Of a stretch of 64,000 nucleotides of DNA, positions 1-64,000 are shown piece after piece; the stretch's first letter is position 1, and each line of letters begins with the position of its first letter. The DNA is from Gemmobacter fulvus (lineage in GTDB: Bacteria > Pseudomonadota > Alphaproteobacteria > Rhodobacterales > Rhodobacteraceae): the NCBI RefSeq assembly GCF_018798885.1, contig NZ_CP076361.1, positions 744,001 through 808,000 of the forward strand, in the 5' to 3' direction. The translations under genes and the position numbers were made by a program. The notes under the pieces are model-generated. The model was not told the origin of the DNA, made no database searches, and was given only the letters and a program-made list of their open reading frames with translations.

Positions 1-141
1 CACGCGCTGGAAACCCGCCCGAAAGGCGCGCGCCCCTCGCTGGAGGATATCTCGGGTCAGTTGGGGGCGTTTTCTTCGGCCTCGGATGGCACTGGTGACG
101 ATAGCGGGGCACCGCGCCGCGAACGCCGTCGCGGGCGGTAA
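1..141 (+). CDS. C-terminal fragment of an unidentified protein
   Basis: An open frame enters from the left edge and ends at TAA 139-141, leaving the last 46 codons. The visible tail has a short ordered-looking stretch (ARPSLEDISGQLGAF), then a Ser/Gly/Asp-rich linker and a strongly basic end (RRERRRGR). I do not recognise the family. The basic tail could suit a nucleic-acid-binding or ribosome-associated protein, but that is only inference. A strong bidirectional hairpin terminator follows, supporting this as a genuine gene end. Confidence 0.55.
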   Translation, partial: HALETRPKGARPSLEDISGQLGAFSSASDGTGDDSGAPRRERRRGR

Positions 142-158
142 CTCTCTGATCTGAAAAC

Positions 159-190
159 GGGGCGCGGGACAAATCTCCCGCGCCCCTTTT
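159..190. terminator. Bidirectional intrinsic terminator
   Basis: A perfect 11-bp GC-rich stem (159-169 with 176-186, loop CAAATC) is followed by TTTT at 187-190 on the plus strand. AAAA at 154-157 gives a U-tract on the minus strand. It lies between two convergent genes and can stop transcription from both sides. Confidence 0.85.
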
Positions 191-192
191 GG

Positions 193-1764
193 TTATTTGC
201 GGGTGATGCGCCCGTCCACGAAGGGCGTATACGGTGCGTTTGCCGCCAGATACTCGGCCGTCACATCCGCCAGATCCGGGCCGAAGTCATAGGCATTCCT
301 GGCGTCGACAAACATCTTGAACCCGTCGCCGCCGCCCCGGACATAGTTGTTGGACACGGCAAGATACTCTTTCGCCGGGTCCAGCGGCACGAAGGCCCCG
401 CCCTCTTGCACCATCACGTCGGAAATCCGGCTGCCCACCGCCGCTGCAGGATCAAAGCTGTATTTCAGCCCCGCCACCTGCGCGAACCGCCCGGCGTTTT
501 CCTCGATCTGGCTGACGCCGTTTTCCAGCGCGGCCTGCACCTGCGCGCCGGTGACGGTAAAGGTGGACAGCGTGTTCTGGAACGGCAGCACCGTCAGCAC
601 CTCGCCCATGGTCACCGGCCCCGCGTCGATCGAGGCGCGCAGGCCGCCGCCATTGGTCAGCGCGATGGTCACACCCTGATCCTTGACGCGGGCCAGCATT
701 GCCTCGGCCACCAGCGTGCCCATCGCACATTCCTGGACCCGGCAGGTTTCGCGCGATCCGTCGATGGCATCGGTGGTTTCGGCCACCACCTTCTGCCGGA
801 TCTCTTCCAGCGGTTTGGCCAGATCCGCGATCCGTGCCACCGTTTCGGCATCTTCGGCCACGGCGGCATCCATGATCAGCGGCTCGCCCACCGCCGAGAC
901 CACTTCGCCCGCGTCGTTGAAGGTCACGTTCAACTCGCCCAGAAACTTGCCATAGGCATAGGCCGAAACGATGGCCACCTGCCCCACCATGGTCGGATAA
1001 GGGCCTTCGGCATCCTCGCCGCTGTTGGACAGATAGGTGTTGGTATGGCCGCCGACGATCACATCCACGCCGGTCGTCTCTGCGGCCACCCGCTTGTCGA
1101 CGCCATAGCCGGAATGGCTCAGCACGATGATCTTGTTGACGCCTTCGGCAGTCAGCCGGTCCACCTCGGCCTGCACCGCCCCGACCGGATCGGTGAAGAT
1201 GATGTTCTTGCCGGGGCTGGCCAGTTCATCGGTATCCTGCGGCGTCAGCCCGATCAGGCCAAGCTTTTCGCCGCCCCGCTCGATCACCACCGATTTCGCC
1301 AGCTTGTCCTTCAACAGCGGCTCGCCCGACACATCGGCATTGGACATCAGCACCGGAAACTGCACCGCGTCCATGAAGCCGCGCAGCACCTCTGGCCCGT
1401 CGTCGAATTCGTGGTTGCCCACGGTCATCGCATCATAGCCCAGCTTGTTCATGAACTCGGCCGACATCGCGCCCTTGTAATAGGTGTAGAATAACGTGCC
1501 CTGAAACTGGTCGCCGCCATCCACCAGAATGGAGTTGTTCGACCGCGCCCGCGCCTCGGCCAGCGCACTGACCAGCCGGGCGGTGCCGCCGAAACATTCG
1601 CCCTTGCCGCTTTCTTCGGCGGAACAGCCGCTGTCGAACTTGTTGATCGGCTCGAAGCGCGCGTGGAAATCATTGGTGTGCAGAATGGTCAGCGCATAGT
1701 CCGCCGCCGCCGCCCCGCTCAGCAAGGCAAGGGCTGCCGCCGATTGCAACAAACGTGCGATCAT
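193..1764 (-). CDS. Periplasmic 5'-nucleotidase / metallophosphoesterase (UshA family)
   Basis: This 523-aa protein would dephosphorylate extracytoplasmic nucleotides or sugar nucleotides. Residues 1-21 form a signal peptide ending in AAA-like small residues. The N-terminal metallophosphoesterase domain shows HTNDFH (29-34), GGDQ (83-86), GNHEFD (116-121), a later SHSG and GGHTN, which are the dinuclear metal ligands of the family. The C-terminal 5'-nucleotidase domain contains TNGGGLRA and NNYVRGGGDG. The ATG at 1764 is preferred over in-frame upstream starts because GGGAG sits just upstream and the signal peptide begins there. UshA-type versus a 2',3'-cyclic phosphodiesterase cannot be separated by eye. 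Confidence 0.9.
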   Translation of the reverse strand: MIARLLQSAAALALLSGAAAADYALTILHTNDFHARFEPINKFDSGCSAEESGKGECFGGTARLVSALAEARARSNNSILVDGGDQFQGTLFYTYYKGAMSAEFMNKLGYDAMTVGNHEFDDGPEVLRGFMDAVQFPVLMSNADVSGEPLLKDKLAKSVVIERGGEKLGLIGLTPQDTDELASPGKNIIFTDPVGAVQAEVDRLTAEGVNKIIVLSHSGYGVDKRVAAETTGVDVIVGGHTNTYLSNSGEDAEGPYPTMVGQVAIVSAYAYGKFLGELNVTFNDAGEVVSAVGEPLIMDAAVAEDAETVARIADLAKPLEEIRQKVVAETTDAIDGSRETCRVQECAMGTLVAEAMLARVKDQGVTIALTNGGGLRASIDAGPVTMGEVLTVLPFQNTLSTFTVTGAQVQAALENGVSQIEENAGRFAQVAGLKYSFDPAAAVGSRISDVMVQEGGAFVPLDPAKEYLAVSNNYVRGGGDGFKMFVDARNAYDFGPDLADVTAEYLAANAPYTPFVDGRITRK

Positions 1765-1927
1765 CTGAAAACTCCCTTTCTGGTTGATCCTGCCAGAGTG
1801 CGGCGCGCCGCCGCACCTGTCAAAGACAGGCTGGTGCCCTGTCGTAACGTCAGTGTGACCTTGCGCAATCTTCCGCCGATCCTCGCAAACCATTGACCAA
1901 AACGCTTGCACGGTGCATGGAAGCCTC

Positions 1928-2266
1928 ATGCTGATCTATAAGATCTTCCGCCGCCCCGAATGGGATGCGTTCCGCGCCGCTGGGGAAACCGAGGGCGCCC
2001 CGATTGATGTGGCCGATGGCTACATCCATTTTTCCACCGCAGCACAGGTCACCGAAACGGCCGCGAAATGGTTCGCCACCGAAAGTGATCTGGTGCTGGT
2101 CGCCGTGCGCTCTGCCCCGCTGGGCAGCGCACTGAAATGGGAGGCGTCGCGCGGCGGGGCCTTGTTCCCGCATCTTTATCGCCGCCTGCACATGGCCGAT
2201 GTGGTCTGGGACAAATCCCTGCCGCTTGGCGTCAGCGGCCATATCTTCCCCGAGGGCGTGATTTGA
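1928..2266 (+). CDS. DUF952 family protein
   Basis: This 112-aa protein begins MLIYKIF and carries the DUF952 hallmarks GYIHFS and a later [10 protein letters not shown]. The family is small, cytosolic and of unknown biochemical role. The ATG at 1928 is chosen because it gives the canonical family N-terminus and has GGAAG at 1919-1923; a GTG at 1913 would add five residues. Its TGA overlaps the TTG start of pyrD, so the two are probably translationally coupled. Confidence 0.8.
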
Positions 2267-3324
2267 GCCTGACTGAATCTCTGGGCCTGTGGGCCCTGCA
2301 CAAATGTGATCCCGAGCGGGCGCATGGCCTGTCGCTGGCGGCGCTGCGCGCCGGGCTGGTGCCGCTGCCGGGGGTGATCACCTCGCCGCGTCTGGCCTGC
2401 ACGCTAGCCGGGATGGCGCTGCCCAACCCGGTGGGCCTTGCCGCAGGTTTTGACAAGAACGCCGTGGCGCTTGGCCCGCTGATGCGGTCGGGCTTCGGTT
2501 TTCTGGAGGTGGGGGCCGCGACGCCGCGCCCCCAGCCGGGCAATCCGCAGCCGCGGCTGTTCCGCCTGACCGAAGACCGCGCGGCGATCAACCGCTTCGG
2601 CTTCAACAACGAAGGGGCCTGTGCGATTTCGGCCCGGCTGGCGCTGCGCCCGAAAGGCCCGGTGCCGGTGGGGCTGAACCTTGGGGCCAACAAGGATTCG
2701 ACCGACCGCTCTGCCGATTTTGCCGAGGTGCTGGCCACCTGCGGCCCGCATATCGACTTTGCGACGGTCAATGTCAGCTCGCCCAATACCGAAAAGCTGC
2801 GCGATCTTCAGGGTCGCGCCGCGCTGACGGCGCTGCTGTCGCGGGTGATGGAGGTGCGCGCCGGGCTGGAGCGTCCGGTGCCGGTGTTCCTGAAGATCGC
2901 GCCTGATCTGACCGAAGCCGATCTGGCGGATGTGGCCGAAGTGGCGCTTGCCTCGGGCATTTCGGGCGTCATCACCACCAACACCACACTGTCCCGCGAA
3001 GGTTTGAAATCTGCACATAAAGGCGAAATGGGCGGGCTTTCGGGTGCGCCATTGTTCGAAAAGTCCACACGCGTTCTGGCGCGTCTGTCGCAGCTGACCG
3101 ATGGCAGGCTGCCGCTGATCGGGGTCGGCGGCATTTCTGACGCCGATCAGGCCTGGCAAAAGATCCGGGCCGGGGCTTCGGTTGTGCAGATCTATACCGC
3201 CATGGTCTATCAGGGCCTGTCGCTGGCCGCCCGCATCGTCGAGGGGCTGGAGGCGATTGCGGCGCGGGAAGGCTTTGCCACGGTCAGCGATGCCACCGGC
3301 ACCGGCCGGGGCGACTGGCTGTAA
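2263..3324 (+). CDS. pyrD: Dihydroorotate dehydrogenase (quinone), class 2
   Basis: The enzyme oxidises dihydroorotate to orotate at the membrane with quinone as acceptor, the fourth step of pyrimidine synthesis. The 353-aa sequence has the N-terminal membrane-associating extension of class 2, then GLAAGFDKN (58-66), [31 protein letters not shown] (catalytic serine region), KIAPDLT, TTNTT, SGAPLF and the FMN phosphate-binding GVGGI. Translation most likely starts at TTG 2263, which overlaps the TGA of the DUF952 gene and follows a GAGGG ribosome site. No ATG lies at a sensible position. Confidence 0.93.
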
Positions 3325-3346
3325 GACGGCACATCAAGATCGGCCC

Positions 3347-3901
3347 TCAAGCCCTTCCAGATGTTGGAGAAAGCGTCAACGGATCTATGCCCATGCCGCG
3401 CAGGGCAGCGCCCCATTTGGTGCTATCCTGCGCGCCAAAGATCAGATCCTGCGCCGGGGTTGCGGTCAGCCAGTCATTGCGCGCGATTTCGGATTCAAGC
3501 TGCCCCGGCCCCCATCCGGCATAACCCAGCGCCAGCAGCGCATCGCGCGGCCCGGCCCCCAGCGCCAGCGCTTGCAGAATATCAAGCGTGGCGGTCATGC
3601 CATAGCCGCCCGCCACCTCCATCGTGCCGCCTTGGGCATGGTAATCGCCGGAATGCAGCACAAAGCCGCGCCCCCGCTCCACCGGCCCGCCCAGATGCAC
3701 GCGGATGTCACGGCCCTGCGGCGCGCGCGGAATCTCCAGATGCTCCAGCAGGCCGGAAAAGCTCAGCTCCGTCGAGGGCTTGTTGATGATCAGCCCCATC
3801 GCCCCCTCGGGCGAATGGGCACAGATCAGAATCACGCTTTTTTCAAAGCGCGGGTCGCCCATGCCGGGCATGGAAATGAGGATCGAGCCGCCAAGGTCCA
3901 T
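3347..3901 (-). CDS. YqgE/AlgH family protein (UPF0301)
   Basis: This 184-aa protein has the standard length and conserved blocks of the UPF0301 family: an N-terminal GSILISMPGM, then FEKSVI, GAMGLIINKP, LGGPV and GYAGWGPGQLE. The family takes its name from AlgH of Pseudomonas, and its molecular function is unsettled. The ATG at 3901 is chosen because AAGGAG lies six bases upstream; an in-frame ATG at 3916 overlaps that ribosome site. It lies convergent to pyrD and divergent from the DsbD-like gene. Confidence 0.88.
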   Translation of the reverse strand: MDLGGSILISMPGMGDPRFEKSVILICAHSPEGAMGLIINKPSTELSFSGLLEHLEIPRAPQGRDIRVHLGGPVERGRGFVLHSGDYHAQGGTMEVAGGYGMTATLDILQALALGAGPRDALLALGYAGWGPGQLESEIARNDWLTATPAQDLIFGAQDSTKWGAALRGMGIDPLTLSPTSGRA

Positions 3902-4054
3902 GTTGCGCTCCTTCATGGGGCAAATATGGCATGGGTCAAATATGGCGTGGCGGGCGCTGCGCCTCAAGGGCAGGCGTGCAACATCACGAAACCGCAGGCG
4001 GCGCTTCGCTTGAATGTGATTTTGCATTTCCGCCCATCTGCCTATTTTGCAGCC

Positions 4055-4861
4055 ATGACCCGATATTTGCTTGCCCTTCTTCTGCTGCCCCTGCCCGTCA
4101 CCGCGCAACCTGTGACTCAGGCCGATGTGTTACAGGCCGAACTGCGCTCCGGTTGGCGCGCGGCGGATGGCAGCCATGTGGCGGCGCTGCATCTGCAACT
4201 GGCGCCAGAGTGGAAAACCTATTGGCGCGCGCCGGGCGATGCGGGCATCCCGCCGGAGTTTGACTGGACCGGATCGGAAAATCTGGGCCAGATCACCGTG
4301 CATTGGCCGCGCCCCGATGTGTTCGATTTTCAGGGGATGCAGACGATCGGCTACAAGCAGGATGTGGTGCTGCCGCTGACCGTGACGCCGCTGGACCCGT
4401 CGCGGCCGGTGATTCTTCGCACCTCTGTGTCAATGGGCGTGTGCAAGGACATCTGCATGCCCGCCAGCCTGACCCTGTCTGCCGATCTGGCCGATCAGGG
4501 CGCGCCCGATGCGCTGATTTCGGCGGCACTCGCGGATCAGCCGAAGGTCGGCCTTGCCGCCGGGCTGACCGCGATTTCCTGTGATCTGACGCCGCTCAAG
4601 GATGGCACCCGCGTCACCGCCCGCCTGATGCTGCCGACCGAGATCGGTGCCGAAACCGTGGTGATGGAGCCGGACGCGCCAGTCTGGGTATCGGACAGCA
4701 TGGTCAGCCGCGACGGCGCGGTGCTGACCGCGATTGCCGATATGGTGCCCTCGCCCGGCACCGATTTCACGCTGGATCCGGCCAGCCTGCGCCTGACCGT
4801 GCTGGCGGGCGATCAGGCGATGGAGGTCACGGGCTGTCCGCTGCGCCAAGCGTCGCGCTGA
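4055..4861 (+). CDS. Stand-alone DsbD alpha-like periplasmic protein
   Basis: This 268-aa protein has a signal peptide (about residues 1-18, ending VTAQ) and a region matching the N-terminal DsbD/DsbC-corrector domain, with EWKTYWRAPGDAGIPP and a CxxxC motif in SMGVCKDICMP. DsbD alpha domains relay electrons in the periplasm from a membrane reductase to disulfide isomerases or cytochrome-maturation proteins. The membrane and thioredoxin domains of full DsbD are absent, so a CcdA-like partner elsewhere is expected. Extra cysteines occur at AISCDL and TGCPL. The last 35 bases overlap coaBC convergently. Confidence 0.75.
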   Translation: MTRYLLALLLLPLPVTAQPVTQADVLQAELRSGWRAADGSHVAALHLQLAPEWKTYWRAPGDAGIPPEFDWTGSENLGQITVHWPRPDVFDFQGMQTIGYKQDVVLPLTVTPLDPSRPVILRTSVSMGVCKDICMPASLTLSADLADQGAPDALISAALADQPKVGLAAGLTAISCDLTPLKDGTRVTARLMLPTEIGAETVVMEPDAPVWVSDSMVSRDGAVLTAIADMVPSPGTDFTLDPASLRLTVLAGDQAMEVTGCPLRQASR

Positions 4862-6038
4862 TCCGGGCGGCAAGCTGCCGCGCCACCGCATCCTTGCCCA
4901 TGCGCGGCCAGTGCTCTGCCCCCTCGGCGGTGATCAGCGTCACCGCATTTTCGCTGCCGCCCATGATGCCGGTGGCCGGGCTGACATCATTCGCCACGAT
5001 CCAGTCACAGCCTTTGCGGGCACGTTTCGCCGTGGCATGGGCCTCGACCTGTTCGGTTTCGGCGGCAAACCCCACCACCAGCGCCGGGCGCCCCACCGCC
5101 ATCCGTGATACGGTTGCCAGAATGTCGGGGTTTTCGGCAAATGACAGCGCCGGGGCCTGACCGCTGCCATCCTTCTTCATCTTCTGCCCTGCCGCATTGG
5201 CCACCCGCCAATCGGCCACAGCGGCGGCAAACACCGCCACATCGGCGGGCAGCGCGGCCTGCACCGCCACCAGCATCTGTTGCGCCGTCTCCACCCGCAC
5301 CACCGTCACGCCTGCGGGCGGCGGCACGCTGGCCGGGCCGGTCACAAAGGTGACATTGGCCCCCAGATCGCGCAAGGCGATGGCCAGCGCCGTGCCCTGC
5401 GCCCCGGAGGAGCGGTTGGCGATATAACGCACCGGGTCGATCGGTTCATGCGTCGGGCCAGAGGTCACCAGCACATGCCGCCCGGCCAGCGGCCCCTGCG
5501 TCAGTGCCCCCTGCACCGCCGCCACGATCTCCAGCGGTTCGGCCATGCGGCCCGGACCGAATTCGCCGCAGGCCATATCGCCGTCATTGGGGCCGACAAA
5601 CAGCACGTCATCGGCGCGCAGTTGGGCAAGGTTGCGTTGTGTCGCGGCATGGGTCCACATGCGCACATTCATCGCCGGGGCGACCAGAACGCGGGTGTCG
5701 GTCGCCAGCAACAGGGTCGAGGCCAGATCATCCGCCCGCCCCTGCGCCATCTTTGCCAGAAGATCCGCCGTCGCCGGGGCCACCACGATCAGATCCGCCA
5801 CCCGGCTGAGCTGGATATGGCCCATTTCGGCCTCGGCGGTCAGATCGAACAGATCGGAATGCACCGTCTCACCGGCCAGTGCGGCCACCGACAACGGAGT
5901 GACAAATTCCGCAGCCGCCCGCGTCATCACCGGCGTCACCGAAGCGCCGCGTTCGCGCAGCCGACGGATCAGATCAAGCGCCTTGTAGGCGGCAATGCCA
6001 CCACCGATGATCAACAGAATACGCTTGCCCGCCAGCAT
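4827..6038 (-). CDS. coaBC: Bifunctional CoaBC: phosphopantothenoylcysteine decarboxylase/synthetase
   Basis: The protein makes 4'-phosphopantetheine from 4'-phosphopantothenate and cysteine in coenzyme A synthesis. The 403 residues show the FMN-dependent CoaC half (GGGIAAYK at 12-19, catalytic His74 in MGHIQLSR, PAMNVRMW, DMACGEFGPGRM) and then the CoaB half (SGPTHEPIDPVRYI, NRSSG, AAVADWR, KMKKDGSG). The ATG at 6038 has AGAGGG upstream. Its 3' end runs 35 bases into the convergent DsbD-like gene with no terminator between them. Confidence 0.95.
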   Translation of the reverse strand: MLAGKRILLIIGGGIAAYKALDLIRRLRERGASVTPVMTRAAAEFVTPLSVAALAGETVHSDLFDLTAEAEMGHIQLSRVADLIVVAPATADLLAKMAQGRADDLASTLLLATDTRVLVAPAMNVRMWTHAATQRNLAQLRADDVLFVGPNDGDMACGEFGPGRMAEPLEIVAAVQGALTQGPLAGRHVLVTSGPTHEPIDPVRYIANRSSGAQGTALAIALRDLGANVTFVTGPASVPPPAGVTVVRVETAQQMLVAVQAALPADVAVFAAAVADWRVANAAGQKMKKDGSGQAPALSFAENPDILATVSRMAVGRPALVVGFAAETEQVEAHATAKRARKGCDWIVANDVSPATGIMGGSENAVTLITAEGAEHWPRMGKDAVARQLAARISATLGAADSP

Positions 6039-6119
6039 GACACCCTCTTTGCAACCTGTCACAGGTGTAAGGGCCGGACTGCGGCAACGCAACGCCCCGC
6101 CCGCATTGCGGCGGGGGCG

Positions 6120-6995
6120 TTACAGGAAGTGCCGCACCTCGGGGGCCTGGGTTTCCAGATTGCGGCGCAGTTTGGTAAAGGCCGCGGCCTCCAGCTGTCG
6201 CACGCGTTCTTTCGACAGGCCAAGCTCGGTGCCCAGGCTTTCCAGTGTGCGCCCCTCGCCGCGCAGTTTGCGTTCGGTCACGATATAGCGTTCGCGCGGG
6301 TTCAGCCCGGCCATCGCCTGCACCAGCCAGCCGCGCAATTGCGCACCGTCATGGCTGCCCTCGACCTGTTCCGCCGCCTGTGGTCCATCATCCTCCAGCG
6401 CGTCGATCCATTCGCGGCCCTCATCTTCGGAGGATTGCGTGGCATTGAGCGAAAAGTCAGAGCCGGACAGCCGCCCCTCCATCATCTCCACATCCGCCAG
6501 CGGCACGCCCACTTCGGTGGCAATGCGGGCGCGCAGCTGGTGCTGGTCCAGCCGCTCTCCCGCCGCCTCAGCCTCGCGCTCCAGCTTGGCCTGCACCCGG
6601 CGCATGTTGAAAAACAGCGCCTTCTGGCTGCTGGTCGATCCGGTCCGCACCATCGACCAGTTGCGCATCACATAGTCCTGGATGCTCGCCTTGATCCACC
6701 ACACCGCATAGGTCGAAAAGCGCACACCGCGATCCGGGTCGAACTTGTCGGCGGCCTTCATCAACCCCAGTGACGCTTCTTGGATCAGATCGTTCATCGG
6801 TGCGCCATAACGGCGGAACTTGGCCGCCATCGAAATCGCCAGCCGCATATAGGCGGTGATCAGGCGGTGCAGCGCCACCTCGTCGCGCTGGTCGCGCCAG
6901 GCATAGGCCAGCCGCGCCTCGGTTTCCGCATCCAGCAATTCTGCCTTCATCGCTTGGCGTGACATGCGTTGATCGTTATATCCATCGAGCGCCAT
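6120..6995 (-). CDS. rpoH: RpoH-family sigma factor, probable RpoHII
   Basis: This 291-aa alternative sigma-32-type factor has region 2 (LIQEASLGLMKAADKFDP, then FSTYAVWWIKASIQDYV) and an RpoH-box-like stretch at about 122-133 (SSQKALFFNMRR). Region 4 ends in a helix-turn-helix (GLSKERVRQLE). A second RpoH lies at 51900-52796 and is closer to the classical heat-shock form (QKKLFFNLRK). In Rhodobacter the divergent paralogue RpoHII drives the photo-oxidative and thiol stress response, and the substitutions here fit it. GGGGAG precedes ATG 6995. A TGATCC promoter element lies upstream. The RpoHII assignment is inference. Confidence 0.85.
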   Translation of the reverse strand: MALDGYNDQRMSRQAMKAELLDAETEARLAYAWRDQRDEVALHRLITAYMRLAISMAAKFRRYGAPMNDLIQEASLGLMKAADKFDPDRGVRFSTYAVWWIKASIQDYVMRNWSMVRTGSTSSQKALFFNMRRVQAKLEREAEAAGERLDQHQLRARIATEVGVPLADVEMMEGRLSGSDFSLNATQSSEDEGREWIDALEDDGPQAAEQVEGSHDGAQLRGWLVQAMAGLNPRERYIVTERKLRGEGRTLESLGTELGLSKERVRQLEAAAFTKLRRNLETQAPEVRHFL

Positions 6996-7044
6996 GAGAC
7001 TCCCCATCTGCCTGTTGGCCGTCTGTCAGTCGGTGCTGTTGATC

Positions 7045-7074
7045 GGAATACGAGGCAAAGCCGTGGCTGGATCA
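7045..7074 (-). promoter_or_regulatory. Candidate ECF (RpoE-type) promoter of rpoHII
   Basis: On the minus strand TGATCC (7074-7069) is followed 18 bases later by TATTCC (7050-7045), about 50 bases ahead of the rpoH start. TGATCC is the -35 hallmark of the singlet-oxygen-responsive RpoE regulon in Rhodobacter, and rpoHII belongs to that regulon there. The -10 match is weak. The element lies over the GTG start of cobU on the other strand. Confidence 0.4.
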
Positions 7075-7626
7075 CTGAAAAATACCGAACGGCCAAAAGC
7101 TGACTCTTTACCACAGGTTTCAGTGGTGATCGGCGGGGCGCGTTCGGGCAAATCACGATTTGCTGAGGGCCTGCTGCGCCAGACAGCCCGCCCGCGCAGC
7201 TATATTGCCACGGCACAGGCCTGGGATGACGAGATGCGCGCCCGGATTTCGGCGCATCAAAGCGACCGGGGCGCGGATTGGCACACGCTGGAAGCGCCGC
7301 ATGATCTGTGCGGGGCCTTGGCGCAGATTCCGGCAGGCCATGTTGTGCTGCTGGATTGTGCGACGCTCTGGCTGACCAACCGGATGCTGGCCGAGGCCGA
7401 TCTGGAGACGGAAAGCGCCGCAATGATCGCCGCGCTGCAAAGCTGCGCCGCCCCGGTGGTGGTGGTGACGAACGAACTCGGCTGGTCCATCGTGCCGGAA
7501 AACGCGCTGGCGCGGCGTTTCCGCGATGCGCAGGGGCGGCTCAACCAGCAGCTTGCGGCAGCGGCAGGGCTGGTGGTCACCGTCATCGCGGGCCTGCCCC
7601 TTGTGCTGAAGGGCCGTCTGCCATGA
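7063..7626 (+). CDS. cobU: Adenosylcobinamide kinase / adenosylcobinamide-phosphate guanylyltransferase
   Basis: The enzyme (CobU/CobP) phosphorylates adenosylcobinamide and transfers GMP to it during nucleotide-loop assembly of cobalamin. The P-loop GGARSGKS is near the N-terminus, followed by YIATAQAWDDEM and HTLEAP, LLDCATLWLTN, VVTNELGWSIVPEN and RFRDAQGRLNQ, all typical blocks. The start is uncertain: GTG 7063 after a CGAGG-like site gives 187 aa, with other GTG codons just before the P-loop. Its TGA overlaps the ATG of the following phosphatase. No cobalamin riboswitch was seen upstream. Confidence 0.9.
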   Translation: MAGSLKNTERPKADSLPQVSVVIGGARSGKSRFAEGLLRQTARPRSYIATAQAWDDEMRARISAHQSDRGADWHTLEAPHDLCGALAQIPAGHVVLLDCATLWLTNRMLAEADLETESAAMIAALQSCAAPVVVVTNELGWSIVPENALARRFRDAQGRLNQQLAAAAGLVVTVIAGLPLVLKGRLP

Positions 7627-8183
7627 CCCGGCTGTGGCTGGTGCGCCATGGCCCCACCCATGCGCGCGAGATGATCGGCTGGACCGACCGCGCCGCCGAC
7701 CTGTCTGACCGCGCAAAGATCGCCCGGCTTGCCGCCGCCCTGCCCGGCGGGGCGCGGCTGGTGTCTTCGGATCTCAGCCGCGCGGTACAGACCGCCGACA
7801 CCCTGCCGGGCCAGCGCCTGCCCCATGACGCCCGGCTGCGCGAAATCCATTTCGGGGCCTGGGAAGGGCGGCGCTTTGCCGAAGTCGAGGCCGATACCCC
7901 CGATCTGATCCGCGCCTTCTGGGAACAGGCGGGCGACGTGGCGGCCCCCGGTGGCGAAAGCTGGAACGCCATGGCCGCGCGGGTCTGTCAGGCCGTCGAC
8001 GGGCTGTTGACGGGCGGCGACCTGATCATCGTGGCGCATTTCGGGCCGATCCTTGCCCTGCTGCAACGCGCGCAAGGCGTGGATGTGCAGACGGTTTTTG
8101 CCCAGAAGATCGAGCCTTTGTCCCTTACGCAGCTGCGCTTTGATGGCACATGGCAGGTTGGTCCGATCAATCACGATCCGTGA
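7623..8183 (+). CDS. Histidine phosphatase family protein, possible alpha-ribazole phosphatase
   Basis: This 186-aa phosphoglycerate-mutase-like phosphatase has the catalytic motif LVRHGPT at residues 6-12, SSDLSRAVQTA, the acid region LREIHFGAWEG and the second histidine in VAHFGP. The start overlaps the cobU stop (ATGA), implying co-translation. This context suggests a CobC-like role, removing the 5'-phosphate of alpha-ribazole or of cobalamin phosphate, but sequence alone cannot exclude another small phosphoester substrate. Confidence 0.8.
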   Translation: MTRLWLVRHGPTHAREMIGWTDRAADLSDRAKIARLAAALPGGARLVSSDLSRAVQTADTLPGQRLPHDARLREIHFGAWEGRRFAEVEADTPDLIRAFWEQAGDVAAPGGESWNAMAARVCQAVDGLLTGGDLIIVAHFGPILALLQRAQGVDVQTVFAQKIEPLSLTQLRFDGTWQVGPINHDP

Positions 8184-8255
8184 TGGATGTCCCGACAAAA
8201 CGCTGTTTTGCATTCCGGCGCCCGCCCGCTAGCCTGCGGTCAAAAGGAGTGTCCC

Positions 8256-9125
8256 ATGACCTATGACCTTGTGATCGGTGACCGTGGCTATTCCAGCTGG
8301 AGCCTGCGCGGCTGGCTGCTGCTTGATGCCTTCGGTATCCCGGTGCGCACGATTTCGGCCCGGCTTTATACCGACGAATTGCCCAATCTTCTGAAAGACT
8401 TCCACCCGGCCAGAACCGCGCCAACCCTGCGCACCCCGGATGGCGTGGTGGTGCCCGAAAGCCTTGCCATTGCCGAGGAGCTCGCCTCGCGCCACCCCGA
8501 GGCCGAGATCTGGCCGACCGATCCGAAAGCCCGCGCGATTGCCCGTGTTCTGGCGGCAGAAATGCACGCAGGCTTTGGCGCGCTGCGCAGCTATTGCCCG
8601 ATGAACCTGCGCGTCAGCTATACCGACTGCAGCCCGCCGCCCGAGGTTCTGGCCGATCTGGACCGGCTGCAAGTGATCTGGGATTGGGCGCGGGCGCAAA
8701 CCGGGGCCGAGGGTGACTGGCTTTGCGGTGCCTATTCGGCGGCGGATGTGTTCTTTGCTCCGGTTGCGGCCCGGATTGCAGGCTACAACCTGCCGGTGGG
8801 GGCCGCCGCACAGGCCTATGTTGCCGCACATCTGGCGCACCCGTCCTTCCGGCGCTGGCGGGCGATGGGTCTGGTGGATGGTGCCGATCAGGAGTTTTAC
8901 CGCCGCGACTATCCGCAACGCCCCTGGCCCGGCCCTGCCCCCTTGCCCGCCCGGGCCGTTGACGGCAGCGCCACAGAAAACGCCGCCTGCCCCTATTCCG
9001 GCAAACCCGTCACGCATGTGCTGGAACTGGCAGGCCGCCGCTTTGGCTTTTGCAACGCCTTTTGCCGCGACAAGACCGCGGCAGACCCCGAGGCCTGGCC
9101 GAAATTCCGCGCGCTTTTGGCGTAA
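8256..9125 (+). CDS. Glutathione S-transferase with C-terminal YHS-like domain
   Basis: Residues 1 to about 220 form a GST: a thioredoxin-like N-terminal part (DRGYSSWSLRGWLLL, TPDGVVVPESLAIAEEL) and an all-helical C-terminal part with GAYSAADVFFAP. The last 46 residues are an extra module starting ACPYSGKPV (Cys245) with a second cysteine pair in FCNAFC (Cys266, Cys270) and a DPEAWPKF end. This matches the layout of YHS/TRASH-like metal-binding domains. AAGGAG lies seven bases before ATG 8256. The substrate is unknown. Confidence 0.85.
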   Translation: MTYDLVIGDRGYSSWSLRGWLLLDAFGIPVRTISARLYTDELPNLLKDFHPARTAPTLRTPDGVVVPESLAIAEELASRHPEAEIWPTDPKARAIARVLAAEMHAGFGALRSYCPMNLRVSYTDCSPPPEVLADLDRLQVIWDWARAQTGAEGDWLCGAYSAADVFFAPVAARIAGYNLPVGAAAQAYVAAHLAHPSFRRWRAMGLVDGADQEFYRRDYPQRPWPGPAPLPARAVDGSATENAACPYSGKPVTHVLELAGRRFGFCNAFCRDKTAADPEAWPKFRALLA

Positions 9126-9187
9126 GCCTTTACCAATCATAAACCATTCCCCTGCTACCCCGTTAACAATGATAAACGGGGGCGGGG

Positions 9188-10702
9188 ATGGTCGCGCGGG
9201 CCTATACGGTGGCGTTTGAAGGGATCGAGGCCCGTCTGGTCGAGGTGCAATGCGCCGTCGCGGCGGGCCTTCCGGCCTTTGCCGTTGTGGGCCTGCCCGA
9301 CAAGGCGGTGTCCGAGGCGAAAGAGCGGGTGCGCGCGGCGCTTGCCGCCATGTCGATCGCCCTGCCCTCCAAACGTATCACGGTGAATCTTTCCCCTGCG
9401 GATCTGCCGAAAGAGGGATCCCATTTCGATCTGCCGATCGCGCTGGCCTTGCTGGCGGCCTTGGAGATTATCCCGAAAGACGAGGTGGAGGCGACGGTGG
9501 CCCTGGGCGAGCTGTCGCTTGACGGGCGGCTGATGCCGGTCATCGGCGCGCTGCCCGCCGCGATGGCCGCCGCCGAGGCGGACCGGGCGCTGCTCTGCCC
9601 CAAGGCCTGCGGGGCCGAAGCGGCCTGGGTCGGGGCCACGCAGGTGCTGGCCGCCGCCTCGCTGGATCAGGTGGTGCGCCACTACACCGGGCAGGCCCCG
9701 ATCACCCCCGCCGAGGCGGGCGAAGTGACCCGCGCGCGCCTGACCAAAGACCTGCGCGAGGTGAAGGGGCAGGAACGGGCAAAACGCGCGTTGGAGATTG
9801 CCGCTGCTGGCAGGCACCATCTGTTCCTGGTGGGCACGCCCGGTTCGGGCAAATCCATGCTGGCGGCGCGGCTGCCCGGCATCCTGCCGCCGCTTTCGGC
9901 GGCAGAAGCTCTTGAAACCTCGATGATCCATTCGCTCGCGGGTCTGCTGTCCGAAGGCGGCATCTCACGCGACAGGCCCTTCCGCGAACCGCATCACACC
10001 GCCTCGATGGCGGCGATTGTCGGGGGCGGTCGCGGCGCGAAACCGGGCGAGATCAGCCTGGCCCATCATGGCGTGCTGTTTATGGATGAATTCCCAGAAT
10101 TTCCCCGCGCCGTGCTGGAAACCCTGCGCCAACCGATTGAAACCGGCGATGTGGTGGTGGCGCGTGCCAATGCGCATGTGCGCTATCCTTGCCGGTTTTT
10201 GCTGGTGGCAGCCGCAAACCCCTGCAAATGCGGCTATATGACCGATCCGGCCCGCGCCTGCGCCAAGGTGCCCATCTGTGGCGAGGATTATCTCAGCCGG
10301 ATTTCCGGCCCGCTGATGGACAGGTTCGACCTGCGGGTGGATGTGCCGCCCGTTGCCTATACCGACCTCGATCTCCCGCCCTCCGGCGACAGGTCGGCCA
10401 CGGTGGCGGCGCGGGTGATCGCGGCCCGCGCGGTGCAGACGCAGCGCTTTGCCGCCCATCCCGGCCTGCGGGTGAATGCCGATGCTGAAGGCGCCATTCT
10501 GGACGAGATCGCCAGCCCCGATGCCGAAGGGCGCGCGCTGATTTCCCGCGTGGCCGACCGCTTTGGCCTGTCGGCGCGCGGCTATCACCGGGTCTTGCGG
10601 GTGGCCCGCACCATCGCCGATCTGGCCGGATCCGCCGAGGTGCGCAGCCCGCATATTGCCGAAGCGGTCAGCTTCCGTATCAACCTGGGCCAGCGCGCCT
10701 AG
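9188..10702 (+). CDS. YifB family Mg-chelatase-like AAA ATPase (ComM-like)
   Basis: This 504-aa protein has the three parts of the family: an N-terminal ChlI domain ([12 protein letters not shown]-like start, [36 protein letters not shown]), an AAA ATPase with Walker [10 protein letters not shown] (about 216-224) and Walker [12 protein letters not shown], and a C-terminal Mg-chelatase domain. A cysteine cluster (NPCKCGY...ACAKVPIC) is probably zinc-binding. ComM homologues are hexameric helicases that promote branch migration in natural transformation. Its stop overlaps the gshB stop by four bases. Confidence 0.9.
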
Positions 10703-11640
10703 GCGCGCTTGGCTTCGATCACCTCCCAGATCCGGGCGGCAGTATTGGTGCCGTCAAACCGCTCCAGCTCCTGAATCCCGGTGGGCGAGGTGACGTTGAT
10801 CTCGGTCAGGTAATCACCGATCACATCAATGCCGACAAAGATCTGGCCCTTTTCCTTCAGGACAGGCCCGATGGTGGCACAGATCTCCAGATCGCGCTCG
10901 GTCAGCCCGATCTTTTCTGGCCGCCCGCCCACATGCATGTTGGACCGGGTCTCACCCGCCTGTGGCACGCGATTGATCGCGCCGACCGCTTCACCATCCA
11001 CCAGAATCACCCGCTTGTCGCCCTTGGCCACATCCGGCAGGAATTTCTGCACAATCAGCGGCTCACGGCTCATCGAGGTGAACAGCTCATGCAGAGATGA
11101 CAGGTTGCGGTCATTCGGATCCAGCCGGAACACCCCAGCCCCCCCATTGCCATAGAGCGGCTTGAGGATGATGTCGCCATGCCGCGCCTTGAAGTCGCGG
11201 ATGGTCTGCAAATCGCGCGCAATCGCCGTGGGCGGAATCAGCTGCGGGAAGCGCAGCACCAACAGCTTTTCAGGGCTGTTGCGCACCCAGAACGGATCAT
11301 TCACCACCAGAACCTTCGGGTGAATCATCTCCAGAAGATGCGTCGTGGTGATATACCCCATGTCGAAGGGCGGATCCTGACGCAACCAGATCACATCGAA
11401 ATCACCCAGATCCACCTCGACCTCGGCACCATAGCTGACGTGATTGCCCTGCTCGCGCCGCACTTCGATGGGCCAGCCCCGCGCAATCACCCGCCCTTCG
11501 ACGAAGGCCAGACGGTCGGGTGTGTAAAAGAACAGCTCATGCCCCCGCGCCTGCGCTTCAAGCGCAATGCGGAACGTGCTGTCGGCATTGATATTCACGG
11601 CCCCGATCGGGTCCATCTGCAAGGCAACCTTGAGGCGCAT
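10699..11640 (-). CDS. gshB: Glutathione synthase
   Basis: GshB ligates glycine to gamma-glutamylcysteine using ATP, the second step of glutathione synthesis. The 313 aa begin [12 protein letters not shown] and contain the ATP-grasp features [34 protein letters not shown] and [14 protein letters not shown], all diagnostic. AGGAGG stands seven bases before the start. It is the last gene of the rsmI-yraN-gshB run, 53 bases after yraN, an arrangement common in alphaproteobacteria. Two GSTs elsewhere in the window would use its product. Confidence 0.95.
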
Positions 11641-11693
11641 CGGAAATCCTCCTGCTATGCTCCCTCAATGCCCGAGCCTCCCGTCCGATGCAA

Positions 11694-12059
11694 TCAGGCG
11701 GCAAAGGCGTTTTCAAGAATCTCGATCCGGCCCTGCTCATCGACCAGCGCCACATCGAAGCGCGACGGGGTCAATTGCCCCAACGGCTCCCCGGCAAGGA
11801 ACTCGGCTGCGGCGTGATAGATGCGGGCCATCTGCCGCACCGTCAGATGCTCAGCGGCCTGCGCATGGCTGCGGCTTTGCTTCACTTCGATGAAGATCAC
11901 ATCCGCCCCGTCCCGCGCGATCAGATCAATTTCCCCGGATTGGCCGCGCCAGCGCCGGGCCGCAATGCTGCGCCCGCCCCCTTCATAAGCACGTGCCACG
12001 GCGGCTTCGGCGGCACAGCCGGCGTGATATGCAACCGCTCCCTTGATCTTGCGCATCAT
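11694..12059 (-). CDS. YraN family (UPF0102) nuclease-like protein
   Basis: This 121-aa protein has the restriction-endonuclease-like core GEIDLIARDGADVIFIEVK (Asp and Glu-x-Lys metal-site pattern) and the family arrangement of an N-terminal helix with AYEGGG and a middle RWRGQSGEID. The cellular role is unknown. Two ATG codons are adjacent (12059 and 12056); GGAGG spacing favours the second, whose A overlaps the TGA of rsmI, giving TGATG coupling. Confidence 0.85.
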   Translation of the reverse strand: MMRKIKGAVAYHAGCAAEAAVARAYEGGGRSIAARRWRGQSGEIDLIARDGADVIFIEVKQSRSHAQAAEHLTVRQMARIYHAAAEFLAGEPLGQLTPSRFDVALVDEQGRIEILENAFAA

Positions 12060-12922
12060 TCCTCCGACAGGCGCAGGGCCCGTTGATATACATCCCGCTT
12101 CGGCAGGCCGAAGGATTCGGCCACCATCGTTGCCGCATCCTTGACCCGGTTGTCGACCAGCGCCCGGCGCAGCGCTGCATCCAGATCCACCACACTTGCC
12201 ACCACATCGGGAGCCCGATCCAGCAGCACGACAATCTCACCCTTCACCTCGCGTTCCGCGAAGGCCGCCTGAAGTTCCGCCAGCGTGCCGCGCGTGGTTT
12301 CTTCGAATCGTTTGGTCAGTTCCCGGCACACCACCGCTTTGCGTTCTGCTCCGAAGCTTGCCACCAGATCCCCTAATAATTTCTGAAGACGTTTGGGCGA
12401 TTCATACAGGATCACCGTCGCGCTCATCGGTGCCAGATCCTGCAGGAAGCGCAGCCGGGCGGCGGCGGTGGCCGGGGCAAACCCGGCAAACAGGAAGCGG
12501 TCGCTCGGCAAGCCCGAGACGGTCAGTGCCGCCAGCACCGCCGAGGGGCCGGGGGCGGCCAGCACAGTATGCCCCGCCTCGATGGCCGCGCGGCCCAGCT
12601 GAAACCCCGGATCGGCCACCAGCGGCGTTCCCGCCTCCGAGGCATAGGCGACGGATTTGCCCTCTGCCAGCGCCGCCAGCAGCTTGGGCCGCGCCGTCTC
12701 GCCATTATGGTCATGATAGGCGATCAGCGGCCGCCCTCCGAGGGCGACGCCGTGAATTTCCATCAGATGCCGCAGGGTGCGGGTGTCTTCGGCGGCCAGC
12801 ACATCGGCGCTGGCCAGAATATCGAGGGCGCGCAAGGTGATATCGCGCGCGGCGCCGATCGGCGTTGCGATGAAATGCAGGCCCGGTGGCACCTGCCCCC
12901 TCTGCGGCTTGGTTTCGCTCAT
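12056..12922 (-). CDS. rsmI: 16S rRNA (cytidine(1402)-2'-O)-methyltransferase
   Basis: RsmI methylates the 2'-O of C1402 in the decoding centre of 16S rRNA using S-adenosylmethionine. The 288 aa show the tetrapyrrole-methylase fold motifs LHFIATPIGAARDITLRAL, AAEDTRTLRHLM, YHDHNE-like YHDHNGET, SEAGTPLVADPGF and APGPSAVLAALTVSGLP, then KGEIVVLL. The start at 12922 has GGAGC upstream. It heads the operon with yraN and gshB, and is divergent from the lipoprotein gene at 13032. Confidence 0.95.
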   Translation of the reverse strand: MSETKPQRGQVPPGLHFIATPIGAARDITLRALDILASADVLAAEDTRTLRHLMEIHGVALGGRPLIAYHDHNGETARPKLLAALAEGKSVAYASEAGTPLVADPGFQLGRAAIEAGHTVLAAPGPSAVLAALTVSGLPSDRFLFAGFAPATAAARLRFLQDLAPMSATVILYESPKRLQKLLGDLVASFGAERKAVVCRELTKRFEETTRGTLAELQAAFAEREVKGEIVVLLDRAPDVVASVVDLDAALRRALVDNRVKDAATMVAESFGLPKRDVYQRALRLSEE

Positions 12923-13031
12923 GGGCTGGTCCGCTCCTGCACGCAAGTTTACTTCCCGGACGCCGCGCCCTATTCTGCGGGCAGATTTCTGCGCCCCGGT
13001 CTGCTGCGCCCCTGAGAAAGAGGAAGCCTGT

Positions 13032-14213
13032 ATGTTGTCTGTTTTCGATCTGGCCCGCAAGTCACTGGCGCGCGCCGCGGCCGTGCTGGCCACCGTGGCG
13101 CTGAGCGCCTGTGTGCCCTCCGCCGGTCCGGGCGGCGGCTCCGGCCCCAAGATCGACCCCGGTGCCCCGGTGCCGGTGGCGCTGCTGGTGCCCTCGGGAT
13201 CGGGGCAGGCAAGTGACGAATTGCTGGCGCGCAGTCTGCAGAATGCTGCGCGGCTGGCGATTTCCGATCTGGGCAATGTGAAGATCGACCTGCGCGTCTA
13301 TCCGACCGCTGGCCAGCCTGCGCAGGCCGGGGCGATGGCGACCAAGGCGGTGGATGAAGGCGCCAAGATCATCCTCGGCCCGGTCTATGCGCAAGAAGCC
13401 AATGCGGCCGGTCTGGCCGTGGCCGGGCGGGGCATCAATGTGCTGTCCTTCTCGAACAACACCGACATTGCGGGCGGCAATGTCTTTGTTCTGGGACCGA
13501 CGTTCCAGAATACCGGCGACCGGCTGGGCCGCTATGCGGTGCGGGCCGGCAAATCGCGCGTGATGATCGTGCATGACCAGAACCTTGGCGGCGAGGCCGG
13601 GCGCAATGCGATTCAGCGCGGCGTGTCGGCGGCAGGCGGCCAGGTAGTGGGCATCCAGTCCTACGAGTTTTCACAGAATGGCATCGTTGCCGCCGTGCCG
13701 GCGATTGCCGCCGCCGCGCGCAACACCAATGCGCAAGCCGTGTTCCTGACCGCCGATACCGCAGGTGCCCTGCCGCTGGTCACCCAGTTGTTGCGTGACA
13801 ATGGTGTCAGCCCCCCCAACACCGCCTTCATCGGCCTGACCCGCTGGGATATTCCTTCGGCCACCCTTGGCCTGCCCGGCGTGCAGGGCGGCTGGTTCGC
13901 GATGCCCGATCCCGCGCTTTATAACCAGTTCCAGTCGCGCTATCAGGCCGCGTTCGGCGAGCCGCCGCTGCCGATCTCTGGTCTGGCCTATGATGGCATT
14001 GCGGCCATCGGCGCGCTGGTCAAACAGGGCAAGAGCAATGCCCTGTCCACCTCGGGTCTGACGCAGGGCTCCGGCTTCGTCGGCGTCGGCGGCATCTTCC
14101 GGCTGCGCCCCGATGGCACAAACGAACGTGGCTTGGCCGTCGCCTCGATCCAGAACAACCAGCTTGTCGTGCTGGATCCGGCACCGCGCAGCTTTTCCGG
14201 GGCAGGATCCTGA
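13032..14213 (+). CDS. Penicillin-binding protein activator lipoprotein (LppC family)
   Basis: This 393-aa protein has a lipoprotein signal (about residues 1-25) ending in the lipobox LSAC, then a Gly/Pro-rich linker and a periplasmic-binding-type domain (VALLVPSGSGQASDELLARS, LGPVYAQEANAAG, FSNNTDIAGGNVF). LppC/LpoA-type proteins sit in the outer membrane and stimulate peptidoglycan synthases. In alphaproteobacteria the domain is common but the partner enzyme is mostly unproven. AGGAAG precedes the ATG. It is divergent from rsmI and immediately upstream of glnD. Confidence 0.85.
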   Translation: MLSVFDLARKSLARAAAVLATVALSACVPSAGPGGGSGPKIDPGAPVPVALLVPSGSGQASDELLARSLQNAARLAISDLGNVKIDLRVYPTAGQPAQAGAMATKAVDEGAKIILGPVYAQEANAAGLAVAGRGINVLSFSNNTDIAGGNVFVLGPTFQNTGDRLGRYAVRAGKSRVMIVHDQNLGGEAGRNAIQRGVSAAGGQVVGIQSYEFSQNGIVAAVPAIAAAARNTNAQAVFLTADTAGALPLVTQLLRDNGVSPPNTAFIGLTRWDIPSATLGLPGVQGGWFAMPDPALYNQFQSRYQAAFGEPPLPISGLAYDGIAAIGALVKQGKSNALSTSGLTQGSGFVGVGGIFRLRPDGTNERGLAVASIQNNQLVVLDPAPRSFSGAGS

Positions 14214-14216
14214 CAT

Positions 14217-16982
14217 TTGCACCGCGCGGCCATTTCCATGCAAGACATGCTGCTGCCGGGGGTCGAGATCATCGACCCCCGCGCCCTTTCCGCCGCCATC
14301 AGCGCCGATCTGACGACAGAGCCTGATCCGCGGGCCGCCCGAGCCCTGGTGGTGCGCCATCTGGCCGAGGCCAAGGCGGCAGGCAACGCCGCCCTCGCCG
14401 CCGCCTTTGCCGCCCGCCCGATGGAGGCCCGCGCGCTGACACGGGCGCAGAGCCATCTGACCGACGGGCTGGTGAGCGTGGCCTTCGATCTGGCGCGCAA
14501 TCATTTCCATCCGGCCCATAATCCGACCGAATCCGAACGGCTGACCGTTCTGGCCGTTGGTGGCTATGGCCGCGCCGAAATGGCACCCCATTCCGATGTC
14601 GACCTGCTGTTCCTGACCCCGTGGAAGATCACCCCCTGGGCGGAAAGCGTGATCGAATCAATGCTTTACATGCTGTGGGATCTGAAGCTGAAGGTCGGCC
14701 ATTCGTCGCGCACCGTCCGCGATTGCCTGCGGCTGGCGCGCGACGATATCACCATCCGCACCGCCCTGCTGGAGCATCGGTATATCACCGGCGATGCCGC
14801 TTTGGCGCGCGAGCTGGATGACGCGCTCTGGTCGGATCTGTTCCGCAATTCGGGGCCGGAATTCATCGAGGCCAAGCTGGCCGAACGCGCCGAACGGCAC
14901 AAACGCCAGGGCGGGCAGCGCTATGTGCTGGAGCCGAACATCAAGGAAGGTAAAGGCGGGCTGCGCGATCTGCAAACCCTGTATTGGATCGGCAAATATC
15001 TGCACCGGGTGCCGGATGCCGCCGGTCTGGTGGCGGCAGGGCTGCTGACACAGGAGGAATATGCCACTTTCAACCGCGCCGAAAACTTTCTCTGGGCCGT
15101 GCGCAGCCATCTGCATTACATCGGCAAACGCGCCGTCGATCAGCTGACCTTCGACATGCAGGTCGAGGTGGCCGCCCGCATGGGCTATGCCGACAGTGGC
15201 GGCAGGCGCGCGGTCGAGGTGTTCATGCAGGATTACTTTCGCCACGCCACCCGCGTGGGAGAGCTGACCCGCGTGTTCCTGACCCAGCTTGAAGCGCGCC
15301 ACGCCAAACCCGAAGCCGCAATCATCGGCCTGTTCCGCCGCCGCAAGAAGGTGCGCGCCGGGTTCAAGCTGGTTCAGGGCCGGATTGACGCGCTCGACCC
15401 GAAACGGTTTCTGGCCGACAAGCTGAACATGCTGCGCGTGTTCGAAGAGGCACTGCGCACGGGCTATCTGCTGCATCCCAATGTGATGCGCCTGATTGCC
15501 GCCAACCTGCATCTGATCGACGACGAGATGCGCGACGATCCCGAAGCCAAGCAGATCTTCCTGGATCTGCTGCTGAAACACGGCAATCCCGAACGCTCGC
15601 TGCGTCGGATGAACGAGCTGGGCGTGCTGGGGGCCTTTATCCCGGAATTCGAGCCCATCGTCGCGATGATGCAGTTCAACGTCTATCACCACTACACGGT
15701 GGACGAGCATATCATCCAGTGCATCTCCACCCTCGCCCAGATCGAACGGGGCGAGCTGGTCGAGGAATTACCGCTGTCCTCGTCGATTCTGGATGCCGGG
15801 ATCAGCCGCCGGGTGATCTATGTCGCGCTGCTGCTGCATGACATCGGCAAGGGCCGCCCCGAAGATCATTCGATCCTGGGCGCGCAGATCGCGCGGCGGG
15901 TCTGCCCGCGGCTGGGGCTGAATGACGAGGAATGTGAAACCGTCGAATGGTTGGTGCGCTATCACCTGCTGATGTCCGACATGGCGCAGAAGCGTGACAT
16001 CGGCGATCCGCGCACGGTGCGCGATTTTGCCAAGGCGGTCAAAACCCGCAAGCGGCTGGATCTGCTGACGGTGCTGACGGTCTGTGACATTCGCGGCGTT
16101 GGCCCCGGCACCTGGAACAACTGGAAGGCCATGCTGCTGCGCCAGTTGCACCGCGACACCACCGAGGCGCTGGAAGGCGGTCTGGAAAACGTCAACCGCG
16201 AACGCCGGGCCGACGAGGCCAAACGCCAGCTGCGCGAGGCGCTGCCCGATTGGGACGCGCGCGAGGTGCGGGCCGAACTCGCCCGCCATTACCCGCCCTA
16301 CTGGCAGGGCCTGCTGACCGAAACCCATCTGGTCTTTGCGCATCTGCTGCGCGATCTGCCCGATCACGAAATCCGCATCGACCTGCATCCCGATCCCGGC
16401 CGCGATGCCACCCGCGCTGCCTTTGCGCTGGAGGATCATCCGGGCATCTTTTCGCGGCTGGCGGGGGCGCTGGCGCTGGTCGGGGCGAATGTGGTCGATG
16501 CGCGCACCTATACCTCGAAGGATGGGTATGCGACGGCGGTGTTCTGGGTGCAGGACAGCGATGGCCACCCCTATGAGGTCGCCCGCCTGCCCCGGCTGCG
16601 CCAGATGATCGAAAAAACCCTGCGCGGCGAGGTTCTGCCGCGCGAGGCGCTGGCCGACCGCGACAAGGTGAAGAAGCGCGAACGCGAATTCCGCTTTCCG
16701 ACCCATATCACCTTCGACAACGAAGGCTCTGAAATCTATACGATTGTCGAGGTGGATACGCGCGACAGGCCCGGCCTGCTGTATGATCTGACCCGCACGC
16801 TGGCGGCCAACAACATCTATATCGCCAGCGCCGTGATTGCGACTTTCGGGGCGCAGGTGGTGGATACCTTCTATGTGAAGGATATGTTCGGCTTGAAGCT
16901 GCATACGAAACCAAAGCAGGACGCCTTGGAAAAGAAGCTGCGTCAGGCGATTGCCGAAGGCGCGGAACGGGCGCAGGCATAG
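14217..16982 (+). CDS. glnD: PII uridylyltransferase / uridylyl-removing enzyme
   Basis: GlnD is the primary nitrogen sensor, uridylylating PII proteins when glutamine is low and removing UMP when it is high. Visible domains in order are the nucleotidyltransferase (GGYGRAEMAPHSDVDLLFL, about 115-133), the linked GlnE-like helical part, an HD hydrolase (HDIGKG, near 540) and two C-terminal ACT domains (DHPGIFSRLAGAL near 740; RDRPGLLYDLTRTL near 848). The total of 921 aa is normal. TTG 14217 has AGGAT upstream; ATG 14238 gives a start seven codons shorter but lacks an obvious ribosome site. Confidence 0.95.
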   Translation: MHRAAISMQDMLLPGVEIIDPRALSAAISADLTTEPDPRAARALVVRHLAEAKAAGNAALAAAFAARPMEARALTRAQSHLTDGLVSVAFDLARNHFHPAHNPTESERLTVLAVGGYGRAEMAPHSDVDLLFLTPWKITPWAESVIESMLYMLWDLKLKVGHSSRTVRDCLRLARDDITIRTALLEHRYITGDAALARELDDALWSDLFRNSGPEFIEAKLAERAERHKRQGGQRYVLEPNIKEGKGGLRDLQTLYWIGKYLHRVPDAAGLVAAGLLTQEEYATFNRAENFLWAVRSHLHYIGKRAVDQLTFDMQVEVAARMGYADSGGRRAVEVFMQDYFRHATRVGELTRVFLTQLEARHAKPEAAIIGLFRRRKKVRAGFKLVQGRIDALDPKRFLADKLNMLRVFEEALRTGYLLHPNVMRLIAANLHLIDDEMRDDPEAKQIFLDLLLKHGNPERSLRRMNELGVLGAFIPEFEPIVAMMQFNVYHHYTVDEHIIQCISTLAQIERGELVEELPLSSSILDAGISRRVIYVALLLHDIGKGRPEDHSILGAQIARRVCPRLGLNDEECETVEWLVRYHLLMSDMAQKRDIGDPRTVRDFAKAVKTRKRLDLLTVLTVCDIRGVGPGTWNNWKAMLLRQLHRDTTEALEGGLENVNRERRADEAKRQLREALPDWDAREVRAELARHYPPYWQGLLTETHLVFAHLLRDLPDHEIRIDLHPDPGRDATRAAFALEDHPGIFSRLAGALALVGANVVDARTYTSKDGYATAVFWVQDSDGHPYEVARLPRLRQMIEKTLRGEVLPREALADRDKVKKREREFRFPTHITFDNEGSEIYTIVEVDTRDRPGLLYDLTRTLAANNIYIASAVIATFGAQVVDTFYVKDMFGLKLHTKPKQDALEKKLRQAIAEGAERAQA

Positions 16983-16992
16983 AGGCAGAGCA

Positions 16993-18534
16993 ATGGGTAT
17001 CCGGCTGGTAAAGAGCTTCCTCACCGTGGGCGGCTGGACGCTGGGCAGCCGCGTCGTGGGCTTTGTGCGCGACGTGATGATGGCGGCCTATCTGGGCGCG
17101 GGGCCGGTGGCCGAGGCGTTTCTGATCGCCTTTTCTCTGCCCAACATGTTCCGCCGCTTCTTTGCCGAAGGCGCCTTCAACATGGCCTTCGTGCCCATGT
17201 TCTCCAAGAAGCTGGAGGGAGGCGAGGATGCGACCGAATTTGCCCGCGATGCCTTCAACGGGCTGGCGGCAGTGCTGCTGGTGTTCACGCTGATCGGCAC
17301 ACTGGCGATGCCCTGGCTGGTCTGGGCGATGGCCTCGGGCTTTGTTGGCGATGCGCGCTTTGATCTGGCGGTGCTGTTCGGGCGGATCTCGTTTTCCTAT
17401 ATCCTGTTCATCAGTCTGGTCGCGCTGCTGTCGGGCGTGCTCAATGCCTTTGGCCGCTTTACCGAAGCCTCTTTCGTGCCGGTGCTGATGAACCTGATGT
17501 TCATCGCCGCCATGCTGATGGCCGACCGGGCCGGATGGGATATGGGGCTGACCCTGGCCTGGACGGTGCCTGCGACCGGCATCGCGCAACTGGCCTTCAC
17601 CTGGTGGTCCGCTGACCGCGCCGGGGTGAAGATCCGCCCCCGGATGCCAAAACTGACGCCCGAGCTGAAACGCCTGGCCATCATCGCAGGCCCTGCCGTG
17701 CTGGCGGGCGGGGTGGTGCAGATCAATCTGCTGGTCGGGCGACAGGTGGCCAGTTTCACCGAAGGTGCCGTGGCATGGCTTTCCTATGCCGACCGGCTCT
17801 ATCAGTTGCCGCTGGGCGTGGTGGGCATTGCCATCGGCACCGTGCTGCTGCCCGAATTATCGCGGCGGCTGCGCGCAGGCGATCTGGCGGGCGGGCAAAG
17901 CGCCTTCAACCGGGGTGCGGAATTTGCGCTGGCGCTGACCATCCCGGCGGCGGTGGCGCTGGTGGTGATTGCCATGCCGCTGACCCAGGTGCTGTTTCAG
18001 CGCGGCGAATTCGGTGCGGATGATACCGCCAATACCGCGCTGGCGCTGGCGGCCTATGGGCTGGGGCTGCCCGCCTTCGTGCTGCATAAGGTGTTGCAGC
18101 CGCTGTATTATGCGCGCGAAGACACCCGCAGCCCGTTCCGGTTTGCCCTGTGGTCGATGCTGGTGAATGTCGCCTTCGCCGTGGGCATGATGCCGGTCAT
18201 CGGCTTTCTGGCCGCCGCCCTCGCCACCACCGTGTCGGGCTGGGTCATGGTCTGGCAACTGTGGTATGGCTCGCGCCGCATGGGCGAGGCGGCGCAGTTC
18301 GACGCCCGCTTCAAAAGCCGCCTGCCCCGGATCCTGCTGGCCGCTGCGGTGATGGGCGGGGTGCTCTGGGCCATGGCGGTGGCACTTGGCCCGGCGCTTG
18401 ATGCCCGCGCCTGGCGCTGGCTGGCGCTGAGCGCGCTGGTCGGGGCCGGGATCGTCAGCTATTTCGGCGCAGGCGCGCTCATCGGCGCGTTCCGGCTGGG
18501 CGAGTTCAAGGCCGCGCTGCGCCGCAAGGCGTGA
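16993..18534 (+). CDS. murJ: Lipid II flippase MurJ
   Basis: MurJ flips the peptidoglycan precursor lipid II across the inner membrane. The 513-aa protein is strongly hydrophobic with about 13-14 membrane segments and has the family N-terminus (TVGGWTLGSRVVGFVRDV), the FRRFFAEGAFNMAFVPMF block, and VLQPLYYAREDTRSP. It starts ten bases after glnD, so the two are probably cotranscribed. It converges on the rhomboid-like gene with a nine-base gap. Confidence 0.95.
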   Translation: MGIRLVKSFLTVGGWTLGSRVVGFVRDVMMAAYLGAGPVAEAFLIAFSLPNMFRRFFAEGAFNMAFVPMFSKKLEGGEDATEFARDAFNGLAAVLLVFTLIGTLAMPWLVWAMASGFVGDARFDLAVLFGRISFSYILFISLVALLSGVLNAFGRFTEASFVPVLMNLMFIAAMLMADRAGWDMGLTLAWTVPATGIAQLAFTWWSADRAGVKIRPRMPKLTPELKRLAIIAGPAVLAGGVVQINLLVGRQVASFTEGAVAWLSYADRLYQLPLGVVGIAIGTVLLPELSRRLRAGDLAGGQSAFNRGAEFALALTIPAAVALVVIAMPLTQVLFQRGEFGADDTANTALALAAYGLGLPAFVLHKVLQPLYYAREDTRSPFRFALWSMLVNVAFAVGMMPVIGFLAAALATTVSGWVMVWQLWYGSRRMGEAAQFDARFKSRLPRILLAAAVMGGVLWAMAVALGPALDARAWRWLALSALVGAGIVSYFGAGALIGAFRLGEFKAALRRKA

Positions 18535-18543
18535 GGCGGGCGC

Positions 18544-19230
18544 TCAGCGCGTCCGCAGCCGCGCCAAGGCCCGCCCGATGCCACCGGGGCTGACCACGAA
18601 GCTGAGCAGAAAGCCGGTGGCAAATCCGGCAATATCGGCAACCCATTCGGTGCCGCCGCCAAACAGCAGCCCGAACAGCAATTGCGCGCCGAGCAGGAAG
18701 CCGATCATCGTGAAGGCGCGCCATTGGTTGTCGCCGCTGCCGGTCAGCCGCACCCAGAGCAGGAAGGTAAAGGCACCGATCAGCCCATAGGTCGCGGGAT
18801 AGCCGCCGACCAGCGGAGCCTGCATCATCGGGATGGCCGAATAGACCAGCGCCGCCACGATGCCGGAGCCAAAGAACACCAGCGCCACCGCCCACCAGCG
18901 GAAGATCTCGCCCACCATCTTGCCCAGGGCCAGCAGGATCACCACCACGAACAGCGCATGGGTAAAGCTGCCATGCACAAACGGATAGGTGATCAGCCGC
19001 AGCATCGCCTCGGGCGGGTAGATGCCGTTTTCCACCATATAGCGCATCAGCTCGGGCGAGAACGCCATCCGCTCCATCGCATCCAGCCGCCAGCCGATCG
19101 CCGTGGGGCCGCCGACGACCCCGCGCGCGCCAAGGCTCACCACCACCTCAAGCGCTATGATCGGCAGGGCGATGGCCCAGACGATCCAGGGCAAAGGGTT
19201 CACGGGCGGGGCGTTCAGGTTGTCTCGCAT
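18544..19230 (-). CDS. Rhomboid-fold membrane protein lacking the catalytic Ser-His dyad
   Basis: This 228-aa protein has about six hydrophobic segments and a rhomboid layout: FVHGSFTHALF (85-94) in TM2, the loop/TM4 block GGYPATYGLIGA (142-153) and a TM6 block WVADIAGFATGF. Aligned with active rhomboids (GASGAIFGLLGA and AHIGGF), the nucleophilic Ser is replaced by Tyr144 and the His by Asp199, and the TM2 Asn is Val. It is therefore predicted to be a proteolytically inactive rhomboid-like protein (pseudoprotease), perhaps a membrane chaperone. Confidence 0.8.
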   Translation of the reverse strand: MRDNLNAPPVNPLPWIVWAIALPIIALEVVVSLGARGVVGGPTAIGWRLDAMERMAFSPELMRYMVENGIYPPEAMLRLITYPFVHGSFTHALFVVVILLALGKMVGEIFRWWAVALVFFGSGIVAALVYSAIPMMQAPLVGGYPATYGLIGAFTFLLWVRLTGSGDNQWRAFTMIGFLLGAQLLFGLLFGGGTEWVADIAGFATGFLLSFVVSPGGIGRALARLRTR

Positions 19231-19275
19231 GGCTGCCTCTGGTTTGGGGCCGCTTGATTGACGCCCCTTTGCGGC

Positions 19276-19319
19276 AAGGGTAAGCGAGTGGGGCTGGCTT
19301 TTCCAGCCTTACCCTTTCC
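19276..19319 (+). promoter_or_regulatory. Long bulged hairpin in the trpS leader
   Basis: AAGGGTAAG (19276-19284) pairs perfectly with CTTACCCTT (19308-19316), enclosing a second stem GCTGG/CCAGC (19293-19297 with 19303-19307). Three to four pyrimidines (TTTCC) follow, and the trpS ribosome site begins only a few bases later. It could act as an attenuator, a translational switch or an mRNA-stabilising leader. The mechanism is not known. Confidence 0.5.
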
Positions 19320-19333
19320 AGACGGAGTTCCCC

Positions 19334-20377
19334 ATGTCCGAGCCGGTCCAAACGCCTCAGACCTTCACCAAACGGATCTTTTCCGGCATCCAGCCCTCGG
19401 GTGGGCTGACGCTGGGCAATTATCTGGGCGCGCTGAAACGATTTGTCGAAAAGCAGGAGGATGGTATCGACACCATCTATTGCCTGGTCGACATGCACGC
19501 GATCACCGTCTGGCAAGACCCGGCCAAACTGCGCCATCAGACGCGCGAAATGGCGGCGGGTTTCATCGCGGCGGGCATTGATCCGGTGCGTTCCGTGCTG
19601 TTCAACCAGAGCCAGGTCAGCGCCCATGCCGAACTGGCCTGGATCCTGAACTGCGTCGCGCGCATGGGCTGGATGAGCCGGATGACCCAGTTCAAGGACA
19701 AGGCCGGCAAGAACAGCGAGAATGTCTCGCTCGGGCTTTATGCCTATCCCGCGCTGATGGCTGCCGATATTCTGGCCTACAAGGCCACGCATGTGCCGGT
19801 GGGCGAAGATCAGAAACAGCATCTGGAGCTGACCCGCGACATCGCGGCGAAGTTCAACAATGATTACGGCGTGACCTATTTCCCGATCACCGAGCCGGTG
19901 ATCGAAGGGGCCGCCGCCCGGGTGATGAGCCTGCGTGACGGCACCAAGAAGATGTCGAAATCCGATCCCTCGGATGCCAGCCGCATCAACCTGACCGATG
20001 ATGCCGACACCATCGCCAGCAAGATCCGCAAGGCCAAGACCGACCCCGAGCCGCTGCCCGACAGCATCGAGGGCCTGAAAGACCGCCCGGATGCCCGCAA
20101 TCTGGTGAACATCTTCGCCGCGCTGTCGGACCGCACGGTCGAAAGTGTGATCACCGAATATGCCGGGGCGCAGTTCGGCACGTTCAAACCGGCGCTGGCG
20201 GAACTGGCCGTGTCGAAACTGTCTCCGATCACCACCGAGATGTCGCGTCTGATGCAGGATCCGGCCGAGATTGACCGCATCCTCGGGGCCGGGGCTGAAC
20301 GGGCCAATACCATCGCGCGGCCCATCGTCGATCAGGTCTATGACATCGTGGGGATGATCCGCTCGCGGCAGGTCTGA
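19334..20377 (+). CDS. trpS: Tryptophanyl-tRNA synthetase
   Basis: TrpS charges tRNA-Trp. The 347-aa class I synthetase has the HIGH-equivalent [17 protein letters not shown] near the N-terminus, the Trp-recognition region [20 protein letters not shown], and the KMSKS loop (KKMSKSDPS). The ATG follows GGAG-type spacing (GACGGAGTTCCCC). A long leader hairpin lies directly upstream. Its TGA overlaps the ATG of the following unknown gene (TGATG). Confidence 0.97.
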
Positions 20378-21441
20378 TGCTGCGCCGCCTGCGCCTGCTG
20401 GGGCTGATGACCCTGCTGCTGGCCTCGCTGGCGGCAACCTGGCAGGCGGCACGCGAGATCCATGACAACCCGGCGCTGCGCCCGATCATCGCGCGCAGCG
20501 CCGCAGAATACCGCGCCGCAACCGACCGCGCGCTGGCGCAGACCGCCACCACCGGCCACATGGCCGGGTTGCTGAGCGCCCGTCTGGCCGAAAGCCCACG
20601 CAACTGGCTGGCGCTGGATGCCCTGCTGTCGGTGGCCGCCGAGCGGGGCCTGCCGCTGCACCCCACCGTGATCGGGCGGATCGAGGCGGCGCGGGTCGCC
20701 GACACCAGCTATCTCGCCCTCGCCACCGAATGTGCGCAGTGTGTGGTGGATGCGGCCAGCTGTTCGCTCAACACCGCGCTGATCTGCAACGCCCCGGTCA
20801 CGCTGTCGCCGGTGGGGGATGTGATCGGGCTGGGGCGGCAGGGCGTCAATTATCTGACCGGGACCGAGGTGGATGACCTTGATCTTGCGCTGTCGGCCAT
20901 CGGGCTGGGGGCAACGGCGCTCGCGCTGGCCTCGGGTGGCAGTTCGGTGCCGTTGAAGCTCGGGGCTTCACTGCTGCGCCTGTCGCGCAAGATGGGGGTG
21001 ATGACCCCGGCGCTTGCCCGCTCGCTGACCCATATGGGCGCTGCGGCCTTTGACCTGCGCGCCCTGCGCAGCGGCAAGATCAGCGATCTGCGCCATGTGC
21101 TGCGCGTCGATGCGTTCCGCCCGCTGGGCGCGATGGTGCAGGATCTGGCGACGGTGCAGACCCGTGTCGGCACCAAGGGCGCGCTGCATCTGCTGACCCA
21201 TGTCGATGACGCCACCGATGCCCGCCGCCTTGCCCGCAGCGCCGAGGTGCTGGGCGCGAAAACCATTGGCCGGGCCGAGGTGTTGGGCAAGACTCGGCTG
21301 TTCCGGCTGGGGCTGCGCCTGTCGGATCTGACGCTGCATCTGTTTGCCGGGCTGGCCGGGCTGCTGGCCGCCGTCACCGCGCTGGCCGCCGGGCTGGCGC
21401 AATCGCTGGCACTGCGCATGGCGCGGGGCCTGTTGCGCTGA
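20377..21441 (+). CDS. Conserved membrane protein of unknown function
   Basis: I do not recognise this 354-aa protein. It has an N-terminal hydrophobic anchor or signal (about 5-22), a central cysteine cluster (ECAQC...C...C) around 118-137, a hydrophobic stretch near 165-185 (ALSAIGLGATALALASG), and a C-terminal membrane segment rich in Ala/Leu (about 312-340). The order suggests an extracytoplasmic middle domain with disulfides or bound metal. Its start overlaps the trpS stop (TGATG), so it should be translated with trpS, but no functional link to tRNA charging is evident. Confidence 0.75.
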   Translation: MLRRLRLLGLMTLLLASLAATWQAAREIHDNPALRPIIARSAAEYRAATDRALAQTATTGHMAGLLSARLAESPRNWLALDALLSVAAERGLPLHPTVIGRIEAARVADTSYLALATECAQCVVDAASCSLNTALICNAPVTLSPVGDVIGLGRQGVNYLTGTEVDDLDLALSAIGLGATALALASGGSSVPLKLGASLLRLSRKMGVMTPALARSLTHMGAAAFDLRALRSGKISDLRHVLRVDAFRPLGAMVQDLATVQTRVGTKGALHLLTHVDDATDARRLARSAEVLGAKTIGRAEVLGKTRLFRLGLRLSDLTLHLFAGLAGLLAAVTALAAGLAQSLALRMARGLLR

Positions 21442-21565
21442 CCGTCACGCGGCTGTTGCGCAGCGCCGCTTAACTGGCCGGGCGTGCTAAACGCGATTCG
21501 GGGCTGCCTGTCCCCCAGACATCCTGCGCGTGCCTTCTCCGCTTGCGCCCGTGGCCCCTGCCTTG

Positions 21566-21601
21566 CCTCCCGGATCGGTCCCCTCTCGGTCCGGGAGGTT
21601 T
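21566..21601 (+). terminator. Probable terminator after the trpS operon
   Basis: A perfect 9-bp stem CCTCCCGGA/TCCGGGAGG (21566-21574 with 21590-21598) is followed by TTT. The loop of 15 bases is long. It is the only strong structure in the 251-base gap between the unknown membrane protein and the VOC gene; otherwise I saw nothing in that gap. Confidence 0.5.
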
Positions 21602-21692
21602 CTGACAGTTTCGCGCAGACCCTGTGCGGCGCTGCGCCTTATCGACGGCGGCCTTCCTGCGTATCTTTGCTGCAAAGGAAAGGACATCTCCC

Positions 21693-22193
21693 ATGACCAA
21701 TGCCGCTGCAAAACCCGTCTTGCCCGCCGAAACCCGGATCGGCCACGTTCACCTGAAAGTCTCGGATCTGGATCGCGCCATTGCGTTCTATTCCGGCGTT
21801 CTGGGGTTCGAGATCACCCAGCGCTATGGGCCGCAGGCCGCGTTTCTGAGCGCGGGTGGCTATCACCACCATATCGGGCTGAACACCTGGGAAAGCAAAG
21901 GCGGCAAGCCGCCCGCCCCCGGCACCACCGGCCTCTATCACACCGCCATCCTGTTTCCTGACCGGGCCAGCCTTGGCGCCGTGCTGAAACGGGTGATCGA
22001 AGCGGGCATCCCGCTGGACGGTGCCGCCGATCACGGCGTCAGCGAGGCGCTGTATCTGCGCGATCCCGATGGCAATGGCGTGGAGTTGTACCGCGACCGC
22101 CCCGAAGCGGAATGGCCCCGCGATGCGCAGGGCAATCTGGCCATGGTCAATGCGCCGGTGGATCTGCACGCGCTGCTGGCCGAAGCGGCCTGA
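21693..22193 (+). CDS. VOC family protein (glyoxalase / extradiol dioxygenase superfamily)
   Basis: The 166-aa protein has two beta-alpha-beta-beta-beta modules. Likely metal ligands are the His of GHVHLKVSD near residue 17, the His of LYHTAIL and the Glu of GNGVELYRDRP. The HHHIGLNTW block resembles catechol-2,3-dioxygenase-like VOC proteins (CatE type) more than glyoxalase I, but the substrate cannot be assigned. AAAGGAAAGGA precedes the ATG. A strong hairpin follows the gene. Confidence 0.8.
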   Translation: MTNAAAKPVLPAETRIGHVHLKVSDLDRAIAFYSGVLGFEITQRYGPQAAFLSAGGYHHHIGLNTWESKGGKPPAPGTTGLYHTAILFPDRASLGAVLKRVIEAGIPLDGAADHGVSEALYLRDPDGNGVELYRDRPEAEWPRDAQGNLAMVNAPVDLHALLAEAA

Positions 22194-22203
22194 GCGGGCA
22201 GAG

Positions 22204-22231
22204 GCGGGCGGGCCGGTGCGGGCCCGCCCGC
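22204..22231. terminator. GC-rich hairpin, probable terminator
   Basis: A perfect 11-bp stem (22204-22214 with 22221-22231, loop of six) directly follows the VOC stop codon. No T-run follows, so it may act with Rho or as a 3' end protector. Confidence 0.45.
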
Positions 22232-22287
22232 TCTGGACCCTACCCCGGAGCTGTGGTTGAGTGCCCGGAACATCGGAGGGCAAAGCC

Positions 22288-23151
22288 ATGGCATTCGGCA
22301 AGAATATCCGCACCTGGTTTGAAGGGCGCTGGCATGAAGGCGATGTGGCCGTCATGCGCGCGGCAGATCACGGCATCTGGCAGGGCACATCGGTCTTTGA
22401 CGGCGCGCGCCTGTTCGATGGCCTGACCCCCGATCTCGATCTGCATTGCGCGCGGGTCAACCGTTCGGCCGAGGCGCTGATGATCACCCCGACGATGGAC
22501 GCCGCCACCATGGTCGATATCGCGCGCGACGGGCTTGCCGCCTATGGCCCCGATCAGGCGGTCTATATCCGCCCGATGTATTGGGCCGTCGACGGCTCGG
22601 ATCTGGGGGTTGCCCCGATGGAAAACTCCACCCGCTTTGCGCTCTGCCTGGAAGAGGTGCCGATGCCACCCGCCTCGGGGGCGACGACGCTGACCCGGAC
22701 CCGTTTCCGCCGCCCGGTGCTGGAGGACAACGTCTGCAACGCCAAGGCGGGCTGCCTCTATCCCAACAACGCCCGGATGCTGGTCGAGGCGAAATCCAAG
22801 GGCTTTGGCAATGCGCTCGTTGCCGATGCGATGGGCAATGTGGCCGAAAGCGCCACGGCCAATGTGTTCATGGTCAAGGATGGCGTGGTGTTCACCCCCA
22901 TCGCCAATGGTACCTTCCTGTCGGGCATCACCCGCGCCCGCCACATCGCCAATCTGCGCGCCGATGGCGTGGAGGTGCGCGAGGCCGTGCTGAGCTTTGA
23001 CGATTTTCATGCGGCGGATGAGGTGTTCCTGTCGGGCAACTTTGCCAAGGTCACGTCGGTCAGTGCCTTTGACGACACCCGCTATGCCAGCCGCAAGATG
23101 ACGGATCATGTGCGCAGCCTGTATATGGACTGGGCACATTCGGCCCGCTAA
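22288..23151 (+). CDS. Class IV aminotransferase, branched-chain amino acid type
   Basis: This 287-aa PLP enzyme of fold type IV would transaminate branched-chain amino acids or related substrates. Landmarks are GIWQGTSVFDGAR, YIRPMYW, the PLP lysine in CNAKAGCLYPNNARM, AMGNVAESATANVF and SGITRARHI. It is commonly annotated ilvE, but the short family also includes D-amino acid transaminases, so the substrate is tentative. GGAGGG precedes the ATG. Confidence 0.85.
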   Translation: MAFGKNIRTWFEGRWHEGDVAVMRAADHGIWQGTSVFDGARLFDGLTPDLDLHCARVNRSAEALMITPTMDAATMVDIARDGLAAYGPDQAVYIRPMYWAVDGSDLGVAPMENSTRFALCLEEVPMPPASGATTLTRTRFRRPVLEDNVCNAKAGCLYPNNARMLVEAKSKGFGNALVADAMGNVAESATANVFMVKDGVVFTPIANGTFLSGITRARHIANLRADGVEVREAVLSFDDFHAADEVFLSGNFAKVTSVSAFDDTRYASRKMTDHVRSLYMDWAHSAR

Positions 23152-23211
23152 GCCCCCCTTGCCAGCCGGGGGTGGGATCGGGGATGATCGCCCGCCACTG
23201 GAGGATATGTG

Positions 23212-23667
23212 ATGCGCAAGTTTCTGGTTGTGCTGGATGAGAGCCGCGAATGTCTGAACGCGATGCGCTATGCCGCATTGCGGGCCGCCCATACCGGCGC
23301 GGGGGTGCAGATCCTGTCGATCATCCCGCCCGAAGAATATCAGCACTGGATGGGTGTGGCCGATCTGATGCGGCAAGAGGCCCGCGAACGGATCGAGGCG
23401 CATTTCGAGGTTTTCGCGAAATGGATGCGCGACAAACAGGGGGTGAACCCTGAGCTGGTGATCCGCGAAGGCGATCCCGCTGCCGAAATTCTGGCGCAGG
23501 TGCGCGAGGATGGCCAGATCGGCGTTCTGGTGCTGGGGGCCGGCACCGAAAAATCCGGTCCCGGTCCGCTTGTTACCTCAATGAGCCGCAACTCCGGCAA
23601 CTTGCCGATCCCGATCACCATCGTGCCCGGCGACATGTCGAAAGAGCGGTTGGAAGCGATCACCTGA
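23212..23667 (+). CDS. Universal stress protein (UspA family)
   Basis: This 151-aa single-domain protein begins FLVVLDESRECLNAMRYAA and ends with the nucleotide-binding type region VLVLGAGTEKSGPGPLVT and SGNLPIPITIVP. The GxnG(S/T)-like motif is partly altered (GAGTEKSGPGPLVTS), so ATP binding is uncertain. Start ATG 23212 lies seven bases after GGAGG; an adjacent GTG at 23209 is less favourable. No operon partner is evident. Confidence 0.88.
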   Translation: MRKFLVVLDESRECLNAMRYAALRAAHTGAGVQILSIIPPEEYQHWMGVADLMRQEARERIEAHFEVFAKWMRDKQGVNPELVIREGDPAAEILAQVREDGQIGVLVLGAGTEKSGPGPLVTSMSRNSGNLPIPITIVPGDMSKERLEAIT

Positions 23668-23742
23668 GCACTGCGACAAAACGGCGGCTGTTGCGCGGCG
23701 GGCGGCTGTCCTAGGCAGGGCGGGACAGAGGAGACAGGCCGG

Positions 23743-24246
23743 ATGACAGCCATCGACCGTTCAGGCGCAACCCTAGTTGCGCCGCGTGCTGCGCTGAATT
23801 TCTTTGATGCGCAAACTGTTGCGCTGCCCCGGCCCGTGACGCCGCTGGCCGCCTGGAATCACCTTATGGCGCATCCGCTGCCACTCATGGCCACCGCGTT
23901 CCGGCTGCGCGATGCGATTTCGGCCCGGTTCGGGGTGAAACGCATTGGCGGCTTTTCCGGCGCGCCGCGTGACCATGTGCAACCGGGGGACATGCTGGAT
24001 TTCTTCCGGGTCGAGGCGGTGTCGGATCACGAACTGGTGCTGACCGAGCGGGACCGGCATCTGGATGTGATGACTTCGGTCATGGTGCGGCAGAACCGGC
24101 TGTGTATCACCTCGTCTGTTGTCACCCACAATCTGTTCGGAAAACTCTATATGTTGCCGGTCGGCCCGGCACATCGGCTGATCGTCCACCAGATGTTGCG
24201 CCGTCTGAGCCGTAGCCTTGCCGCCGCTGCCCCGCCTGTGCAGTAA
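23743..24246 (+). CDS. DUF2867 family protein
   Basis: This 167-aa soluble protein contains the DUF2867 pattern: FRLRDAISARFGVKRIGGF in the first half, then GDMLDFFRVEAVSDHELVLTERDRHLDV and FGKLYMLPVGPAHRLIVHQML. The domain has a START/SRPBCC-like appearance and no established function. RBS AGGAGA lies upstream of the ATG. It stands alone between the Usp gene and the 56-aa protein. Confidence 0.8.
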   Translation: MTAIDRSGATLVAPRAALNFFDAQTVALPRPVTPLAAWNHLMAHPLPLMATAFRLRDAISARFGVKRIGGFSGAPRDHVQPGDMLDFFRVEAVSDHELVLTERDRHLDVMTSVMVRQNRLCITSSVVTHNLFGKLYMLPVGPAHRLIVHQMLRRLSRSLAAAAPPVQ

Positions 24247-24276
24247 CGTCATATCGGCATTGCCTGCTGTGGAGGG

Positions 24277-24305
24277 TGGCATTTTGCTGCAATGCAGCAT
24301 ATATA
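24277..24305 (+). promoter_or_regulatory. Promoter with a palindromic operator in its spacer
   Basis: TGGCAT (24277-24282) and TATATA (24300-24305) are 17 bases apart. The spacer holds the perfect 15-base palindrome TGCTGCA-A-TGCAGCA (24285-24299). A repressor there would block RNA polymerase directly. It precedes the 56-aa protein gene by about 40 bases. Confidence 0.45.
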
Positions 24306-24341
24306 GGATGCGGGGAGGATGACGTTGCAAAGGTAAAACCG

Positions 24342-24512
24342 ATGTTCATGCGCTTCAAAAAACCGCAGTCCCCCCTGCCCGCCACCCCGGCCCCTGTGGC
24401 CGCCCCGGACGAGACTATGGCGTATTATGTGCCTGATACTGCATCGAAAAGCACGGACACGCCCAGCCCGCTGGATCAGATGTATGAATATTACAGCTAT
24501 GATCCCGCCTAA
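24342..24512 (+). CDS. Small hypothetical protein (56 aa)
   Basis: A short frame starts MFMRFKKP, passes through a Pro/Ala-rich middle and ends with a Tyr-rich tail (QMYEYYSYDPA). AAAGG lies about eight bases before ATG 24342, and a promoter with a palindromic operator is directly upstream. I do not recognise it; the acidic, aromatic C-terminus looks like a binding peptide or an unstructured adaptor. Coding status is plausible rather than certain. Confidence 0.55.
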   Translation: MFMRFKKPQSPLPATPAPVAAPDETMAYYVPDTASKSTDTPSPLDQMYEYYSYDPA

Positions 24513-24514
24513 GA

Positions 24515-24531
24515 TTTAGAATAGTTCCAAA
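24515..24531 (+). promoter_or_regulatory. Irr/ICE-like iron-response operator upstream of nfu
   Basis: TTTAGAA-TAG-TTCCAAA is a 7-3-7 inverted repeat with one mismatched pair. It resembles the TTTAGAA...TTCTAAA sites proposed for the iron regulator Irr in alphaproteobacteria. It sits directly before a TTGACT -35 element and a gene for an Fe-S scaffold, a fitting target. The identification rests on resemblance only. Confidence 0.45.
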
Positions 24532-24532
24532 C

Positions 24533-24561
24533 TTGACTTTCCGCCCCGCAAGGCGCATATC
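24533..24561 (+). promoter_or_regulatory. Probable nfu promoter
   Basis: TTGACT (24533-24538) and CATATC (24556-24561) are 17 bases apart, predicting a start about 20 bases before the nfu ATG. The Irr-like palindrome ends two bases upstream of the -35 element. Confidence 0.45.
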
Positions 24562-24586
24562 CGACGACAACTGTCGGAGATACCAG

Positions 24587-25150
24587 ATGTTCATCCAGAC
24601 CGAATCCACACCAAACCCCGCCACGCTGAAATTCCTGCCCGGCCAGACCGTGCTCGATCTTGGCACTGCCGATTTTCCCAGTGCTGACGCGGCCTCGGCC
24701 TCGCCGCTGGCAAGCCGCATCTTCACGGTGCCGGGCGTGCAGGCCGTGTTCTTCGGCACGGATTTCGTGACGGTGACCAAGGCCGATACCGCCAATTGGG
24801 ATCACATCAAACCGGCCATTCTGGGCGCGGTGATGGAACATTACCAATCCGGCGCGCCGGTGATGGCGGGCGAAGGCAAGGCTGCGGGCGGCCATGCCGA
24901 ACACAGCGGCGAAGATGCCGATATCGTCAAACAGATCAAAGAGTTGCTGGATACCCGCGTGCGGCCTGCCGTGGCGCAGGATGGTGGCGACATCACCTTC
25001 CACGGCTTTGATCGCGGTGTGGTTTACCTGCATATGCAGGGTGCCTGCGCCGGATGCCCCTCGTCGACGCTGACCCTGAAAATGGGTATCGAAAACCTGC
25101 TGCGCCACTATATCCCCGAAGTCACCGAGGTTCGCCCTGTTGCGGCCTGA
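24587..25150 (+). CDS. NifU-like Fe-S cluster scaffold/carrier (Nfu)
   Basis: This 187-aa protein combines the N-terminal Nfu domain (MFIQTESTPNPATLKFLPGQ) with the C-terminal NifU domain carrying the cluster-binding CxxC (Cys154, Cys157 in GACAGCPSS). Nfu proteins deliver 4Fe-4S clusters to target apoproteins. GGAGA precedes the ATG. An iron-type operator lies upstream. Its last 11 bases overlap the TTG start of tsaB, so nfu-tsaB-rimI form one operon. Confidence 0.92.
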   Translation: MFIQTESTPNPATLKFLPGQTVLDLGTADFPSADAASASPLASRIFTVPGVQAVFFGTDFVTVTKADTANWDHIKPAILGAVMEHYQSGAPVMAGEGKAAGGHAEHSGEDADIVKQIKELLDTRVRPAVAQDGGDITFHGFDRGVVYLHMQGACAGCPSSTLTLKMGIENLLRHYIPEVTEVRPVAA

Positions 25151-25760
25151 GACGGTTCTGGGATTCGACACATCGGCCGCGCATTGCGCGGCCGCTTTGC
25201 TTTTGCCGGATGGCCGTGTGATCCAGCGGCAGGAGGCGATGGACAAAGGTCAGGCCGAACGCCTGATGCCGCTGCTGGAAGAGCTGCTGGCCGAGGCGGG
25301 CCTTGTCTGGGGCGACCTGACGGCGCTGGGGGTCGGCACCGGCCCCGGCAATTTTACCGGGGTGCGCATTTCCGTGGCGGCGGCGCGCGGGCTGGCACTG
25401 GGGCTCGCGATCCCCGCCCATGGGGTGACCCGGCTGGAGGCGCTGGCCCATGGCCTGCCCCGGCCCGTGCTGGTGGCAGAAGATGCCCGGCGGGGCGAGG
25501 CCTATGTGCAGGGTTTCGGCATTTCGGCACAGGCAGAGCCGCATCTGGCCTTGGTGGCCGAGCTGCCGTCGCTGCCCCCCGGCACGCATCTGACCGGCAG
25601 CGCGTTTGCGGCCGCCCTGCCCCCCGCCATGCCGATTGCCGAAGCGATTGCGCGCATTGCCGCGACGCGCCCCCCCACGCCACAGCGCCCTGCCCCCTTC
25701 TATCTGCGCAGCGCCGATGCGGCCCCGCCCGCCGATCCGCCGCCCGTGATCCTGCCATGA
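25140..25760 (+). CDS. tsaB: tRNA threonylcarbamoyladenosine biosynthesis protein TsaB
   Basis: TsaB partners TsaD in making t6A37 on ANN-decoding tRNAs. The 206 aa show LGFDTSAAHCAAALL at the N-terminus, LMPLLEELLAEAGL, the family signature GVGTGPGNFTGVRI and ARGLALGL. The start is TTG 25140, inside nfu, preceded by CGAGG; no ATG or GTG fits. The frame ends in ATGA, overlapping rimI. Confidence 0.9.
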   Translation: MRPETVLGFDTSAAHCAAALLLPDGRVIQRQEAMDKGQAERLMPLLEELLAEAGLVWGDLTALGVGTGPGNFTGVRISVAAARGLALGLAIPAHGVTRLEALAHGLPRPVLVAEDARRGEAYVQGFGISAQAEPHLALVAELPSLPPGTHLTGSAFAAALPPAMPIAEAIARIAATRPPTPQRPAPFYLRSADAAPPADPPPVILP

Positions 25761-26182
25761 CACCCGAGGCGATGGCGGCCCTGCATGCCGCCTGCTTCAC
25801 CACGCCAAGACCCTGGACGCCTGCGGAATTTGCGGGCTTTCTGGCCGATCCGCTGTGTTTTGCCGTGCAGGCCCCTGCGGGCGTGCTGATCGGGCGCGCC
25901 GTCGCGGGCGAGGCCGAATTGCTGACGCTGGCCGTCGCGCCCGCGGCCCGCCGCGCCGGGCTGGGCAGGCATCTGGTGGCGGGCTTTCTGACCGAGGCGC
26001 GCGCCCGCCATGCCGACAGTGCGTTTCTGGAGGTGAGCGCCGAAAATGCCGCCGCCATCGCACTTTACACCGCCACCGGCTTTGCTGTCGCAGGCCGCCG
26101 CAAGGGCTATTACCAGCATCCCGATGGCCACAGGGCCGACGCCCTGCTGATGGCGCAGGCGCTTTCCGCAACGTCGCCCTGA
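25757..26182 (+). CDS. rimI: Ribosomal protein alanine N-acetyltransferase, RimI type
   Basis: This 141-aa GNAT acetyltransferase has the acetyl-CoA site (LAVAPAARRAGLGRHL, the R-x-x-G-x-G/A type) and the EVSAENAAAIALYTATGFAVAGRRKGYY end typical of RimI. It overlaps tsaB by four bases (ATGA), the usual tsaB-rimI pairing. The biological substrate in alphaproteobacteria is not established. Confidence 0.88.
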   Translation: MTPEAMAALHAACFTTPRPWTPAEFAGFLADPLCFAVQAPAGVLIGRAVAGEAELLTLAVAPAARRAGLGRHLVAGFLTEARARHADSAFLEVSAENAAAIALYTATGFAVAGRRKGYYQHPDGHRADALLMAQALSATSP

Positions 26183-26196
26183 CGTCATGGCGAAGA

Positions 26197-26214
26197 TTTG
26201 ATCGAAAGATCAAA
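26197..26214. promoter_or_regulatory. Perfect palindrome TTTGATC-N4-GATCAAA upstream of the nucleoside operon
   Basis: A 7-4-7 inverted repeat lies 143 bases before the binding-protein gene. Its spacing differs by two bases from the FNR consensus (TTGAT-N4-ATCAA). It may be bound by another dimeric regulator. Confidence 0.4.
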
Positions 26215-26242
26215 CCGCTTCGGGCGCTGCCGCGATTCCATC

Positions 26243-26258
26243 TTGACCGAATGGTCCA
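26243..26258 (+). promoter_or_regulatory. RutR-like palindrome overlapping a -35 element
   Basis: The 16 bases TTGACCGAATGGTCCA match the RutR consensus TTGACCA-N2-TGGTCAA except at two positions. TTGACC could also serve as a -35 element, with CCTAAA 17 bases on. RutR-type TetR regulators respond to pyrimidines, which would suit a nucleoside uptake operon. The assignment is tentative. Confidence 0.4.
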
Positions 26259-26356
26259 AACCCGCCCTAAATCGGTCAGGAGCGGCCCGGCACCCTCCAC
26301 CGAATCCGGTGGAAAAGACTGGCGCATAAAAACTTAACGATAACCGGGAGATTTCC

Positions 26357-27352
26357 ATGACCCTGATGAAAACCCTGCTCGGCGCGGCAGCCACGCTCGC
26401 CCTGTCGACGGCACTGGCCACGGCCGAGCCTGCGGTCATCTATGACATGGGCGGCAAATTCGACAAATCCTTCAACGAGGCGGCTTTCAACGGTGCCGAA
26501 CGCTGGGCCAAGGAAACCGGCGGCACCTACAAGGAACTGGAAATCACCGCCGAAGCACAGCGCGAACAGGCGCTGCGCCGTCTGGCGGAATCGGGCGCCA
26601 ACCCGGTTGTGACCACCGGCTTTGCCATGAGCGACCCGATTGCCGCCGTCGCGCCGGACTTCCCGGATACGAAATTCGTCACCATCGACGGTTATGTCGA
26701 GGCGCCGAACGTGCTGACCATCGGCTTTACCGAACATGAAGGCTCGTATCTGGTGGGCATGATGGCCGGTCTCGCCTCGAAAACCAACACCGTGGGCTTT
26801 ATCGGCGGGATGGACGTGCCGCTGATCCGCAAGTTCGGCTGCGGGTATGCGCAGGGCGTCAAGGCCGTGAAACCGGATGCCACCGTGATCCTGAACATGA
26901 CGGGCACCACCCCCGCCGCCTGGAATGACCCGACCAAGGGGGCCGAGATCGCCAAGGCGCAGAAATCGCAGGGCGCGGATGTGATCTTTGCCGCAGCGGG
27001 CGGCACCGGCATGGGTGTGCTGCAAGCGGCAGCGGATGAAGGCATCCTGTCGATCGGCGTCGACAGCAACCAGAACCACCTGCATCCGGGCAAGGTGCTG
27101 ACCTCGATGCTGAAACGCGTCGATGTGGCCGTCTACAATGCCTTCACCGCCGGCGCCGGGCTTGAGCCGGGCATTCAGACGCTCGATCTGACCGCCGAAG
27201 GCGTGGGCTATGCGCTGGACGACAACAACGCAGCGCTGGTGACGGCAGACATGAAGGCGGCAGTGGATGCGGCGGCCGAACAGATCAAGGCCGGCACCCT
27301 GAAAGTGCATGATTACATGGCAGATGATACCTGCCCGGCGGCGACGTTCTGA
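26357..27352 (+). CDS. BMP family nucleoside-binding periplasmic protein
   Basis: This 331-aa protein has a signal peptide (about 1-23, ALATA|EP) and the PnrA/BMP fold: IYDMGGKFDKSFNEAAFNGAE, TTGFAMSDPI, FIGGMDVPLIRKF, GYAQGVKAVKP, and FAAAGGTGMGVLQAA. These proteins capture purine nucleosides and deliver them to an ABC importer. It is the first gene of the operon with ATPase, two permeases and purine nucleoside phosphorylase, which strongly supports a nucleoside substrate. Confidence 0.9.
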   Translation: MTLMKTLLGAAATLALSTALATAEPAVIYDMGGKFDKSFNEAAFNGAERWAKETGGTYKELEITAEAQREQALRRLAESGANPVVTTGFAMSDPIAAVAPDFPDTKFVTIDGYVEAPNVLTIGFTEHEGSYLVGMMAGLASKTNTVGFIGGMDVPLIRKFGCGYAQGVKAVKPDATVILNMTGTTPAAWNDPTKGAEIAKAQKSQGADVIFAAAGGTGMGVLQAAADEGILSIGVDSNQNHLHPGKVLTSMLKRVDVAVYNAFTAGAGLEPGIQTLDLTAEGVGYALDDNNAALVTADMKAAVDAAAEQIKAGTLKVHDYMADDTCPAATF

Positions 27353-27357
27353 TCCCG

Positions 27358-28926
27358 ATGACCGGGGCAAGTGATCCGGGGCGGCAGGTTTCTGCCGCCC
27401 CCTTCGCCATCGAACTCAAAGGCATTTCCAAGGCCTTTGGTCCGGTTCAGGCCAACAAGGACATCTCGATCCAGGTTGCCAAAGGCTCGATCCACGGGAT
27501 CATCGGCGAAAACGGCGCCGGCAAATCGACGCTGATGTCGATCCTCTATGGCTTTTACAAAGCCGATAGCGGCGAAATCCTGATCAATGGCAAAGTGACC
27601 GCCATCCCCGACAGCCAGAGCGCGATCCGCGCGGGCATCGGCATGGTGTTCCAGCATTTCAAGCTGGTGCAGAATTTCACAGTGCTGGAGAATATCATTC
27701 TCGGTGCCGAAGAGGGGCGGCTTCTGGCCCCGTCGCTGTCCAAGGCGCGCAAGGTGCTGAACGGGCTGGCGAAAGAATACGAGCTGGATGTGGACCCGGA
27801 TGCGCTGATCGAGGATCTGAGCGTGGGCCATCAACAGCGGGTCGAAATCCTCAAGGCGCTGTATCGGCAGGCCGATATCCTGATCCTGGATGAACCCACC
27901 GGCGTGCTGACGCCCGCCGAGGCCGATCACCTGTTCCGCATCCTGCGCGGGCTGAAGGATCAGGGCAAGACCGTGATCCTGATCACCCACAAGCTGCGCG
28001 AGATCATGGAAATCACCGATACGGTCAGCGTGATGCGCCGGGGCCAGATGACCGCGACGGTCAAGACCGCCGAAACCAGCCCCGAGCAACTGGCCGAGCT
28101 GATGGTGGGCCGCAAGGTGCTGTTGCAGGTCGAAAAGACCCCCGCCACGCCAGGTCGCACCATTCTGGAAGTGGAAAACCTGCGCGTTCGCGATGAACAC
28201 GGGGTGGAGCGGTTGAAGGGCATCAGCCTGACCATCCGCGCCGGTGAGATTCTGGGCATCGCGGGCGTGGCCGGCAATGGCCAGTCGGAACTGCTGGAGG
28301 TGCTGGGCGGCATTGCGCGCGGCACCGGGGCCGTGCGCATGAATGGCGTGGCGCTGGATCTGACCGGCAAGTCCTCGGATGGTCAGAGCCGCCGCACCCA
28401 GGGCATTGCCCATGTGCCGGAAGACCGGCAGGTGCTGGGGCTGATCATGGATTTCACCGCCTGGGAAAACGTCGCCTTCGGCTATCACCATGCGCCGGAA
28501 TTTCAGAAATCCGCCCTGCTGATGGACAATGCCGCGATCAAGGCGGATACCGAGGCGAAGATGGCCCGCTTCGACGTGCGCCCGCCGATCCCGACGCTGG
28601 CCGCCAAGAATTTTTCGGGTGGCAATCAGCAGAAGATCGTGGTCGCGCGCGAGATCGAGCGCAATCCCGACCTGCTGCTGATCGGCCAGCCGACGCGCGG
28701 GGTGGATATCGGGGCGATTGAATTCATTCACAAACAGATCGTTGCCCTGCGCGATGCGGGCAAGGCCGTGCTGCTGGTGTCGGTCGAGCTGGACGAGATC
28801 ATGTCGCTGTCCGACCGCATCGCCGTGATGTTCGATGGCCGGATCATGGGCGAACGCGATCCCGCCACCACCAATGAACGCGAGCTGGGCCTGCTGATGG
28901 CCGGTGTCAGCGGGGAGAACGCGTGA
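27358..28926 (+). CDS. Nucleoside ABC importer, double ATP-binding subunit
   Basis: The 522-aa protein has two ABC domains. The first has Walker A GENGAGKST (near residue 52), the signature LSVGHQQRVEIL and Walker B DILILDEP. The second has the degenerate P-loop GVAGNGQSE, lacking the Lys, and signature FSGGNQQKIVVARE, as usual for the YufO/MglA-like class. It starts five bases after the binding-protein stop and ends in TGATG with the first permease. Confidence 0.92.
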   Translation: MTGASDPGRQVSAAPFAIELKGISKAFGPVQANKDISIQVAKGSIHGIIGENGAGKSTLMSILYGFYKADSGEILINGKVTAIPDSQSAIRAGIGMVFQHFKLVQNFTVLENIILGAEEGRLLAPSLSKARKVLNGLAKEYELDVDPDALIEDLSVGHQQRVEILKALYRQADILILDEPTGVLTPAEADHLFRILRGLKDQGKTVILITHKLREIMEITDTVSVMRRGQMTATVKTAETSPEQLAELMVGRKVLLQVEKTPATPGRTILEVENLRVRDEHGVERLKGISLTIRAGEILGIAGVAGNGQSELLEVLGGIARGTGAVRMNGVALDLTGKSSDGQSRRTQGIAHVPEDRQVLGLIMDFTAWENVAFGYHHAPEFQKSALLMDNAAIKADTEAKMARFDVRPPIPTLAAKNFSGGNQQKIVVAREIERNPDLLLIGQPTRGVDIGAIEFIHKQIVALRDAGKAVLLVSVELDEIMSLSDRIAVMFDGRIMGERDPATTNERELGLLMAGVSGENA

Positions 28927-30020
28927 TGGGCAAGATGCCGACCTGGGCCGATGCGATCCTCGTGCCGCTGATCAGCCTGCTGATCGCCTTTGTCATTTCC
29001 GGTCTGGTGATCCTGGCCATTGGCGAAGACCCGATTGCGGCGCTGAACATCATGGTCACTGGCGCGCTGGGGTCGACCTATGGCTGGGGCTACACGCTCT
29101 ATTATGCCACCAATTTCATGTTCACCGGGCTGGGCGTGGCCATCGCCTTTCATGCCGGCCTGTTCAACATCGGCGGCGAGGGACAGGCCACGTTGGGCGG
29201 TCTGGGCGTGGCGTTGGCCTGCCTCCTGGTGCCCTGGCCGCATTGGAGCCTGGCGGTGCTCGCGTCGGTCGTGATGTCGGCGGCTTTTGGCGCGGCCTGG
29301 GCGGCAGCGCCCGCCTGGCTTCAGGCCAAACGCGGCAGCCATATCGTGATCACCACGATCATGTTCAACTTCATCGCGGCGGCGGCGCTGAACTATCTTC
29401 TGGTCAATGTGCTGCGCCCGCGCGGCCAGATGGATCCGGCCTCGGCCCGGTTTCCGGTGGAAACCAACCTGCCCGACCTGCATGCCATGCTGGGCTGGAT
29501 CGGTATTCCCTTTGCCAAGGGCACGCCCGCCAATGTCAGCCTGTTCATCGCGCTGGCGGCCTGTGTGCTGGTCTGGGGCCTGATCTGGCACACCCGGCTG
29601 GGCTATCAGATCCGCGCCTTTGGCAAATCGGAAAAGGCCGCCGTCTATGCCGGCATCTCGCCCGTGCGCATCACCATGTATGCCATGCTGATCTCGGGCG
29701 CACTGTCGGGCATGATGGCGATCAATTCGGTGCAGGGCGAGGCGAACCGGCTGCTGTTGAACAGCGTCGAGGGCGCAGGCTTCATCGGCATCGCCGTGGC
29801 GCTGATGGGGCGCAGCCATCCGGTTGGCGTGTTTTTCGCCGCGATCCTGTTCGGCTTTCTGTATCAGGGCGGGGCGGAACTGGCACTGTGGACCAAGATC
29901 CCGCGCGAATTGATCGTGGTCATTCAGGCGCTGGTGATCCTGTTCACCGGGGCGCTGGACGATATGGTGCGCCGCCCGGTGCAGCGTGTGTTCAACCTGC
30001 TGGGCAAGGGGGCGAAGTGA
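28926..30020 (+). CDS. Nucleoside ABC importer permease (NupP/YufP type)
   Basis: This 364-aa membrane protein belongs to the BPD_transp_2 family, with about eight to ten hydrophobic segments and the conserved FHAGLFNIGGEGQ block and GYQIRAFGKSEKAAVYAGIS (cytoplasmic coupling loop). ATG 28926 is preferred to GTG 28923 because GGAG is eight bases upstream, and it overlaps the ATPase stop. The C-terminus overlaps the second permease start by one base. Confidence 0.9.
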   Translation: MGKMPTWADAILVPLISLLIAFVISGLVILAIGEDPIAALNIMVTGALGSTYGWGYTLYYATNFMFTGLGVAIAFHAGLFNIGGEGQATLGGLGVALACLLVPWPHWSLAVLASVVMSAAFGAAWAAAPAWLQAKRGSHIVITTIMFNFIAAAALNYLLVNVLRPRGQMDPASARFPVETNLPDLHAMLGWIGIPFAKGTPANVSLFIALAACVLVWGLIWHTRLGYQIRAFGKSEKAAVYAGISPVRITMYAMLISGALSGMMAINSVQGEANRLLLNSVEGAGFIGIAVALMGRSHPVGVFFAAILFGFLYQGGAELALWTKIPRELIVVIQALVILFTGALDDMVRRPVQRVFNLLGKGAK

Positions 30021-30985
30021 TGGATTTCGCAACGATCATCCAGCTGCTCGATTCCACCGTGCGACTGGCCACGCCACTGCTGTTTGCCTGCCTTGCGGGG
30101 CTGTATTCCGAACGCTCGGGCGTGTTCGACATCGGGCTGGAAGGCAAGATGCTGATAGCCGCCTTCGCCTCGGCCTCGATTGCGGCGGTCAGCGGTTCGG
30201 TCTGGGTCGGGCTGCTGGCGGGCATTGCCGCCTCGGTGGCCTTCGCGGGCATTCACGGGCTGGCCTCGATCACCTTTCGCGGCAATCAGCTGATTTCCGG
30301 GGTGGCGATCAACTTTCTCGCCTCGGGGCTGACGGTGCTGCTGGGCCAGAAATGGTTCAATCTGGGCGGGCGCACCCCGTCGCTGGAAGGGGCGGCGCGG
30401 TTCGAGCCGATCACCCTGCCCTTTGCCACCGCGCTGGCCGATGTGCCGGTGCTGGGCCCCATCTATGCCGAGCTGATTTCCGGCCATTCGATCCTTGTCT
30501 ATGTGGCGGCGGCCTGTGTGCCGACCTCGGCCTGGCTTCTGTATCGCACCCGCTTTGGCCTGCGGCTGCGCGCGGTGGGTGAAAACCCGGCGGCGGTCGA
30601 TACGGCGGGCGTGTCGGTTGTCGGCATCCGCTTTGCCGCCGTGGCGATCACCGGCGTCTTGTGCGGGCTGGCCGGGGCCTATCTGGCCACCGCCCTGTCA
30701 GCCGGGTTCGGGCGCGAGATGACGGCAGGCAAGGGCTTCATCGCGCTGGCCGCGCTGATCTTTGCCAAATGGCGGCCCTGGTATGCGCTGGGGGCCTGTC
30801 TGCTGTTCGGCCTGCTGGAGGCCATCGCCATCCGCTATCAGAACATCGACCTCGGGGTTCTGGTGATCCCGGTGCAGTTCACCCAGGCCCTGCCCTATAT
30901 CCTGACCGTCGTTATCCTTGCGGGTTTTGTCGGCAAGGCGATCCCGCCGCGGGCGGGCGGTCAACCCTATGTGAAGGAACGCTGA
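30020..30985 (+). CDS. Nucleoside ABC importer permease (NupQ/YufQ type)
   Basis: This 321-aa second permease contains YSERSGVFDIGLEGKML, FRGNQLISGVAINFLASGL, the coupling loop RTRFGLRLRAVGENPAAVDTAG and a conserved PPRAGG end. It pairs with the preceding permease to form the channel. It overlaps the preceding stop (TGATG) and is followed after one base by the phosphorylase gene. Confidence 0.9.
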   Translation: MDFATIIQLLDSTVRLATPLLFACLAGLYSERSGVFDIGLEGKMLIAAFASASIAAVSGSVWVGLLAGIAASVAFAGIHGLASITFRGNQLISGVAINFLASGLTVLLGQKWFNLGGRTPSLEGAARFEPITLPFATALADVPVLGPIYAELISGHSILVYVAAACVPTSAWLLYRTRFGLRLRAVGENPAAVDTAGVSVVGIRFAAVAITGVLCGLAGAYLATALSAGFGREMTAGKGFIALAALIFAKWRPWYALGACLLFGLLEAIAIRYQNIDLGVLVIPVQFTQALPYILTVVILAGFVGKAIPPRAGGQPYVKER

Positions 30986-30986
30986 T

Positions 30987-31784
30987 ATGGCCCCGGATGT
31001 TTTGTCGCTGGTGCAGGCGCGGGCAGGAGCGGCCCCGGTGCGGCTGGGCCTGATCCTCGGTTCGGGGCTTGGCCATCTGGCGCAGGCGGTGGATGGCGTG
31101 GCGATCCCCTATGAGGATCTGCCGGGCTTTCCCCATGCCAGCGTGTCGGGTCACAATCCCAATCTGGTGATCGGCACGCTGGAAGGCGTGCGGGTCGCGG
31201 TGTTCGGCGCGCGCGAACATTATTATGAAAAGGGCAATCCGGCAGCGATGCGCCCGGCTCTGACCCTGCTCAAGGCGCTCGGGGCCGAGGCGCTGATTGC
31301 CACCAATGCCGCAGGCAGCCTGCGCGCGGATATTCCGCCCGGCAATCTGATGCTGCTGAACGACCACATCAACTTCTCGGGCCTGAACCCGCTGATCGGC
31401 GAGCCGACGGATGCGCGCTTCGTGCCGATGACCGATGCGCATGACCCCGATCTGCGCAACGGCCTGAAGGCGGCGGCGGCGGCAGAGGGCGTGGCCCTGC
31501 CGGAAGGCGTCTATACGTGGTATTCCGGCCCGTCGTTTGAAACCCCGGCAGAAATCCGTGCCATCAGGATCCTGGGCGGCGATGCGGTTGGCATGTCCAC
31601 CGTGCCCGAGGTGATCCTGGCGCGGTTTCTGGGGCTGAAAGTGGCGGCAATCTCGACCATCACCAATATGGCGGCGGGCATGTCGGACGAGCAGATCAGC
31701 CACGAACATACCAAAGCCATGGCCCCGCTGGGCGCGGCCAAGCTGGAACGGGTGCTGCGCGCCTTCCTGCGGGGGCTGAAATAG
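30987..31784 (+). CDS. Purine nucleoside phosphorylase
   Basis: The enzyme cleaves inosine/guanosine-type nucleosides with phosphate to base and ribose-1-phosphate. The 265 aa have the phosphate loop LILGSGLGHLA, HASVSGH, the AREHYYE region, ATNAAGSL, and the class signature YSGPSFETPAEIRA, then GMSTVPEVI and TNMAAG. These place it in the trimeric PNP class. Its presence as the last gene of the transporter operon indicates that imported nucleosides are immediately phosphorolysed for salvage or carbon. Confidence 0.93.
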   Translation: MAPDVLSLVQARAGAAPVRLGLILGSGLGHLAQAVDGVAIPYEDLPGFPHASVSGHNPNLVIGTLEGVRVAVFGAREHYYEKGNPAAMRPALTLLKALGAEALIATNAAGSLRADIPPGNLMLLNDHINFSGLNPLIGEPTDARFVPMTDAHDPDLRNGLKAAAAAEGVALPEGVYTWYSGPSFETPAEIRAIRILGGDAVGMSTVPEVILARFLGLKVAAISTITNMAAGMSDEQISHEHTKAMAPLGAAKLERVLRAFLRGLK

Positions 31785-31814
31785 CCCCCGACGGCCCAAG
31801 CCGGGGACAAGCGT

Positions 31815-31843
31815 TTGACAAGCCAAGCGGAACCGCGCAAGTC
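31815..31843 (+). promoter_or_regulatory. Possible promoter of the TSUP gene
   Basis: A consensus TTGACA (31815-31820) is followed at 17 bases by the poor -10 CAAGTC. It lies about 55 bases ahead of the TSUP start in a 91-base gap. Confidence 0.3.
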
Positions 31844-31875
31844 TTGAAGCCCGAACCGCTTTTCAGACGGCCCCC

Positions 31876-32796
31876 ATGCAGTTGTTCCTTCCCATTGCCG
31901 AAGTCTCGGTCAACGCCTTCCTGCTGATCGGGATTGGCGGGGTTGTGGGATTCCTGTCGGGCCTATTCGGCGTCGGCGGCGGGTTTCTGATCACGCCTTT
32001 GCTGTTCTTCATCGGTATTCCGCCTGCGGTCGCCGTGGCGACAGGGGCCAATCAGGTTGTGGCCTCCTCCGTCTCGGGTGTTCTGGCACAGCTGAAACGC
32101 AAGGCGGTGGATTTCCGCATGGGGCTGGTGCTGCTGGCGGGCGGTATGGCCGGATCGGGTGTGGGCATCTGGGTCTTTGCGCTGCTGAGCGCGGCGGGGC
32201 AGATCGACCTCTTCGTGCAACTGTCCTATGTGCTGTTTCTGGGCCTTGTCGGCGCGCTGATGTTGCAGGAAAGCCTACGCGCCATGCTGCGCGCGCGCAA
32301 GCCGGGGGCGGCCGTGCGCCGGTCGCATGTCCATACATGGGTGCATAAACTGCCGCTGAAGATGAAGTTCCGCGCCTCGGGCCTCTATATCAGCGTCTTG
32401 CCGCCCCTGCTGGTCGGGGCCTTTGTCGGCTTTCTGGCAGCGGTGATGGGGGTCGGCGGCGGCTTCATCATGGTGCCCGCGATGATCTATCTGCTGGGCA
32501 TGCCGACCAAGGTGGTGATCGGCACCTCTCTGTTCCAGATCATCTTTGTCACCGCCTTCACCACGGTGATGCACGCCGTCTCCAGCCAGACCGTCGATAT
32601 GATGCTGGCGCTGCTGCTGATCCTCGGCGGAGTGATCGGCGCGCAGATCGGCGCGCGTGTGGGGGTGCGGCTGCGGGCCGACCAGCTGCGCATCCTGCTA
32701 GCGCTGATGGTGCTGGCGGTGTGCCTGCGCGTGGCGCTGGACCTGCTGCTGACCCCGCAGGAGTTTTATTCGATCACGGCGGGGCGCCTGCCATGA
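31876..32796 (+). CDS. TSUP family exporter (TauE/SafE)
   Basis: This 306-aa membrane protein has two homologous halves, each with the family motif G(V/L)G-GGF: GLFGVGGGFLITP near residue 33 and MGVGGGFIMVPAMIY near 195. About eight hydrophobic segments are visible. TSUP members move small anions such as sulfite, sulfonates or sulfoacetate; the substrate is unknown here. The ATGA overlap with the next gene (TIGR02186) implies a functional pair. Confidence 0.88.
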   Translation: MQLFLPIAEVSVNAFLLIGIGGVVGFLSGLFGVGGGFLITPLLFFIGIPPAVAVATGANQVVASSVSGVLAQLKRKAVDFRMGLVLLAGGMAGSGVGIWVFALLSAAGQIDLFVQLSYVLFLGLVGALMLQESLRAMLRARKPGAAVRRSHVHTWVHKLPLKMKFRASGLYISVLPPLLVGAFVGFLAAVMGVGGGFIMVPAMIYLLGMPTKVVIGTSLFQIIFVTAFTTVMHAVSSQTVDMMLALLLILGGVIGAQIGARVGVRLRADQLRILLALMVLAVCLRVALDLLLTPQEFYSITAGRLP

Positions 32797-33569
32797 GGGG
32801 TGTCGCCGCCATCGCGCTGGTAATCAGCGGCCTGCTGACAGCGCCGCCCGCCTTTGCGGCGGCGGAAAAGATCGTGGCCGGGTTGAGCCAGTCTTCGGTA
32901 TCGATCACCGCCGATTTCGACGGGTCTGAGATACTGATCTACGGCGCGGTCAAGCGTGATGCGCCGATCCCCTCGGGGCCGCCGCTGCGGGTGATCATCA
33001 CCGTGCAGGGGCCGGATACCGCGCTGACCGTCTGGCGCAAGGACCGGCGTTTTGGCATCTGGCTGAACAATGCCGCCGTGCTGATTGATCGCGCGCCCAG
33101 CTTCTATGCCGTGGCCAGTTCTGGCGTGATGGCCGAAAGCCTGACTGAGACCGAAGATCTGCGCCACCGCATCACCCTGCCCCGCGCCATCCGCGCCGTG
33201 GGCATCGCCGCCGAGGCGGATGGTGCGCCGCTGTTTGTGGAGGCGCTGCGCCGGGTGCGCGAAACCGAGGGGCGTTATTCGCTGCGTGAAGGCTCCGTCT
33301 CGCTGACGCAGGAAACGCTTTTCCGCGCCGATGTGGCGCTGCCCGCCGCGCTGACCGAAGGCGATTACAAGGTGCGCATTTTCCTGACCCGCGAAGGTCA
33401 GGTGATCGACGCGCTGGAACGCCGCATCTGGGTGCGCAAGGCCGGGCTGGAGCGGTTCTTCTATCAATCCGCCCATGAACAGCCGCTGCTTTATGGCCTC
33501 GCCTCTCTGGTGCTGGCGGCACTGGCCGGCTGGGGGGCCTCGGTGATCTTCGCCCGCGTCAGGTGGTGA
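32793..33569 (+). CDS. TIGR02186 family membrane-anchored protein
   Basis: The 258-aa protein has a signal peptide (about 1-22, APPAFA), an extracytoplasmic domain with SSVSITADFDGSEILIYGA and RKDRRFGIWLNNA, and a single C-terminal membrane helix (about 230-250). This matches the TIGR02186 family, conserved in alphaproteobacteria and of unknown function. It overlaps the TSUP gene by four bases and probably assists that transporter from the periplasm. Its 3' end overlaps the convergent MATE gene by 11 bases. Confidence 0.82.
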   Translation: MRGVAAIALVISGLLTAPPAFAAAEKIVAGLSQSSVSITADFDGSEILIYGAVKRDAPIPSGPPLRVIITVQGPDTALTVWRKDRRFGIWLNNAAVLIDRAPSFYAVASSGVMAESLTETEDLRHRITLPRAIRAVGIAAEADGAPLFVEALRRVRETEGRYSLREGSVSLTQETLFRADVALPAALTEGDYKVRIFLTREGQVIDALERRIWVRKAGLERFFYQSAHEQPLLYGLASLVLAALAGWGASVIFARVRW

Positions 33570-34878
33570 TGCGGGCGGCGATGGCAGGCCAGCGCCACGC
33601 AAGTGTCAGCCCCCGCGCCGCGTTCAGCACCATCAGCGCCGCCCACAGGCCATGGTTGCCAAAGGCGGGCAGCAGAATGGCCAGCGATAGCACATAGATC
33701 GCCACGGCCAGGATCATCGCCTGCCGCATGTCGCGCGTCGCCGTCGCCCCGATATAGATGCCGTCATACATCCAGCTTGCCACACCGATCAGCGGGGCCG
33801 CGACCAGCCACCAAAGATAGCTGTGCGCCATGGCCCGCACTTCGGGGGCCGTGGTCATCAGATCAATGATGGCAGGCCCCGCCAGCGCAAAGATCAGCGA
33901 CAGGCCGACAGCCCCGCCCACCCCCCATTTCGCTGCAATCACCGCCGAGCGATGCAGCGCCGGGCGCGACCGCGCCCCGACCGCCTGCCCCACCAGCGCC
34001 TCGGCGGCAAAGGCAAACCCGTCCAGCGCATAGGCGGTGATTTCCAGAAACTGCAACAGCACCTGATTGGCGGCCAGCGTCACATCGCCCAGCCCCGCGC
34101 CAAAGAACAGGAAGGCGGTGAAGCTGCCTTGCAGCAGCACCGAGCGCAGCATGATGTCGGAATTGACCGAGGCCATGCGGCGCAGCGCCACGCTGTCCCA
34201 GATCCGCGCGCGGGCGGCGGCCAGCGCCGCGCCAAAGGCATCGCGGCAGAGCCAGAGCCCCAGCGCCAGCCCGGTCCATTCCGCGATCAGCGTGGCCACG
34301 GCCACGCCGGGCACGCCCCAGCCAAGGCCGATCACGAACCACAGATCCAGCCCGATGTTCAGCCCGTTCATCCACAGTTGCAACACCAGCACGCCGCGCG
34401 TGCGCTCCAGCGCGATCAGCCAGCCGGTCACGGCGTAAAGCGCGATGGTGGCCGGTGCCCCCCAGATCCGCAGCGCCAGATAGCTGCGGGCCAGTGTCTC
34501 GACCTCGGCGCTGGCCGGGGCCACGCGGAACGCCGCCCAGAACAGCGCGCCCTGCATCAGGATCAGCGCAAAGCCCGCGCCAAAGGCGATCAGCAGCGCG
34601 CGCAGCAGCACCGCCGTCCGCTCTGCCGTGTCGCCCGCGCCATGGGCCTGCGCGGCAAGCCCGCTGGTGCCCATGCGCAGAAAGCTGAAAATCCAGTAAA
34701 AGCTGACCAACACCACCGCGCCCAGCCCCACCGCGCCAATGGGGGCCGCCTGCCCCAACTGCCCGACCACGCCGGTATCCACCGCGCCCAAGAGCGGCAC
34801 CGTGGCATTGGACAGCACGATCGGCAGCGCGATCTTCAGCACCCGCCGATGCGTCACGGGAACGGCCGCAGCCTGCAT
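33559..34878 (-). CDS. MATE family efflux transporter
   Basis: This 439-aa protein has about 12 membrane helices arranged as two MatE halves (ALPIVLSNATVPLLGAVDTGVVGQLG; MASVNSDIMLRSVLLQGSF). DinF/NorM-type members exchange Na+ or H+ for cationic drugs or metabolites. Start ATG 34878 follows the upstream thioesterase stop by one base; a GTG at 34890 would overlap it. Substrate unknown. Confidence 0.88.
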   Translation of the reverse strand: MQAAAVPVTHRRVLKIALPIVLSNATVPLLGAVDTGVVGQLGQAAPIGAVGLGAVVLVSFYWIFSFLRMGTSGLAAQAHGAGDTAERTAVLLRALLIAFGAGFALILMQGALFWAAFRVAPASAEVETLARSYLALRIWGAPATIALYAVTGWLIALERTRGVLVLQLWMNGLNIGLDLWFVIGLGWGVPGVAVATLIAEWTGLALGLWLCRDAFGAALAAARARIWDSVALRRMASVNSDIMLRSVLLQGSFTAFLFFGAGLGDVTLAANQVLLQFLEITAYALDGFAFAAEALVGQAVGARSRPALHRSAVIAAKWGVGGAVGLSLIFALAGPAIIDLMTTAPEVRAMAHSYLWWLVAAPLIGVASWMYDGIYIGATATRDMRQAMILAVAIYVLSLAILLPAFGNHGLWAALMVLNAARGLTLAWRWPAIAARITT

Positions 34879-34879
34879 G

Positions 34880-35392
34880 TCAGCCCGCACGCTCGGGCAT
34901 CAGGAAATGCCCGGTGGCCTGCGCAAACAGCCGCGACCGGTTGTCCTGCCATGCCTCGACATGCACCGAGGCATAGCGCCGCCCCGAACGGTTGACCCGC
35001 GCCCGCGCATAGGCATCGCGCGGCAGGCCGGAGCGCAGATAATCCACCGTGAAATCAATCGTCTTGGGCAGGCGCGGCAAATGCGCGGCATCCACCGCCG
35101 CCGGATCGAGCCTGCCGCTTTCCATATCTTCCCATAGCAGCGACCAGCTAAGCTCGATGATCGCCGTCACCTCCAGAAAGGCCGCCGTCGCCCCGCCATG
35201 CAGCGCGGGCAGGAAGGGATTGCCGATCAGCCGCTCCTGATAGGGCATGAGCGCCGTCAGCTCATCCCCCCGGCGGTCGAATTCAATGCCCAGAAAGCTG
35301 ATATAGGGCACCCCTTCCACCAACCGGCGCAGGGCACTGTCGCGGCGCTGTTTCACCACCTGAACGGGTTCGGGTTTGGGACGGGTCGCCAT
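34880..35392 (-). CDS. PaaI-type hotdog thioesterase (first of two)
   Basis: This 170-aa protein carries the hotdog helix LPALHGGATAAFLEVTA with the HGG motif, and KTIDFTVDYLRSGLPRD. Such enzymes hydrolyse acyl- or aryl-CoA thioesters. A 33-residue N-terminal extension precedes the domain. It lies three bases after a second, shorter hotdog gene and just before the MATE gene, in one apparent operon. Confidence 0.85.
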   Translation of the reverse strand: MATRPKPEPVQVVKQRRDSALRRLVEGVPYISFLGIEFDRRGDELTALMPYQERLIGNPFLPALHGGATAAFLEVTAIIELSWSLLWEDMESGRLDPAAVDAAHLPRLPKTIDFTVDYLRSGLPRDAYARARVNRSGRRYASVHVEAWQDNRSRLFAQATGHFLMPERAG

Positions 35393-35395
35393 GGC

Positions 35396-35818
35396 TCAGG
35401 CCCCTTTCGGCTGTTCAACGGTGAATGCGCCGGTGGCGGTGGCCACCGGGCGGGATTCGTCTTCGTCGGTGGCTGTGACGCGCACGAAGGCGACCGACCG
35501 GGTGACGTGGTAACATTCCGCCCGCGCGCGGATGCGCTGGCCGGGGGTGGCCGCGCGCATGTAGTCGATCCGCAGATCCAGCGTGGCCGTCGCCGCCGCC
35601 GACAGGGTGATCACCGCAGCCCCGCTGGCCGTATCCATCAGCGCCGACACCGCGCCACCATGGATGACCCCGGTCGCGGGATCGCCCACGAACCGCGTGT
35701 CATAGGGCATGGAGATGGTGGCCGTGCCATCGCCCATGCTTTCCAGCTCCATCCCCAGGGCGCGGCTGTGGGGGATTGCTTCGATGAATTGCCGCGCCTG
35801 TTTCAGTGCATCGTTCAT
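35396..35818 (-). CDS. PaaI-type hotdog thioesterase (second of two)
   Basis: The 140-aa protein has [19 protein letters not shown] and [16 protein letters not shown], the canonical PaaI layout with HGG and a general-base Asp in MDTASG. GAGGAT precedes the start. It is the promoter-proximal gene of the thioesterase-thioesterase-MATE run and is divergent from the MerR genes that head the beta-oxidation region, so a link to acyl-CoA turnover is plausible. Confidence 0.87.
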
Positions 35819-35999
35819 GGCATCCTCGGTCGCCCCGCCGGGGCTGTTAACGCCCCGCCATGTGACACTGCCGCCGCCGCAGCCGCAACCCCCGAAGCGG
35901 CAGCGCTGCGTCACTTGGCCCAGCCGTGCTGCGATGCCGCGCAGGATGATTGCACCCGCCGCCGCTTTCCCCTTAGGGTAAGCCGCAGGAGGACCACAC

Positions 36000-36365
36000 A
36001 TGACCGAGACGAAACTGACCTTCAAGGAAATGTGTGCAAGGTTCGATGTGACCCCCCGCACCCTGCGCTATTACGAATATATCGAACTGCTGTCGCCCGA
36101 GAAGGAAGGCCGCGCCCGGTTTTATGGCCCGCGCGAGATTGCCCGCATGACACTGGTGCTGCGCGGGCGGCGTTTCGGCTTTTCACTGGAAGAGATCCGG
36201 CAATGGCTGCTGATCTATCAGCAGAAGGGCACCAAACCGCAGCTGGAGGCCTGGATCGCCATGGCCGACCGGCAGCTGGACGCGCTGGCGCAGCAAAGGG
36301 CGGAGCTTGATACCGCCATCGAAGATCTGCGGGCGCTGCGCGAAACCGCCGCGCGCGAGCTGTGA
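36000..36365 (+). CDS. MerR family transcriptional regulator (first)
   Basis: This 121-aa regulator has the MerR helix-turn-helix ([21 protein letters not shown]), wing ([27 protein letters not shown]) and a coiled-coil dimer helix. Metal-binding cysteines of MerR proper are absent. GCAGGAGG precedes the ATG. The effector-binding part is minimal, similar to the second MerR gene 225 bases on. Its target is probably nearby fatty-acid or acyl-CoA genes. Confidence 0.87.
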
Positions 36366-36427
36366 CGCGCGGCCGCTGACATCTCCGAATCTGGCTTCCG
36401 ATCCTGCGTTGCGCGCCCCGACGCGGC

Positions 36428-36440
36428 TGACGCCGGGTCA
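36428..36440. promoter_or_regulatory. Palindrome TGAC-N5-GTCA
   Basis: TGAC GCCGG GTCA is the first of a cluster of TGAC/GTCA dyads between the two MerR genes. It may be a weaker version of the larger site at 36499-36523. Confidence 0.35.
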
Positions 36441-36471
36441 TATTATTGCGTTTCCCTTGCGTCATTCGCAC

Positions 36472-36484
36472 TGACATTACGTCA
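36472..36484. promoter_or_regulatory. Palindrome TGACATTACGTCA
   Basis: A 13-base near-perfect dyad of the TGAC-N5-GTCA form, 115 bases upstream of the second MerR start. Confidence 0.4.
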
Positions 36485-36493
36485 TGGTTTTTC

Positions 36494-36523
36494 TGACGTG
36501 ACGTTACATTTACGTTAACGTCA
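36494..36523 (+). promoter_or_regulatory. Major MerR-type operator ahead of the beta-oxidation genes
   Basis: TGACGTTA (36499-36506) and TAACGTCA (36516-36523) form a perfect 8-9-8 inverted repeat with TTTACGTTAACG inside it, and an extra TGACG copy starts at 36494. The shape resembles sites proposed for LiuR-like MerR regulators of branched-chain and fatty acid catabolism. Autoregulation by the downstream MerR protein is the simplest reading. Confidence 0.5.
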
Positions 36524-36590
36524 CCTACTCTGGTATCACTGGGTCAGACCTCACATCTATCTTGCAGACCCCGTTCTGCGAGAGACCCAC

Positions 36591-37007
36591 ATGACCCTGA
36601 ACCCGACCCCGGATAAGACGGAGCTGCTGACCATCCGCGAGATGTGCGAAGCCTATGAGGTGACGCCGCGCACCCTGCGCTTTTATGAACAGAAGGAACT
36701 TCTGTTCCCGAAACGCCAGGGCACCAAACGCCTGTTCACCCGCCGCGATCAGGCACGGCTGAAGCTGATCCTGCGGGGCAAGCGCTTTGGCTTCTCGCTC
36801 GAAGACATCCGCCAGCTTCTGGATATGTATGACCGCGAGGATACGAAAGAAGCGCAGCTGAAGCGCACCTACGAACTGGCCCGCGCCCGCCTGTCCGAAA
36901 TGGAACAGCAGCGCGACGAGCTGAACGAAGCGATTACCGACCTCAAGGCCCAGATGGCCTGGGGAGAAGACATGCTGGCGAGCTTCCGCAAACAGGCCGC
37001 CAAATAA
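36591..37007 (+). CDS. MerR family regulator of fatty acid / acyl-CoA catabolism
   Basis: This 138-aa regulator has the DNA-binding part ([48 protein letters not shown]) and a long coiled coil ([19 protein letters not shown]). Its C-terminal effector region is small. It lies 25 bases upstream of the acyl-CoA dehydrogenase gene and behind a palindrome-rich control region. LiuR-like control of the downstream acyl-CoA enzymes is an inference. Confidence 0.87.
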
Positions 37008-37032
37008 CCGAACCCATCAGAGGGAGAGACTG

Positions 37033-38808
37033 ATGCCCGCCTATACCGCCCCCGTCAAAGACATGCAGTTCCTGTTGCAGGATGTGCTGAACGTCACCGC
37101 AACCGGCGTGCCGGGTTATGAGGATCTGGACGCGGGCTTTACGGCGGCGGTGCTGGAAGAGGCGGGCAAGGTGGCCTCGGATGTGTTGGCCCCGCTGAAC
37201 GCGGTGGGTGACCGCATCGGCTGCGTGCTGGAAAACGGCGTGGTGCGCACGCCTGACGGGTTCAAGGCGGCCTTCGCGGCGATGAAGGAAGGCGGCTGGA
37301 CCGCGCTGGATTGCGACCCCGACTATGGCGGGCAGGGCCTGCCCTATCTGATGGGCACGGCGGTGGGCGAGATCTTCGTGTCGGCCAACATGGCCTTCAA
37401 CATGTATCAGGGCCTGACCCATGGCGCCTATTCCGCGATCCATGCCCATGGCACCGAGGCGCAGAAGGCGATGTATCTGCCGAAGATGGTCTCGTGCGAC
37501 TGGACCGGCACGATGAACCTGACGGAACCGCATTGCGGCACCGATCTGGGGCTGATGCGCACCAAGGCCGAACCGCAGGCCGATGGCAGCTATCTGATCA
37601 CCGGGCAGAAGATCTTCATTTCGGCGGGCGATCACGATCTGGCGGAAAACATCATCCATCTGGTGCTGGCCAAGGCCCCCGGCGGCGGCGAGGGCACCAA
37701 GGGTGTGTCGCTGTTCATCGTTCCCAAGCTTCTGGTGCAGGAGGATGGCAGCCTTGGCGCCCGCAATGCGGTGTCGGTCGGCAAGATCGAAGACAAGATG
37801 GGCATTCACGGCAATGCCACCTGCGTGATGAATTACGATGGTGCGAAAGGTTGGCTCCTCGGCGATCTGCACAAGGGCATGCGCGCCATGTTCACCATGA
37901 TGAACGAGGCGCGTCTGGGCGTGGGCCTGCAAGGCTATGCCGTGGCCGAAGCCGCCTATCAGAATGCCGTCGCCTATGCCAAGGACCGCCTTCAGGGCCG
38001 CGCCGTGACCGGGGTTGCGAACCCTGCGGGCCCGGCAGACCCGCTGATCGTGCATCCAGACATCCGCCGCAATCTGATGGAGCAGAAAAGCTTTGTCGAA
38101 GGCGCGCGCGCGCTGACCTTCTGGGGCGCGCAACTGATCGACCGCTCTGTCCGGCAGGGCGATGCGGCGGCGGAGGGGCTGATCTCGTTGCTGACGCCGG
38201 TGATCAAGGGTTTCCAGACCGACAAGGGCTTCGAGATGGCGGTGCAGGCCCAGCAGATCTATGGCGGGCACGGCTATATCGAAGAACAGGGCATGAGCCA
38301 GTTCGCCCGCGATGCGCGCATTGCCATGATCTATGAAGGGGCCAATGGCGTGCAGGCGCTGGATCTGGTGGGGCGCAAGCTGGCACAGGACGGCGGCAAA
38401 CACGTCATGGCCTTCTTCGAGATGGTGAAGGCCGAATGCAAGGCGCATGACGGGGACGCCCGCATGGCAGGCTTTGTGGAGCCGCTGAAACAGGCGTCGA
38501 AACAGCTTCAGGCGGCGGGCATGTTCTTCATGCAGAACGGCATGAAGAACCCCAATGCCGCGCTGTCCGGCTCGTATGATTTCATGCACCTGATGGGCCA
38601 TGTCTGCCTTGGTCTGATGTGGACGCGCATGGCAAAGGCCGCTTATCTGGCGCTGGAGGCGGGGGCCTCCGACACCGGCTTCTACGAGACGAAGATCGCC
38701 ACCGGGCGCTATTACATGGCGCGACAATTGCCCGCCTGCGGCATGCACCTTGCCCGGATCGAAACCGGGGCCGATACGGTGATGGCATTGGCGGCAGAGG
38801 CGTTCTAA
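37033..38808 (+). CDS. Acyl-CoA dehydrogenase, long FadE-like form
   Basis: This 591-aa FAD enzyme introduces the alpha-beta double bond into acyl-CoA. Visible are the flavin/substrate loops [16 protein letters not shown] and [10 protein letters not shown], the ARLGVGLQG helix, and the catalytic Glu in [14 protein letters not shown], with an extra C-terminal domain of about 130 aa that defines the long form. GAGGGAGAG precedes the ATG. It heads the beta-oxidation genes following the MerR gene. Confidence 0.93.
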
Positions 38809-38821
38809 GCTGGGCAGGATC

Positions 38822-38845
38822 GCGGTTTTTCACCGGAAAAACCGC
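38822..38845. repeat. Perfect 10-bp hairpin downstream of acyl-CoA dehydrogenase
   Basis: GCGGTTTTTC and GAAAAACCGC (38822-38831, 38836-38845) enclose ACCG. No T-run follows. It may end transcription partially or stabilise the upstream mRNA, lowering expression of the 70-aa gene behind it. Confidence 0.5.
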
Positions 38846-38867
38846 CCCCGCCGTCAAGGACTGCCCG

Positions 38868-39080
38868 ATGCCCAAACGCTTTCGCCTGACCCGCCGCTTT
38901 CCCGTCGCGATGACAGAAGACGGCTATCGCCGCCTGAAACGCTTTGCACAGAAGGCGGGTCTGGACGAGGGCGAGGCGCTGTCGTTCCTGTTTGAAAACT
39001 GGTCCAGCGTGATCGACGCCGAAAATCTGACCCATCGTTTGCGGCTGTTCAATTCTGAAATCGACAGCCGCAAACGCTGA
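38868..39080 (+). CDS. Small conserved-looking protein (70 aa)
   Basis: This basic 70-aa protein (MPKRFRLTRRFPVAMTEDGYRRLKRFAQKAG...) has AAGGA eight bases before the ATG. The sequence RRLKRFAQKAGLDEGEALSFLFENW resembles a ribbon-helix-helix or small regulatory fold, which is inference. It lies between the acyl-CoA dehydrogenase and a GST in the same direction, behind a strong hairpin. I do not recognise the family. Confidence 0.65.
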   Translation: MPKRFRLTRRFPVAMTEDGYRRLKRFAQKAGLDEGEALSFLFENWSSVIDAENLTHRLRLFNSEIDSRKR

Positions 39081-39209
39081 CCCAAACGGCTTCGGCCGGG
39101 GGCAGCAAAAGACGGCTCCCGCCCCCTTGCCGCGTGACGAGCCTACCCCGCCCCGGGCGGGGGCGCGCAGCCCCCACGGGTTGCGGCACACACAGGAAGG
39201 AAAGCCCGA

Positions 39210-39845
39210 ATGACCGCGAAACTTTACTGCTTTGGCGAAAGCGGCAATGCCTACAAGGCGGCGCTCACCCTGACGCTTGCCCAGATGGAATGGGTGCCGG
39301 TGTTTGTCGATTTCTTCAACGGCGAAACCCGCCAGCCTCCTTTCCGGGCGCTGAATGAAATGGGCGAGGTGCCGGTGCTGGTCGATGGCGACACCGTGCT
39401 GACCCAATCGGCGGTGATCCAGGATTATGTCAGCTCCAAGACCGGCAAGCTGGGCGGGCGCTCGGCGGCGGAACGGCGCGAGGTGCTGCGCTGGATGTTC
39501 TGGGACAATCACAAACTGTCCGGGCAGGTGGGGGCCACGCGGTTCCTGATGAACTTCCTGCCGCCCGAAAAGCGCCCCGCCGAGGTGATCGCCTTTCAGC
39601 AGGGCCGCCTGAAGGCCACCTATACCGTGCTGAACGATCATCTGGCCAGCCGTGACTGGATGGTGGGCGATCAGGTCAGCCTCGCCGATACCGCCTGCTG
39701 CGGGTATCTGTTCTACCCCGAGCCGTTCGGCTTTGACCGCAAGGACTGGCCGCATGTCGACCGCTGGCTGGACCGCATCGCCGCCCTGCCCGGCTGGCAG
39801 CCCCCCTATGACATGATGCCCGGCAACCCGTCCGACCGGGCCTGA
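39210..39845 (+). CDS. Glutathione S-transferase family protein
   Basis: This 211-aa GST shows an N-terminal thioredoxin fold (LYCFGESGNAYKAALTL, NEMGEVPVLVDGDTVLTQSAVI with the typical Val-Pro cis-proline) and a helical part with VGDQVSLADTACCGYLF. The Ser of GESGN may be the glutathione-activating residue. It lies within the acyl-CoA catabolic region, but the substrate is unknown. The 129-base gap before it holds only GC-rich palindromes. Confidence 0.88.
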   Translation: MTAKLYCFGESGNAYKAALTLTLAQMEWVPVFVDFFNGETRQPPFRALNEMGEVPVLVDGDTVLTQSAVIQDYVSSKTGKLGGRSAAERREVLRWMFWDNHKLSGQVGATRFLMNFLPPEKRPAEVIAFQQGRLKATYTVLNDHLASRDWMVGDQVSLADTACCGYLFYPEPFGFDRKDWPHVDRWLDRIAALPGWQPPYDMMPGNPSDRA

Positions 39846-39979
39846 CGCAGCGTCGTGACGCACCGCCGACGTGACGGCACAGCGGAAATCTGCGGGACAG
39901 GCTGCTAGGCTTTCGCAAAGACATCCGGCGCAGGGCGGCATCAGCCCCGCGCCGCAGCAAGACCGACCGGAGGAGAGAC

Positions 39980-41191
39980 ATGACCGAGGCCTATATCTAT
40001 GACGCGATCCGCAGCCCGCGTGGCAAGGGCCGTCCCGATGGCGCGCTGCATGAGGTGACGGCCGTCAACCTCTCGGCGCAGATGCTGAATGCCGTGCAGG
40101 CCCGCAACGGGCTGACGGGGCACGCGGTCGAGGATGTGATCTGGGGCAATGTCACCCAGGTCGGCGAACAGGGCGGCTGCCTTGCGCGCAGCGCGGTTCT
40201 TGCGTCCGAGCTGGATCAGTCGATCCCAGGGCTTGCCATCAACCGTTTCTGCGCCTCGGGCATCGAGGCGGTGAACCTTGCCGCCAATCAGGTGAAGGGC
40301 GGTGCCGGACAGGCCTATATCGCGGGCGGGGTCGAGATGATGAGCCGCGTTGCCATGGGCAGCGACGGCGCTGCGATTGCGGTCGACCCGACGCTGGCGA
40401 TGCGCAGCTATTTCGTGCCGCAGGGCATCAGCGCCGATATCATCGCCACCGAATATGGCTTTAGCCGTGAACAGGCCGATGCGCTGGCGGTGGAAAGCCA
40501 GCGCCGTGCGGTTCAGGCCTGGCAGGAAGGCCGCTTTGCCCGATCCATCGTGCCGGTGCGGGATCGCAACGGCCTGACCATTCTGGACCATGACGAATAT
40601 ATCCGCCCCGGCACCGATCTGGCGGCGCTGGGCGCGCTCAAACCCGCGTTCAAGGAGATGGGCGAGGTGATGCCCGGCTTCGACAAGGTGGCGTTGATGA
40701 AATATCCGCATCTGGAGCGGATCGCGCATATCCACCACGCGGGCAATTCCTCGGGCATCGTCGATGGCGCGGCGGCCATTCTGATCGGCAGCAAGGAGTT
40801 TGGCGTGGCGCATGGCCTGACGCCCCGCGCGCGCATCCGCGCCACCGCCAAGATCGGCACCGATCCCACCATCATGCTGACCGGGCCGGTGCCGGTGACG
40901 GAAAAGATCCTGCACGACAGCGGCATGGCCATCACCGATATCGACCTGTTCGAGGTGAACGAGGCCTTTGCCAGCGTCGTGCTGCGCTTCCAGCAGGCCT
41001 TCGACATTGATCCGGCGCGGGTCAACGTCAATGGCGGCGCCATCGCCATGGGGCACCCGCTGGGCGCGACCGGCGCAATCATCATCGGCACCCTGCTGGA
41101 CGAGCTGGAACGCAGCGGAAAATCCACCGGGCTTGCGACGCTCTGCATCGCCAGCGGCATGGGCGTGGCCACCATCATCGAGAGGGTCTGA
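39980..41191 (+). CDS. Acetyl-CoA acyltransferase (thiolase, FadA-like)
   Basis: This 403-aa thiolase performs the final thiolytic step of beta-oxidation. The nucleophilic Cys lies in INRFCASGIEAVNLAAN (near residue 92), the His in NGGAIAMGHPLGATGA and the second Cys in LCIASGMG. GGAGGAG precedes the ATG. The 134-base gap upstream contains the 9-mer GACGTGACG, also found in the MerR control region. Overlaps the cupin gene by one base. Confidence 0.93.
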   Translation: MTEAYIYDAIRSPRGKGRPDGALHEVTAVNLSAQMLNAVQARNGLTGHAVEDVIWGNVTQVGEQGGCLARSAVLASELDQSIPGLAINRFCASGIEAVNLAANQVKGGAGQAYIAGGVEMMSRVAMGSDGAAIAVDPTLAMRSYFVPQGISADIIATEYGFSREQADALAVESQRRAVQAWQEGRFARSIVPVRDRNGLTILDHDEYIRPGTDLAALGALKPAFKEMGEVMPGFDKVALMKYPHLERIAHIHHAGNSSGIVDGAAAILIGSKEFGVAHGLTPRARIRATAKIGTDPTIMLTGPVPVTEKILHDSGMAITDIDLFEVNEAFASVVLRFQQAFDIDPARVNVNGGAIAMGHPLGATGAIIIGTLLDELERSGKSTGLATLCIASGMGVATIIERV

Positions 41192-41670
41192 TGCCGGTCA
41201 TTGATCTTGCAGGATGCCCGGTCAAGACCGGCTCCATCTATCCCGAACCCTATGCCACCATGATGGCAGGGCGGTCGTCGCTGCGGCTGGGCGATGCGGG
41301 CGGGCTGACGCAGTTCGGCGTCAATCTGGTGACGCTGCAACCGGGTGCGCTGTCCTCGCTCCGCCACTGGCATATGGCCGAGGATGAGTTTGTGATGGTC
41401 ACGCTGGGCGAATGTGTGCTGGTGCAGGACGCGGGCGAGACGGTGATGCGGGCGGGCGATTGCGCCGCCTTTCCGGCGGGCGATCCCGACGGGCATCACT
41501 TCCTCAACCGCTCGGGCAGCGTGGCGCAGTTTCTGGTGGTGGGCAGCAAGGCCCCGCGCGAAGTGGCCACCTATTCCGACGTGGATCTGCGGATCGAGAT
41601 CAAGGCAGGCCGCGCACGCTTTACCTACAAGGATGGCACCAATTGGGCGGGGGTGCGCGATGAACCCTGA
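41191..41670 (+). CDS. Cupin domain protein
   Basis: The 159-aa protein has the cupin motif 1 signature LRHWHMAEDEFVMVTLGE (two His and a Glu as metal ligands) and motif 2 around GDPDGHHFLNRS. It starts on the A of the thiolase TGA (TGATG), so it is translationally coupled, and lies between the thiolase and the FadB-type gene. It may be a small dioxygenase, isomerase or sensor; its function is unknown. Confidence 0.82.
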   Translation: MPVIDLAGCPVKTGSIYPEPYATMMAGRSSLRLGDAGGLTQFGVNLVTLQPGALSSLRHWHMAEDEFVMVTLGECVLVQDAGETVMRAGDCAAFPAGDPDGHHFLNRSGSVAQFLVVGSKAPREVATYSDVDLRIEIKAGRARFTYKDGTNWAGVRDEP

Positions 41671-41757
41671 CACCACTCCCCTTCCCCACAAGACCGGCAG
41701 CGCCCGGCGCGATCAGCGCCGCGATGGCAGGGCTGCCCAAACCGACAGGAGAACCGC

Positions 41758-43944
41758 ATGACCGATTTCACCTATGCCGTTGACGCCGATGGCGTGGCCA
41801 CCATCACCTGGGATGTGGTGGCAAAATCCATGAACGTGATGTCGCTGGCCGGATTTGCCGAGCTCAGCGCCCATATTGATACCGCGCTTGCCGATCCGGC
41901 GGTGAAAGGCGTGATCCTGACCTCGGGCAAGAAGGACTTTGCCGGGGGCATGGATCTGAACGTCATTGCCCGCATGAAGGAAGACGGCGGTGCGCAGGGC
42001 ATCTTTGATGGCGTGATGATGATGCACGGCGTGCTGCGCAAGATCGAACGTGCCGGGATGGATCCGAAAACCCTGAAAGGCGGCAAGCCGATTGTCGCCG
42101 CCCTGCCCGGCACCGCGCTGGGGATCGGGCTGGAGCTGCCGCTGTCCTGCCACCGCATCATTGCCGCCGACAATCCGAAGGCGAAGATCGGCCTGCCGGA
42201 AATCATGGTCGGCATCTTCCCCGGCGCAGGCGGCACCACCCGGCTGGTGCGCAAACTGGGGGCGATGATGGCCGCGCCCTTCCTGCTGGAAGGCAAGTTG
42301 TCGGATCCGAAGGCGGCAAAGGCGGCGGGCATCATCGACGAGGTGGTCGCACCCGATGATCTGCTCTCCCGCGCGAAAGACTGGGTTCTGGCGGCGAAAG
42401 AGGCCGATCTGGTGAAACCCTGGGATGCCAAGGGCTACAAGATGCCCGGCGGCAGCCCCTATCAGCCTGCTGGGTTTATGACCTTTGTCGGCGCCTCGGC
42501 CATGGTGCATGGCAAGACGATGGGCGTTTACCCGGCCGCCAAGGCGCTGCTGGCCGCCGTCTATGAAGGCGCGCTGGTGCCGTTTGATACCGCGCTGAAG
42601 ATCGAGGCGCGGCAGTTCACCTCGGTGCTGATGAACCCCTCGTCCGGCGCGATGATCCGCAGCCTGTTCATCAACAAGGAAGCGCTGGAAAAGGGCGCGA
42701 ACCGGCCCAAGGTCGCTGACCAGACCGTGCGCAAGCTCGGCGTGATCGGCGCGGGCATGATGGGGGCAGGAATCGCTTATGTCGCGGCCAATGCGGGCAT
42801 CGAGGTGGTGCTGATTGATGCCGCCCAAGACGCCGCAGACCGGGGCCGCGCCTATTCGGAAGGCTTGCTCGACAAGGGCATCCAGCGCCGCAAGGTGACG
42901 CCCGAGAAGAAGGCCGAAGTGCTGGCCCGCATCACCGCGACCACCGATTACGCCGCCCTTGCCGGGTGTGACCTGATCGTGGAGGCGGTGTTCGAGGATC
43001 CGAAGGTCAAGGCCGAGGTGACAGCGAAGGTCGAGGCCGCCGTCGGCCCCGATTGCATCTTTGCCACCAATACCTCGACCCTGCCGATCACGGCCCTGGC
43101 CCGCGCCAGCGCCCGGCCCGCACAGTTCATCGGCATCCACTTCTTCAGCCCGGTTGACAAGATGATGCTGGTCGAGATCATCCGTGGCAAGGAGACCGGC
43201 GATGTGGCTGTGGCCAAGGCGCTGGATTTCGTGCGCCAGATCCGCAAGACGCCAATCGTGGTCAATGATGCGCGGTTCTTCTATGCCAACCGCTGCATCA
43301 TCCCCTATATCAACGAAGGCATCCGCATGGTGGCCGAAGGCGTGGAACCGGCGCTGATCGAAAACGCCGCCAAGCTGGTCGGCATGCCGCTGGGGCCGTT
43401 GCAGCTGGTGGATGAAACCTCGATTGATCTGGGTGTCAAGATCGCCAAGGCCACCAAGGCGGCGATGGGCGATGCCTACCCGGACGGCGCGGTGGATGAG
43501 GTGATCTTCTGGATGGCCGATCAGGGGCGACTGGGTAAAAAGGCCAATGCCGGGTTCTATGCCTATGATGCGGCGGGCAAACGCGAGGGCCTGTGGTCTG
43601 GCCTTGCCGCGCAATATCCGGTGGCCGACACCCAGCCCAGCCTGACCGAGGTGCAGCACCGCCTGCTGATGGCACAGGTGCTGGAGGCCGTGCGCGCGCT
43701 GGAGGACGGCGTGCTGACCGACATCCGCGAAGGCGATGTGGGGGCGATTCTGGGCTGGGGTTTTGCGCCCTGGTCGGGCGGGCCGTTCTCGTGGCTGGAC
43801 ATCATCGGCGCCCCCCGCGCGGTAGAGATCTGCGAGGCGCTGACAGCGGCGCATGGCGCGCGCTTTGCCACCCCGGCGCTGCTGCGCGAAATGGCCACCA
43901 CCGGCGCAGGCTTCTACGGCCGTGCTGCGGCGCAGGCCGCCTGA
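41758..43944 (+). CDS. Fatty acid oxidation multienzyme (FadB/FadJ-type)
   Basis: This 728-aa fusion carries enoyl-CoA hydratase/isomerase (SGKKDFAGGMDLNVIA, IGLPEIMVGIFPGAGGTTRL) and NAD-dependent 3-hydroxyacyl-CoA dehydrogenase (GVIGAGMMGAGIAYVAANAG, ATNTSTLPITALA, GIHFFSPVDKMMLVEI) domains plus the C-terminal dehydrogenase dimer module. It forms the beta-oxidation complex with the upstream thiolase. Strong hairpin termination follows. Confidence 0.95.
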   Translation: MTDFTYAVDADGVATITWDVVAKSMNVMSLAGFAELSAHIDTALADPAVKGVILTSGKKDFAGGMDLNVIARMKEDGGAQGIFDGVMMMHGVLRKIERAGMDPKTLKGGKPIVAALPGTALGIGLELPLSCHRIIAADNPKAKIGLPEIMVGIFPGAGGTTRLVRKLGAMMAAPFLLEGKLSDPKAAKAAGIIDEVVAPDDLLSRAKDWVLAAKEADLVKPWDAKGYKMPGGSPYQPAGFMTFVGASAMVHGKTMGVYPAAKALLAAVYEGALVPFDTALKIEARQFTSVLMNPSSGAMIRSLFINKEALEKGANRPKVADQTVRKLGVIGAGMMGAGIAYVAANAGIEVVLIDAAQDAADRGRAYSEGLLDKGIQRRKVTPEKKAEVLARITATTDYAALAGCDLIVEAVFEDPKVKAEVTAKVEAAVGPDCIFATNTSTLPITALARASARPAQFIGIHFFSPVDKMMLVEIIRGKETGDVAVAKALDFVRQIRKTPIVVNDARFFYANRCIIPYINEGIRMVAEGVEPALIENAAKLVGMPLGPLQLVDETSIDLGVKIAKATKAAMGDAYPDGAVDEVIFWMADQGRLGKKANAGFYAYDAAGKREGLWSGLAAQYPVADTQPSLTEVQHRLLMAQVLEAVRALEDGVLTDIREGDVGAILGWGFAPWSGGPFSWLDIIGAPRAVEICEALTAAHGARFATPALLREMATTGAGFYGRAAAQAA

Positions 43945-43950
43945 GGCACC

Positions 43951-43980
43951 AGAACCGCCGCCTGAAAGGGCGGCGGTTCT
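43951..43980. terminator. Terminator between fadB-type gene and rraB-like gene
   Basis: A perfect 12-bp stem AGAACCGCCGCC/GGCGGCGGTTCT (43951-43962 with 43969-43980) encloses six bases. The gene pair is convergent, so it can serve both strands; the T-tract is short. Confidence 0.65.
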
Positions 43981-43994
43981 CCGGCAGAGGGCGC

Positions 43995-44312
43995 TCAGTC
44001 CTCCAGCAGCCCCCAGCCATCCGGGGTGAATTCAAAGGTCAGCGCGATTTCGGTGGCCATCTTCTCATAGGTCCAGATCGTGTCGGGCGTCACCTTCACC
44101 GGGCCGATCATCGCATCCAGCAATTCCGCCTCGTCATCGCGCGCCGTGCGAAAGCCTTTGGCCTGCAAGGCTTTCTCCAACCCATCCCAATCCGCATCCA
44201 CCTCTTCGGGATAGAATTGATAGGTGATAGTGGCCGTGGCCGGCGCGTCTTTGGCGAAAGCCTCGAAGCTTTCAAAGGTTTCCGCTTTCTGGGCTTTGTA
44301 ATCGTGGCTCAT
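43995..44312 (-). CDS. RraB-like protein (ribonuclease E inhibitor domain)
   Basis: The 105-aa protein matches the RraB domain: FYPEEVDADWDGLEKALQAKGF, a following Asp/Glu-rich turn and the end FEFTPDGWGLLED. Gammaproteobacterial RraB binds RNase E and inhibits RNA decay; whether the alphaproteobacterial member does so is unknown. A DUF695-like identity is possible. It stands alone and converges on the FadB-type gene. Confidence 0.65.
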   Translation of the reverse strand: MSHDYKAQKAETFESFEAFAKDAPATATITYQFYPEEVDADWDGLEKALQAKGFRTARDDEAELLDAMIGPVKVTPDTIWTYEKMATEIALTFEFTPDGWGLLED

Positions 44313-44363
44313 CGCACCCTCCGTTTTCTGTGTGATGCCTTACTGCGCGGCGCGGAGCAAGCC

Positions 44364-45716
44364 TCAGCCCCCGGCCAGACGCTGCGCCAGCCGGTTTTGC
44401 CGGGCGATCACCGCAGGCAGATCCAGCGTGACCATCTGCCCGCCAGCGACCACGCGCCGCCCCTCAACGAACAGATCCCGCACCCGCGTCGGGCCACAGA
44501 GCAACAGCGCCGCCACCGGATCCCAATTGCCCGCCGCCTCGATGCCGCGCATGTCCCAGATGGCGATATCCGCGCGTTTGCCGGGGGCAAGGCTGCCGCA
44601 ATCGTCGCGGCCCAGCACCTGCGCGCCGCCCAGCGTGGCAATCTCCAGCGCTTCACGCACGCTCATCGCATCGGCCCCCCGCGCCACGCGCTGCAATAGC
44701 AGGGCCTGACGCGCCTCTGCCACCAGATTGCCCGCGTCATTCGAAGCCGATCCATCCACCCCCAGCCCGACCTTGCCACCCGCATCGCGCAGCGCACGCA
44801 CCGGTGCTATGCCCGATCCGAGGCGGCAGTTGGAACAGGGGCAATGCGCAACCCCGGTGCCCGAGCGCGCAAACAGATCAATCTCTGCCCCGTCCAGCTT
44901 GACGCAATGCGCGTGCCAGACATCAGCGCCGGTCCAGCCCAGATCCTCGGCATATTGGCCCGGACGGCAGCCGAAGGTCGCCAGGGAATAGGCCACATCC
45001 TCGTCATTCTCGGCCAGATGGGTGTGCAGCATCACGCCCTTGTCACGGGCCAGCAGCGCCGCCTCGCGCATCAGATCGCGGCTGACCGAAAACGGCGAAC
45101 AGGGCGCGATGCCCACCCGCACCATCGCCCCGGGGCGCGGATCGTGAAAGGCATCCACCACCCGGATGCAATCCTCGAGAATCGCCGCCTCCGGCTCGAC
45201 CAGGCTGTCGGGCGGCAGGCCGCCCGACGTCTCACCAATGCTCATCGCGCCGCGCGTGGGATGAAAGCGCAGCCCGACCTCCGCCGCAGCAGCAATCGTG
45301 TCATCCAGCCGCGCGCCATTGGGGTAAAGATAGAGATGATCCGAGGTCAGGCTACAGCCCGACAGCGCCAGTTCTGCCAGACCGACCTGCGCCGAGGTAA
45401 AGATCTCCTCCGGCCCAAAGCGCGCCCAGATCGGATAGAGGGTTTTCAGCCAGCCGAACAGCAGCGCATCCTGACCGCCCGGCACCGCGCGGGTCAGCGT
45501 CTGATACAGGTGGTGATGAGTGTTCACCAAGCCGGGTGTGACCACACATCCCGCCGCCTCCAGCACCGTGCCGGTGGTTGTCAGCCCCTGCCCGACCGCG
45601 ACAATCTCGCCCTGCCGGATCAGCACATCGCCGCCCGCAATCTCGCGCCGCGCCCCGTCCATCGTCACCACGACAGCGGCGCCCCGGATCAATGTTTCCA
45701 TGCCAATAGCCCCCAT
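44364..45716 (-). CDS. 8-oxoguanine deaminase-type amidohydrolase
   Basis: This 450-aa enzyme belongs to the TIM-barrel amidohydrolases related to chlorohydrolases and guanine/8-oxoguanine deaminases. Metal and substrate motifs are NTHHHLYQTLTRA, LHTHLAENDEDV, FGCRPGQYAEDLGW, VWHAHCVKLD and GVDGSASNDAGNL. The FGCRPGQYAEDLGW block is characteristic of 8-oxoguanine deaminases, which convert 8-oxoguanine to urate. Two starts are possible: ATG 45716 has AAGGGG eight bases away; ATG 45701 gives a slightly shorter protein. The 207-base gap before it shows nothing clear. Confidence 0.82.
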   Translation of the reverse strand: MGAIGMETLIRGAAVVVTMDGARREIAGGDVLIRQGEIVAVGQGLTTTGTVLEAAGCVVTPGLVNTHHHLYQTLTRAVPGGQDALLFGWLKTLYPIWARFGPEEIFTSAQVGLAELALSGCSLTSDHLYLYPNGARLDDTIAAAAEVGLRFHPTRGAMSIGETSGGLPPDSLVEPEAAILEDCIRVVDAFHDPRPGAMVRVGIAPCSPFSVSRDLMREAALLARDKGVMLHTHLAENDEDVAYSLATFGCRPGQYAEDLGWTGADVWHAHCVKLDGAEIDLFARSGTGVAHCPCSNCRLGSGIAPVRALRDAGGKVGLGVDGSASNDAGNLVAEARQALLLQRVARGADAMSVREALEIATLGGAQVLGRDDCGSLAPGKRADIAIWDMRGIEAAGNWDPVAALLLCGPTRVRDLFVEGRRVVAGGQMVTLDLPAVIARQNRLAQRLAGG

Positions 45717-45923
45717 GTTCCACACCCCTTCGGTGGAACCCATGGACGCGCGACAGAAGGGGGAAGGACTCGGCAGCGTCGCCTGTCAGCATAGCCTTGC
45801 CCGGCACGGTCCGGCAAGCCGATTTGCCGCTGCCGCATTAGACTGGCTGGGGGGTGCCTGACGCCACCGCCCGCCATGGCAATGCCGCCCGAGGGGGCTC
45901 GATGCCTCCGAGGGCGGCCCGTC

Positions 45924-46727
45924 TCAGGCCAGAGCCAGCACCGCCAGCGCCGCCGCATGAACCTCGGGGCTGGAGGCGGCCAGAACCCGCCCGCCCTGAT
46001 GCGCAGGCGCGCCGGTCCAATCGGTCACGATGCCGCCTGCCGCCTCGATCACCGCAATCGGTGCCTGCACGTCATAGGCTTGCAGCCCCGCCTCCACCAC
46101 CAGATCGACATGGCCCGCTGCCAGCAGCGCATAGGCATAGCAATCGGTGCCATAGCGGGTCAGGCGGCATTGCTTGGCCAGACGGTGAAAGGCCGCGCCC
46201 TCTTCGGCGGTACCCACTTCGGGGAAGGTCGACAGGATCAGACAGTCTGCCATCGGCCGCGCCGCCCGCGTCTGCAATGCCCGTTCCCACTGTGGGCCGA
46301 CCATGCGGGCGATGCCAAACCCGCCCTCGAACCGCTCGCCGATATAGGGTTGGTCGATCAGCCCATAAAGCGGCCCCGTCGCATCCGCGACCGAGATCAG
46401 CACCCCCCAGGTGGGCGTGCCCGCCAGAAAGGACCGCGTGCCGTCAATCGGATCCAGCACCCAGGTCAACCCACTGGTGCCCGGCTGTGCGCCCATTTCC
46501 TCGCCCAGAATGGCGTCCTGCGGGCGGCGACGCGCCAGAATCTCGCGCATCCGCTGTTCCGACAGCCGGTCGGCCACGGTCACCGGATCAAAGCGGGCGA
46601 CTTCCTTGTTATCCGCCGTCAGATCCGCCGAACGGAAATGCGCGAGAGTTGCCTCCCGCGCAGCCTGAGCAAGGTCATGTGCGACAGAAATCAGTTCTGC
46701 CTGCGTCTGTGCCGAAAGCTCCGCCAT
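45924..46727 (-). CDS. hisN: Inositol-monophosphatase-family phosphatase, probably histidinol-phosphatase
   Basis: This 267-aa Li-sensitive-type phosphatase has the metal motif GEEMG, WVLDPIDGTRSFLAGTPTWG (the T-R-S-F variant found in HisN of actinobacteria and Rhodobacterales) and YDVQAPIAVIEAAGGIVTDW. HisN dephosphorylates histidinol phosphate in histidine synthesis. ATG 46727 (MAELS) is preferred by ribosome-site spacing; an adjacent ATG at 46730 is possible. It stands alone here, far from other his genes. Confidence 0.85.
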   Translation of the reverse strand: MAELSAQTQAELISVAHDLAQAAREATLAHFRSADLTADNKEVARFDPVTVADRLSEQRMREILARRRPQDAILGEEMGAQPGTSGLTWVLDPIDGTRSFLAGTPTWGVLISVADATGPLYGLIDQPYIGERFEGGFGIARMVGPQWERALQTRAARPMADCLILSTFPEVGTAEEGAAFHRLAKQCRLTRYGTDCYAYALLAAGHVDLVVEAGLQAYDVQAPIAVIEAAGGIVTDWTGAPAHQGGRVLAASSPEVHAAALAVLALA

Positions 46728-46828
46728 CATTCACCTGTTTAAGCTGCCATTCCAACGCGCTACCGCGCGCGGCGCAAGGCGTCAAGCAAGGTGACGGTCC
46801 CCGCAGGGTCCGCCGGGCGGTGTCTCTT

Positions 46829-47191
46829 TCAGGCGACGTCGCTCAGCACGCGCGCCAGATCGAACAGGCGGCGGCGCTGCGCTTCGGGAATGGCGTAGTA
46901 GGACCGCACCAGCTCCAGCGCTTCTTTATCCGCCAGAATATCCCCTTCGACCGGGGTCGGGGCTTCACGGGCCTCGTCGATGCCTTCAAAGAAAAAGGCG
47001 ATATTCACGCCCAGCGTGTCGGCAATGTCCCACAGGCGCGAGGCGCTGACCCGGTTCATCCCCGTTTCATACTTCTGGATCTGCTGGAACTTGATGCCCA
47101 CCTGATCCGCAAGTTGTTGTTGGGTCATACCAACCATCCAGCGCCGGTGCCGGATCCGCTTGCCAACATGCGCATCAACGGGGTGCTTCAT
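46829..47191 (-). CDS. XRE family transcriptional regulator
   Basis: The 120-aa protein has an N-terminal Cro/C1 helix-turn-helix (VGKRIRHRRWMVGMTQQQLADQVGIKFQQIQKYETG) and a helical C-terminal part. The ATG at 47191 is preferred to a start six codons earlier because the ribosome site spacing is better. The promoter lies in the AT-rich 352-base region upstream, with a palindrome over the -35 element that could be an operator for autoregulation. Confidence 0.9.
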   Translation of the reverse strand: MKHPVDAHVGKRIRHRRWMVGMTQQQLADQVGIKFQQIQKYETGMNRVSASRLWDIADTLGVNIAFFFEGIDEAREAPTPVEGDILADKEALELVRSYYAIPEAQRRRLFDLARVLSDVA

Positions 47192-47272
47192 TTCCGTATT
47201 CCCTCTCAAAAACTACAATCGCCTCTGCCGGGCGTGGCCTTACGCAGCCATGACGCGAAACATTAGGGCAGG

Positions 47273-47301
47273 TTACACTTCTTTTCCATGCCACATATAA
47301 T
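47273..47301 (+). promoter_or_regulatory. Strong promoter on the plus strand (toward the quinone oxidoreductase gene)
   Basis: TTACAC (47273-47278) and consensus TATAAT (47296-47301) are 17 bases apart. Transcription would start near 47308, giving a leader of about 235 bases before the quinone oxidoreductase gene. Confidence 0.5.
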
Positions 47302-47330
47302 CGGGAAAGCTGTCTTTTTGTATATGTCCT

Positions 47331-47357
47331 ATTATACGAGCGTAGAATTCATGCCAA
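47331..47357 (-). promoter_or_regulatory. Promoter of the XRE regulator gene on the minus strand
   Basis: On the minus strand TTGGCA (47357-47352) and consensus TATAAT (47336-47331) are 15 bases apart, or 16 if TTTGGC is the -35. It faces the plus promoter, so the two transcripts overlap over about 16 bases near their 5' ends. The surrounding DNA is unusually AT-rich for this window. Confidence 0.5.
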
Positions 47358-47364
47358 ACTGGCA
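47352..47364. promoter_or_regulatory. Operator-like palindrome TGCCA-AAC-TGGCA
   Basis: A 5-3-5 perfect inverted repeat overlaps the -35 element of the XRE promoter. It could be bound by the XRE protein itself. Confidence 0.4.
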
Positions 47365-47543
47365 ACACTCACCCCAAGGATGTGCCGATTATTCCGGTTC
47401 CGCTCCCGGCTGCGATGCAGCAATGCCACGGGCTTCGCACAAAAAACAGGCAAATTCGTTTCGCACCTGCAGCAATGTCTGGACAGGAGAATCAGTGCCG
47501 CTAGGTTAGCCGCGACAGAACGCCCCCGAACAGGACGAAACCG

Positions 47544-48515
47544 ATGCGCGCCTTTCAGCTTTCCACCCTCGGTCAGGCCCCCGCCTTTCAGGATGTCACC
47601 CTGCCGCCGCCCGGTCCGGGCGAGGTGCGGCTGGCCATTGCCGCCTGCGGGCTGAACTTTGCCGATCTGTTGATGGTGGATGGCAAATATCAGGAAAAAC
47701 CGGCCCTGCCCTTCACCATGGGCATGGAGCTTGCCGGGCGGATCACCGCAGTGGGGGCCGGGGTCAGCGGCTTTGCCCCCGGAGACCGGGTTGCGGTGTT
47801 TGCCGGGCAAGGCGGGCTTGCCGCTGAGGGCAATTTTGTGGCCAACCGCTGTCTCAAGCTGCCCGATGGCATGGATTTCCGTCAGGCGGCGGCCTTCCAG
47901 ATTGCCTATGGCACCTCGCATCTGGCGCTGGATCACAAGGCGCGGCTGCAACCGGGCGAGACCCTGTTTGTCAGCGGGGCCGCCGGGGGCGTTGGCCTGA
48001 CGGCGGTAGAGATCGGCAAACGCATGGGCGCCCGGGTGATCGCTTCGGTGCGCGGGCCGGCAAAGATGACGGTCGCCACAGCCGCTGGCGCCGATCATGT
48101 GATCGACAGCGATGCGCCGGATCTGCGCGGCCAGTTGAAGGCACTGGGGGGCGTGGATGTGGTATATGACACCATCGGCGGCCCGGGATTCCTGGACGCC
48201 CTGCGCGCCACCAAACCCGAAGGGCGACTGCTGGCCATCGGCTTTGCCGGGGGCGAGGTGCCGCAGGTGCCCGCCAATCTGCTGCTGGTCAAGAACCTGA
48301 GCGTGATGGGCCTTTATTGGGGCGGCTATCTGGCCTTCCGCCCCGAGGTACTGACGGCCAGCCTTGCCACGCTGGCAGGCTGGATCGCAGAGGGCGCACT
48401 GACCCCGCATATCAGCCACAGCTTCCCGCTCGATCAGGTGGCCGAGGCCATGGCCTGCCTGCGCGAGCGGCGCTCCACCGGCAAGGTGATCGTGGAGATG
48501 CCGGAGGCGGGCTGA
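47544..48515 (+). CDS. NADPH:quinone oxidoreductase family (zinc-independent MDR)
   Basis: The 323-aa protein belongs to the quinone-oxidoreductase branch of the medium-chain dehydrogenases. It shows GMELAGRITAVGAGVSGFAPGDRV, AAFQIAYGTSHLAL, the nucleotide motif VSGAAGGVGLTAVEIGKRMGA and DVVYDTIGGPGF. The catalytic zinc ligands of alcohol dehydrogenases are missing. It reduces quinones or unsaturated carbonyls with NADPH. Confidence 0.88.
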   Translation: MRAFQLSTLGQAPAFQDVTLPPPGPGEVRLAIAACGLNFADLLMVDGKYQEKPALPFTMGMELAGRITAVGAGVSGFAPGDRVAVFAGQGGLAAEGNFVANRCLKLPDGMDFRQAAAFQIAYGTSHLALDHKARLQPGETLFVSGAAGGVGLTAVEIGKRMGARVIASVRGPAKMTVATAAGADHVIDSDAPDLRGQLKALGGVDVVYDTIGGPGFLDALRATKPEGRLLAIGFAGGEVPQVPANLLLVKNLSVMGLYWGGYLAFRPEVLTASLATLAGWIAEGALTPHISHSFPLDQVAEAMACLRERRSTGKVIVEMPEAG

Positions 48516-48529
48516 GCCCGCCTGCCGGT

Positions 48530-49510
48530 TCAGATTTCTGTCGCCACCGAAAAGATCGTGTCGATCATCGCCTGCGTGCCCTTGGAAAACTCCAGCGGGC
48601 AGCCAAACGGCACGCCATCGCGCAACGAGCGCCCGAAGGCCTCGACCTGCAGGACATATTGGTTCACCGCCGGAAAGCGCAGGATTTCGGCCAGCGCGCC
48701 CTTGCGGTGCAGCTCGATCGTGGCCTCGCCGAACAGCCCGGCATTGAAGGGCGCTGTCAGGCGCAGCAGGCCGGTTTCGCCCTGAAACACCACCTCCTGC
48801 CGGGCGATCAGCCGCATCGAGGTCATGGCCGAATAGGTAAAGCGGCCCATCGGCCCGGCCATTTCGCCCACCACCTGCGCCCAGGTGTCCACGCCGTTTT
48901 CGCGGCGGAGGCGGGCCTCAAGCTGCAGCGGTTCGGCCCCGGCGGCAAAGCGCACCGAGCCATAGGTATAGACGCCGATGTCGCGGATGCCGCCGCCGCC
49001 GGTTTCGGGGCGGTTGCGGATATTTCCCGGATCGGCGCGGTTGTCATAGCTGAACGCTGTGTCGACATGCTCCAGCCGCCCGATGGCCCCCAGCGCGATC
49101 AGATCCCGCGCCTTGATCCATTGCGGGTGATGCACGATCATATAGGCCTCGGCCACCAGCAGGCCCGCGGCATCGCGGGCGGCGATCAGGCGGTCGAACT
49201 CCGGGGCGGCCATGGTCATCGGCTTTTCTGTCAGCACATGCTTGCCGGCGGCAATCGCCTTCAGCGACCATTCCAGATGCAGATGATTGGGCAGCGGGAT
49301 GTAGACGGCATCAATCGCCGGATCGGCCAGAAGCGCCTCGTAACTGTCGTGCAGGCGCAACTTGGGACAAAAGGCCTGAAACGGTGCCGCCTTGTCGGGG
49401 CTGGAGGTGGCCAGCGCCACAAGTTCCGCGCCCTGTGCCGCGTGGATTGCGGGGGCCATATGTTCGGCGGCAAATTTCGCCGCGCCCAGAATTCCCCAAC
49501 CAATTGTCAT
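48530..49510 (-). CDS. Gfo/Idh/MocA family oxidoreductase
   Basis: The 326-aa protein has the N-terminal Rossmann fold (IGWGILGAAKFAAEHM), the family motif EKP in VLTEKPM and the C-terminal alpha/beta domain (GGGGIRDIGVYTYGSVRF). Such enzymes oxidise sugars, inositols or dihydrodiols with NAD(P). The start at 49510 follows GGGGAGG. No operon partner reveals its substrate. It converges on the quinone oxidoreductase gene. Confidence 0.88.
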   Translation of the reverse strand: MTIGWGILGAAKFAAEHMAPAIHAAQGAELVALATSSPDKAAPFQAFCPKLRLHDSYEALLADPAIDAVYIPLPNHLHLEWSLKAIAAGKHVLTEKPMTMAAPEFDRLIAARDAAGLLVAEAYMIVHHPQWIKARDLIALGAIGRLEHVDTAFSYDNRADPGNIRNRPETGGGGIRDIGVYTYGSVRFAAGAEPLQLEARLRRENGVDTWAQVVGEMAGPMGRFTYSAMTSMRLIARQEVVFQGETGLLRLTAPFNAGLFGEATIELHRKGALAEILRFPAVNQYVLQVEAFGRSLRDGVPFGCPLEFSKGTQAMIDTIFSVATEI

Positions 49511-49633
49511 GCAGACCTCCCCTTGCGGCATCTGGCAAGACGCTAGTCCGCAGGGGGCTTGGGTGCAATGGCCGATGTTCGCGCTAACGGCACGCCCCCG
49601 CCCGGTCAGGGGCAGGGTTTGGCCTGCGCGGGA

Positions 49634-50254
49634 TCAGCCGACGCGGCGCAGACGCAGATAGGTCATCAGGCCCAGCGGCGGCAGCGCATCCTCTTCCACC
49701 AGCTTGAGCCGGGCATCGCCCAGCACGCGGCTGCGGGCAAAATCGCTGTGCCAACCCAGAAGATCCGACAGCGGCGCAAACAGCCGCTCCATGCGCGCCA
49801 AGGCACCAGTGCCCTCCGCCGCGAAATGGTTGACGATCACCACATGCCCGCCCACCCGGCAGACGCGCGCCATTTCGGCCAGCACCTGTTCGGGTTCCGG
49901 CACCACCGACATGATGTGCATGGCACAAACCGTGTCAAAGGTGCCCGCACTGAAATCAAGGCTGCGGGCATCCATCTGGCGCAGTGCCCGCACATGGGTC
50001 AGCTGTTGCTCGCTGACCTTTTCGCGGGCCTTGGCCAGCATTTCTTCAGAAAAGTCGATGCCTGTCACCGCCATATGCGGCGCATAGAACGGCAGCGCCA
50101 GCCCGGTGCCGACCCCCACTTCCAGCACCTCACCCCCCACGTGATTGGCAAACCCGGTGGCGCGCCTGCGGCCCGCATTGGTCACGGCACCAAAAGTGCG
50201 GTCGTATACCGGCGCCCAGCGCGCATAACTTTTGGCAACGGCTTCAAGCTCCAT
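49634..50254 (-). CDS. pmtA: SAM-dependent methyltransferase, probable phosphatidylethanolamine N-methyltransferase
   Basis: This 206-aa class I methyltransferase has the AdoMet site VLEVGVGTGLALPFY (about 43-57), GIDFSEEML and DARSLDF. Size and UbiE-like form match the PmtA of Rhodobacter sphaeroides, which methylates phosphatidylethanolamine to phosphatidylcholine. It overlaps pssA by 11 bases at its start and follows psd and pssA, which supply its substrate. The overlap supports the call; sequence alone could also fit other small methyltransferases. Confidence 0.72.
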   Translation of the reverse strand: MELEAVAKSYARWAPVYDRTFGAVTNAGRRRATGFANHVGGEVLEVGVGTGLALPFYAPHMAVTGIDFSEEMLAKAREKVSEQQLTHVRALRQMDARSLDFSAGTFDTVCAMHIMSVVPEPEQVLAEMARVCRVGGHVVIVNHFAAEGTGALARMERLFAPLSDLLGWHSDFARSRVLGDARLKLVEEDALPPLGLMTYLRLRRVG

Positions 50255-51014
50255 CCGATGGCTCCTCTTCCACTTCGGGGGCGCGCCGGGCAGAGCGTAG
50301 CAAGCTCACCACCACGACACAGGCATAGATCAGGTCCAGCACGACCAGCGTGACCCAAGGATAGGCCAGCAACGCGGCAATCAGCGCGACAAAGCCCAGA
50401 AAGATGTAACGGACATATTCGGCCTGAAAGCTGATCTTCTTGAACGACGGGGTGCGAAACCGCCCGATCATCAGCGCGCCGACAAAGGCCATGTAAAGCG
50501 CCACCAGCCCAGCCGGAAACGGCTGCGCCGCATCCATGGTGAAGGCCGCGAACATCGGCAGGAAACACAGCATCGCCCCGGCGGGGGACGGCACGCCCTG
50601 AAAGCCGGTCTTTTCGGCGGTGGTATCAATCGCGCGGTTGCCAAGGTTGAACCGCGCCAGACGCAGCAGGCAGGATACAGTATAGATCAGCACGGCAATC
50701 CAGCCCGCCGCCTTCATGTCCTGCAAGGCCCACAGCCAGATGATCAGGCCCGGGGCCACGCCGAAATTGACGAAATCACAGAGGCTGTCGAGCTCGGCCC
50801 CGATCTGGCTTTCGCTTTGCAGCAGCCGCGCCAGACGGCCATCCAGCCCGTCCAGCACCGCCGCCAGCAGGATCAACCCGATGGCCAGCTTGAAATGCCC
50901 TTCAACCGCAAAGCGAATCGCGGTGACACCGGCACAGAGCGCCGCAACGGTCAGGAAGTTCGGCAACAGCCGGGCGAGAGGAAGCTTGCGCCCTGTGGGT
51001 TTCTCTGCCGCCAT
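50244..51014 (-). CDS. pssA: CDP-diacylglycerol--serine O-phosphatidyltransferase
   Basis: PssA makes phosphatidylserine from CDP-diacylglycerol and serine. The 256-aa membrane protein has the CDP-alcohol phosphotransferase motif DGLDGRLARLL..GAELDSLCDF (D-x2-DG-x2-AR-x8-G-x3-D-x3-D) and several membrane helices after it. It starts three bases after the psd stop, and its end overlaps pmtA. Confidence 0.93.
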   Translation of the reverse strand: MAAEKPTGRKLPLARLLPNFLTVAALCAGVTAIRFAVEGHFKLAIGLILLAAVLDGLDGRLARLLQSESQIGAELDSLCDFVNFGVAPGLIIWLWALQDMKAAGWIAVLIYTVSCLLRLARFNLGNRAIDTTAEKTGFQGVPSPAGAMLCFLPMFAAFTMDAAQPFPAGLVALYMAFVGALMIGRFRTPSFKKISFQAEYVRYIFLGFVALIAALLAYPWVTLVVLDLIYACVVVVSLLRSARRAPEVEEEPSDGA

Positions 51015-51017
51015 CCG

Positions 51018-51710
51018 TCACACCAGCTTGGCAAAGCGTTGCGGCAGATCGCGGCCCAGTTCCGCGATGACGGTTTCCCCCGCCACCATGGTCTGACCCA
51101 GCGCCACCAGCGGCACCACGCCGTCGGGCAGATAGACATCGACGCGGCTGCCAAAGCGGATCAGGCCAAAGCGTTCGCCGGTTTTCAGCCCCTGCCCTTC
51201 GCTGACAAACGGCACGATGCGGCGCGCGACCAGCCCGGCAATCTGCACCACCGCAATCTGGCGACCATCGGCCAGCTCAAGACACAGGCTGTTGCGTTCA
51301 TTGTCCACGCTGGCCTTGTCGAGCGAGGCATTGAGGAATTTGCCCGGACGATAGGCCATTTTCACCAGCCGCCCGGCGATGGGCGCGCGGTTCACATGGC
51401 AGTTCCAGACCGACATGAACACCGACACTCGCAGCAGCGCCTCCGGGCCCATGCCCAATTCGGCGGGCGGCACGGCGCGTTCGATCAGCGAAATCACCCC
51501 ATCCGCAGGCGAGACCATCAGCCCGTCGCCCTGCGGCACGGCGCGTTTGGCGTCGCGGAAGAAATAATAACACCAGACGGTCAGGCCGGTGCCGATCCAG
51601 CCCAGCGGCGTCCACAGCCAGAACAGCAGCAGCGTGATCGCGGCAAAGATGCCGACGAATTTATAGCCTTCGGGGTGCATCGGTTTGAGGAAAGTGCCCA
51701 GCATCGTCAT
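51018..51710 (-). CDS. psd: Phosphatidylserine decarboxylase
   Basis: Psd converts phosphatidylserine to phosphatidylethanolamine. The 230-aa proenzyme has a membrane-anchoring N-terminal segment ([16 protein letters not shown]), [22 protein letters not shown] and the self-cleavage Gly-Ser in [11 protein letters not shown], whose Ser becomes the pyruvoyl cofactor. This is the short PSD-A class. AAGGA precedes ATG 51710. It heads the psd-pssA-pmtA operon. Confidence 0.92.
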
Positions 51711-51741
51711 CTTCGGTCGTCCTTCAAAAAGCGTTGCACCG

Positions 51742-51770
51742 TAGGTAACGACAGCAGCCCGCAGGATCAA
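51742..51770 (-). promoter_or_regulatory. Candidate promoter of psd-pssA-pmtA
   Basis: On the minus strand TTGATC (51770-51765) and TACCTA (51747-51742) are 17 bases apart and about 40 bases ahead of psd. The first element also reads TGATCC, as in the rpoHII promoter candidate. Confidence 0.35.
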
Positions 51771-51825
51771 CCGAAGCGGCGCCGGAATACGACGCTTTGG
51801 ACAGCAGAAGCGACGCAAAGTAAAG

Positions 51826-51854
51826 AGGCGGCGCGCATTTCCTGCGCACCGCCT
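51826..51854 (-). terminator. Intrinsic terminator of rpoHI
   Basis: AGGCGG and GCGCA (51826-51837) pair with TGCGC and CCGCCT (51843-51854) with a single internal mismatch. On the minus strand it is followed by the U-rich run CTCTTTACTTT, right after the rpoH stop. Confidence 0.7.
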
Positions 51855-51899
51855 GCAATTTCATCAGCCGAAAGCTGCCGGTCGGGTCACGTCGTCGGG

Positions 51900-52796
51900 T
51901 CAGGCCGGAACCAACATGCCCTTGCCTTTGGCCAGATCGCGCATCCGGGCCTGAAGCTTTTCAAAGGCGCGCACTTCGATCTGGCGGATGCGTTCGCGCG
52001 ACACGCCATAGGATTCCGAAAGGTCCTCCAGCGTCACAGGCTCGTCCGACAGGCGGCGCTGCACGAGGATGTCTTTCTCGCGGTCATTCAGCACGCCCAT
52101 GGCCTGCATCAGCAATTCGCGGCGGATGTCCAACTCGTCGCGTTCGGCGTAAGCCCCGGCCTGATCGCTGTCTTCATCTTCCAGCCAGTCCTGCCATTGC
52201 GTCGTGCCCTCGCCATCGCTGCCCACCGTGGCATTGAGCGAGGCATCCGAACCGGAGAGGCGGCGATTCATCGCGATCACCTCGTCTTCCGACACCGACA
52301 GATCCTTGGCGATGCGGGCGACGTTTTCAGGGCGCAGATCGCCTTCTTCCAACGCGCCGACCTTGGCCTTGGCCTTGCGCAGATTGAAGAACAGCTTTTT
52401 CTGTGCCGAGGTCGTGCCCAGCTTCACCAGACTCCACGACCGCAGGATATATTCCTGGATCGAGGCGCGGATCCACCACATCGCATAGGTGGCCAGACGG
52501 AAGCCCTTTTCGGGATCAAAGCGTTTCACCGCCTGCATCAGACCGACATTCGCCTCAGAGATCACTTCGGCCTGCGGCAGGCCATATCCGCGATAGCCCA
52601 TGGCGATCTTGGCCGCCAGACGCAGGTGCGAGGTGACAAGCTTGTGGGCCGCAGGCGCATCCTGATGGTCGACCCAGCGTTTGGCCAGCATGTATTCCTG
52701 TTCCGGCTCCAGCAGCGGAAACTTGCGGATTTCCTGCATATAGCGGTTCAGCCCCTGTTCCGGGCTCGGTGCGGGAAGATTGGTATAGGTGCTCAT
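51900..52796 (-). CDS. rpoH: RNA polymerase sigma-32 factor, RpoHI type
   Basis: This 298-aa heat-shock sigma factor has region 2 (VISEANVGLMQAVKRFDP, FRLATYAMWWIRASIQEYI), the classical RpoH box QKKLFFNLRK (132-141) and a region 4 helix-turn-helix (YGVSRERIRQIE). It corresponds to RpoHI, the heat-shock factor, and coexists with the divergent paralogue at 6120-6995. ATG 52796 follows AAGGGGG. The 222-base upstream gap includes a dyad CACACA-AC-TGTGTG at 52955-52968 but no clear promoter. Confidence 0.93.
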   Translation of the reverse strand: MSTYTNLPAPSPEQGLNRYMQEIRKFPLLEPEQEYMLAKRWVDHQDAPAAHKLVTSHLRLAAKIAMGYRGYGLPQAEVISEANVGLMQAVKRFDPEKGFRLATYAMWWIRASIQEYILRSWSLVKLGTTSAQKKLFFNLRKAKAKVGALEEGDLRPENVARIAKDLSVSEDEVIAMNRRLSGSDASLNATVGSDGEGTTQWQDWLEDEDSDQAGAYAERDELDIRRELLMQAMGVLNDREKDILVQRRLSDEPVTLEDLSESYGVSRERIRQIEVRAFEKLQARMRDLAKGKGMLVPA

Positions 52797-53018
52797 TGTC
52801 TGACCCCCTTCTGCGCCCTGCGGATGTTCCCCCGCGCGGGCCATTGTTCTATCAAGCGTATCGGCGTGCCGCACCCTCGTGCTGCGCTACCACAAAAGAC
52901 TTAACGTCAAATGGCGATGATCCGTCGCCGTTACGAGATTTATGTCACTACACTCACACAACTGTGTGGTGGCGCTAACGGTTCCCTCCGATTGTCGCCT
53001 CAGGCGTGGTGCTGCGGC

Positions 53019-54080
53019 TCAGCCCACAGCGCGCAGGGCATCGACCAGCGCCTGCATGTCGGCGGGCAAAGGTGCCTCGAATTGCAGCTCTTCCCCGCTC
53101 AGCGGATGGATGAAGCCCAGTGTCGCGGCATGAAGCGCCTGACGCGGGAAGCCATTGGCCAGATCGGCAGCAGCCTCGCCCACCGCCTTGGGGGCCACCT
53201 TGCGTTTGCCGCCATAGGTCTGATCGCCGATCAACCCGTGCCCGGCATGGGCCATATGCACGCGGATCTGATGGGTGCGCCCGGTTTCCAGCCAGCAATC
53301 GACCAGGCTCGCCACCGGCGGCGTGCCATATTCCTCGACCACGCGGGCGCGGGTGATGGCATGGCGGCCTTCGTTCCAGACCACGGCCTGCCGCTGCCGG
53401 TCGGTCTTGTGGCGGGCCAGATGGGTGGCGATGCGCAGGATGCCCCCGGTCTCGAAGCTCGCCCCCTTGACGCCGCGCAGACGCGGATCCGCCGCCGAGG
53501 GCGCGCCATGCACCAGCGCGATGTAATGGCGGTTCACGGTATGCGCCTCGAACTGCGCGGCCAGCCCGTGATGCGCACGGTCGGATTTGGCCACCACCAG
53601 CAGGCCCGAGGTGTCCTTGTCGATCCGATGCACGATGCCGGGGCGCTTTTCGCCGCCCACGCCCGACAGGGTATCGCCGCAATGATACAGCAGCGCATTG
53701 ACCAGCGTGCCGGTATAGCTGCCCGGTGCCGGATGCACGACCATGCCCACCGCCTTGTTGACCACGATCAGGTCGGCATCTTCCCAGATCACCTCCAGCG
53801 GGATGTTTTCCGGCAGCGTGTCCACCTCGACTGCCTGCCCGATCACCAGATCGAACACCTCGCCTTCGCTGACTTTGGTCTTGGGGTCGGTGACGGCGGT
53901 GCCGTCGCGCAGCACCTTGCCCTCGGCAATCATCTTCATCAGCCGCGACCGCGACAGCGCCGCTTCCTCTGGCACCTCGCGCGTCAGCGCCTTATCAAGG
54001 CGGTCAGGCGGGGCCTCGCCGATCACCACACGCAGGGTGCCTTCGGGCAGGTCATCATCATCAGAAGGCAGGTGCGGCAT
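53019..54080 (-). CDS. rluD: 23S rRNA pseudouridine synthase, RluD family
   Basis: The 353-aa enzyme isomerises specific uridines of 23S rRNA helix 69. It has an N-terminal S4-like domain (RLDKALTREVP, SRSRLMKMIAEGKV), the catalytic Asp in GIVHRIDKDTSGLLVVAK and the ETGRTHQIRVHMAH motif. ATG 54080 overlaps the start of the divergent small membrane protein in the tetranucleotide CATG. Other RluA-family members are possible. Confidence 0.9.
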   Translation of the reverse strand: MPHLPSDDDDLPEGTLRVVIGEAPPDRLDKALTREVPEEAALSRSRLMKMIAEGKVLRDGTAVTDPKTKVSEGEVFDLVIGQAVEVDTLPENIPLEVIWEDADLIVVNKAVGMVVHPAPGSYTGTLVNALLYHCGDTLSGVGGEKRPGIVHRIDKDTSGLLVVAKSDRAHHGLAAQFEAHTVNRHYIALVHGAPSAADPRLRGVKGASFETGGILRIATHLARHKTDRQRQAVVWNEGRHAITRARVVEEYGTPPVASLVDCWLETGRTHQIRVHMAHAGHGLIGDQTYGGKRKVAPKAVGEAAADLANGFPRQALHAATLGFIHPLSGEELQFEAPLPADMQALVDALRAVG

Positions 54081-54103
54081 GGACGATACTCCCGAACAGA
54101 TCG
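54063..54103. promoter_or_regulatory. Divergent genes with overlapping start codons and reciprocal ribosome sites
   Basis: CATG at 54078-54081 contains both starts: CAT for rluD and ATG for the small membrane protein. The AAGGCAGG site of the plus gene lies within the first codons of rluD, and GGGAG for rluD lies within codons of the plus gene. Each transcript must begin inside the other gene. Confidence 0.7.
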
Positions 54104-54378
54104 AGCTGCCGCCCGGCCTGCGCTGGCTGAAAACGCTGGTGACGATCCTGACCGCCACCTTGATAATTGGCGTCATAACCATCGTAGGCCTGCTTGTCAC
54201 GCGGCTGCCGGGGGCAAGTGGCGTGGTGTTCCCCGAGGCGCTGGCGTTGCCCGCAGGCGTCACCGCTGAGGCGATCACCCATGGCAAGGGCTGGATCGGC
54301 GTGGTGTCCACCGATGGCCGCCTGTTCATCTTTGCCCCTGACGGCAGCTTGCGGCAGGAAATTTTGATCAAACCTTAA
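54079..54378 (+). CDS. Small single-helix membrane protein (DUF6476-like)
   Basis: The 99-aa protein has one membrane helix (LVTILTATLIIGVITIVGLLV, about 20-40) and a short extracytoplasmic beta-like tail (WIGVVSTDGRLFIFAPDGS). Its ATG overlaps the rluD start codon. It matches small alphaproteobacterial membrane proteins of unknown function found next to rluD. No operon partner. Confidence 0.7.
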   Translation: MDDTPEQIELPPGLRWLKTLVTILTATLIIGVITIVGLLVTRLPGASGVVFPEALALPAGVTAEAITHGKGWIGVVSTDGRLFIFAPDGSLRQEILIKP

Positions 54379-54464
54379 GGCGTTTGCGCCATGCGCATGG
54401 CGTATTCAGCACAGCCCTTTCGGCGCGGCCCGGTCAGCATGGCGAAAACCCGAAAGGATGTGCC

Positions 54465-55916
54465 ATGCTTGAAACCTATGGGGCGCAAGACGCCACGGAT
54501 CTGGCCGCGCTGGTGGCTTGCGGCGCGGTGACGCCCACCGAATTGCTGGATGCCGCCCTTGACGCCTGCGCGACGCTCAACCCGCAGATCAATGCCGTGG
54601 TGCTGCCGCAGGAGGCTGTAGCCCGGCAGGCAATCTCGGCGGGTCTGCCGCGCGGCCCGTTTCACGGCCTGCCCTTCCTGCTGAAGGATCTGGGCTGCGA
54701 GGCGGTGGCCTTTCCGTCGCACAATGGCTCTCGCCTGCTGGCCAATACCACCTATGACCGTGACAGCGCGATCTATGACCGTATCCGCGCGACGGGGGTG
54801 GTGACATGGGGCCGCACCACCAGCCCCGAAGGTGGCGTCGGTGCCGCCACCGAAGCGGCGGTCTATGGCGGGCCGACGCGCAACCCCTGGCATCTGGACC
54901 ATACGCCGGGCGGATCGTCGGGCGGGGCCGGGGCGGCGGTGGCCGCCGGGATCGTGCCCTTTGCGCATGGCTCGGATGGCGGCGGCTCGGTGCGGATCCC
55001 GGCAAGCTGCTGCGGCCTGTTCGGGTTCAAACCCACACGGGCGCGGCTGCCGGACGGGCCCTATGTCGGCGAAGGCTGGGCCGGCATGGCGATTGACGGC
55101 TTTCTGACCCATTCGGTGCGCGATACCGCCACGCTGCTGGATGCCTGTGCCGGGGCCGATGCAGGCGCGCCCTATCATGCACCGCCGCTGCTGCGCAGCC
55201 ATGCCGATGCCATCAGCCGCCCGCCACGCCGGTTGCGGGTGATGCTGGTGGAGGGCACCTTTACCGGCCAGGCGATTCACCCCGAGGTGGCGCAGGCGGT
55301 GCGCGAGGCCGCGCATCTGCTGGAACGCCTCGGCCATCAGGTGACGCCCGCCCTGCCCCAGGCCGATGTAGCGATGATGATGCGTGCCTGGACCGATATC
55401 GTCGGCGTCGGCACCGCCCTTGGCATCCGCAAGGCGCTCAAGGGGCGGGCACTGACCGAGGATCTGGTCGAAGGCATCGGACGCGGGGCCTGCGCCCATG
55501 CCGAAACGCTGCACCCGACCCGCTATCTGGAGGCGGTCGGCCAGATCCACAGTTTTGGCCGCCAGATGGCGGCGGTGTTCGATCCCGAACAGGGCGCAGG
55601 GTTTGACATCCTCCTGTCGGCCACGCTGGCCGAGCCGCCCGCCCGCATCGGGCGCTTTGCCCATCACAGCGACGATTACGTTGCTTATCGCACCGGGCCG
55701 GGCGGCATCTTTGAATATTCGCCCTTCTGCGCGGTGTTCAACGCCTCGGGACAGCCCGCCGCCTCGGTGCCGCTGGGCATGAGCGCCGCAGGCCTGCCGA
55801 TCGGCGTGCATCTGGCCGCCCGCTTTGGCGCGGATGAGGAATTGATCGCGCTTTGTGCAGAACTGGAAAAAGCCGCCCCCTGGACCGCCCGCAAAGCACC
55901 GCTTCGGGTAAAATGA
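54465..55916 (+). CDS. Amidase (amidase signature family), upstream copy
   Basis: This 483-aa enzyme has the Lys of FLLKDLG, the cis-Ser in [13 protein letters not shown] and the nucleophilic Ser in [16 protein letters not shown], the Ser-cisSer-Lys triad of the family. AAAGGATG precedes the ATG. It lies directly before the polyamine-type transporter genes, so its substrate may be an imported acylated amine or amide. The exact substrate is not deducible. Confidence 0.88.
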
Positions 55917-55921
55917 CTTGC

Positions 55922-55949
55922 TTCGCAGGAATAAGCCGGAAAATATGAT
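55922..55949 (+). promoter_or_regulatory. Probable promoter of the potABCD-like operon
   Basis: TTCGCA (55922-55927) and TATGAT (55944-55949) are separated by 16 bases, about 45 bases ahead of the ATPase gene. This would give the transporter its own transcript, separate from the amidase. Confidence 0.4.
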
Positions 55950-55995
55950 CAAAAATAGCCTGTGAATCACCACAGCGCAGCAAGGGGGACCGGCT

Positions 55996-57063
55996 TTGAC
56001 GGAAATCGCGATTGAGGCCCGCAATGCGGTAAAGGCCTTTGGTCAGGGTGGCGTGGCGGTGCGGGCGCTGGATGATGTGTCGGTGCAGATCCGCAAGGGC
56101 GAGTTCTTTACCCTGCTCGGCCCCTCGGGCTGCGGCAAGACCACGCTCTTGCGGCTGATCGCCGGGTTTGAAACCCCGACCTCGGGGCAGATCCTGCTCG
56201 ACGGGCAAGACATCACCCATCTGCCGCCGAACAGGCGCCCGGTGAACACGGTGTTTCAAAGCTATGCGCTGTTTCCGCATCTGACCGTGGCGCAAAATAT
56301 CGGCTTTGGTCTGGAAATGCAGGGCAAACCCCGCGCCGAGGTGAAGGCCACCGTGGCGCGGATGCTGGCGCTGGTACGGCTGGAGCCGATGGCCGAGCGC
56401 AAGACCTCGCAGCTGTCGGGCGGGCAACAACAGCGTGTGGCGCTGGCCCGCGCGCTGGCCCCGCAACCGAAGGTGCTGCTGCTGGACGAACCGCTGTCGG
56501 CGCTGGATCTGAAGCTGCGCAAGGAAATGCAGGTGGAGCTGAAGCGCCTGCAAACCGAAACCGGCATCACCTTCATCTTCGTGACCCATGATCAGGAAGA
56601 AGCCCTGACGATGAGCGACCGTATCGGCGTGATGAGCGCGGGCAAGATCCAGCAGATCGGTGCCCCGCGCGAAATCTATACCCGCCCCACCAACCGCTTT
56701 GTCGCTAGTTTCATCGGCGAGACCAACTTCCTGCCCGCCACCGTGTCGCATGGGCATGTGACCCTGAAGGCCGGCAGCCGGATCCACGCCGGCAATGCCC
56801 ATCGCCACAGCGGTGATTTCACGGTGGCCGTGCGCCCGGAGCATGTGCGCATCGTCGCCGCCCATACCGAGGGCGCGATCCCGGCGACCATCCGCAATCT
56901 GGTCTATTTCGGCACCGACACGCATTACCACATGGAGCTGAGCGACGGTTCCGAAGTGGTGGCGCGGCTGCAAAGCCAGAGCGCGGACGAGGCCGGGCTG
57001 TCGCCGGGCAGCGCAGTGGGGCTGACCTTTGCCGAAGGCTCGGCCCGCGTGCTGGAGCATTGA
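55996..57063 (+). CDS. Polyamine-type ABC transporter ATPase (PotA-like)
   Basis: The 355-aa protein energises uptake through the following permeases. It shows Walker [10 protein letters not shown], signature [15 protein letters not shown], Walker [14 protein letters not shown] and the C-terminal TOBE domain of the spermidine/putrescine class. The TTG start at 55996 follows AAGGGGG 8 bases upstream. It is followed after two bases by the permease gene. Confidence 0.92.
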
Positions 57064-57065
57064 GC

Positions 57066-57974
57066 ATGAGCGCAGAATCCGACGCCCGCGCGGCGAAAAC
57101 CCGCAATGCCTGGGCGCTATCGGCCCCGGCGCTGATCCTGCTGACGGTTGCCGCCGCCGGGCCGCTGCTGATCGTTCTGACCTATTCGTTTCTCAGCCCC
57201 GGCAAATACGGCAATGTGGAATGGGTGTTCAGCCTCGATGGCTGGCGCGGCATCCTCTATACCAAGGACATCTTCGACGAGACGCTGAAACTCGCCGATG
57301 CGCATCTCACGATTTTCTGGCGCTCGGTCAAACTGTCGCTGCTGACCACGCTCATCACCTTTGCCGTCGGCTTTCCAACCGCCTGGTTCATCGCCACCCG
57401 CCCGCCAAAGGCCCGCGCGCTGTGGCTGTTTCTGATCACCATCCCGTTCTGGACCAATCTGCTGATCCGCACCTTCGCGATCAACGAGGTGATCCGCAAC
57501 GAAGGGCTGATGAACACCGTTCTGATCTGGTCGGGTCTGATCGACCGGCCCATCGCCATCATCTATACCGATGTCGCGGTGCTGATCGGCATGGCCTATG
57601 TCTATCTGCCGCTGATGGTGCTGCCGCTGTTCGCCGCGATTGACCGCTTCGACATGCGGCTGCTGGAGGCAGGCTATGATCTGTATGCCAGCCGTCTGGC
57701 CGTGCTGCGCCGGGTGATCCTGCCGATTGTGAAGCCCGGTATCGTGGCCGGGTCGATCCTCGTGTTTGTGCCCAGCCTCGGGGCCTATGTCACCCCGCGG
57801 GTTCTGGGGGGTGGCAAGAACATGATGATCGGCAATTTCATCGAATTGCAGTTCGGGCAGGGGCGCAACTGGCCCTTGGGGGCGGCGCTGTCGATGACGC
57901 TGCTGATGATCGTGATGGTGGCGCTGCTGGTCTATGTGCGCGCGGCGAACAAGGGGAGCAACCCGCATGGCTGA
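57066..57974 (+). CDS. Polyamine-type ABC permease (PotB-like)
   Basis: The 302-aa inner-membrane permease has about six segments and the EAA-like loop LEAGYDLYASRLAVLRRVILP. ATG 57066 is eight bases after GGAG; a TTG at 57060 is possible. It overlaps the next permease by eight bases. Confidence 0.9.
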   Translation: MSAESDARAAKTRNAWALSAPALILLTVAAAGPLLIVLTYSFLSPGKYGNVEWVFSLDGWRGILYTKDIFDETLKLADAHLTIFWRSVKLSLLTTLITFAVGFPTAWFIATRPPKARALWLFLITIPFWTNLLIRTFAINEVIRNEGLMNTVLIWSGLIDRPIAIIYTDVAVLIGMAYVYLPLMVLPLFAAIDRFDMRLLEAGYDLYASRLAVLRRVILPIVKPGIVAGSILVFVPSLGAYVTPRVLGGGKNMMIGNFIELQFGQGRNWPLGAALSMTLLMIVMVALLVYVRAANKGSNPHG

Positions 57975-58770
57975 GCGCAATTTTTCGGCCACGCGCCTGC
58001 CCGGCTTTGGCCTGATCGCCGTCATGGCCTTTGTGGCGCTCTATCTGCCGATCTTCACCCTGGTGGCCTATGCTTTCAACTCCGGCACCTCGATCGCTGT
58101 CTGGGAAGGCGTGTCGCTGCACTGGTTCAGCAAGGCCTGGGAGAATGAGGCGGTCAAGGCGGCGACGCTGCGCTCGCTGGGCATTGCCTTCTGTGCCAGC
58201 GTGATCGCCACCTCTGCCGCCACGATGGCCGCCCTTGGCACCACCCGGCGCGCCGCCTTCAAGGGGCAGACCTTCATCTATGTGATGATCAACCAACCGC
58301 TGATGGTGCCCGAAATCGTCACCGCCGTGGCGCTGCTGATCTTTTTCGGCGTGGTCAAGGCCTGGACCGGCTATCAGGGGCTTGGGTATCTGATCCTCGC
58401 CCATTCGGCCTTCTGCATCCCCTTTGCCTATCTGCCGATCCGCGCGCGGCTGGAGGGGATGGACCTGAGCCTCGAGACGGCCGCCGCCGATCTTTACGCA
58501 GGCAGCTGGCAGACCTTCCGGTTTGTCACCCTGCCCTTGCTGCTGCCGGGTATTCTGGCAGGGGCGATGCTGGCCTTCGTGATCAGCCTTGATGATGTGG
58601 TGATCACCGAATTCGTGAAGTCCGGCGGGCAGGATACCTTGCCCACCTATATGCTGGGCCAGATGCGCCGGGCCATCACCCCCGAGGTCAACGCCATCTC
58701 CACCGGCCTGCTGGCGCTGACCGTGCTGTTGCTGACCGCCTTTTTCCTGCTGACCCGCAAGAAGGGCTGA
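57967..58770 (+). CDS. Polyamine-type ABC permease (PotC-like)
   Basis: This 267-aa second permease has six hydrophobic segments and the EAA loop ETAAADLYAGSWQTFRFVTLP, then ISLDDVVITEFV, a block characteristic of PotC. The start overlaps PotB-like, implying coupled synthesis of the two channel subunits. Confidence 0.92.
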   Translation: MAERNFSATRLPGFGLIAVMAFVALYLPIFTLVAYAFNSGTSIAVWEGVSLHWFSKAWENEAVKAATLRSLGIAFCASVIATSAATMAALGTTRRAAFKGQTFIYVMINQPLMVPEIVTAVALLIFFGVVKAWTGYQGLGYLILAHSAFCIPFAYLPIRARLEGMDLSLETAAADLYAGSWQTFRFVTLPLLLPGILAGAMLAFVISLDDVVITEFVKSGGQDTLPTYMLGQMRRAITPEVNAISTGLLALTVLLLTAFFLLTRKKG

Positions 58771-58829
58771 CCCCGATCCTACCCAAAAAGACTGCCACCA
58801 AAGACAACAAAACCAACAAGGAGAGTATG

Positions 58830-59855
58830 ATGAAACATCTGTTGAGTGCCGCCGCCGTGCTGCTGGCCACCACCAGCCTCGGCCATGCCGAAGGCACGCT
58901 GCAACTGTTCAACTGGGGCAATTACACCAGCCCGGAACTGCTGGCGAAATTCGAAAAAGAGACCGGGATCAAGGTCACTGTCACCGATTACGACAGCAAT
59001 GATACCGCGCTGGCCAAGATCGAGGCGGGCGGGCATGGGTTCGACATCGTGGTGCCCTCGGCCAATTATGTGCCGATCTTTGTCGAAAAGGGCCTGCTGC
59101 AAGAGCTGGATCTGACCAAGCTGCCCAATCACGGCAATATCGCGCCGGAATGGCAGAACGTCGATTGGGACGCCGGGCGCAAATTCACCATTCCGTGGCA
59201 ATGGGGCTCGACCGGGATTGCCGTCAACACCAAGGTCTATGGCGGCGACATCCACACCTCGGCGGTGTTTCTGGAGGTTCCGGCAGAGTTGAAGGGCAAG
59301 ATCAACGTCGTGCCCGAAATGAACGATATCGTGAACCTTGCGGTGATGTATGCGGGCGGGCAGCCCTGTTCTGAAGATACCGAAGTGCTGAAAAAGGCGC
59401 GGGATCTGCTGCTGGCGGCCAAGCCCGACTGGATCAGCATGGATTACGGTGCCACCGAGAAACTGTCGAACAATGACTGGGCGGCCTCGGTCAACTGGAA
59501 CGGATCGACCATGCGTGCCCGCCTTGCCAATGCGGATGTGGCCTATGGCTATCCGAAAGAGGGTTATCCGCTGTTCATGGATTCGGCAGGCATCCTGAAA
59601 GACGCGCAGAATGTGGAAGAGGCCTACAAGTTCCTCGACTTCGTGATGGTGCCGGAAAATGCCGCCATGATTTCGGCCTTTGCGCGCTATGCCAATGGCA
59701 TTGCCGGATCGGAAGCCTTCATGCCGGAAGACATGAAGACCGCGCCCGAAGTGGTGATCCCCGAGGAATTCAAGGCCTCGGGCGTGTTCCTGCCCACCTG
59801 TGCGGGCAAATCGCAGGAATACATCACTGCGATCTGGACCGAGTTGCAGAAGTAA
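58830..59855 (+). CDS. Polyamine-type ABC transporter periplasmic binding protein (PotD-like)
   Basis: The 341-aa protein has a signal peptide (about 1-20, TTSLGHA) and the spermidine/putrescine-binding fold (LQLFNWGNYTSPELLAKFEK, GFDIVVPSANYV, PWQWGSTGIAVNT). AAGGAG lies six bases before ATG 58830. The substrate may be putrescine, spermidine or a related amine. It is followed by a second amidase gene. Confidence 0.92.
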   Translation: MKHLLSAAAVLLATTSLGHAEGTLQLFNWGNYTSPELLAKFEKETGIKVTVTDYDSNDTALAKIEAGGHGFDIVVPSANYVPIFVEKGLLQELDLTKLPNHGNIAPEWQNVDWDAGRKFTIPWQWGSTGIAVNTKVYGGDIHTSAVFLEVPAELKGKINVVPEMNDIVNLAVMYAGGQPCSEDTEVLKKARDLLLAAKPDWISMDYGATEKLSNNDWAASVNWNGSTMRARLANADVAYGYPKEGYPLFMDSAGILKDAQNVEEAYKFLDFVMVPENAAMISAFARYANGIAGSEAFMPEDMKTAPEVVIPEEFKASGVFLPTCAGKSQEYITAIWTELQK

Positions 59856-59863
59856 GTGGCACA

Positions 59864-59908
59864 GGGTCGCGTCACGGACGCGGCCCTTGGGCGGGGGGCA
59901 TTGCCCCC
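59864..59908. terminator. Two hairpins after the potD-like gene
   Basis: GGGTCGCGTC pairs with GACGCGGCCC (59864-59873, 59877-59886; one G-U pair), and GGGGGC with GCCCCC (59894-59899, 59903-59908). They lie in the 89-base gap before the second amidase and may reduce readthrough. Confidence 0.45.
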
Positions 59909-59944
59909 TACCCCCCAAATATCCCGATCAGAGGCAAGGGCACT

Positions 59945-61372
59945 ATGGCAGAGCTTTCGGACCTGAGCGCCTCTGATCTGGCGCGCAAGATTGCGGCCCG
60001 GCAGGTTTCGCCGGTGGAGGTGATGGTAACCTGTCTGGCGCGGATCGCTGAGGTGAATGGTGCAGTGAATGCGGTGGTCAGCCTGCGCGATACCGAAGCG
60101 CTGATGGCCGAGGCGCGCGCCGCAGAGGCCGCCCCGGCACAGGGCTGGTTGCACGGCATACCCTTCGCGGTGAAGGATCTGGTTGCGGTCAAAGGGCTGC
60201 GCAGCACCTATGGCTCGCCGCTGTTTGCCGATTTCGTGCCTGCGGCAGATGATCTGGTGGCTGCCCGGCTGCGGGCCGCCGGGGCGATTTTCATCGGCAA
60301 GACCAATACACCGGAATGGGGCCATGGCAGCCATTCCTTCAATCCGCTGTTCGGGGTGACGCGCAACCCCTATGACCTGACGCGCACCGCAGGCGGATCG
60401 TCGGGCGGGGCGGCGGCGGCGCTGGCCGCGCGCATGGTGCCGGTGGCCGATGGCAGCGACATGATGGGCAGCCTGCGCAACCCGGCGGCCTTCTGCAACA
60501 TCTATGGCTTCCGCCCGACCTGGGGCCTCGTGCCCGGCGATGCGGTCGGCGACACCTTTCTGGCGACGCTCGCCACCGAAGGGCCGATGGGCCGCACGGT
60601 GGAGGATGTGGCGCGGCTGCTGACGGTGCTGGCGGGTGAAAATCCCGAAGTGCCGTTCGGGCGCCCGGCGGAGGACTATGCCAGCCAGCTCCACACGGAT
60701 CTGCGCGGCAAGCGCATCGGCTGGCTGGGCGACTGGGGCGGCGCCTATCCTTGCGAGCCGGGCATTCTGGCGCAATGCGAGGCGGGCCTGCGGGTGCTGG
60801 AGGATCAGGGCGCGGTGGTGGAACCGCTCGCCCCGCCCTTCCCGGCGGAAAAGCTGTGGGAGGCCTGGGTGACGCTGCGCGCCATGCTGAACGCCGGGGC
60901 CAAGGGCATGTGGCGCGACGATCCGGCAAAATGGGCGCTGCTTAAACCGGAAACCCAGTGGGAAATCGAACAGGGCATGGGGCTGTCGGCGGTGGCGGTC
61001 CATGCGGCCAGCGGGATCCGGTCACGCTGGTATGCCCGTGCGGCCAAGCTGTTCCGGCAGTATGACGCGCTGGTGATGCCCGCAGCGCAGGTCTGGCCCT
61101 TTGCCGCAGACTGGCGCTGGCCCGAGACGATCAATGGCCGGGCGATGGACAGCTATCACCGCTGGATGGAGGTTGTCGTGCCGGTCAGCCTGATCGGCCT
61201 GCCCAGCCTTGCCGTGCCCTGCGGCTTTGGCCCGCAAGGCCTGCCGATGGGGATGCAGATCATCGGCCCGACCGGCGCGGACGCGCGGATTCTGGCGATG
61301 GGCCAATGTTATCATCAGGCAACCGACTGGCCGGGCCAGCGCCCGCCGCCTAGCCCTGCGGCGCGCAGGTGA
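59945..61372 (+). CDS. Amidase (amidase signature family), downstream copy
   Basis: The 475-aa enzyme has the Lys of FAVKDLVAVKG, the cis-Ser in TRTAGGSSGGAAAAL and the nucleophile Ser in DGSDMMGSLRNPAAFCN. It differs from the copy at 54465-55916 in sequence around the nucleophile (MMGS versus GGGS), so it is not a recent duplicate. The flanking of a PotABCD transporter by two amidases suggests catabolism of amidated or acylated amines. Its 3' end overlaps the next gene by 23 bases convergently. Confidence 0.9.
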   Translation: MAELSDLSASDLARKIAARQVSPVEVMVTCLARIAEVNGAVNAVVSLRDTEALMAEARAAEAAPAQGWLHGIPFAVKDLVAVKGLRSTYGSPLFADFVPAADDLVAARLRAAGAIFIGKTNTPEWGHGSHSFNPLFGVTRNPYDLTRTAGGSSGGAAAALAARMVPVADGSDMMGSLRNPAAFCNIYGFRPTWGLVPGDAVGDTFLATLATEGPMGRTVEDVARLLTVLAGENPEVPFGRPAEDYASQLHTDLRGKRIGWLGDWGGAYPCEPGILAQCEAGLRVLEDQGAVVEPLAPPFPAEKLWEAWVTLRAMLNAGAKGMWRDDPAKWALLKPETQWEIEQGMGLSAVAVHAASGIRSRWYARAAKLFRQYDALVMPAAQVWPFAADWRWPETINGRAMDSYHRWMEVVVPVSLIGLPSLAVPCGFGPQGLPMGMQIIGPTGADARILAMGQCYHQATDWPGQRPPPSPAARR

Positions 61373-61859
61373 AGGTGGTGAACAGGTTCGGCCCCGACAG
61401 GATCAGCCCCGTGCCATCCAGCTGTGCCTGCGCAGAATTGAGCGGGCCTTGGGTAAAGCTGATCACATCGGCACTGTGGCGCAGCCAGGTGCCGCTGATG
61501 CCATATTGATCGCGGTAGGTGCCGCCTTCGGTGATCTCCACCGGGAAACCATCCGCCACGCCTTGCGGATCGGTGCAGGCATAGGTGCCCAGCGCCACCA
61601 TCTCGCCCGCCCCGCCCGCATCGCTGGCCCGCGTCAGGATCTCGACCGGGGCCACCGTCATATCGCCATCCGGCAGGCGCACGATGCACATGCCTGCCGC
61701 ATCAGCCTCGATCACGCCCGGCTGCGGCGTGCCGCCCGCCACGATCACCTCGACTCCGACCTCGCAGGCGGTCAGCGGCCCGATGCCGGGGGTTGCAAGC
61801 CCAGGCAGCGGCAGCAGGCCAAGGGTCAGCGCAAACGCGCAATGGCGATACAACGTCAT
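61350..61859 (-). CDS. Secreted protein of unknown function
   Basis: The 169-aa protein has a signal peptide (about 1-22, LPGLATP) and a mature region with four cysteines spread as two potential disulfides (TACEV, GMCIV, YACTD, TFTCAP) and mostly beta-type sequence. I do not recognise it. It converges on the amidase gene, overlapping it by 23 bases. Confidence 0.65.
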   Translation of the reverse strand: MTLYRHCAFALTLGLLPLPGLATPGIGPLTACEVGVEVIVAGGTPQPGVIEADAAGMCIVRLPDGDMTVAPVEILTRASDAGGAGEMVALGTYACTDPQGVADGFPVEITEGGTYRDQYGISGTWLRHSADVISFTQGPLNSAQAQLDGTGLILSGPNLFTTFTCAPQG

Positions 61860-62006
61860 GAAAAAGGCTCCGTCCCTACTCTATACGCGGAAAGGATGCC
61901 AAGCAGGCCCGCGTTTGACCAGAGCAAAACCGCCAGTCGGGCGACCGGGCTTGCCTGCCTGCGCAGCCGGGCCTATGCACATGCGCAGAATGTGAAAGGA
62001 TGATCC

Positions 62007-63260
62007 GTGAAGCTGTACCGCACCGCCCTGCGGCTTGCCTTGCCCCTGCTGGTGGGAATGACCGTCTGGCACCGCTGGCGCGGGCGACAGGGGCCGGGGG
62101 CCGTGGCAGAGCGGCTTGGGCTGGCGGCAGGCACCGACGCCGATCTGTGGCTGCATGGCGCATCGAATGGCGAGCTGACCTCGGCCCGCTGGCTGATCGC
62201 GCAGATATTGGCGGCAAGGCCGGCGCTGCGCCTCATCATCACCTGCAACACCGCCTCGGCGCGGGCGATGGTGGCGGGCTGGGGGCTGGAAAGGGTGCAG
62301 GCCCGGCTGGCCCCGTTTGACAGCAAGGGCAGCGTCGCGCGGTTTCTGGCGCGCTGGCAGCCCCGCGCGCTGATCATGCTGGAAAACGAGCTGTGGCCGG
62401 AGCGGATCGCCCAGGCCGCCGCACGGGGGCCAGTAATCTGCCTTGGTGCGCGGCTGTCCGAAGGATCGGCCCGCAACTGGGCGCGGGTCGCCCCCCGGCT
62501 GATCGGCGACACGCTGCGTCGCTTTGCACTGATCTCGGCACAGGATGCCGGATCCGAGGCGCGGCTGGTCGGACTGGGCCTGCCACAAACCCGGCTTGGC
62601 CCCCGCCTGATGCTCAAATCAAGGGCGGCCACGATGGAGGCACCCACCGCCGCCGTGCCGCCCTTTGCCGCCCCGGTGGCGCGGGCGCGCATCCTGCTGG
62701 CCGCTTCGACCCATGAGGGCGAAGAGGCGGTGATCCTTGCCGGCTTTGCGGCAGCCCGCGCGGCGGGGGCGTTTGATCTGCTGATCCTCGCGCCGCGCCA
62801 CCCGCGCCGCAGCGCGCAGGTGGCCGCCCTGATCGCCGCCGAAGGCCTGCCCTGCGCCATCCGATCGACCGGCGCGGTGCCGGGGCCGGAGGTGGCGGTC
62901 TATCTGGCCGATACGCTTGGCGAGATGGCGCATTGGTATGCGATGGCCGGGGCGACGGTGATCGGCGGCACCTTCAGCGATGCGGGCGGGCACACGCCGT
63001 TTGAGCCTGCCGCCTTTGGATCGGCCCTGCTGCACGGGCCTTCGGTCGCCAATTTTGCCGAGGTGTTTGCCGCCCTAGATGCGGCCGGGGCGGCGGTGCC
63101 CGTGGCGGATGCGGCGGGGCTGGCCACGGCGCTCTGCGGGCTTGATGCAGCCGAACAGGCCCGCCGCGCCGCGCTGGCCAGCGATGTGCTGCGCCCGCAA
63201 GAGGATGAAGCCGCGCTCTGGCAGGTGCTGGAGCCGCTGCTGCCTCAGCCCAGCGGGTAA
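62007..63260 (+). CDS. waaA: 3-deoxy-D-manno-octulosonic acid transferase
   Basis: WaaA/KdtA transfers Kdo from CMP-Kdo to lipid A precursors at the inner membrane. The 417 aa include an N-terminal membrane anchor, LWLHGASNGELTSA (the conserved HGASxGE), LIMLENELWPE, AASTHEGEEAVI, LAPRHPRR and the end region LGEMAHWYAMAGATVIGG with PFEPAAFGS. The start is GTG 62007 with AAAGGA upstream. Its last bases overlap thpR convergently by 16. Confidence 0.92.
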   Translation: MKLYRTALRLALPLLVGMTVWHRWRGRQGPGAVAERLGLAAGTDADLWLHGASNGELTSARWLIAQILAARPALRLIITCNTASARAMVAGWGLERVQARLAPFDSKGSVARFLARWQPRALIMLENELWPERIAQAAARGPVICLGARLSEGSARNWARVAPRLIGDTLRRFALISAQDAGSEARLVGLGLPQTRLGPRLMLKSRAATMEAPTAAVPPFAAPVARARILLAASTHEGEEAVILAGFAAARAAGAFDLLILAPRHPRRSAQVAALIAAEGLPCAIRSTGAVPGPEVAVYLADTLGEMAHWYAMAGATVIGGTFSDAGGHTPFEPAAFGSALLHGPSVANFAEVFAALDAAGAAVPVADAAGLATALCGLDAAEQARRAALASDVLRPQEDEAALWQVLEPLLPQPSG

Positions 63261-63787
63261 CTGGCCAGCAGATCATAGCGCGGACCCTCCGCGCCCGGCA
63301 TCGAGGCGTAAAGCCCGATCTCCTCCACCAGCCATGGCCCGGCGTGAAAGCCCTGGTCCGCCACCACCGCGCGTTCCAGCCGCATCGCCTGTTCGGGCGG
63401 CGGCGGCGCAAACCGGCCCAGCGTGACATGCGGGGTAAAGCCGCGCGCCGCCACCGGCACCCCTGCCACCGCAGCCACCCGCGCCACCTTGGCCTGAAGA
63501 TGGATCAGCGCGGGGGCTTCGGCCACAGCGGCCCAGACCGCGCGCGGCTTGTCGCCACCAAACAGGCCCAGGCCCCGCAGCGACAGCGCAAAGGGCGCGG
63601 CGTGCAGCGCCATCATGCCATCATCCACCGCCTCCAGCACCGCGTCGGGCTGCGTGTCCAGAAAGGCCAGCGTCAGATGAAAGCTGTCGGGCGGCACGCG
63701 GCGGGGCAGCGGCAACAGGAATTGCAGCAGGCGCAGGCGGCTTTGCACCTGTTCCGGGATCGGCAGGGCCAGAAAGGCGCGGATCAT
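63245..63787 (-). CDS. thpR: RNA 2',3'-cyclic phosphodiesterase (ThpR, 2H family)
   Basis: This 180-aa protein has the two His-x-Thr motifs of the 2H phosphoesterases, in FHLTLAFL and FTPHVTLGR. It opens 2',3'-cyclic phosphates and was formerly called 2'-5' RNA ligase. Its start overlaps the upstream partial gene by four bases, and its end overlaps waaA. Confidence 0.9.
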   Translation of the reverse strand: MIRAFLALPIPEQVQSRLRLLQFLLPLPRRVPPDSFHLTLAFLDTQPDAVLEAVDDGMMALHAAPFALSLRGLGLFGGDKPRAVWAAVAEAPALIHLQAKVARVAAVAGVPVAARGFTPHVTLGRFAPPPPEQAMRLERAVVADQGFHAGPWLVEEIGLYASMPGAEGPRYDLLASYPLG

Positions 63788-64000
63788 CGGGCGGCCAGAC
63801 GGGCAAGGCGGTCGCGGATCTCCGGGCGGACCGGGCCGTCGCGCGGGGCATCCAGCAATGTGGTCAGCAGGTGTTCCGCAGGGGGCGGGCGGCTGCCGCC
63901 GTTCCAGCTCAGCCCGCGCAGCACCGCCTGTGCCGGGCGCGGCAGAACATCGGGCAGATCCTGCCCCGACAACAGCCCCCAGATCGCCGTCCAGAGCCGC
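63784..64000 (-). CDS. C-terminal fragment of an unidentified protein
   Basis: An open frame enters from the right edge and ends at 63784, leaving 71 codons. The visible part begins RLWTAIWGLLSGQDLPDVLPR and continues through a Pro-rich segment to an Arg-rich helix (RDRLARLAAR). I do not recognise it. The TGA overlaps the thpR ATG, so the two are translated together. Confidence 0.65.
   Translation of the reverse strand, partial: RLWTAIWGLLSGQDLPDVLPRPAQAVLRGLSWNGGSRPPPAEHLLTTLLDAPRDGPVRPEIRDRLARLAAR

Follow-up and report, generated by a model that had tools for sequence, protein, structure and literature searches.

The small gene and its neighbours

A gene for a 56-residue protein ending in YEYYSYDPA lies between a DUF2867 gene (23743–24246) and nifU, whose ATG was read at 24587. 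Genes for a universal stress protein and a branched-chain aminotransferase also lie upstream. All positions refer to the window, a stretch of 64,000 nucleotides that corresponds to 744001–808000 of contig C1 in a 4.68-Mb Gemmobacter genome. The features of the locus are listed in Table 1.

Table 1. Features at the locus of the 56-residue protein (window positions)
Feature	Position	Strand	Basis or remark
TGGCAT, the -35 of the preliminary description, weak	24277–24282	+	2/6 match to TTGACA; no sigma-70 match
Proposed PhaR operator, TGCTGCA-A-TGCAGCA (7-1-7 palindrome)	24285–24299	+	Sequence, match to published sites, family test
Palindrome core, CTGCAATGCAG	24287–24297	+	Within the 24285–24299 palindrome
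Palindrome 12-mer, TGCAATGCAGCA	24288–24299	+	Fits TGCRNYGCASMA
TATATA, -10-like hexamer directly 3' of the palindrome	24300–24305	+	Sequence
GGGAGGA leader element, complementary to the CU-rich loop of CcsR, not at Shine-Dalgarno (SD) distance	24313–24319	+	
AAAGG, SD-like, 8 nt 5' of the ATG	24329–24333	+	Sequence
ORF of the 56-aa protein, stop included (ATG 24342, TAA 24510–24512)	24342–24512	+	Conserved; in-frame purifying selection
Tyr box 1, DETMAYYVPD, residues 23–32	24408–24437	+	Family alignment
Tyr box 2, SPLDQMYEYYSY, residues 42–53	24465–24500	+	Family alignment; helix 43–51 in a low-confidence model

The preliminary description had placed a palindrome between TGGCAT and TATATA, and it was found there (24277–24305); the 17-nt spacer consists of TT followed by the palindrome. 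A consensus scan of 24100–24700 gave no sigma-70-type site at threshold. Because TGGCAT matches TTGACA at 2 of 6 positions and the scan found no match, this -35 hexamer is weak or wrongly placed. The locus had been described as a tightly repressed promoter. The palindrome between the hexamers is indeed operator-like, but it stands next to a poor -35, and tight repression is only suggested. No known RNA was found in Rfam at E ≤ 1 between 24000 and 24800. Between the ORF and nifU, 24515–24539 reads TTTAGAATAGTTCCAAA and then TTGACTT, with similar sequence in relatives. To us this element looks like an Irr-type box, which responds to iron, at the promoter of nifU.

Homologues were found in 8 of the 10 same-genus genomes searched, the own genome apart. 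The other two, G003 (87% complete) and G008, gave only matches at E 0.96 and 0.86, which were taken as chance. The nine genus genes form 36 pairs, which are not independent; pN was below pS in 35 of them in frame, compared with 18 and 12 when the frame was shifted by 1 and 2. Differences at the three codon positions numbered 681, 632 and 962. The 56-aa ORF is a real protein gene under in-frame purifying selection, and the neutral pattern that the preliminary description had named as the argument against it was not seen. Met1 is the likely start, because two members read MFL and not MFM; start codons of the family members were picked by eye.

A role as nifU leader or attenuator is extremely unlikely for the ORF, and so is the view that it is no gene at all. 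nifU does come next, at most 130 nt away, in 8 of the 9 genus loci, but selection acts in frame on the 56-aa ORF, several homologues outside the genus have no nifU start in the 110 nt 3' of the stop, and nifU is preceded by a TTGACTT sequence of its own.

When 295 Rhodobacteraceae genomes, each from a different genus, were searched at E ≤ 0.01 with a model of the nine members, 18 matched. A 25-member model matched 36 of the 295 at E ≤ 0.05, the weakest of which are doubtful and may be false. Among 385 genomes drawn from the class, the own genome alone matched at E ≤ 0.001. These counts can miss members, because only 17–22 candidates were scored per genome in both sets. Family members have 46–62 residues and were found here in Rhodobacteraceae only. 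L077 was omitted from the 25-member alignment. The held-out set (n = 11) comprised 10 of the 19 non-alignment matches (L094–L097, L099–L103 and L105) plus L059; L098, L104, L106 and six matches without loci were omitted, and L099 and L102, possibly false members, were kept.

The alignment revealed two boxes, with the family consensus AYYxPE and, at the C-terminus, LSALEQMYGYY. M1, Y28, M47 and Y50 are invariant among the 25 members. The tail singled out in the preliminary description is Tyr-rich and conserved, but it is only one of the two boxes. A single-sequence model (mean pLDDT 64.7) contains one helix, residues 43–51, and the peptide is probably a mostly disordered chain with a short helix.

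The 56-aa protein matched nothing in Pfam or NCBIfam, and the 25-member family matched nothing in PHROGs or among PDB sequences, in agreement with the earlier view of an undescribed small protein. Three Pfam families gave weak matches, each to a single one of the 25 members (best E 0.0038), and were disregarded. A phage origin was rejected, there being no PHROG match. Among open-licence papers, none was recognised as describing the family. The small-protein family is new, and the kind of switch in front of it is a known one.

The palindrome and PhaR

The window contains 13 perfect 7-1-7 palindromes, and each of 20 mononucleotide shuffles contained 1–13. The palindrome alone is not beyond chance, because shuffles reach 13 too, and its rarity was rejected as evidence. 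The 15-mer has 3 matches in the window at ≤2 mismatches including itself (expected 0.74). The window contains no second copy of it at 0 or 1 mismatch. The arrangement alone, on which the preliminary description had relied, is a thin argument, since 7-1-7 palindromes are common and the hexamers weak; conservation carries the case.

A site within one mismatch of CTGCN3GCAG was found upstream of 9/9 Gemmobacter homologues, and it is exact in L001, L003, L005 and L007. The genus sites stand directly 5' of TATA or TAAA. Because the members share ancestry, these genus counts are not independent. In the family, the exact motif occurs within 150 nt upstream of 18 of the 36 members examined (14/25 in the alignment, 4/11 held out), compared with 4 of 1183 control windows drawn from the same loci as the members. 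With one mismatch allowed, the numbers are 19/25, 7/11 and 152/1183. Ten of the 36 members have no site even at one mismatch: L064, L065, L066, L069, L071 and L072 in the alignment, and L095, L099, L101 and L102 in the held-out set. Several of the former six have the TGCAGCA half-site. It is the conservation of the site, not the palindrome itself, that exceeds chance.

Sites of PhaR, a repressor that senses the bioplastic PHB, have been published for other Alphaproteobacteria. The R. sphaeroides site is CTGCNNNGCAG, attributed to Chou and Yang 2010 in the excerpted text of PMC12542648, and the B. diazoefficiens consensus is TGCRNYGCASMA (PMC6201568, in excerpt). The sequence at 24285–24299 fits both. 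The own genome encodes PhaR, with matches over the cut-off to PF07879 (96 bits) and to the equivalog TIGR01848 (156.8 bits, cut-off 109.45), and carries a phaZ-phaC-phaP-phaR cluster at C1:845000–853000. Upstream of its phaP stand TGCTGCACTGCAGCA and then TCTATATT, plus two further CTGCN3GCAG; this phaP was called from where it lies and from a Pfam match below threshold (21.6 bits, cut-off 24.9), with no NCBIfam match. GCAGCGCAGCAA precedes phaR, provided that phaR starts at an internal Met, as we read it. Co-occurrence with PhaR was discarded as evidence: it tests nothing, because 285 of the 295 Rhodobacteraceae genomes sampled carry PhaR.

The own genome contains 263 exact CTGCN3GCAG copies, compared with 52 for the reversed control. 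This far exceeds a plausible regulon, so a single match elsewhere carries little weight. GCANYGCAGCAW, which is longer, has 39 copies, compared with one for the reversed control, and many copies lie within some long reading frame. Other sites form a selective set, since about a dozen places were inspected and positions were taken from 100 of the 263 copies. Among them are sites before pyruvate carboxylase (pyc), a DUF1127-CcsR locus and urtA (two sites, 68 bp apart). S. meliloti Pyc, UreA and UreB are grouped in one PhaR-affected module (PMC12542648, in excerpt).

Two further observations were made at such sites. One site adjoins a small protein ending in RRHYSAYY (L154:1518–1772, site TGCTGCGTTGCAG); this protein is DUF3563-like, with 26.5 bits, just below the cut-off of 26.9. 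The region upstream of pyruvate carboxylase (L031:8700–8830) contains CTGCAATGCAG and several TTTGCA or TTTCGCAAA words, which we presume to recall a RamB/PccR-type site.

Taken with the published sites, the conserved operator makes PhaR control of the 56-aa gene likely. Such control would extend to many, not demonstrably all, family members, and another regulator with a similar motif is possible. The half-site TGCAGCA or its complement stands upstream of 20/25 and 5/11 members (29/1183 controls), which is wider than the full PhaR core, and elements of the TGTGCAGGTGCAGCA type are found repeatedly upstream of DUF1127 genes and of their paralogues. A different regulator might therefore read this half-site (also TGC-N4-GCAGCA), common to DUF1127/CcsR stress genes; in that case the peptide would take part in a response to stress or in RNA turnover, with the resemblance to PhaR sites being secondary. 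We regard this as unlikely: both in the genus and at phaP, it is the full palindrome with 3-nt spacing that lies against the -10.

The GGGAGGA leader and CcsR

GGGAGG was found at -42 to -15 in 25 of 36 members (18/25 alignment, 7/11 held-out) and in 4 of 3901 controls; the frequency at -40 to -15 of long-ORF upstreams was 4/492. On visual inspection, most members were seen to have an SD-like sequence closer to the start as well. In family leaders GGAGG is preceded by G in 18/19 cases and followed by A in 14/19, compared with 8/27 and 8/27 for GGAGG at the SD position of long ORFs. These leader flanks fit the complement of the CcsR loop CCUCCUCCCUG better than do the flanks of SD-position GGAGG.

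A CcsR1 of the own genome was found at 91.4 bits (gathering 65.3), behind a DUF1127 gene. At L031:4309–5000 (G000:C1:987308–988000), a PhaR-like site precedes a DUF1127 gene, behind which lie 10 CCTCCTCCC copies and matches to CcsR1/ar14. Eight of 10 DUF1127-CcsR loci of the genus (L107–L116) have an upstream site within one mismatch of CTGCN3GCAG. The corresponding R. sphaeroides locus has an RpoHI/RpoHII promoter (PMC10253847, in excerpt). DUF1127 paralogues (L124–L130, L122) share conserved upstream GCATGGCGGC and TTGTGCAGGTGCAGCATTTGCCCCAT-like blocks.

Pairing of the own leader with the CcsR loop was calculated at -19.0 kcal/mol, a value reached by 1 of 86 ORF upstreams in the window (ORFs of at least 200 aa, the 56-aa ORF not among them). 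The leaders of 13 of 25 members were matched by ≤5 of 200 shuffles; the others are less clear, and that of L063 was matched by 134. Because the loop resembles an anti-SD sequence, the pairing energy is suggestive only. A conserved leader hairpin was rejected as a family feature (mean z -0.39 over 36 members, own leader +0.21). Clean leader hairpins occur in a few members (L004, L069, L074, L105). Hairpins in L069, L074, L094 and L105, for example GGAACTC...GAGTTCC and GAGGTTG...CAACCTC, stand directly before the start, with SD-like sequence within or beside them.

The GGGAGGA leader is a second, strongly conserved element, and CcsR control on top of the operator is possible. An sRNA layer of some kind is rather unlikely. 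It is very unlikely that the main control is post-transcriptional, with CcsR-type sRNAs pairing to the leader and setting translation or decay while the operator gives a basal level only. The enrichment of GGGAGG, the flanks, the own CcsR1 and the pairing energy speak for it, but that energy is confounded by the anti-SD likeness of the loop, about half of the leaders do not stand clear of their shuffles and L063 does worse than most of its own, there is no conserved leader fold, and the same picture would be expected of a ribosome standby site.

Proposed switch and known systems

Our preferred reading, which we consider moderately probable as a whole, is that the locus is a peptide gene of an undescribed family, repressed by PhaR and switched on by PHB, whose product may be a short disordered adaptor. 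From a site, its conservation, a frame and its selection that are seen directly in the sequence, we infer PhaR binding at the palindrome and a response to PHB. PhaR leaves DNA for PHB granules as the polymer forms, and returns once phasin covers the granules (PMC7204398, a review, in excerpt). With little PHB, PhaR would sit on the palindrome directly 5' of the -10 and block RNA polymerase. When granules form, PhaR would move onto them and free the operator, and the 56-residue peptide would be made along with phasin.

The peptide may then act as a short adaptor, binding a granule protein or a metabolic enzyme through its Tyr boxes; this role is a tentative guess. The phasin-like control site and the C-terminal helix of the model, which is short and contains many L, M and Y residues, would also suit a minute phasin-like granule coat with this helix on PHB. 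We consider a coat improbable, and favour an adaptor over it, because the peptide has no phasin match and is far shorter than the own PhaP; the model is also of low confidence.

The preferred switch could carry two locks, PhaR on the DNA and CcsR-type sRNAs on the GGGAGGA leader, with the peptide, of a lineage-specific family, carrying the carbon-storage status to other parts of the cell. A PhaR-like site precedes the CcaF1-CcsR locus as well, so that a single circuit would join PHB, the stress sRNAs and the peptide. This extension is rather improbable.

With its conserved boxes and an operator open to testing, this is a defined family in a group where 285/295 sampled genomes carry PhaR. It offers a handle on PHB-responsive products besides phasins, and on how carbon storage may be tied to the CcsR stress RNAs. 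Judged from sequence, the carbon-storage response of this Gemmobacter species and its relatives probably includes the 56-aa protein as a component overlooked until now.

Compared with the PhaR (AniA) regulon, the palindrome at 24285–24299 fits the published sites and lies beside the -10, as before the own phaP. However, the gene product is neither phasin nor synthase nor depolymerase and has no family match, and binding is predicted only. No Pfam match to phasin (PhaP) was found for the 56-aa protein, and there was no phasin among the matches of the 25 members. PhaR regulons do hold strongly regulated hypothetical small proteins, such as SMc02051 and SMc03998 of S. meliloti, and the predicted PhaR site of SMc02051 ends in GATGCAGCATTA (PMC12542648, in excerpt). 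Unlike these two, which were compared by description alone, the 56-aa family was found in Rhodobacteraceae only. The CcaF1 (DUF1127)-CcsR system of Rhodobacter (CIN1 locus) differs in that the 56-aa protein has no DUF1127 match in Pfam and 24000–24800 has no Rfam RNA; it is alike in that the own DUF1127-CcsR locus has CTGCAATGCAG upstream and its CcsR loop complements the leader of the 56-aa gene.
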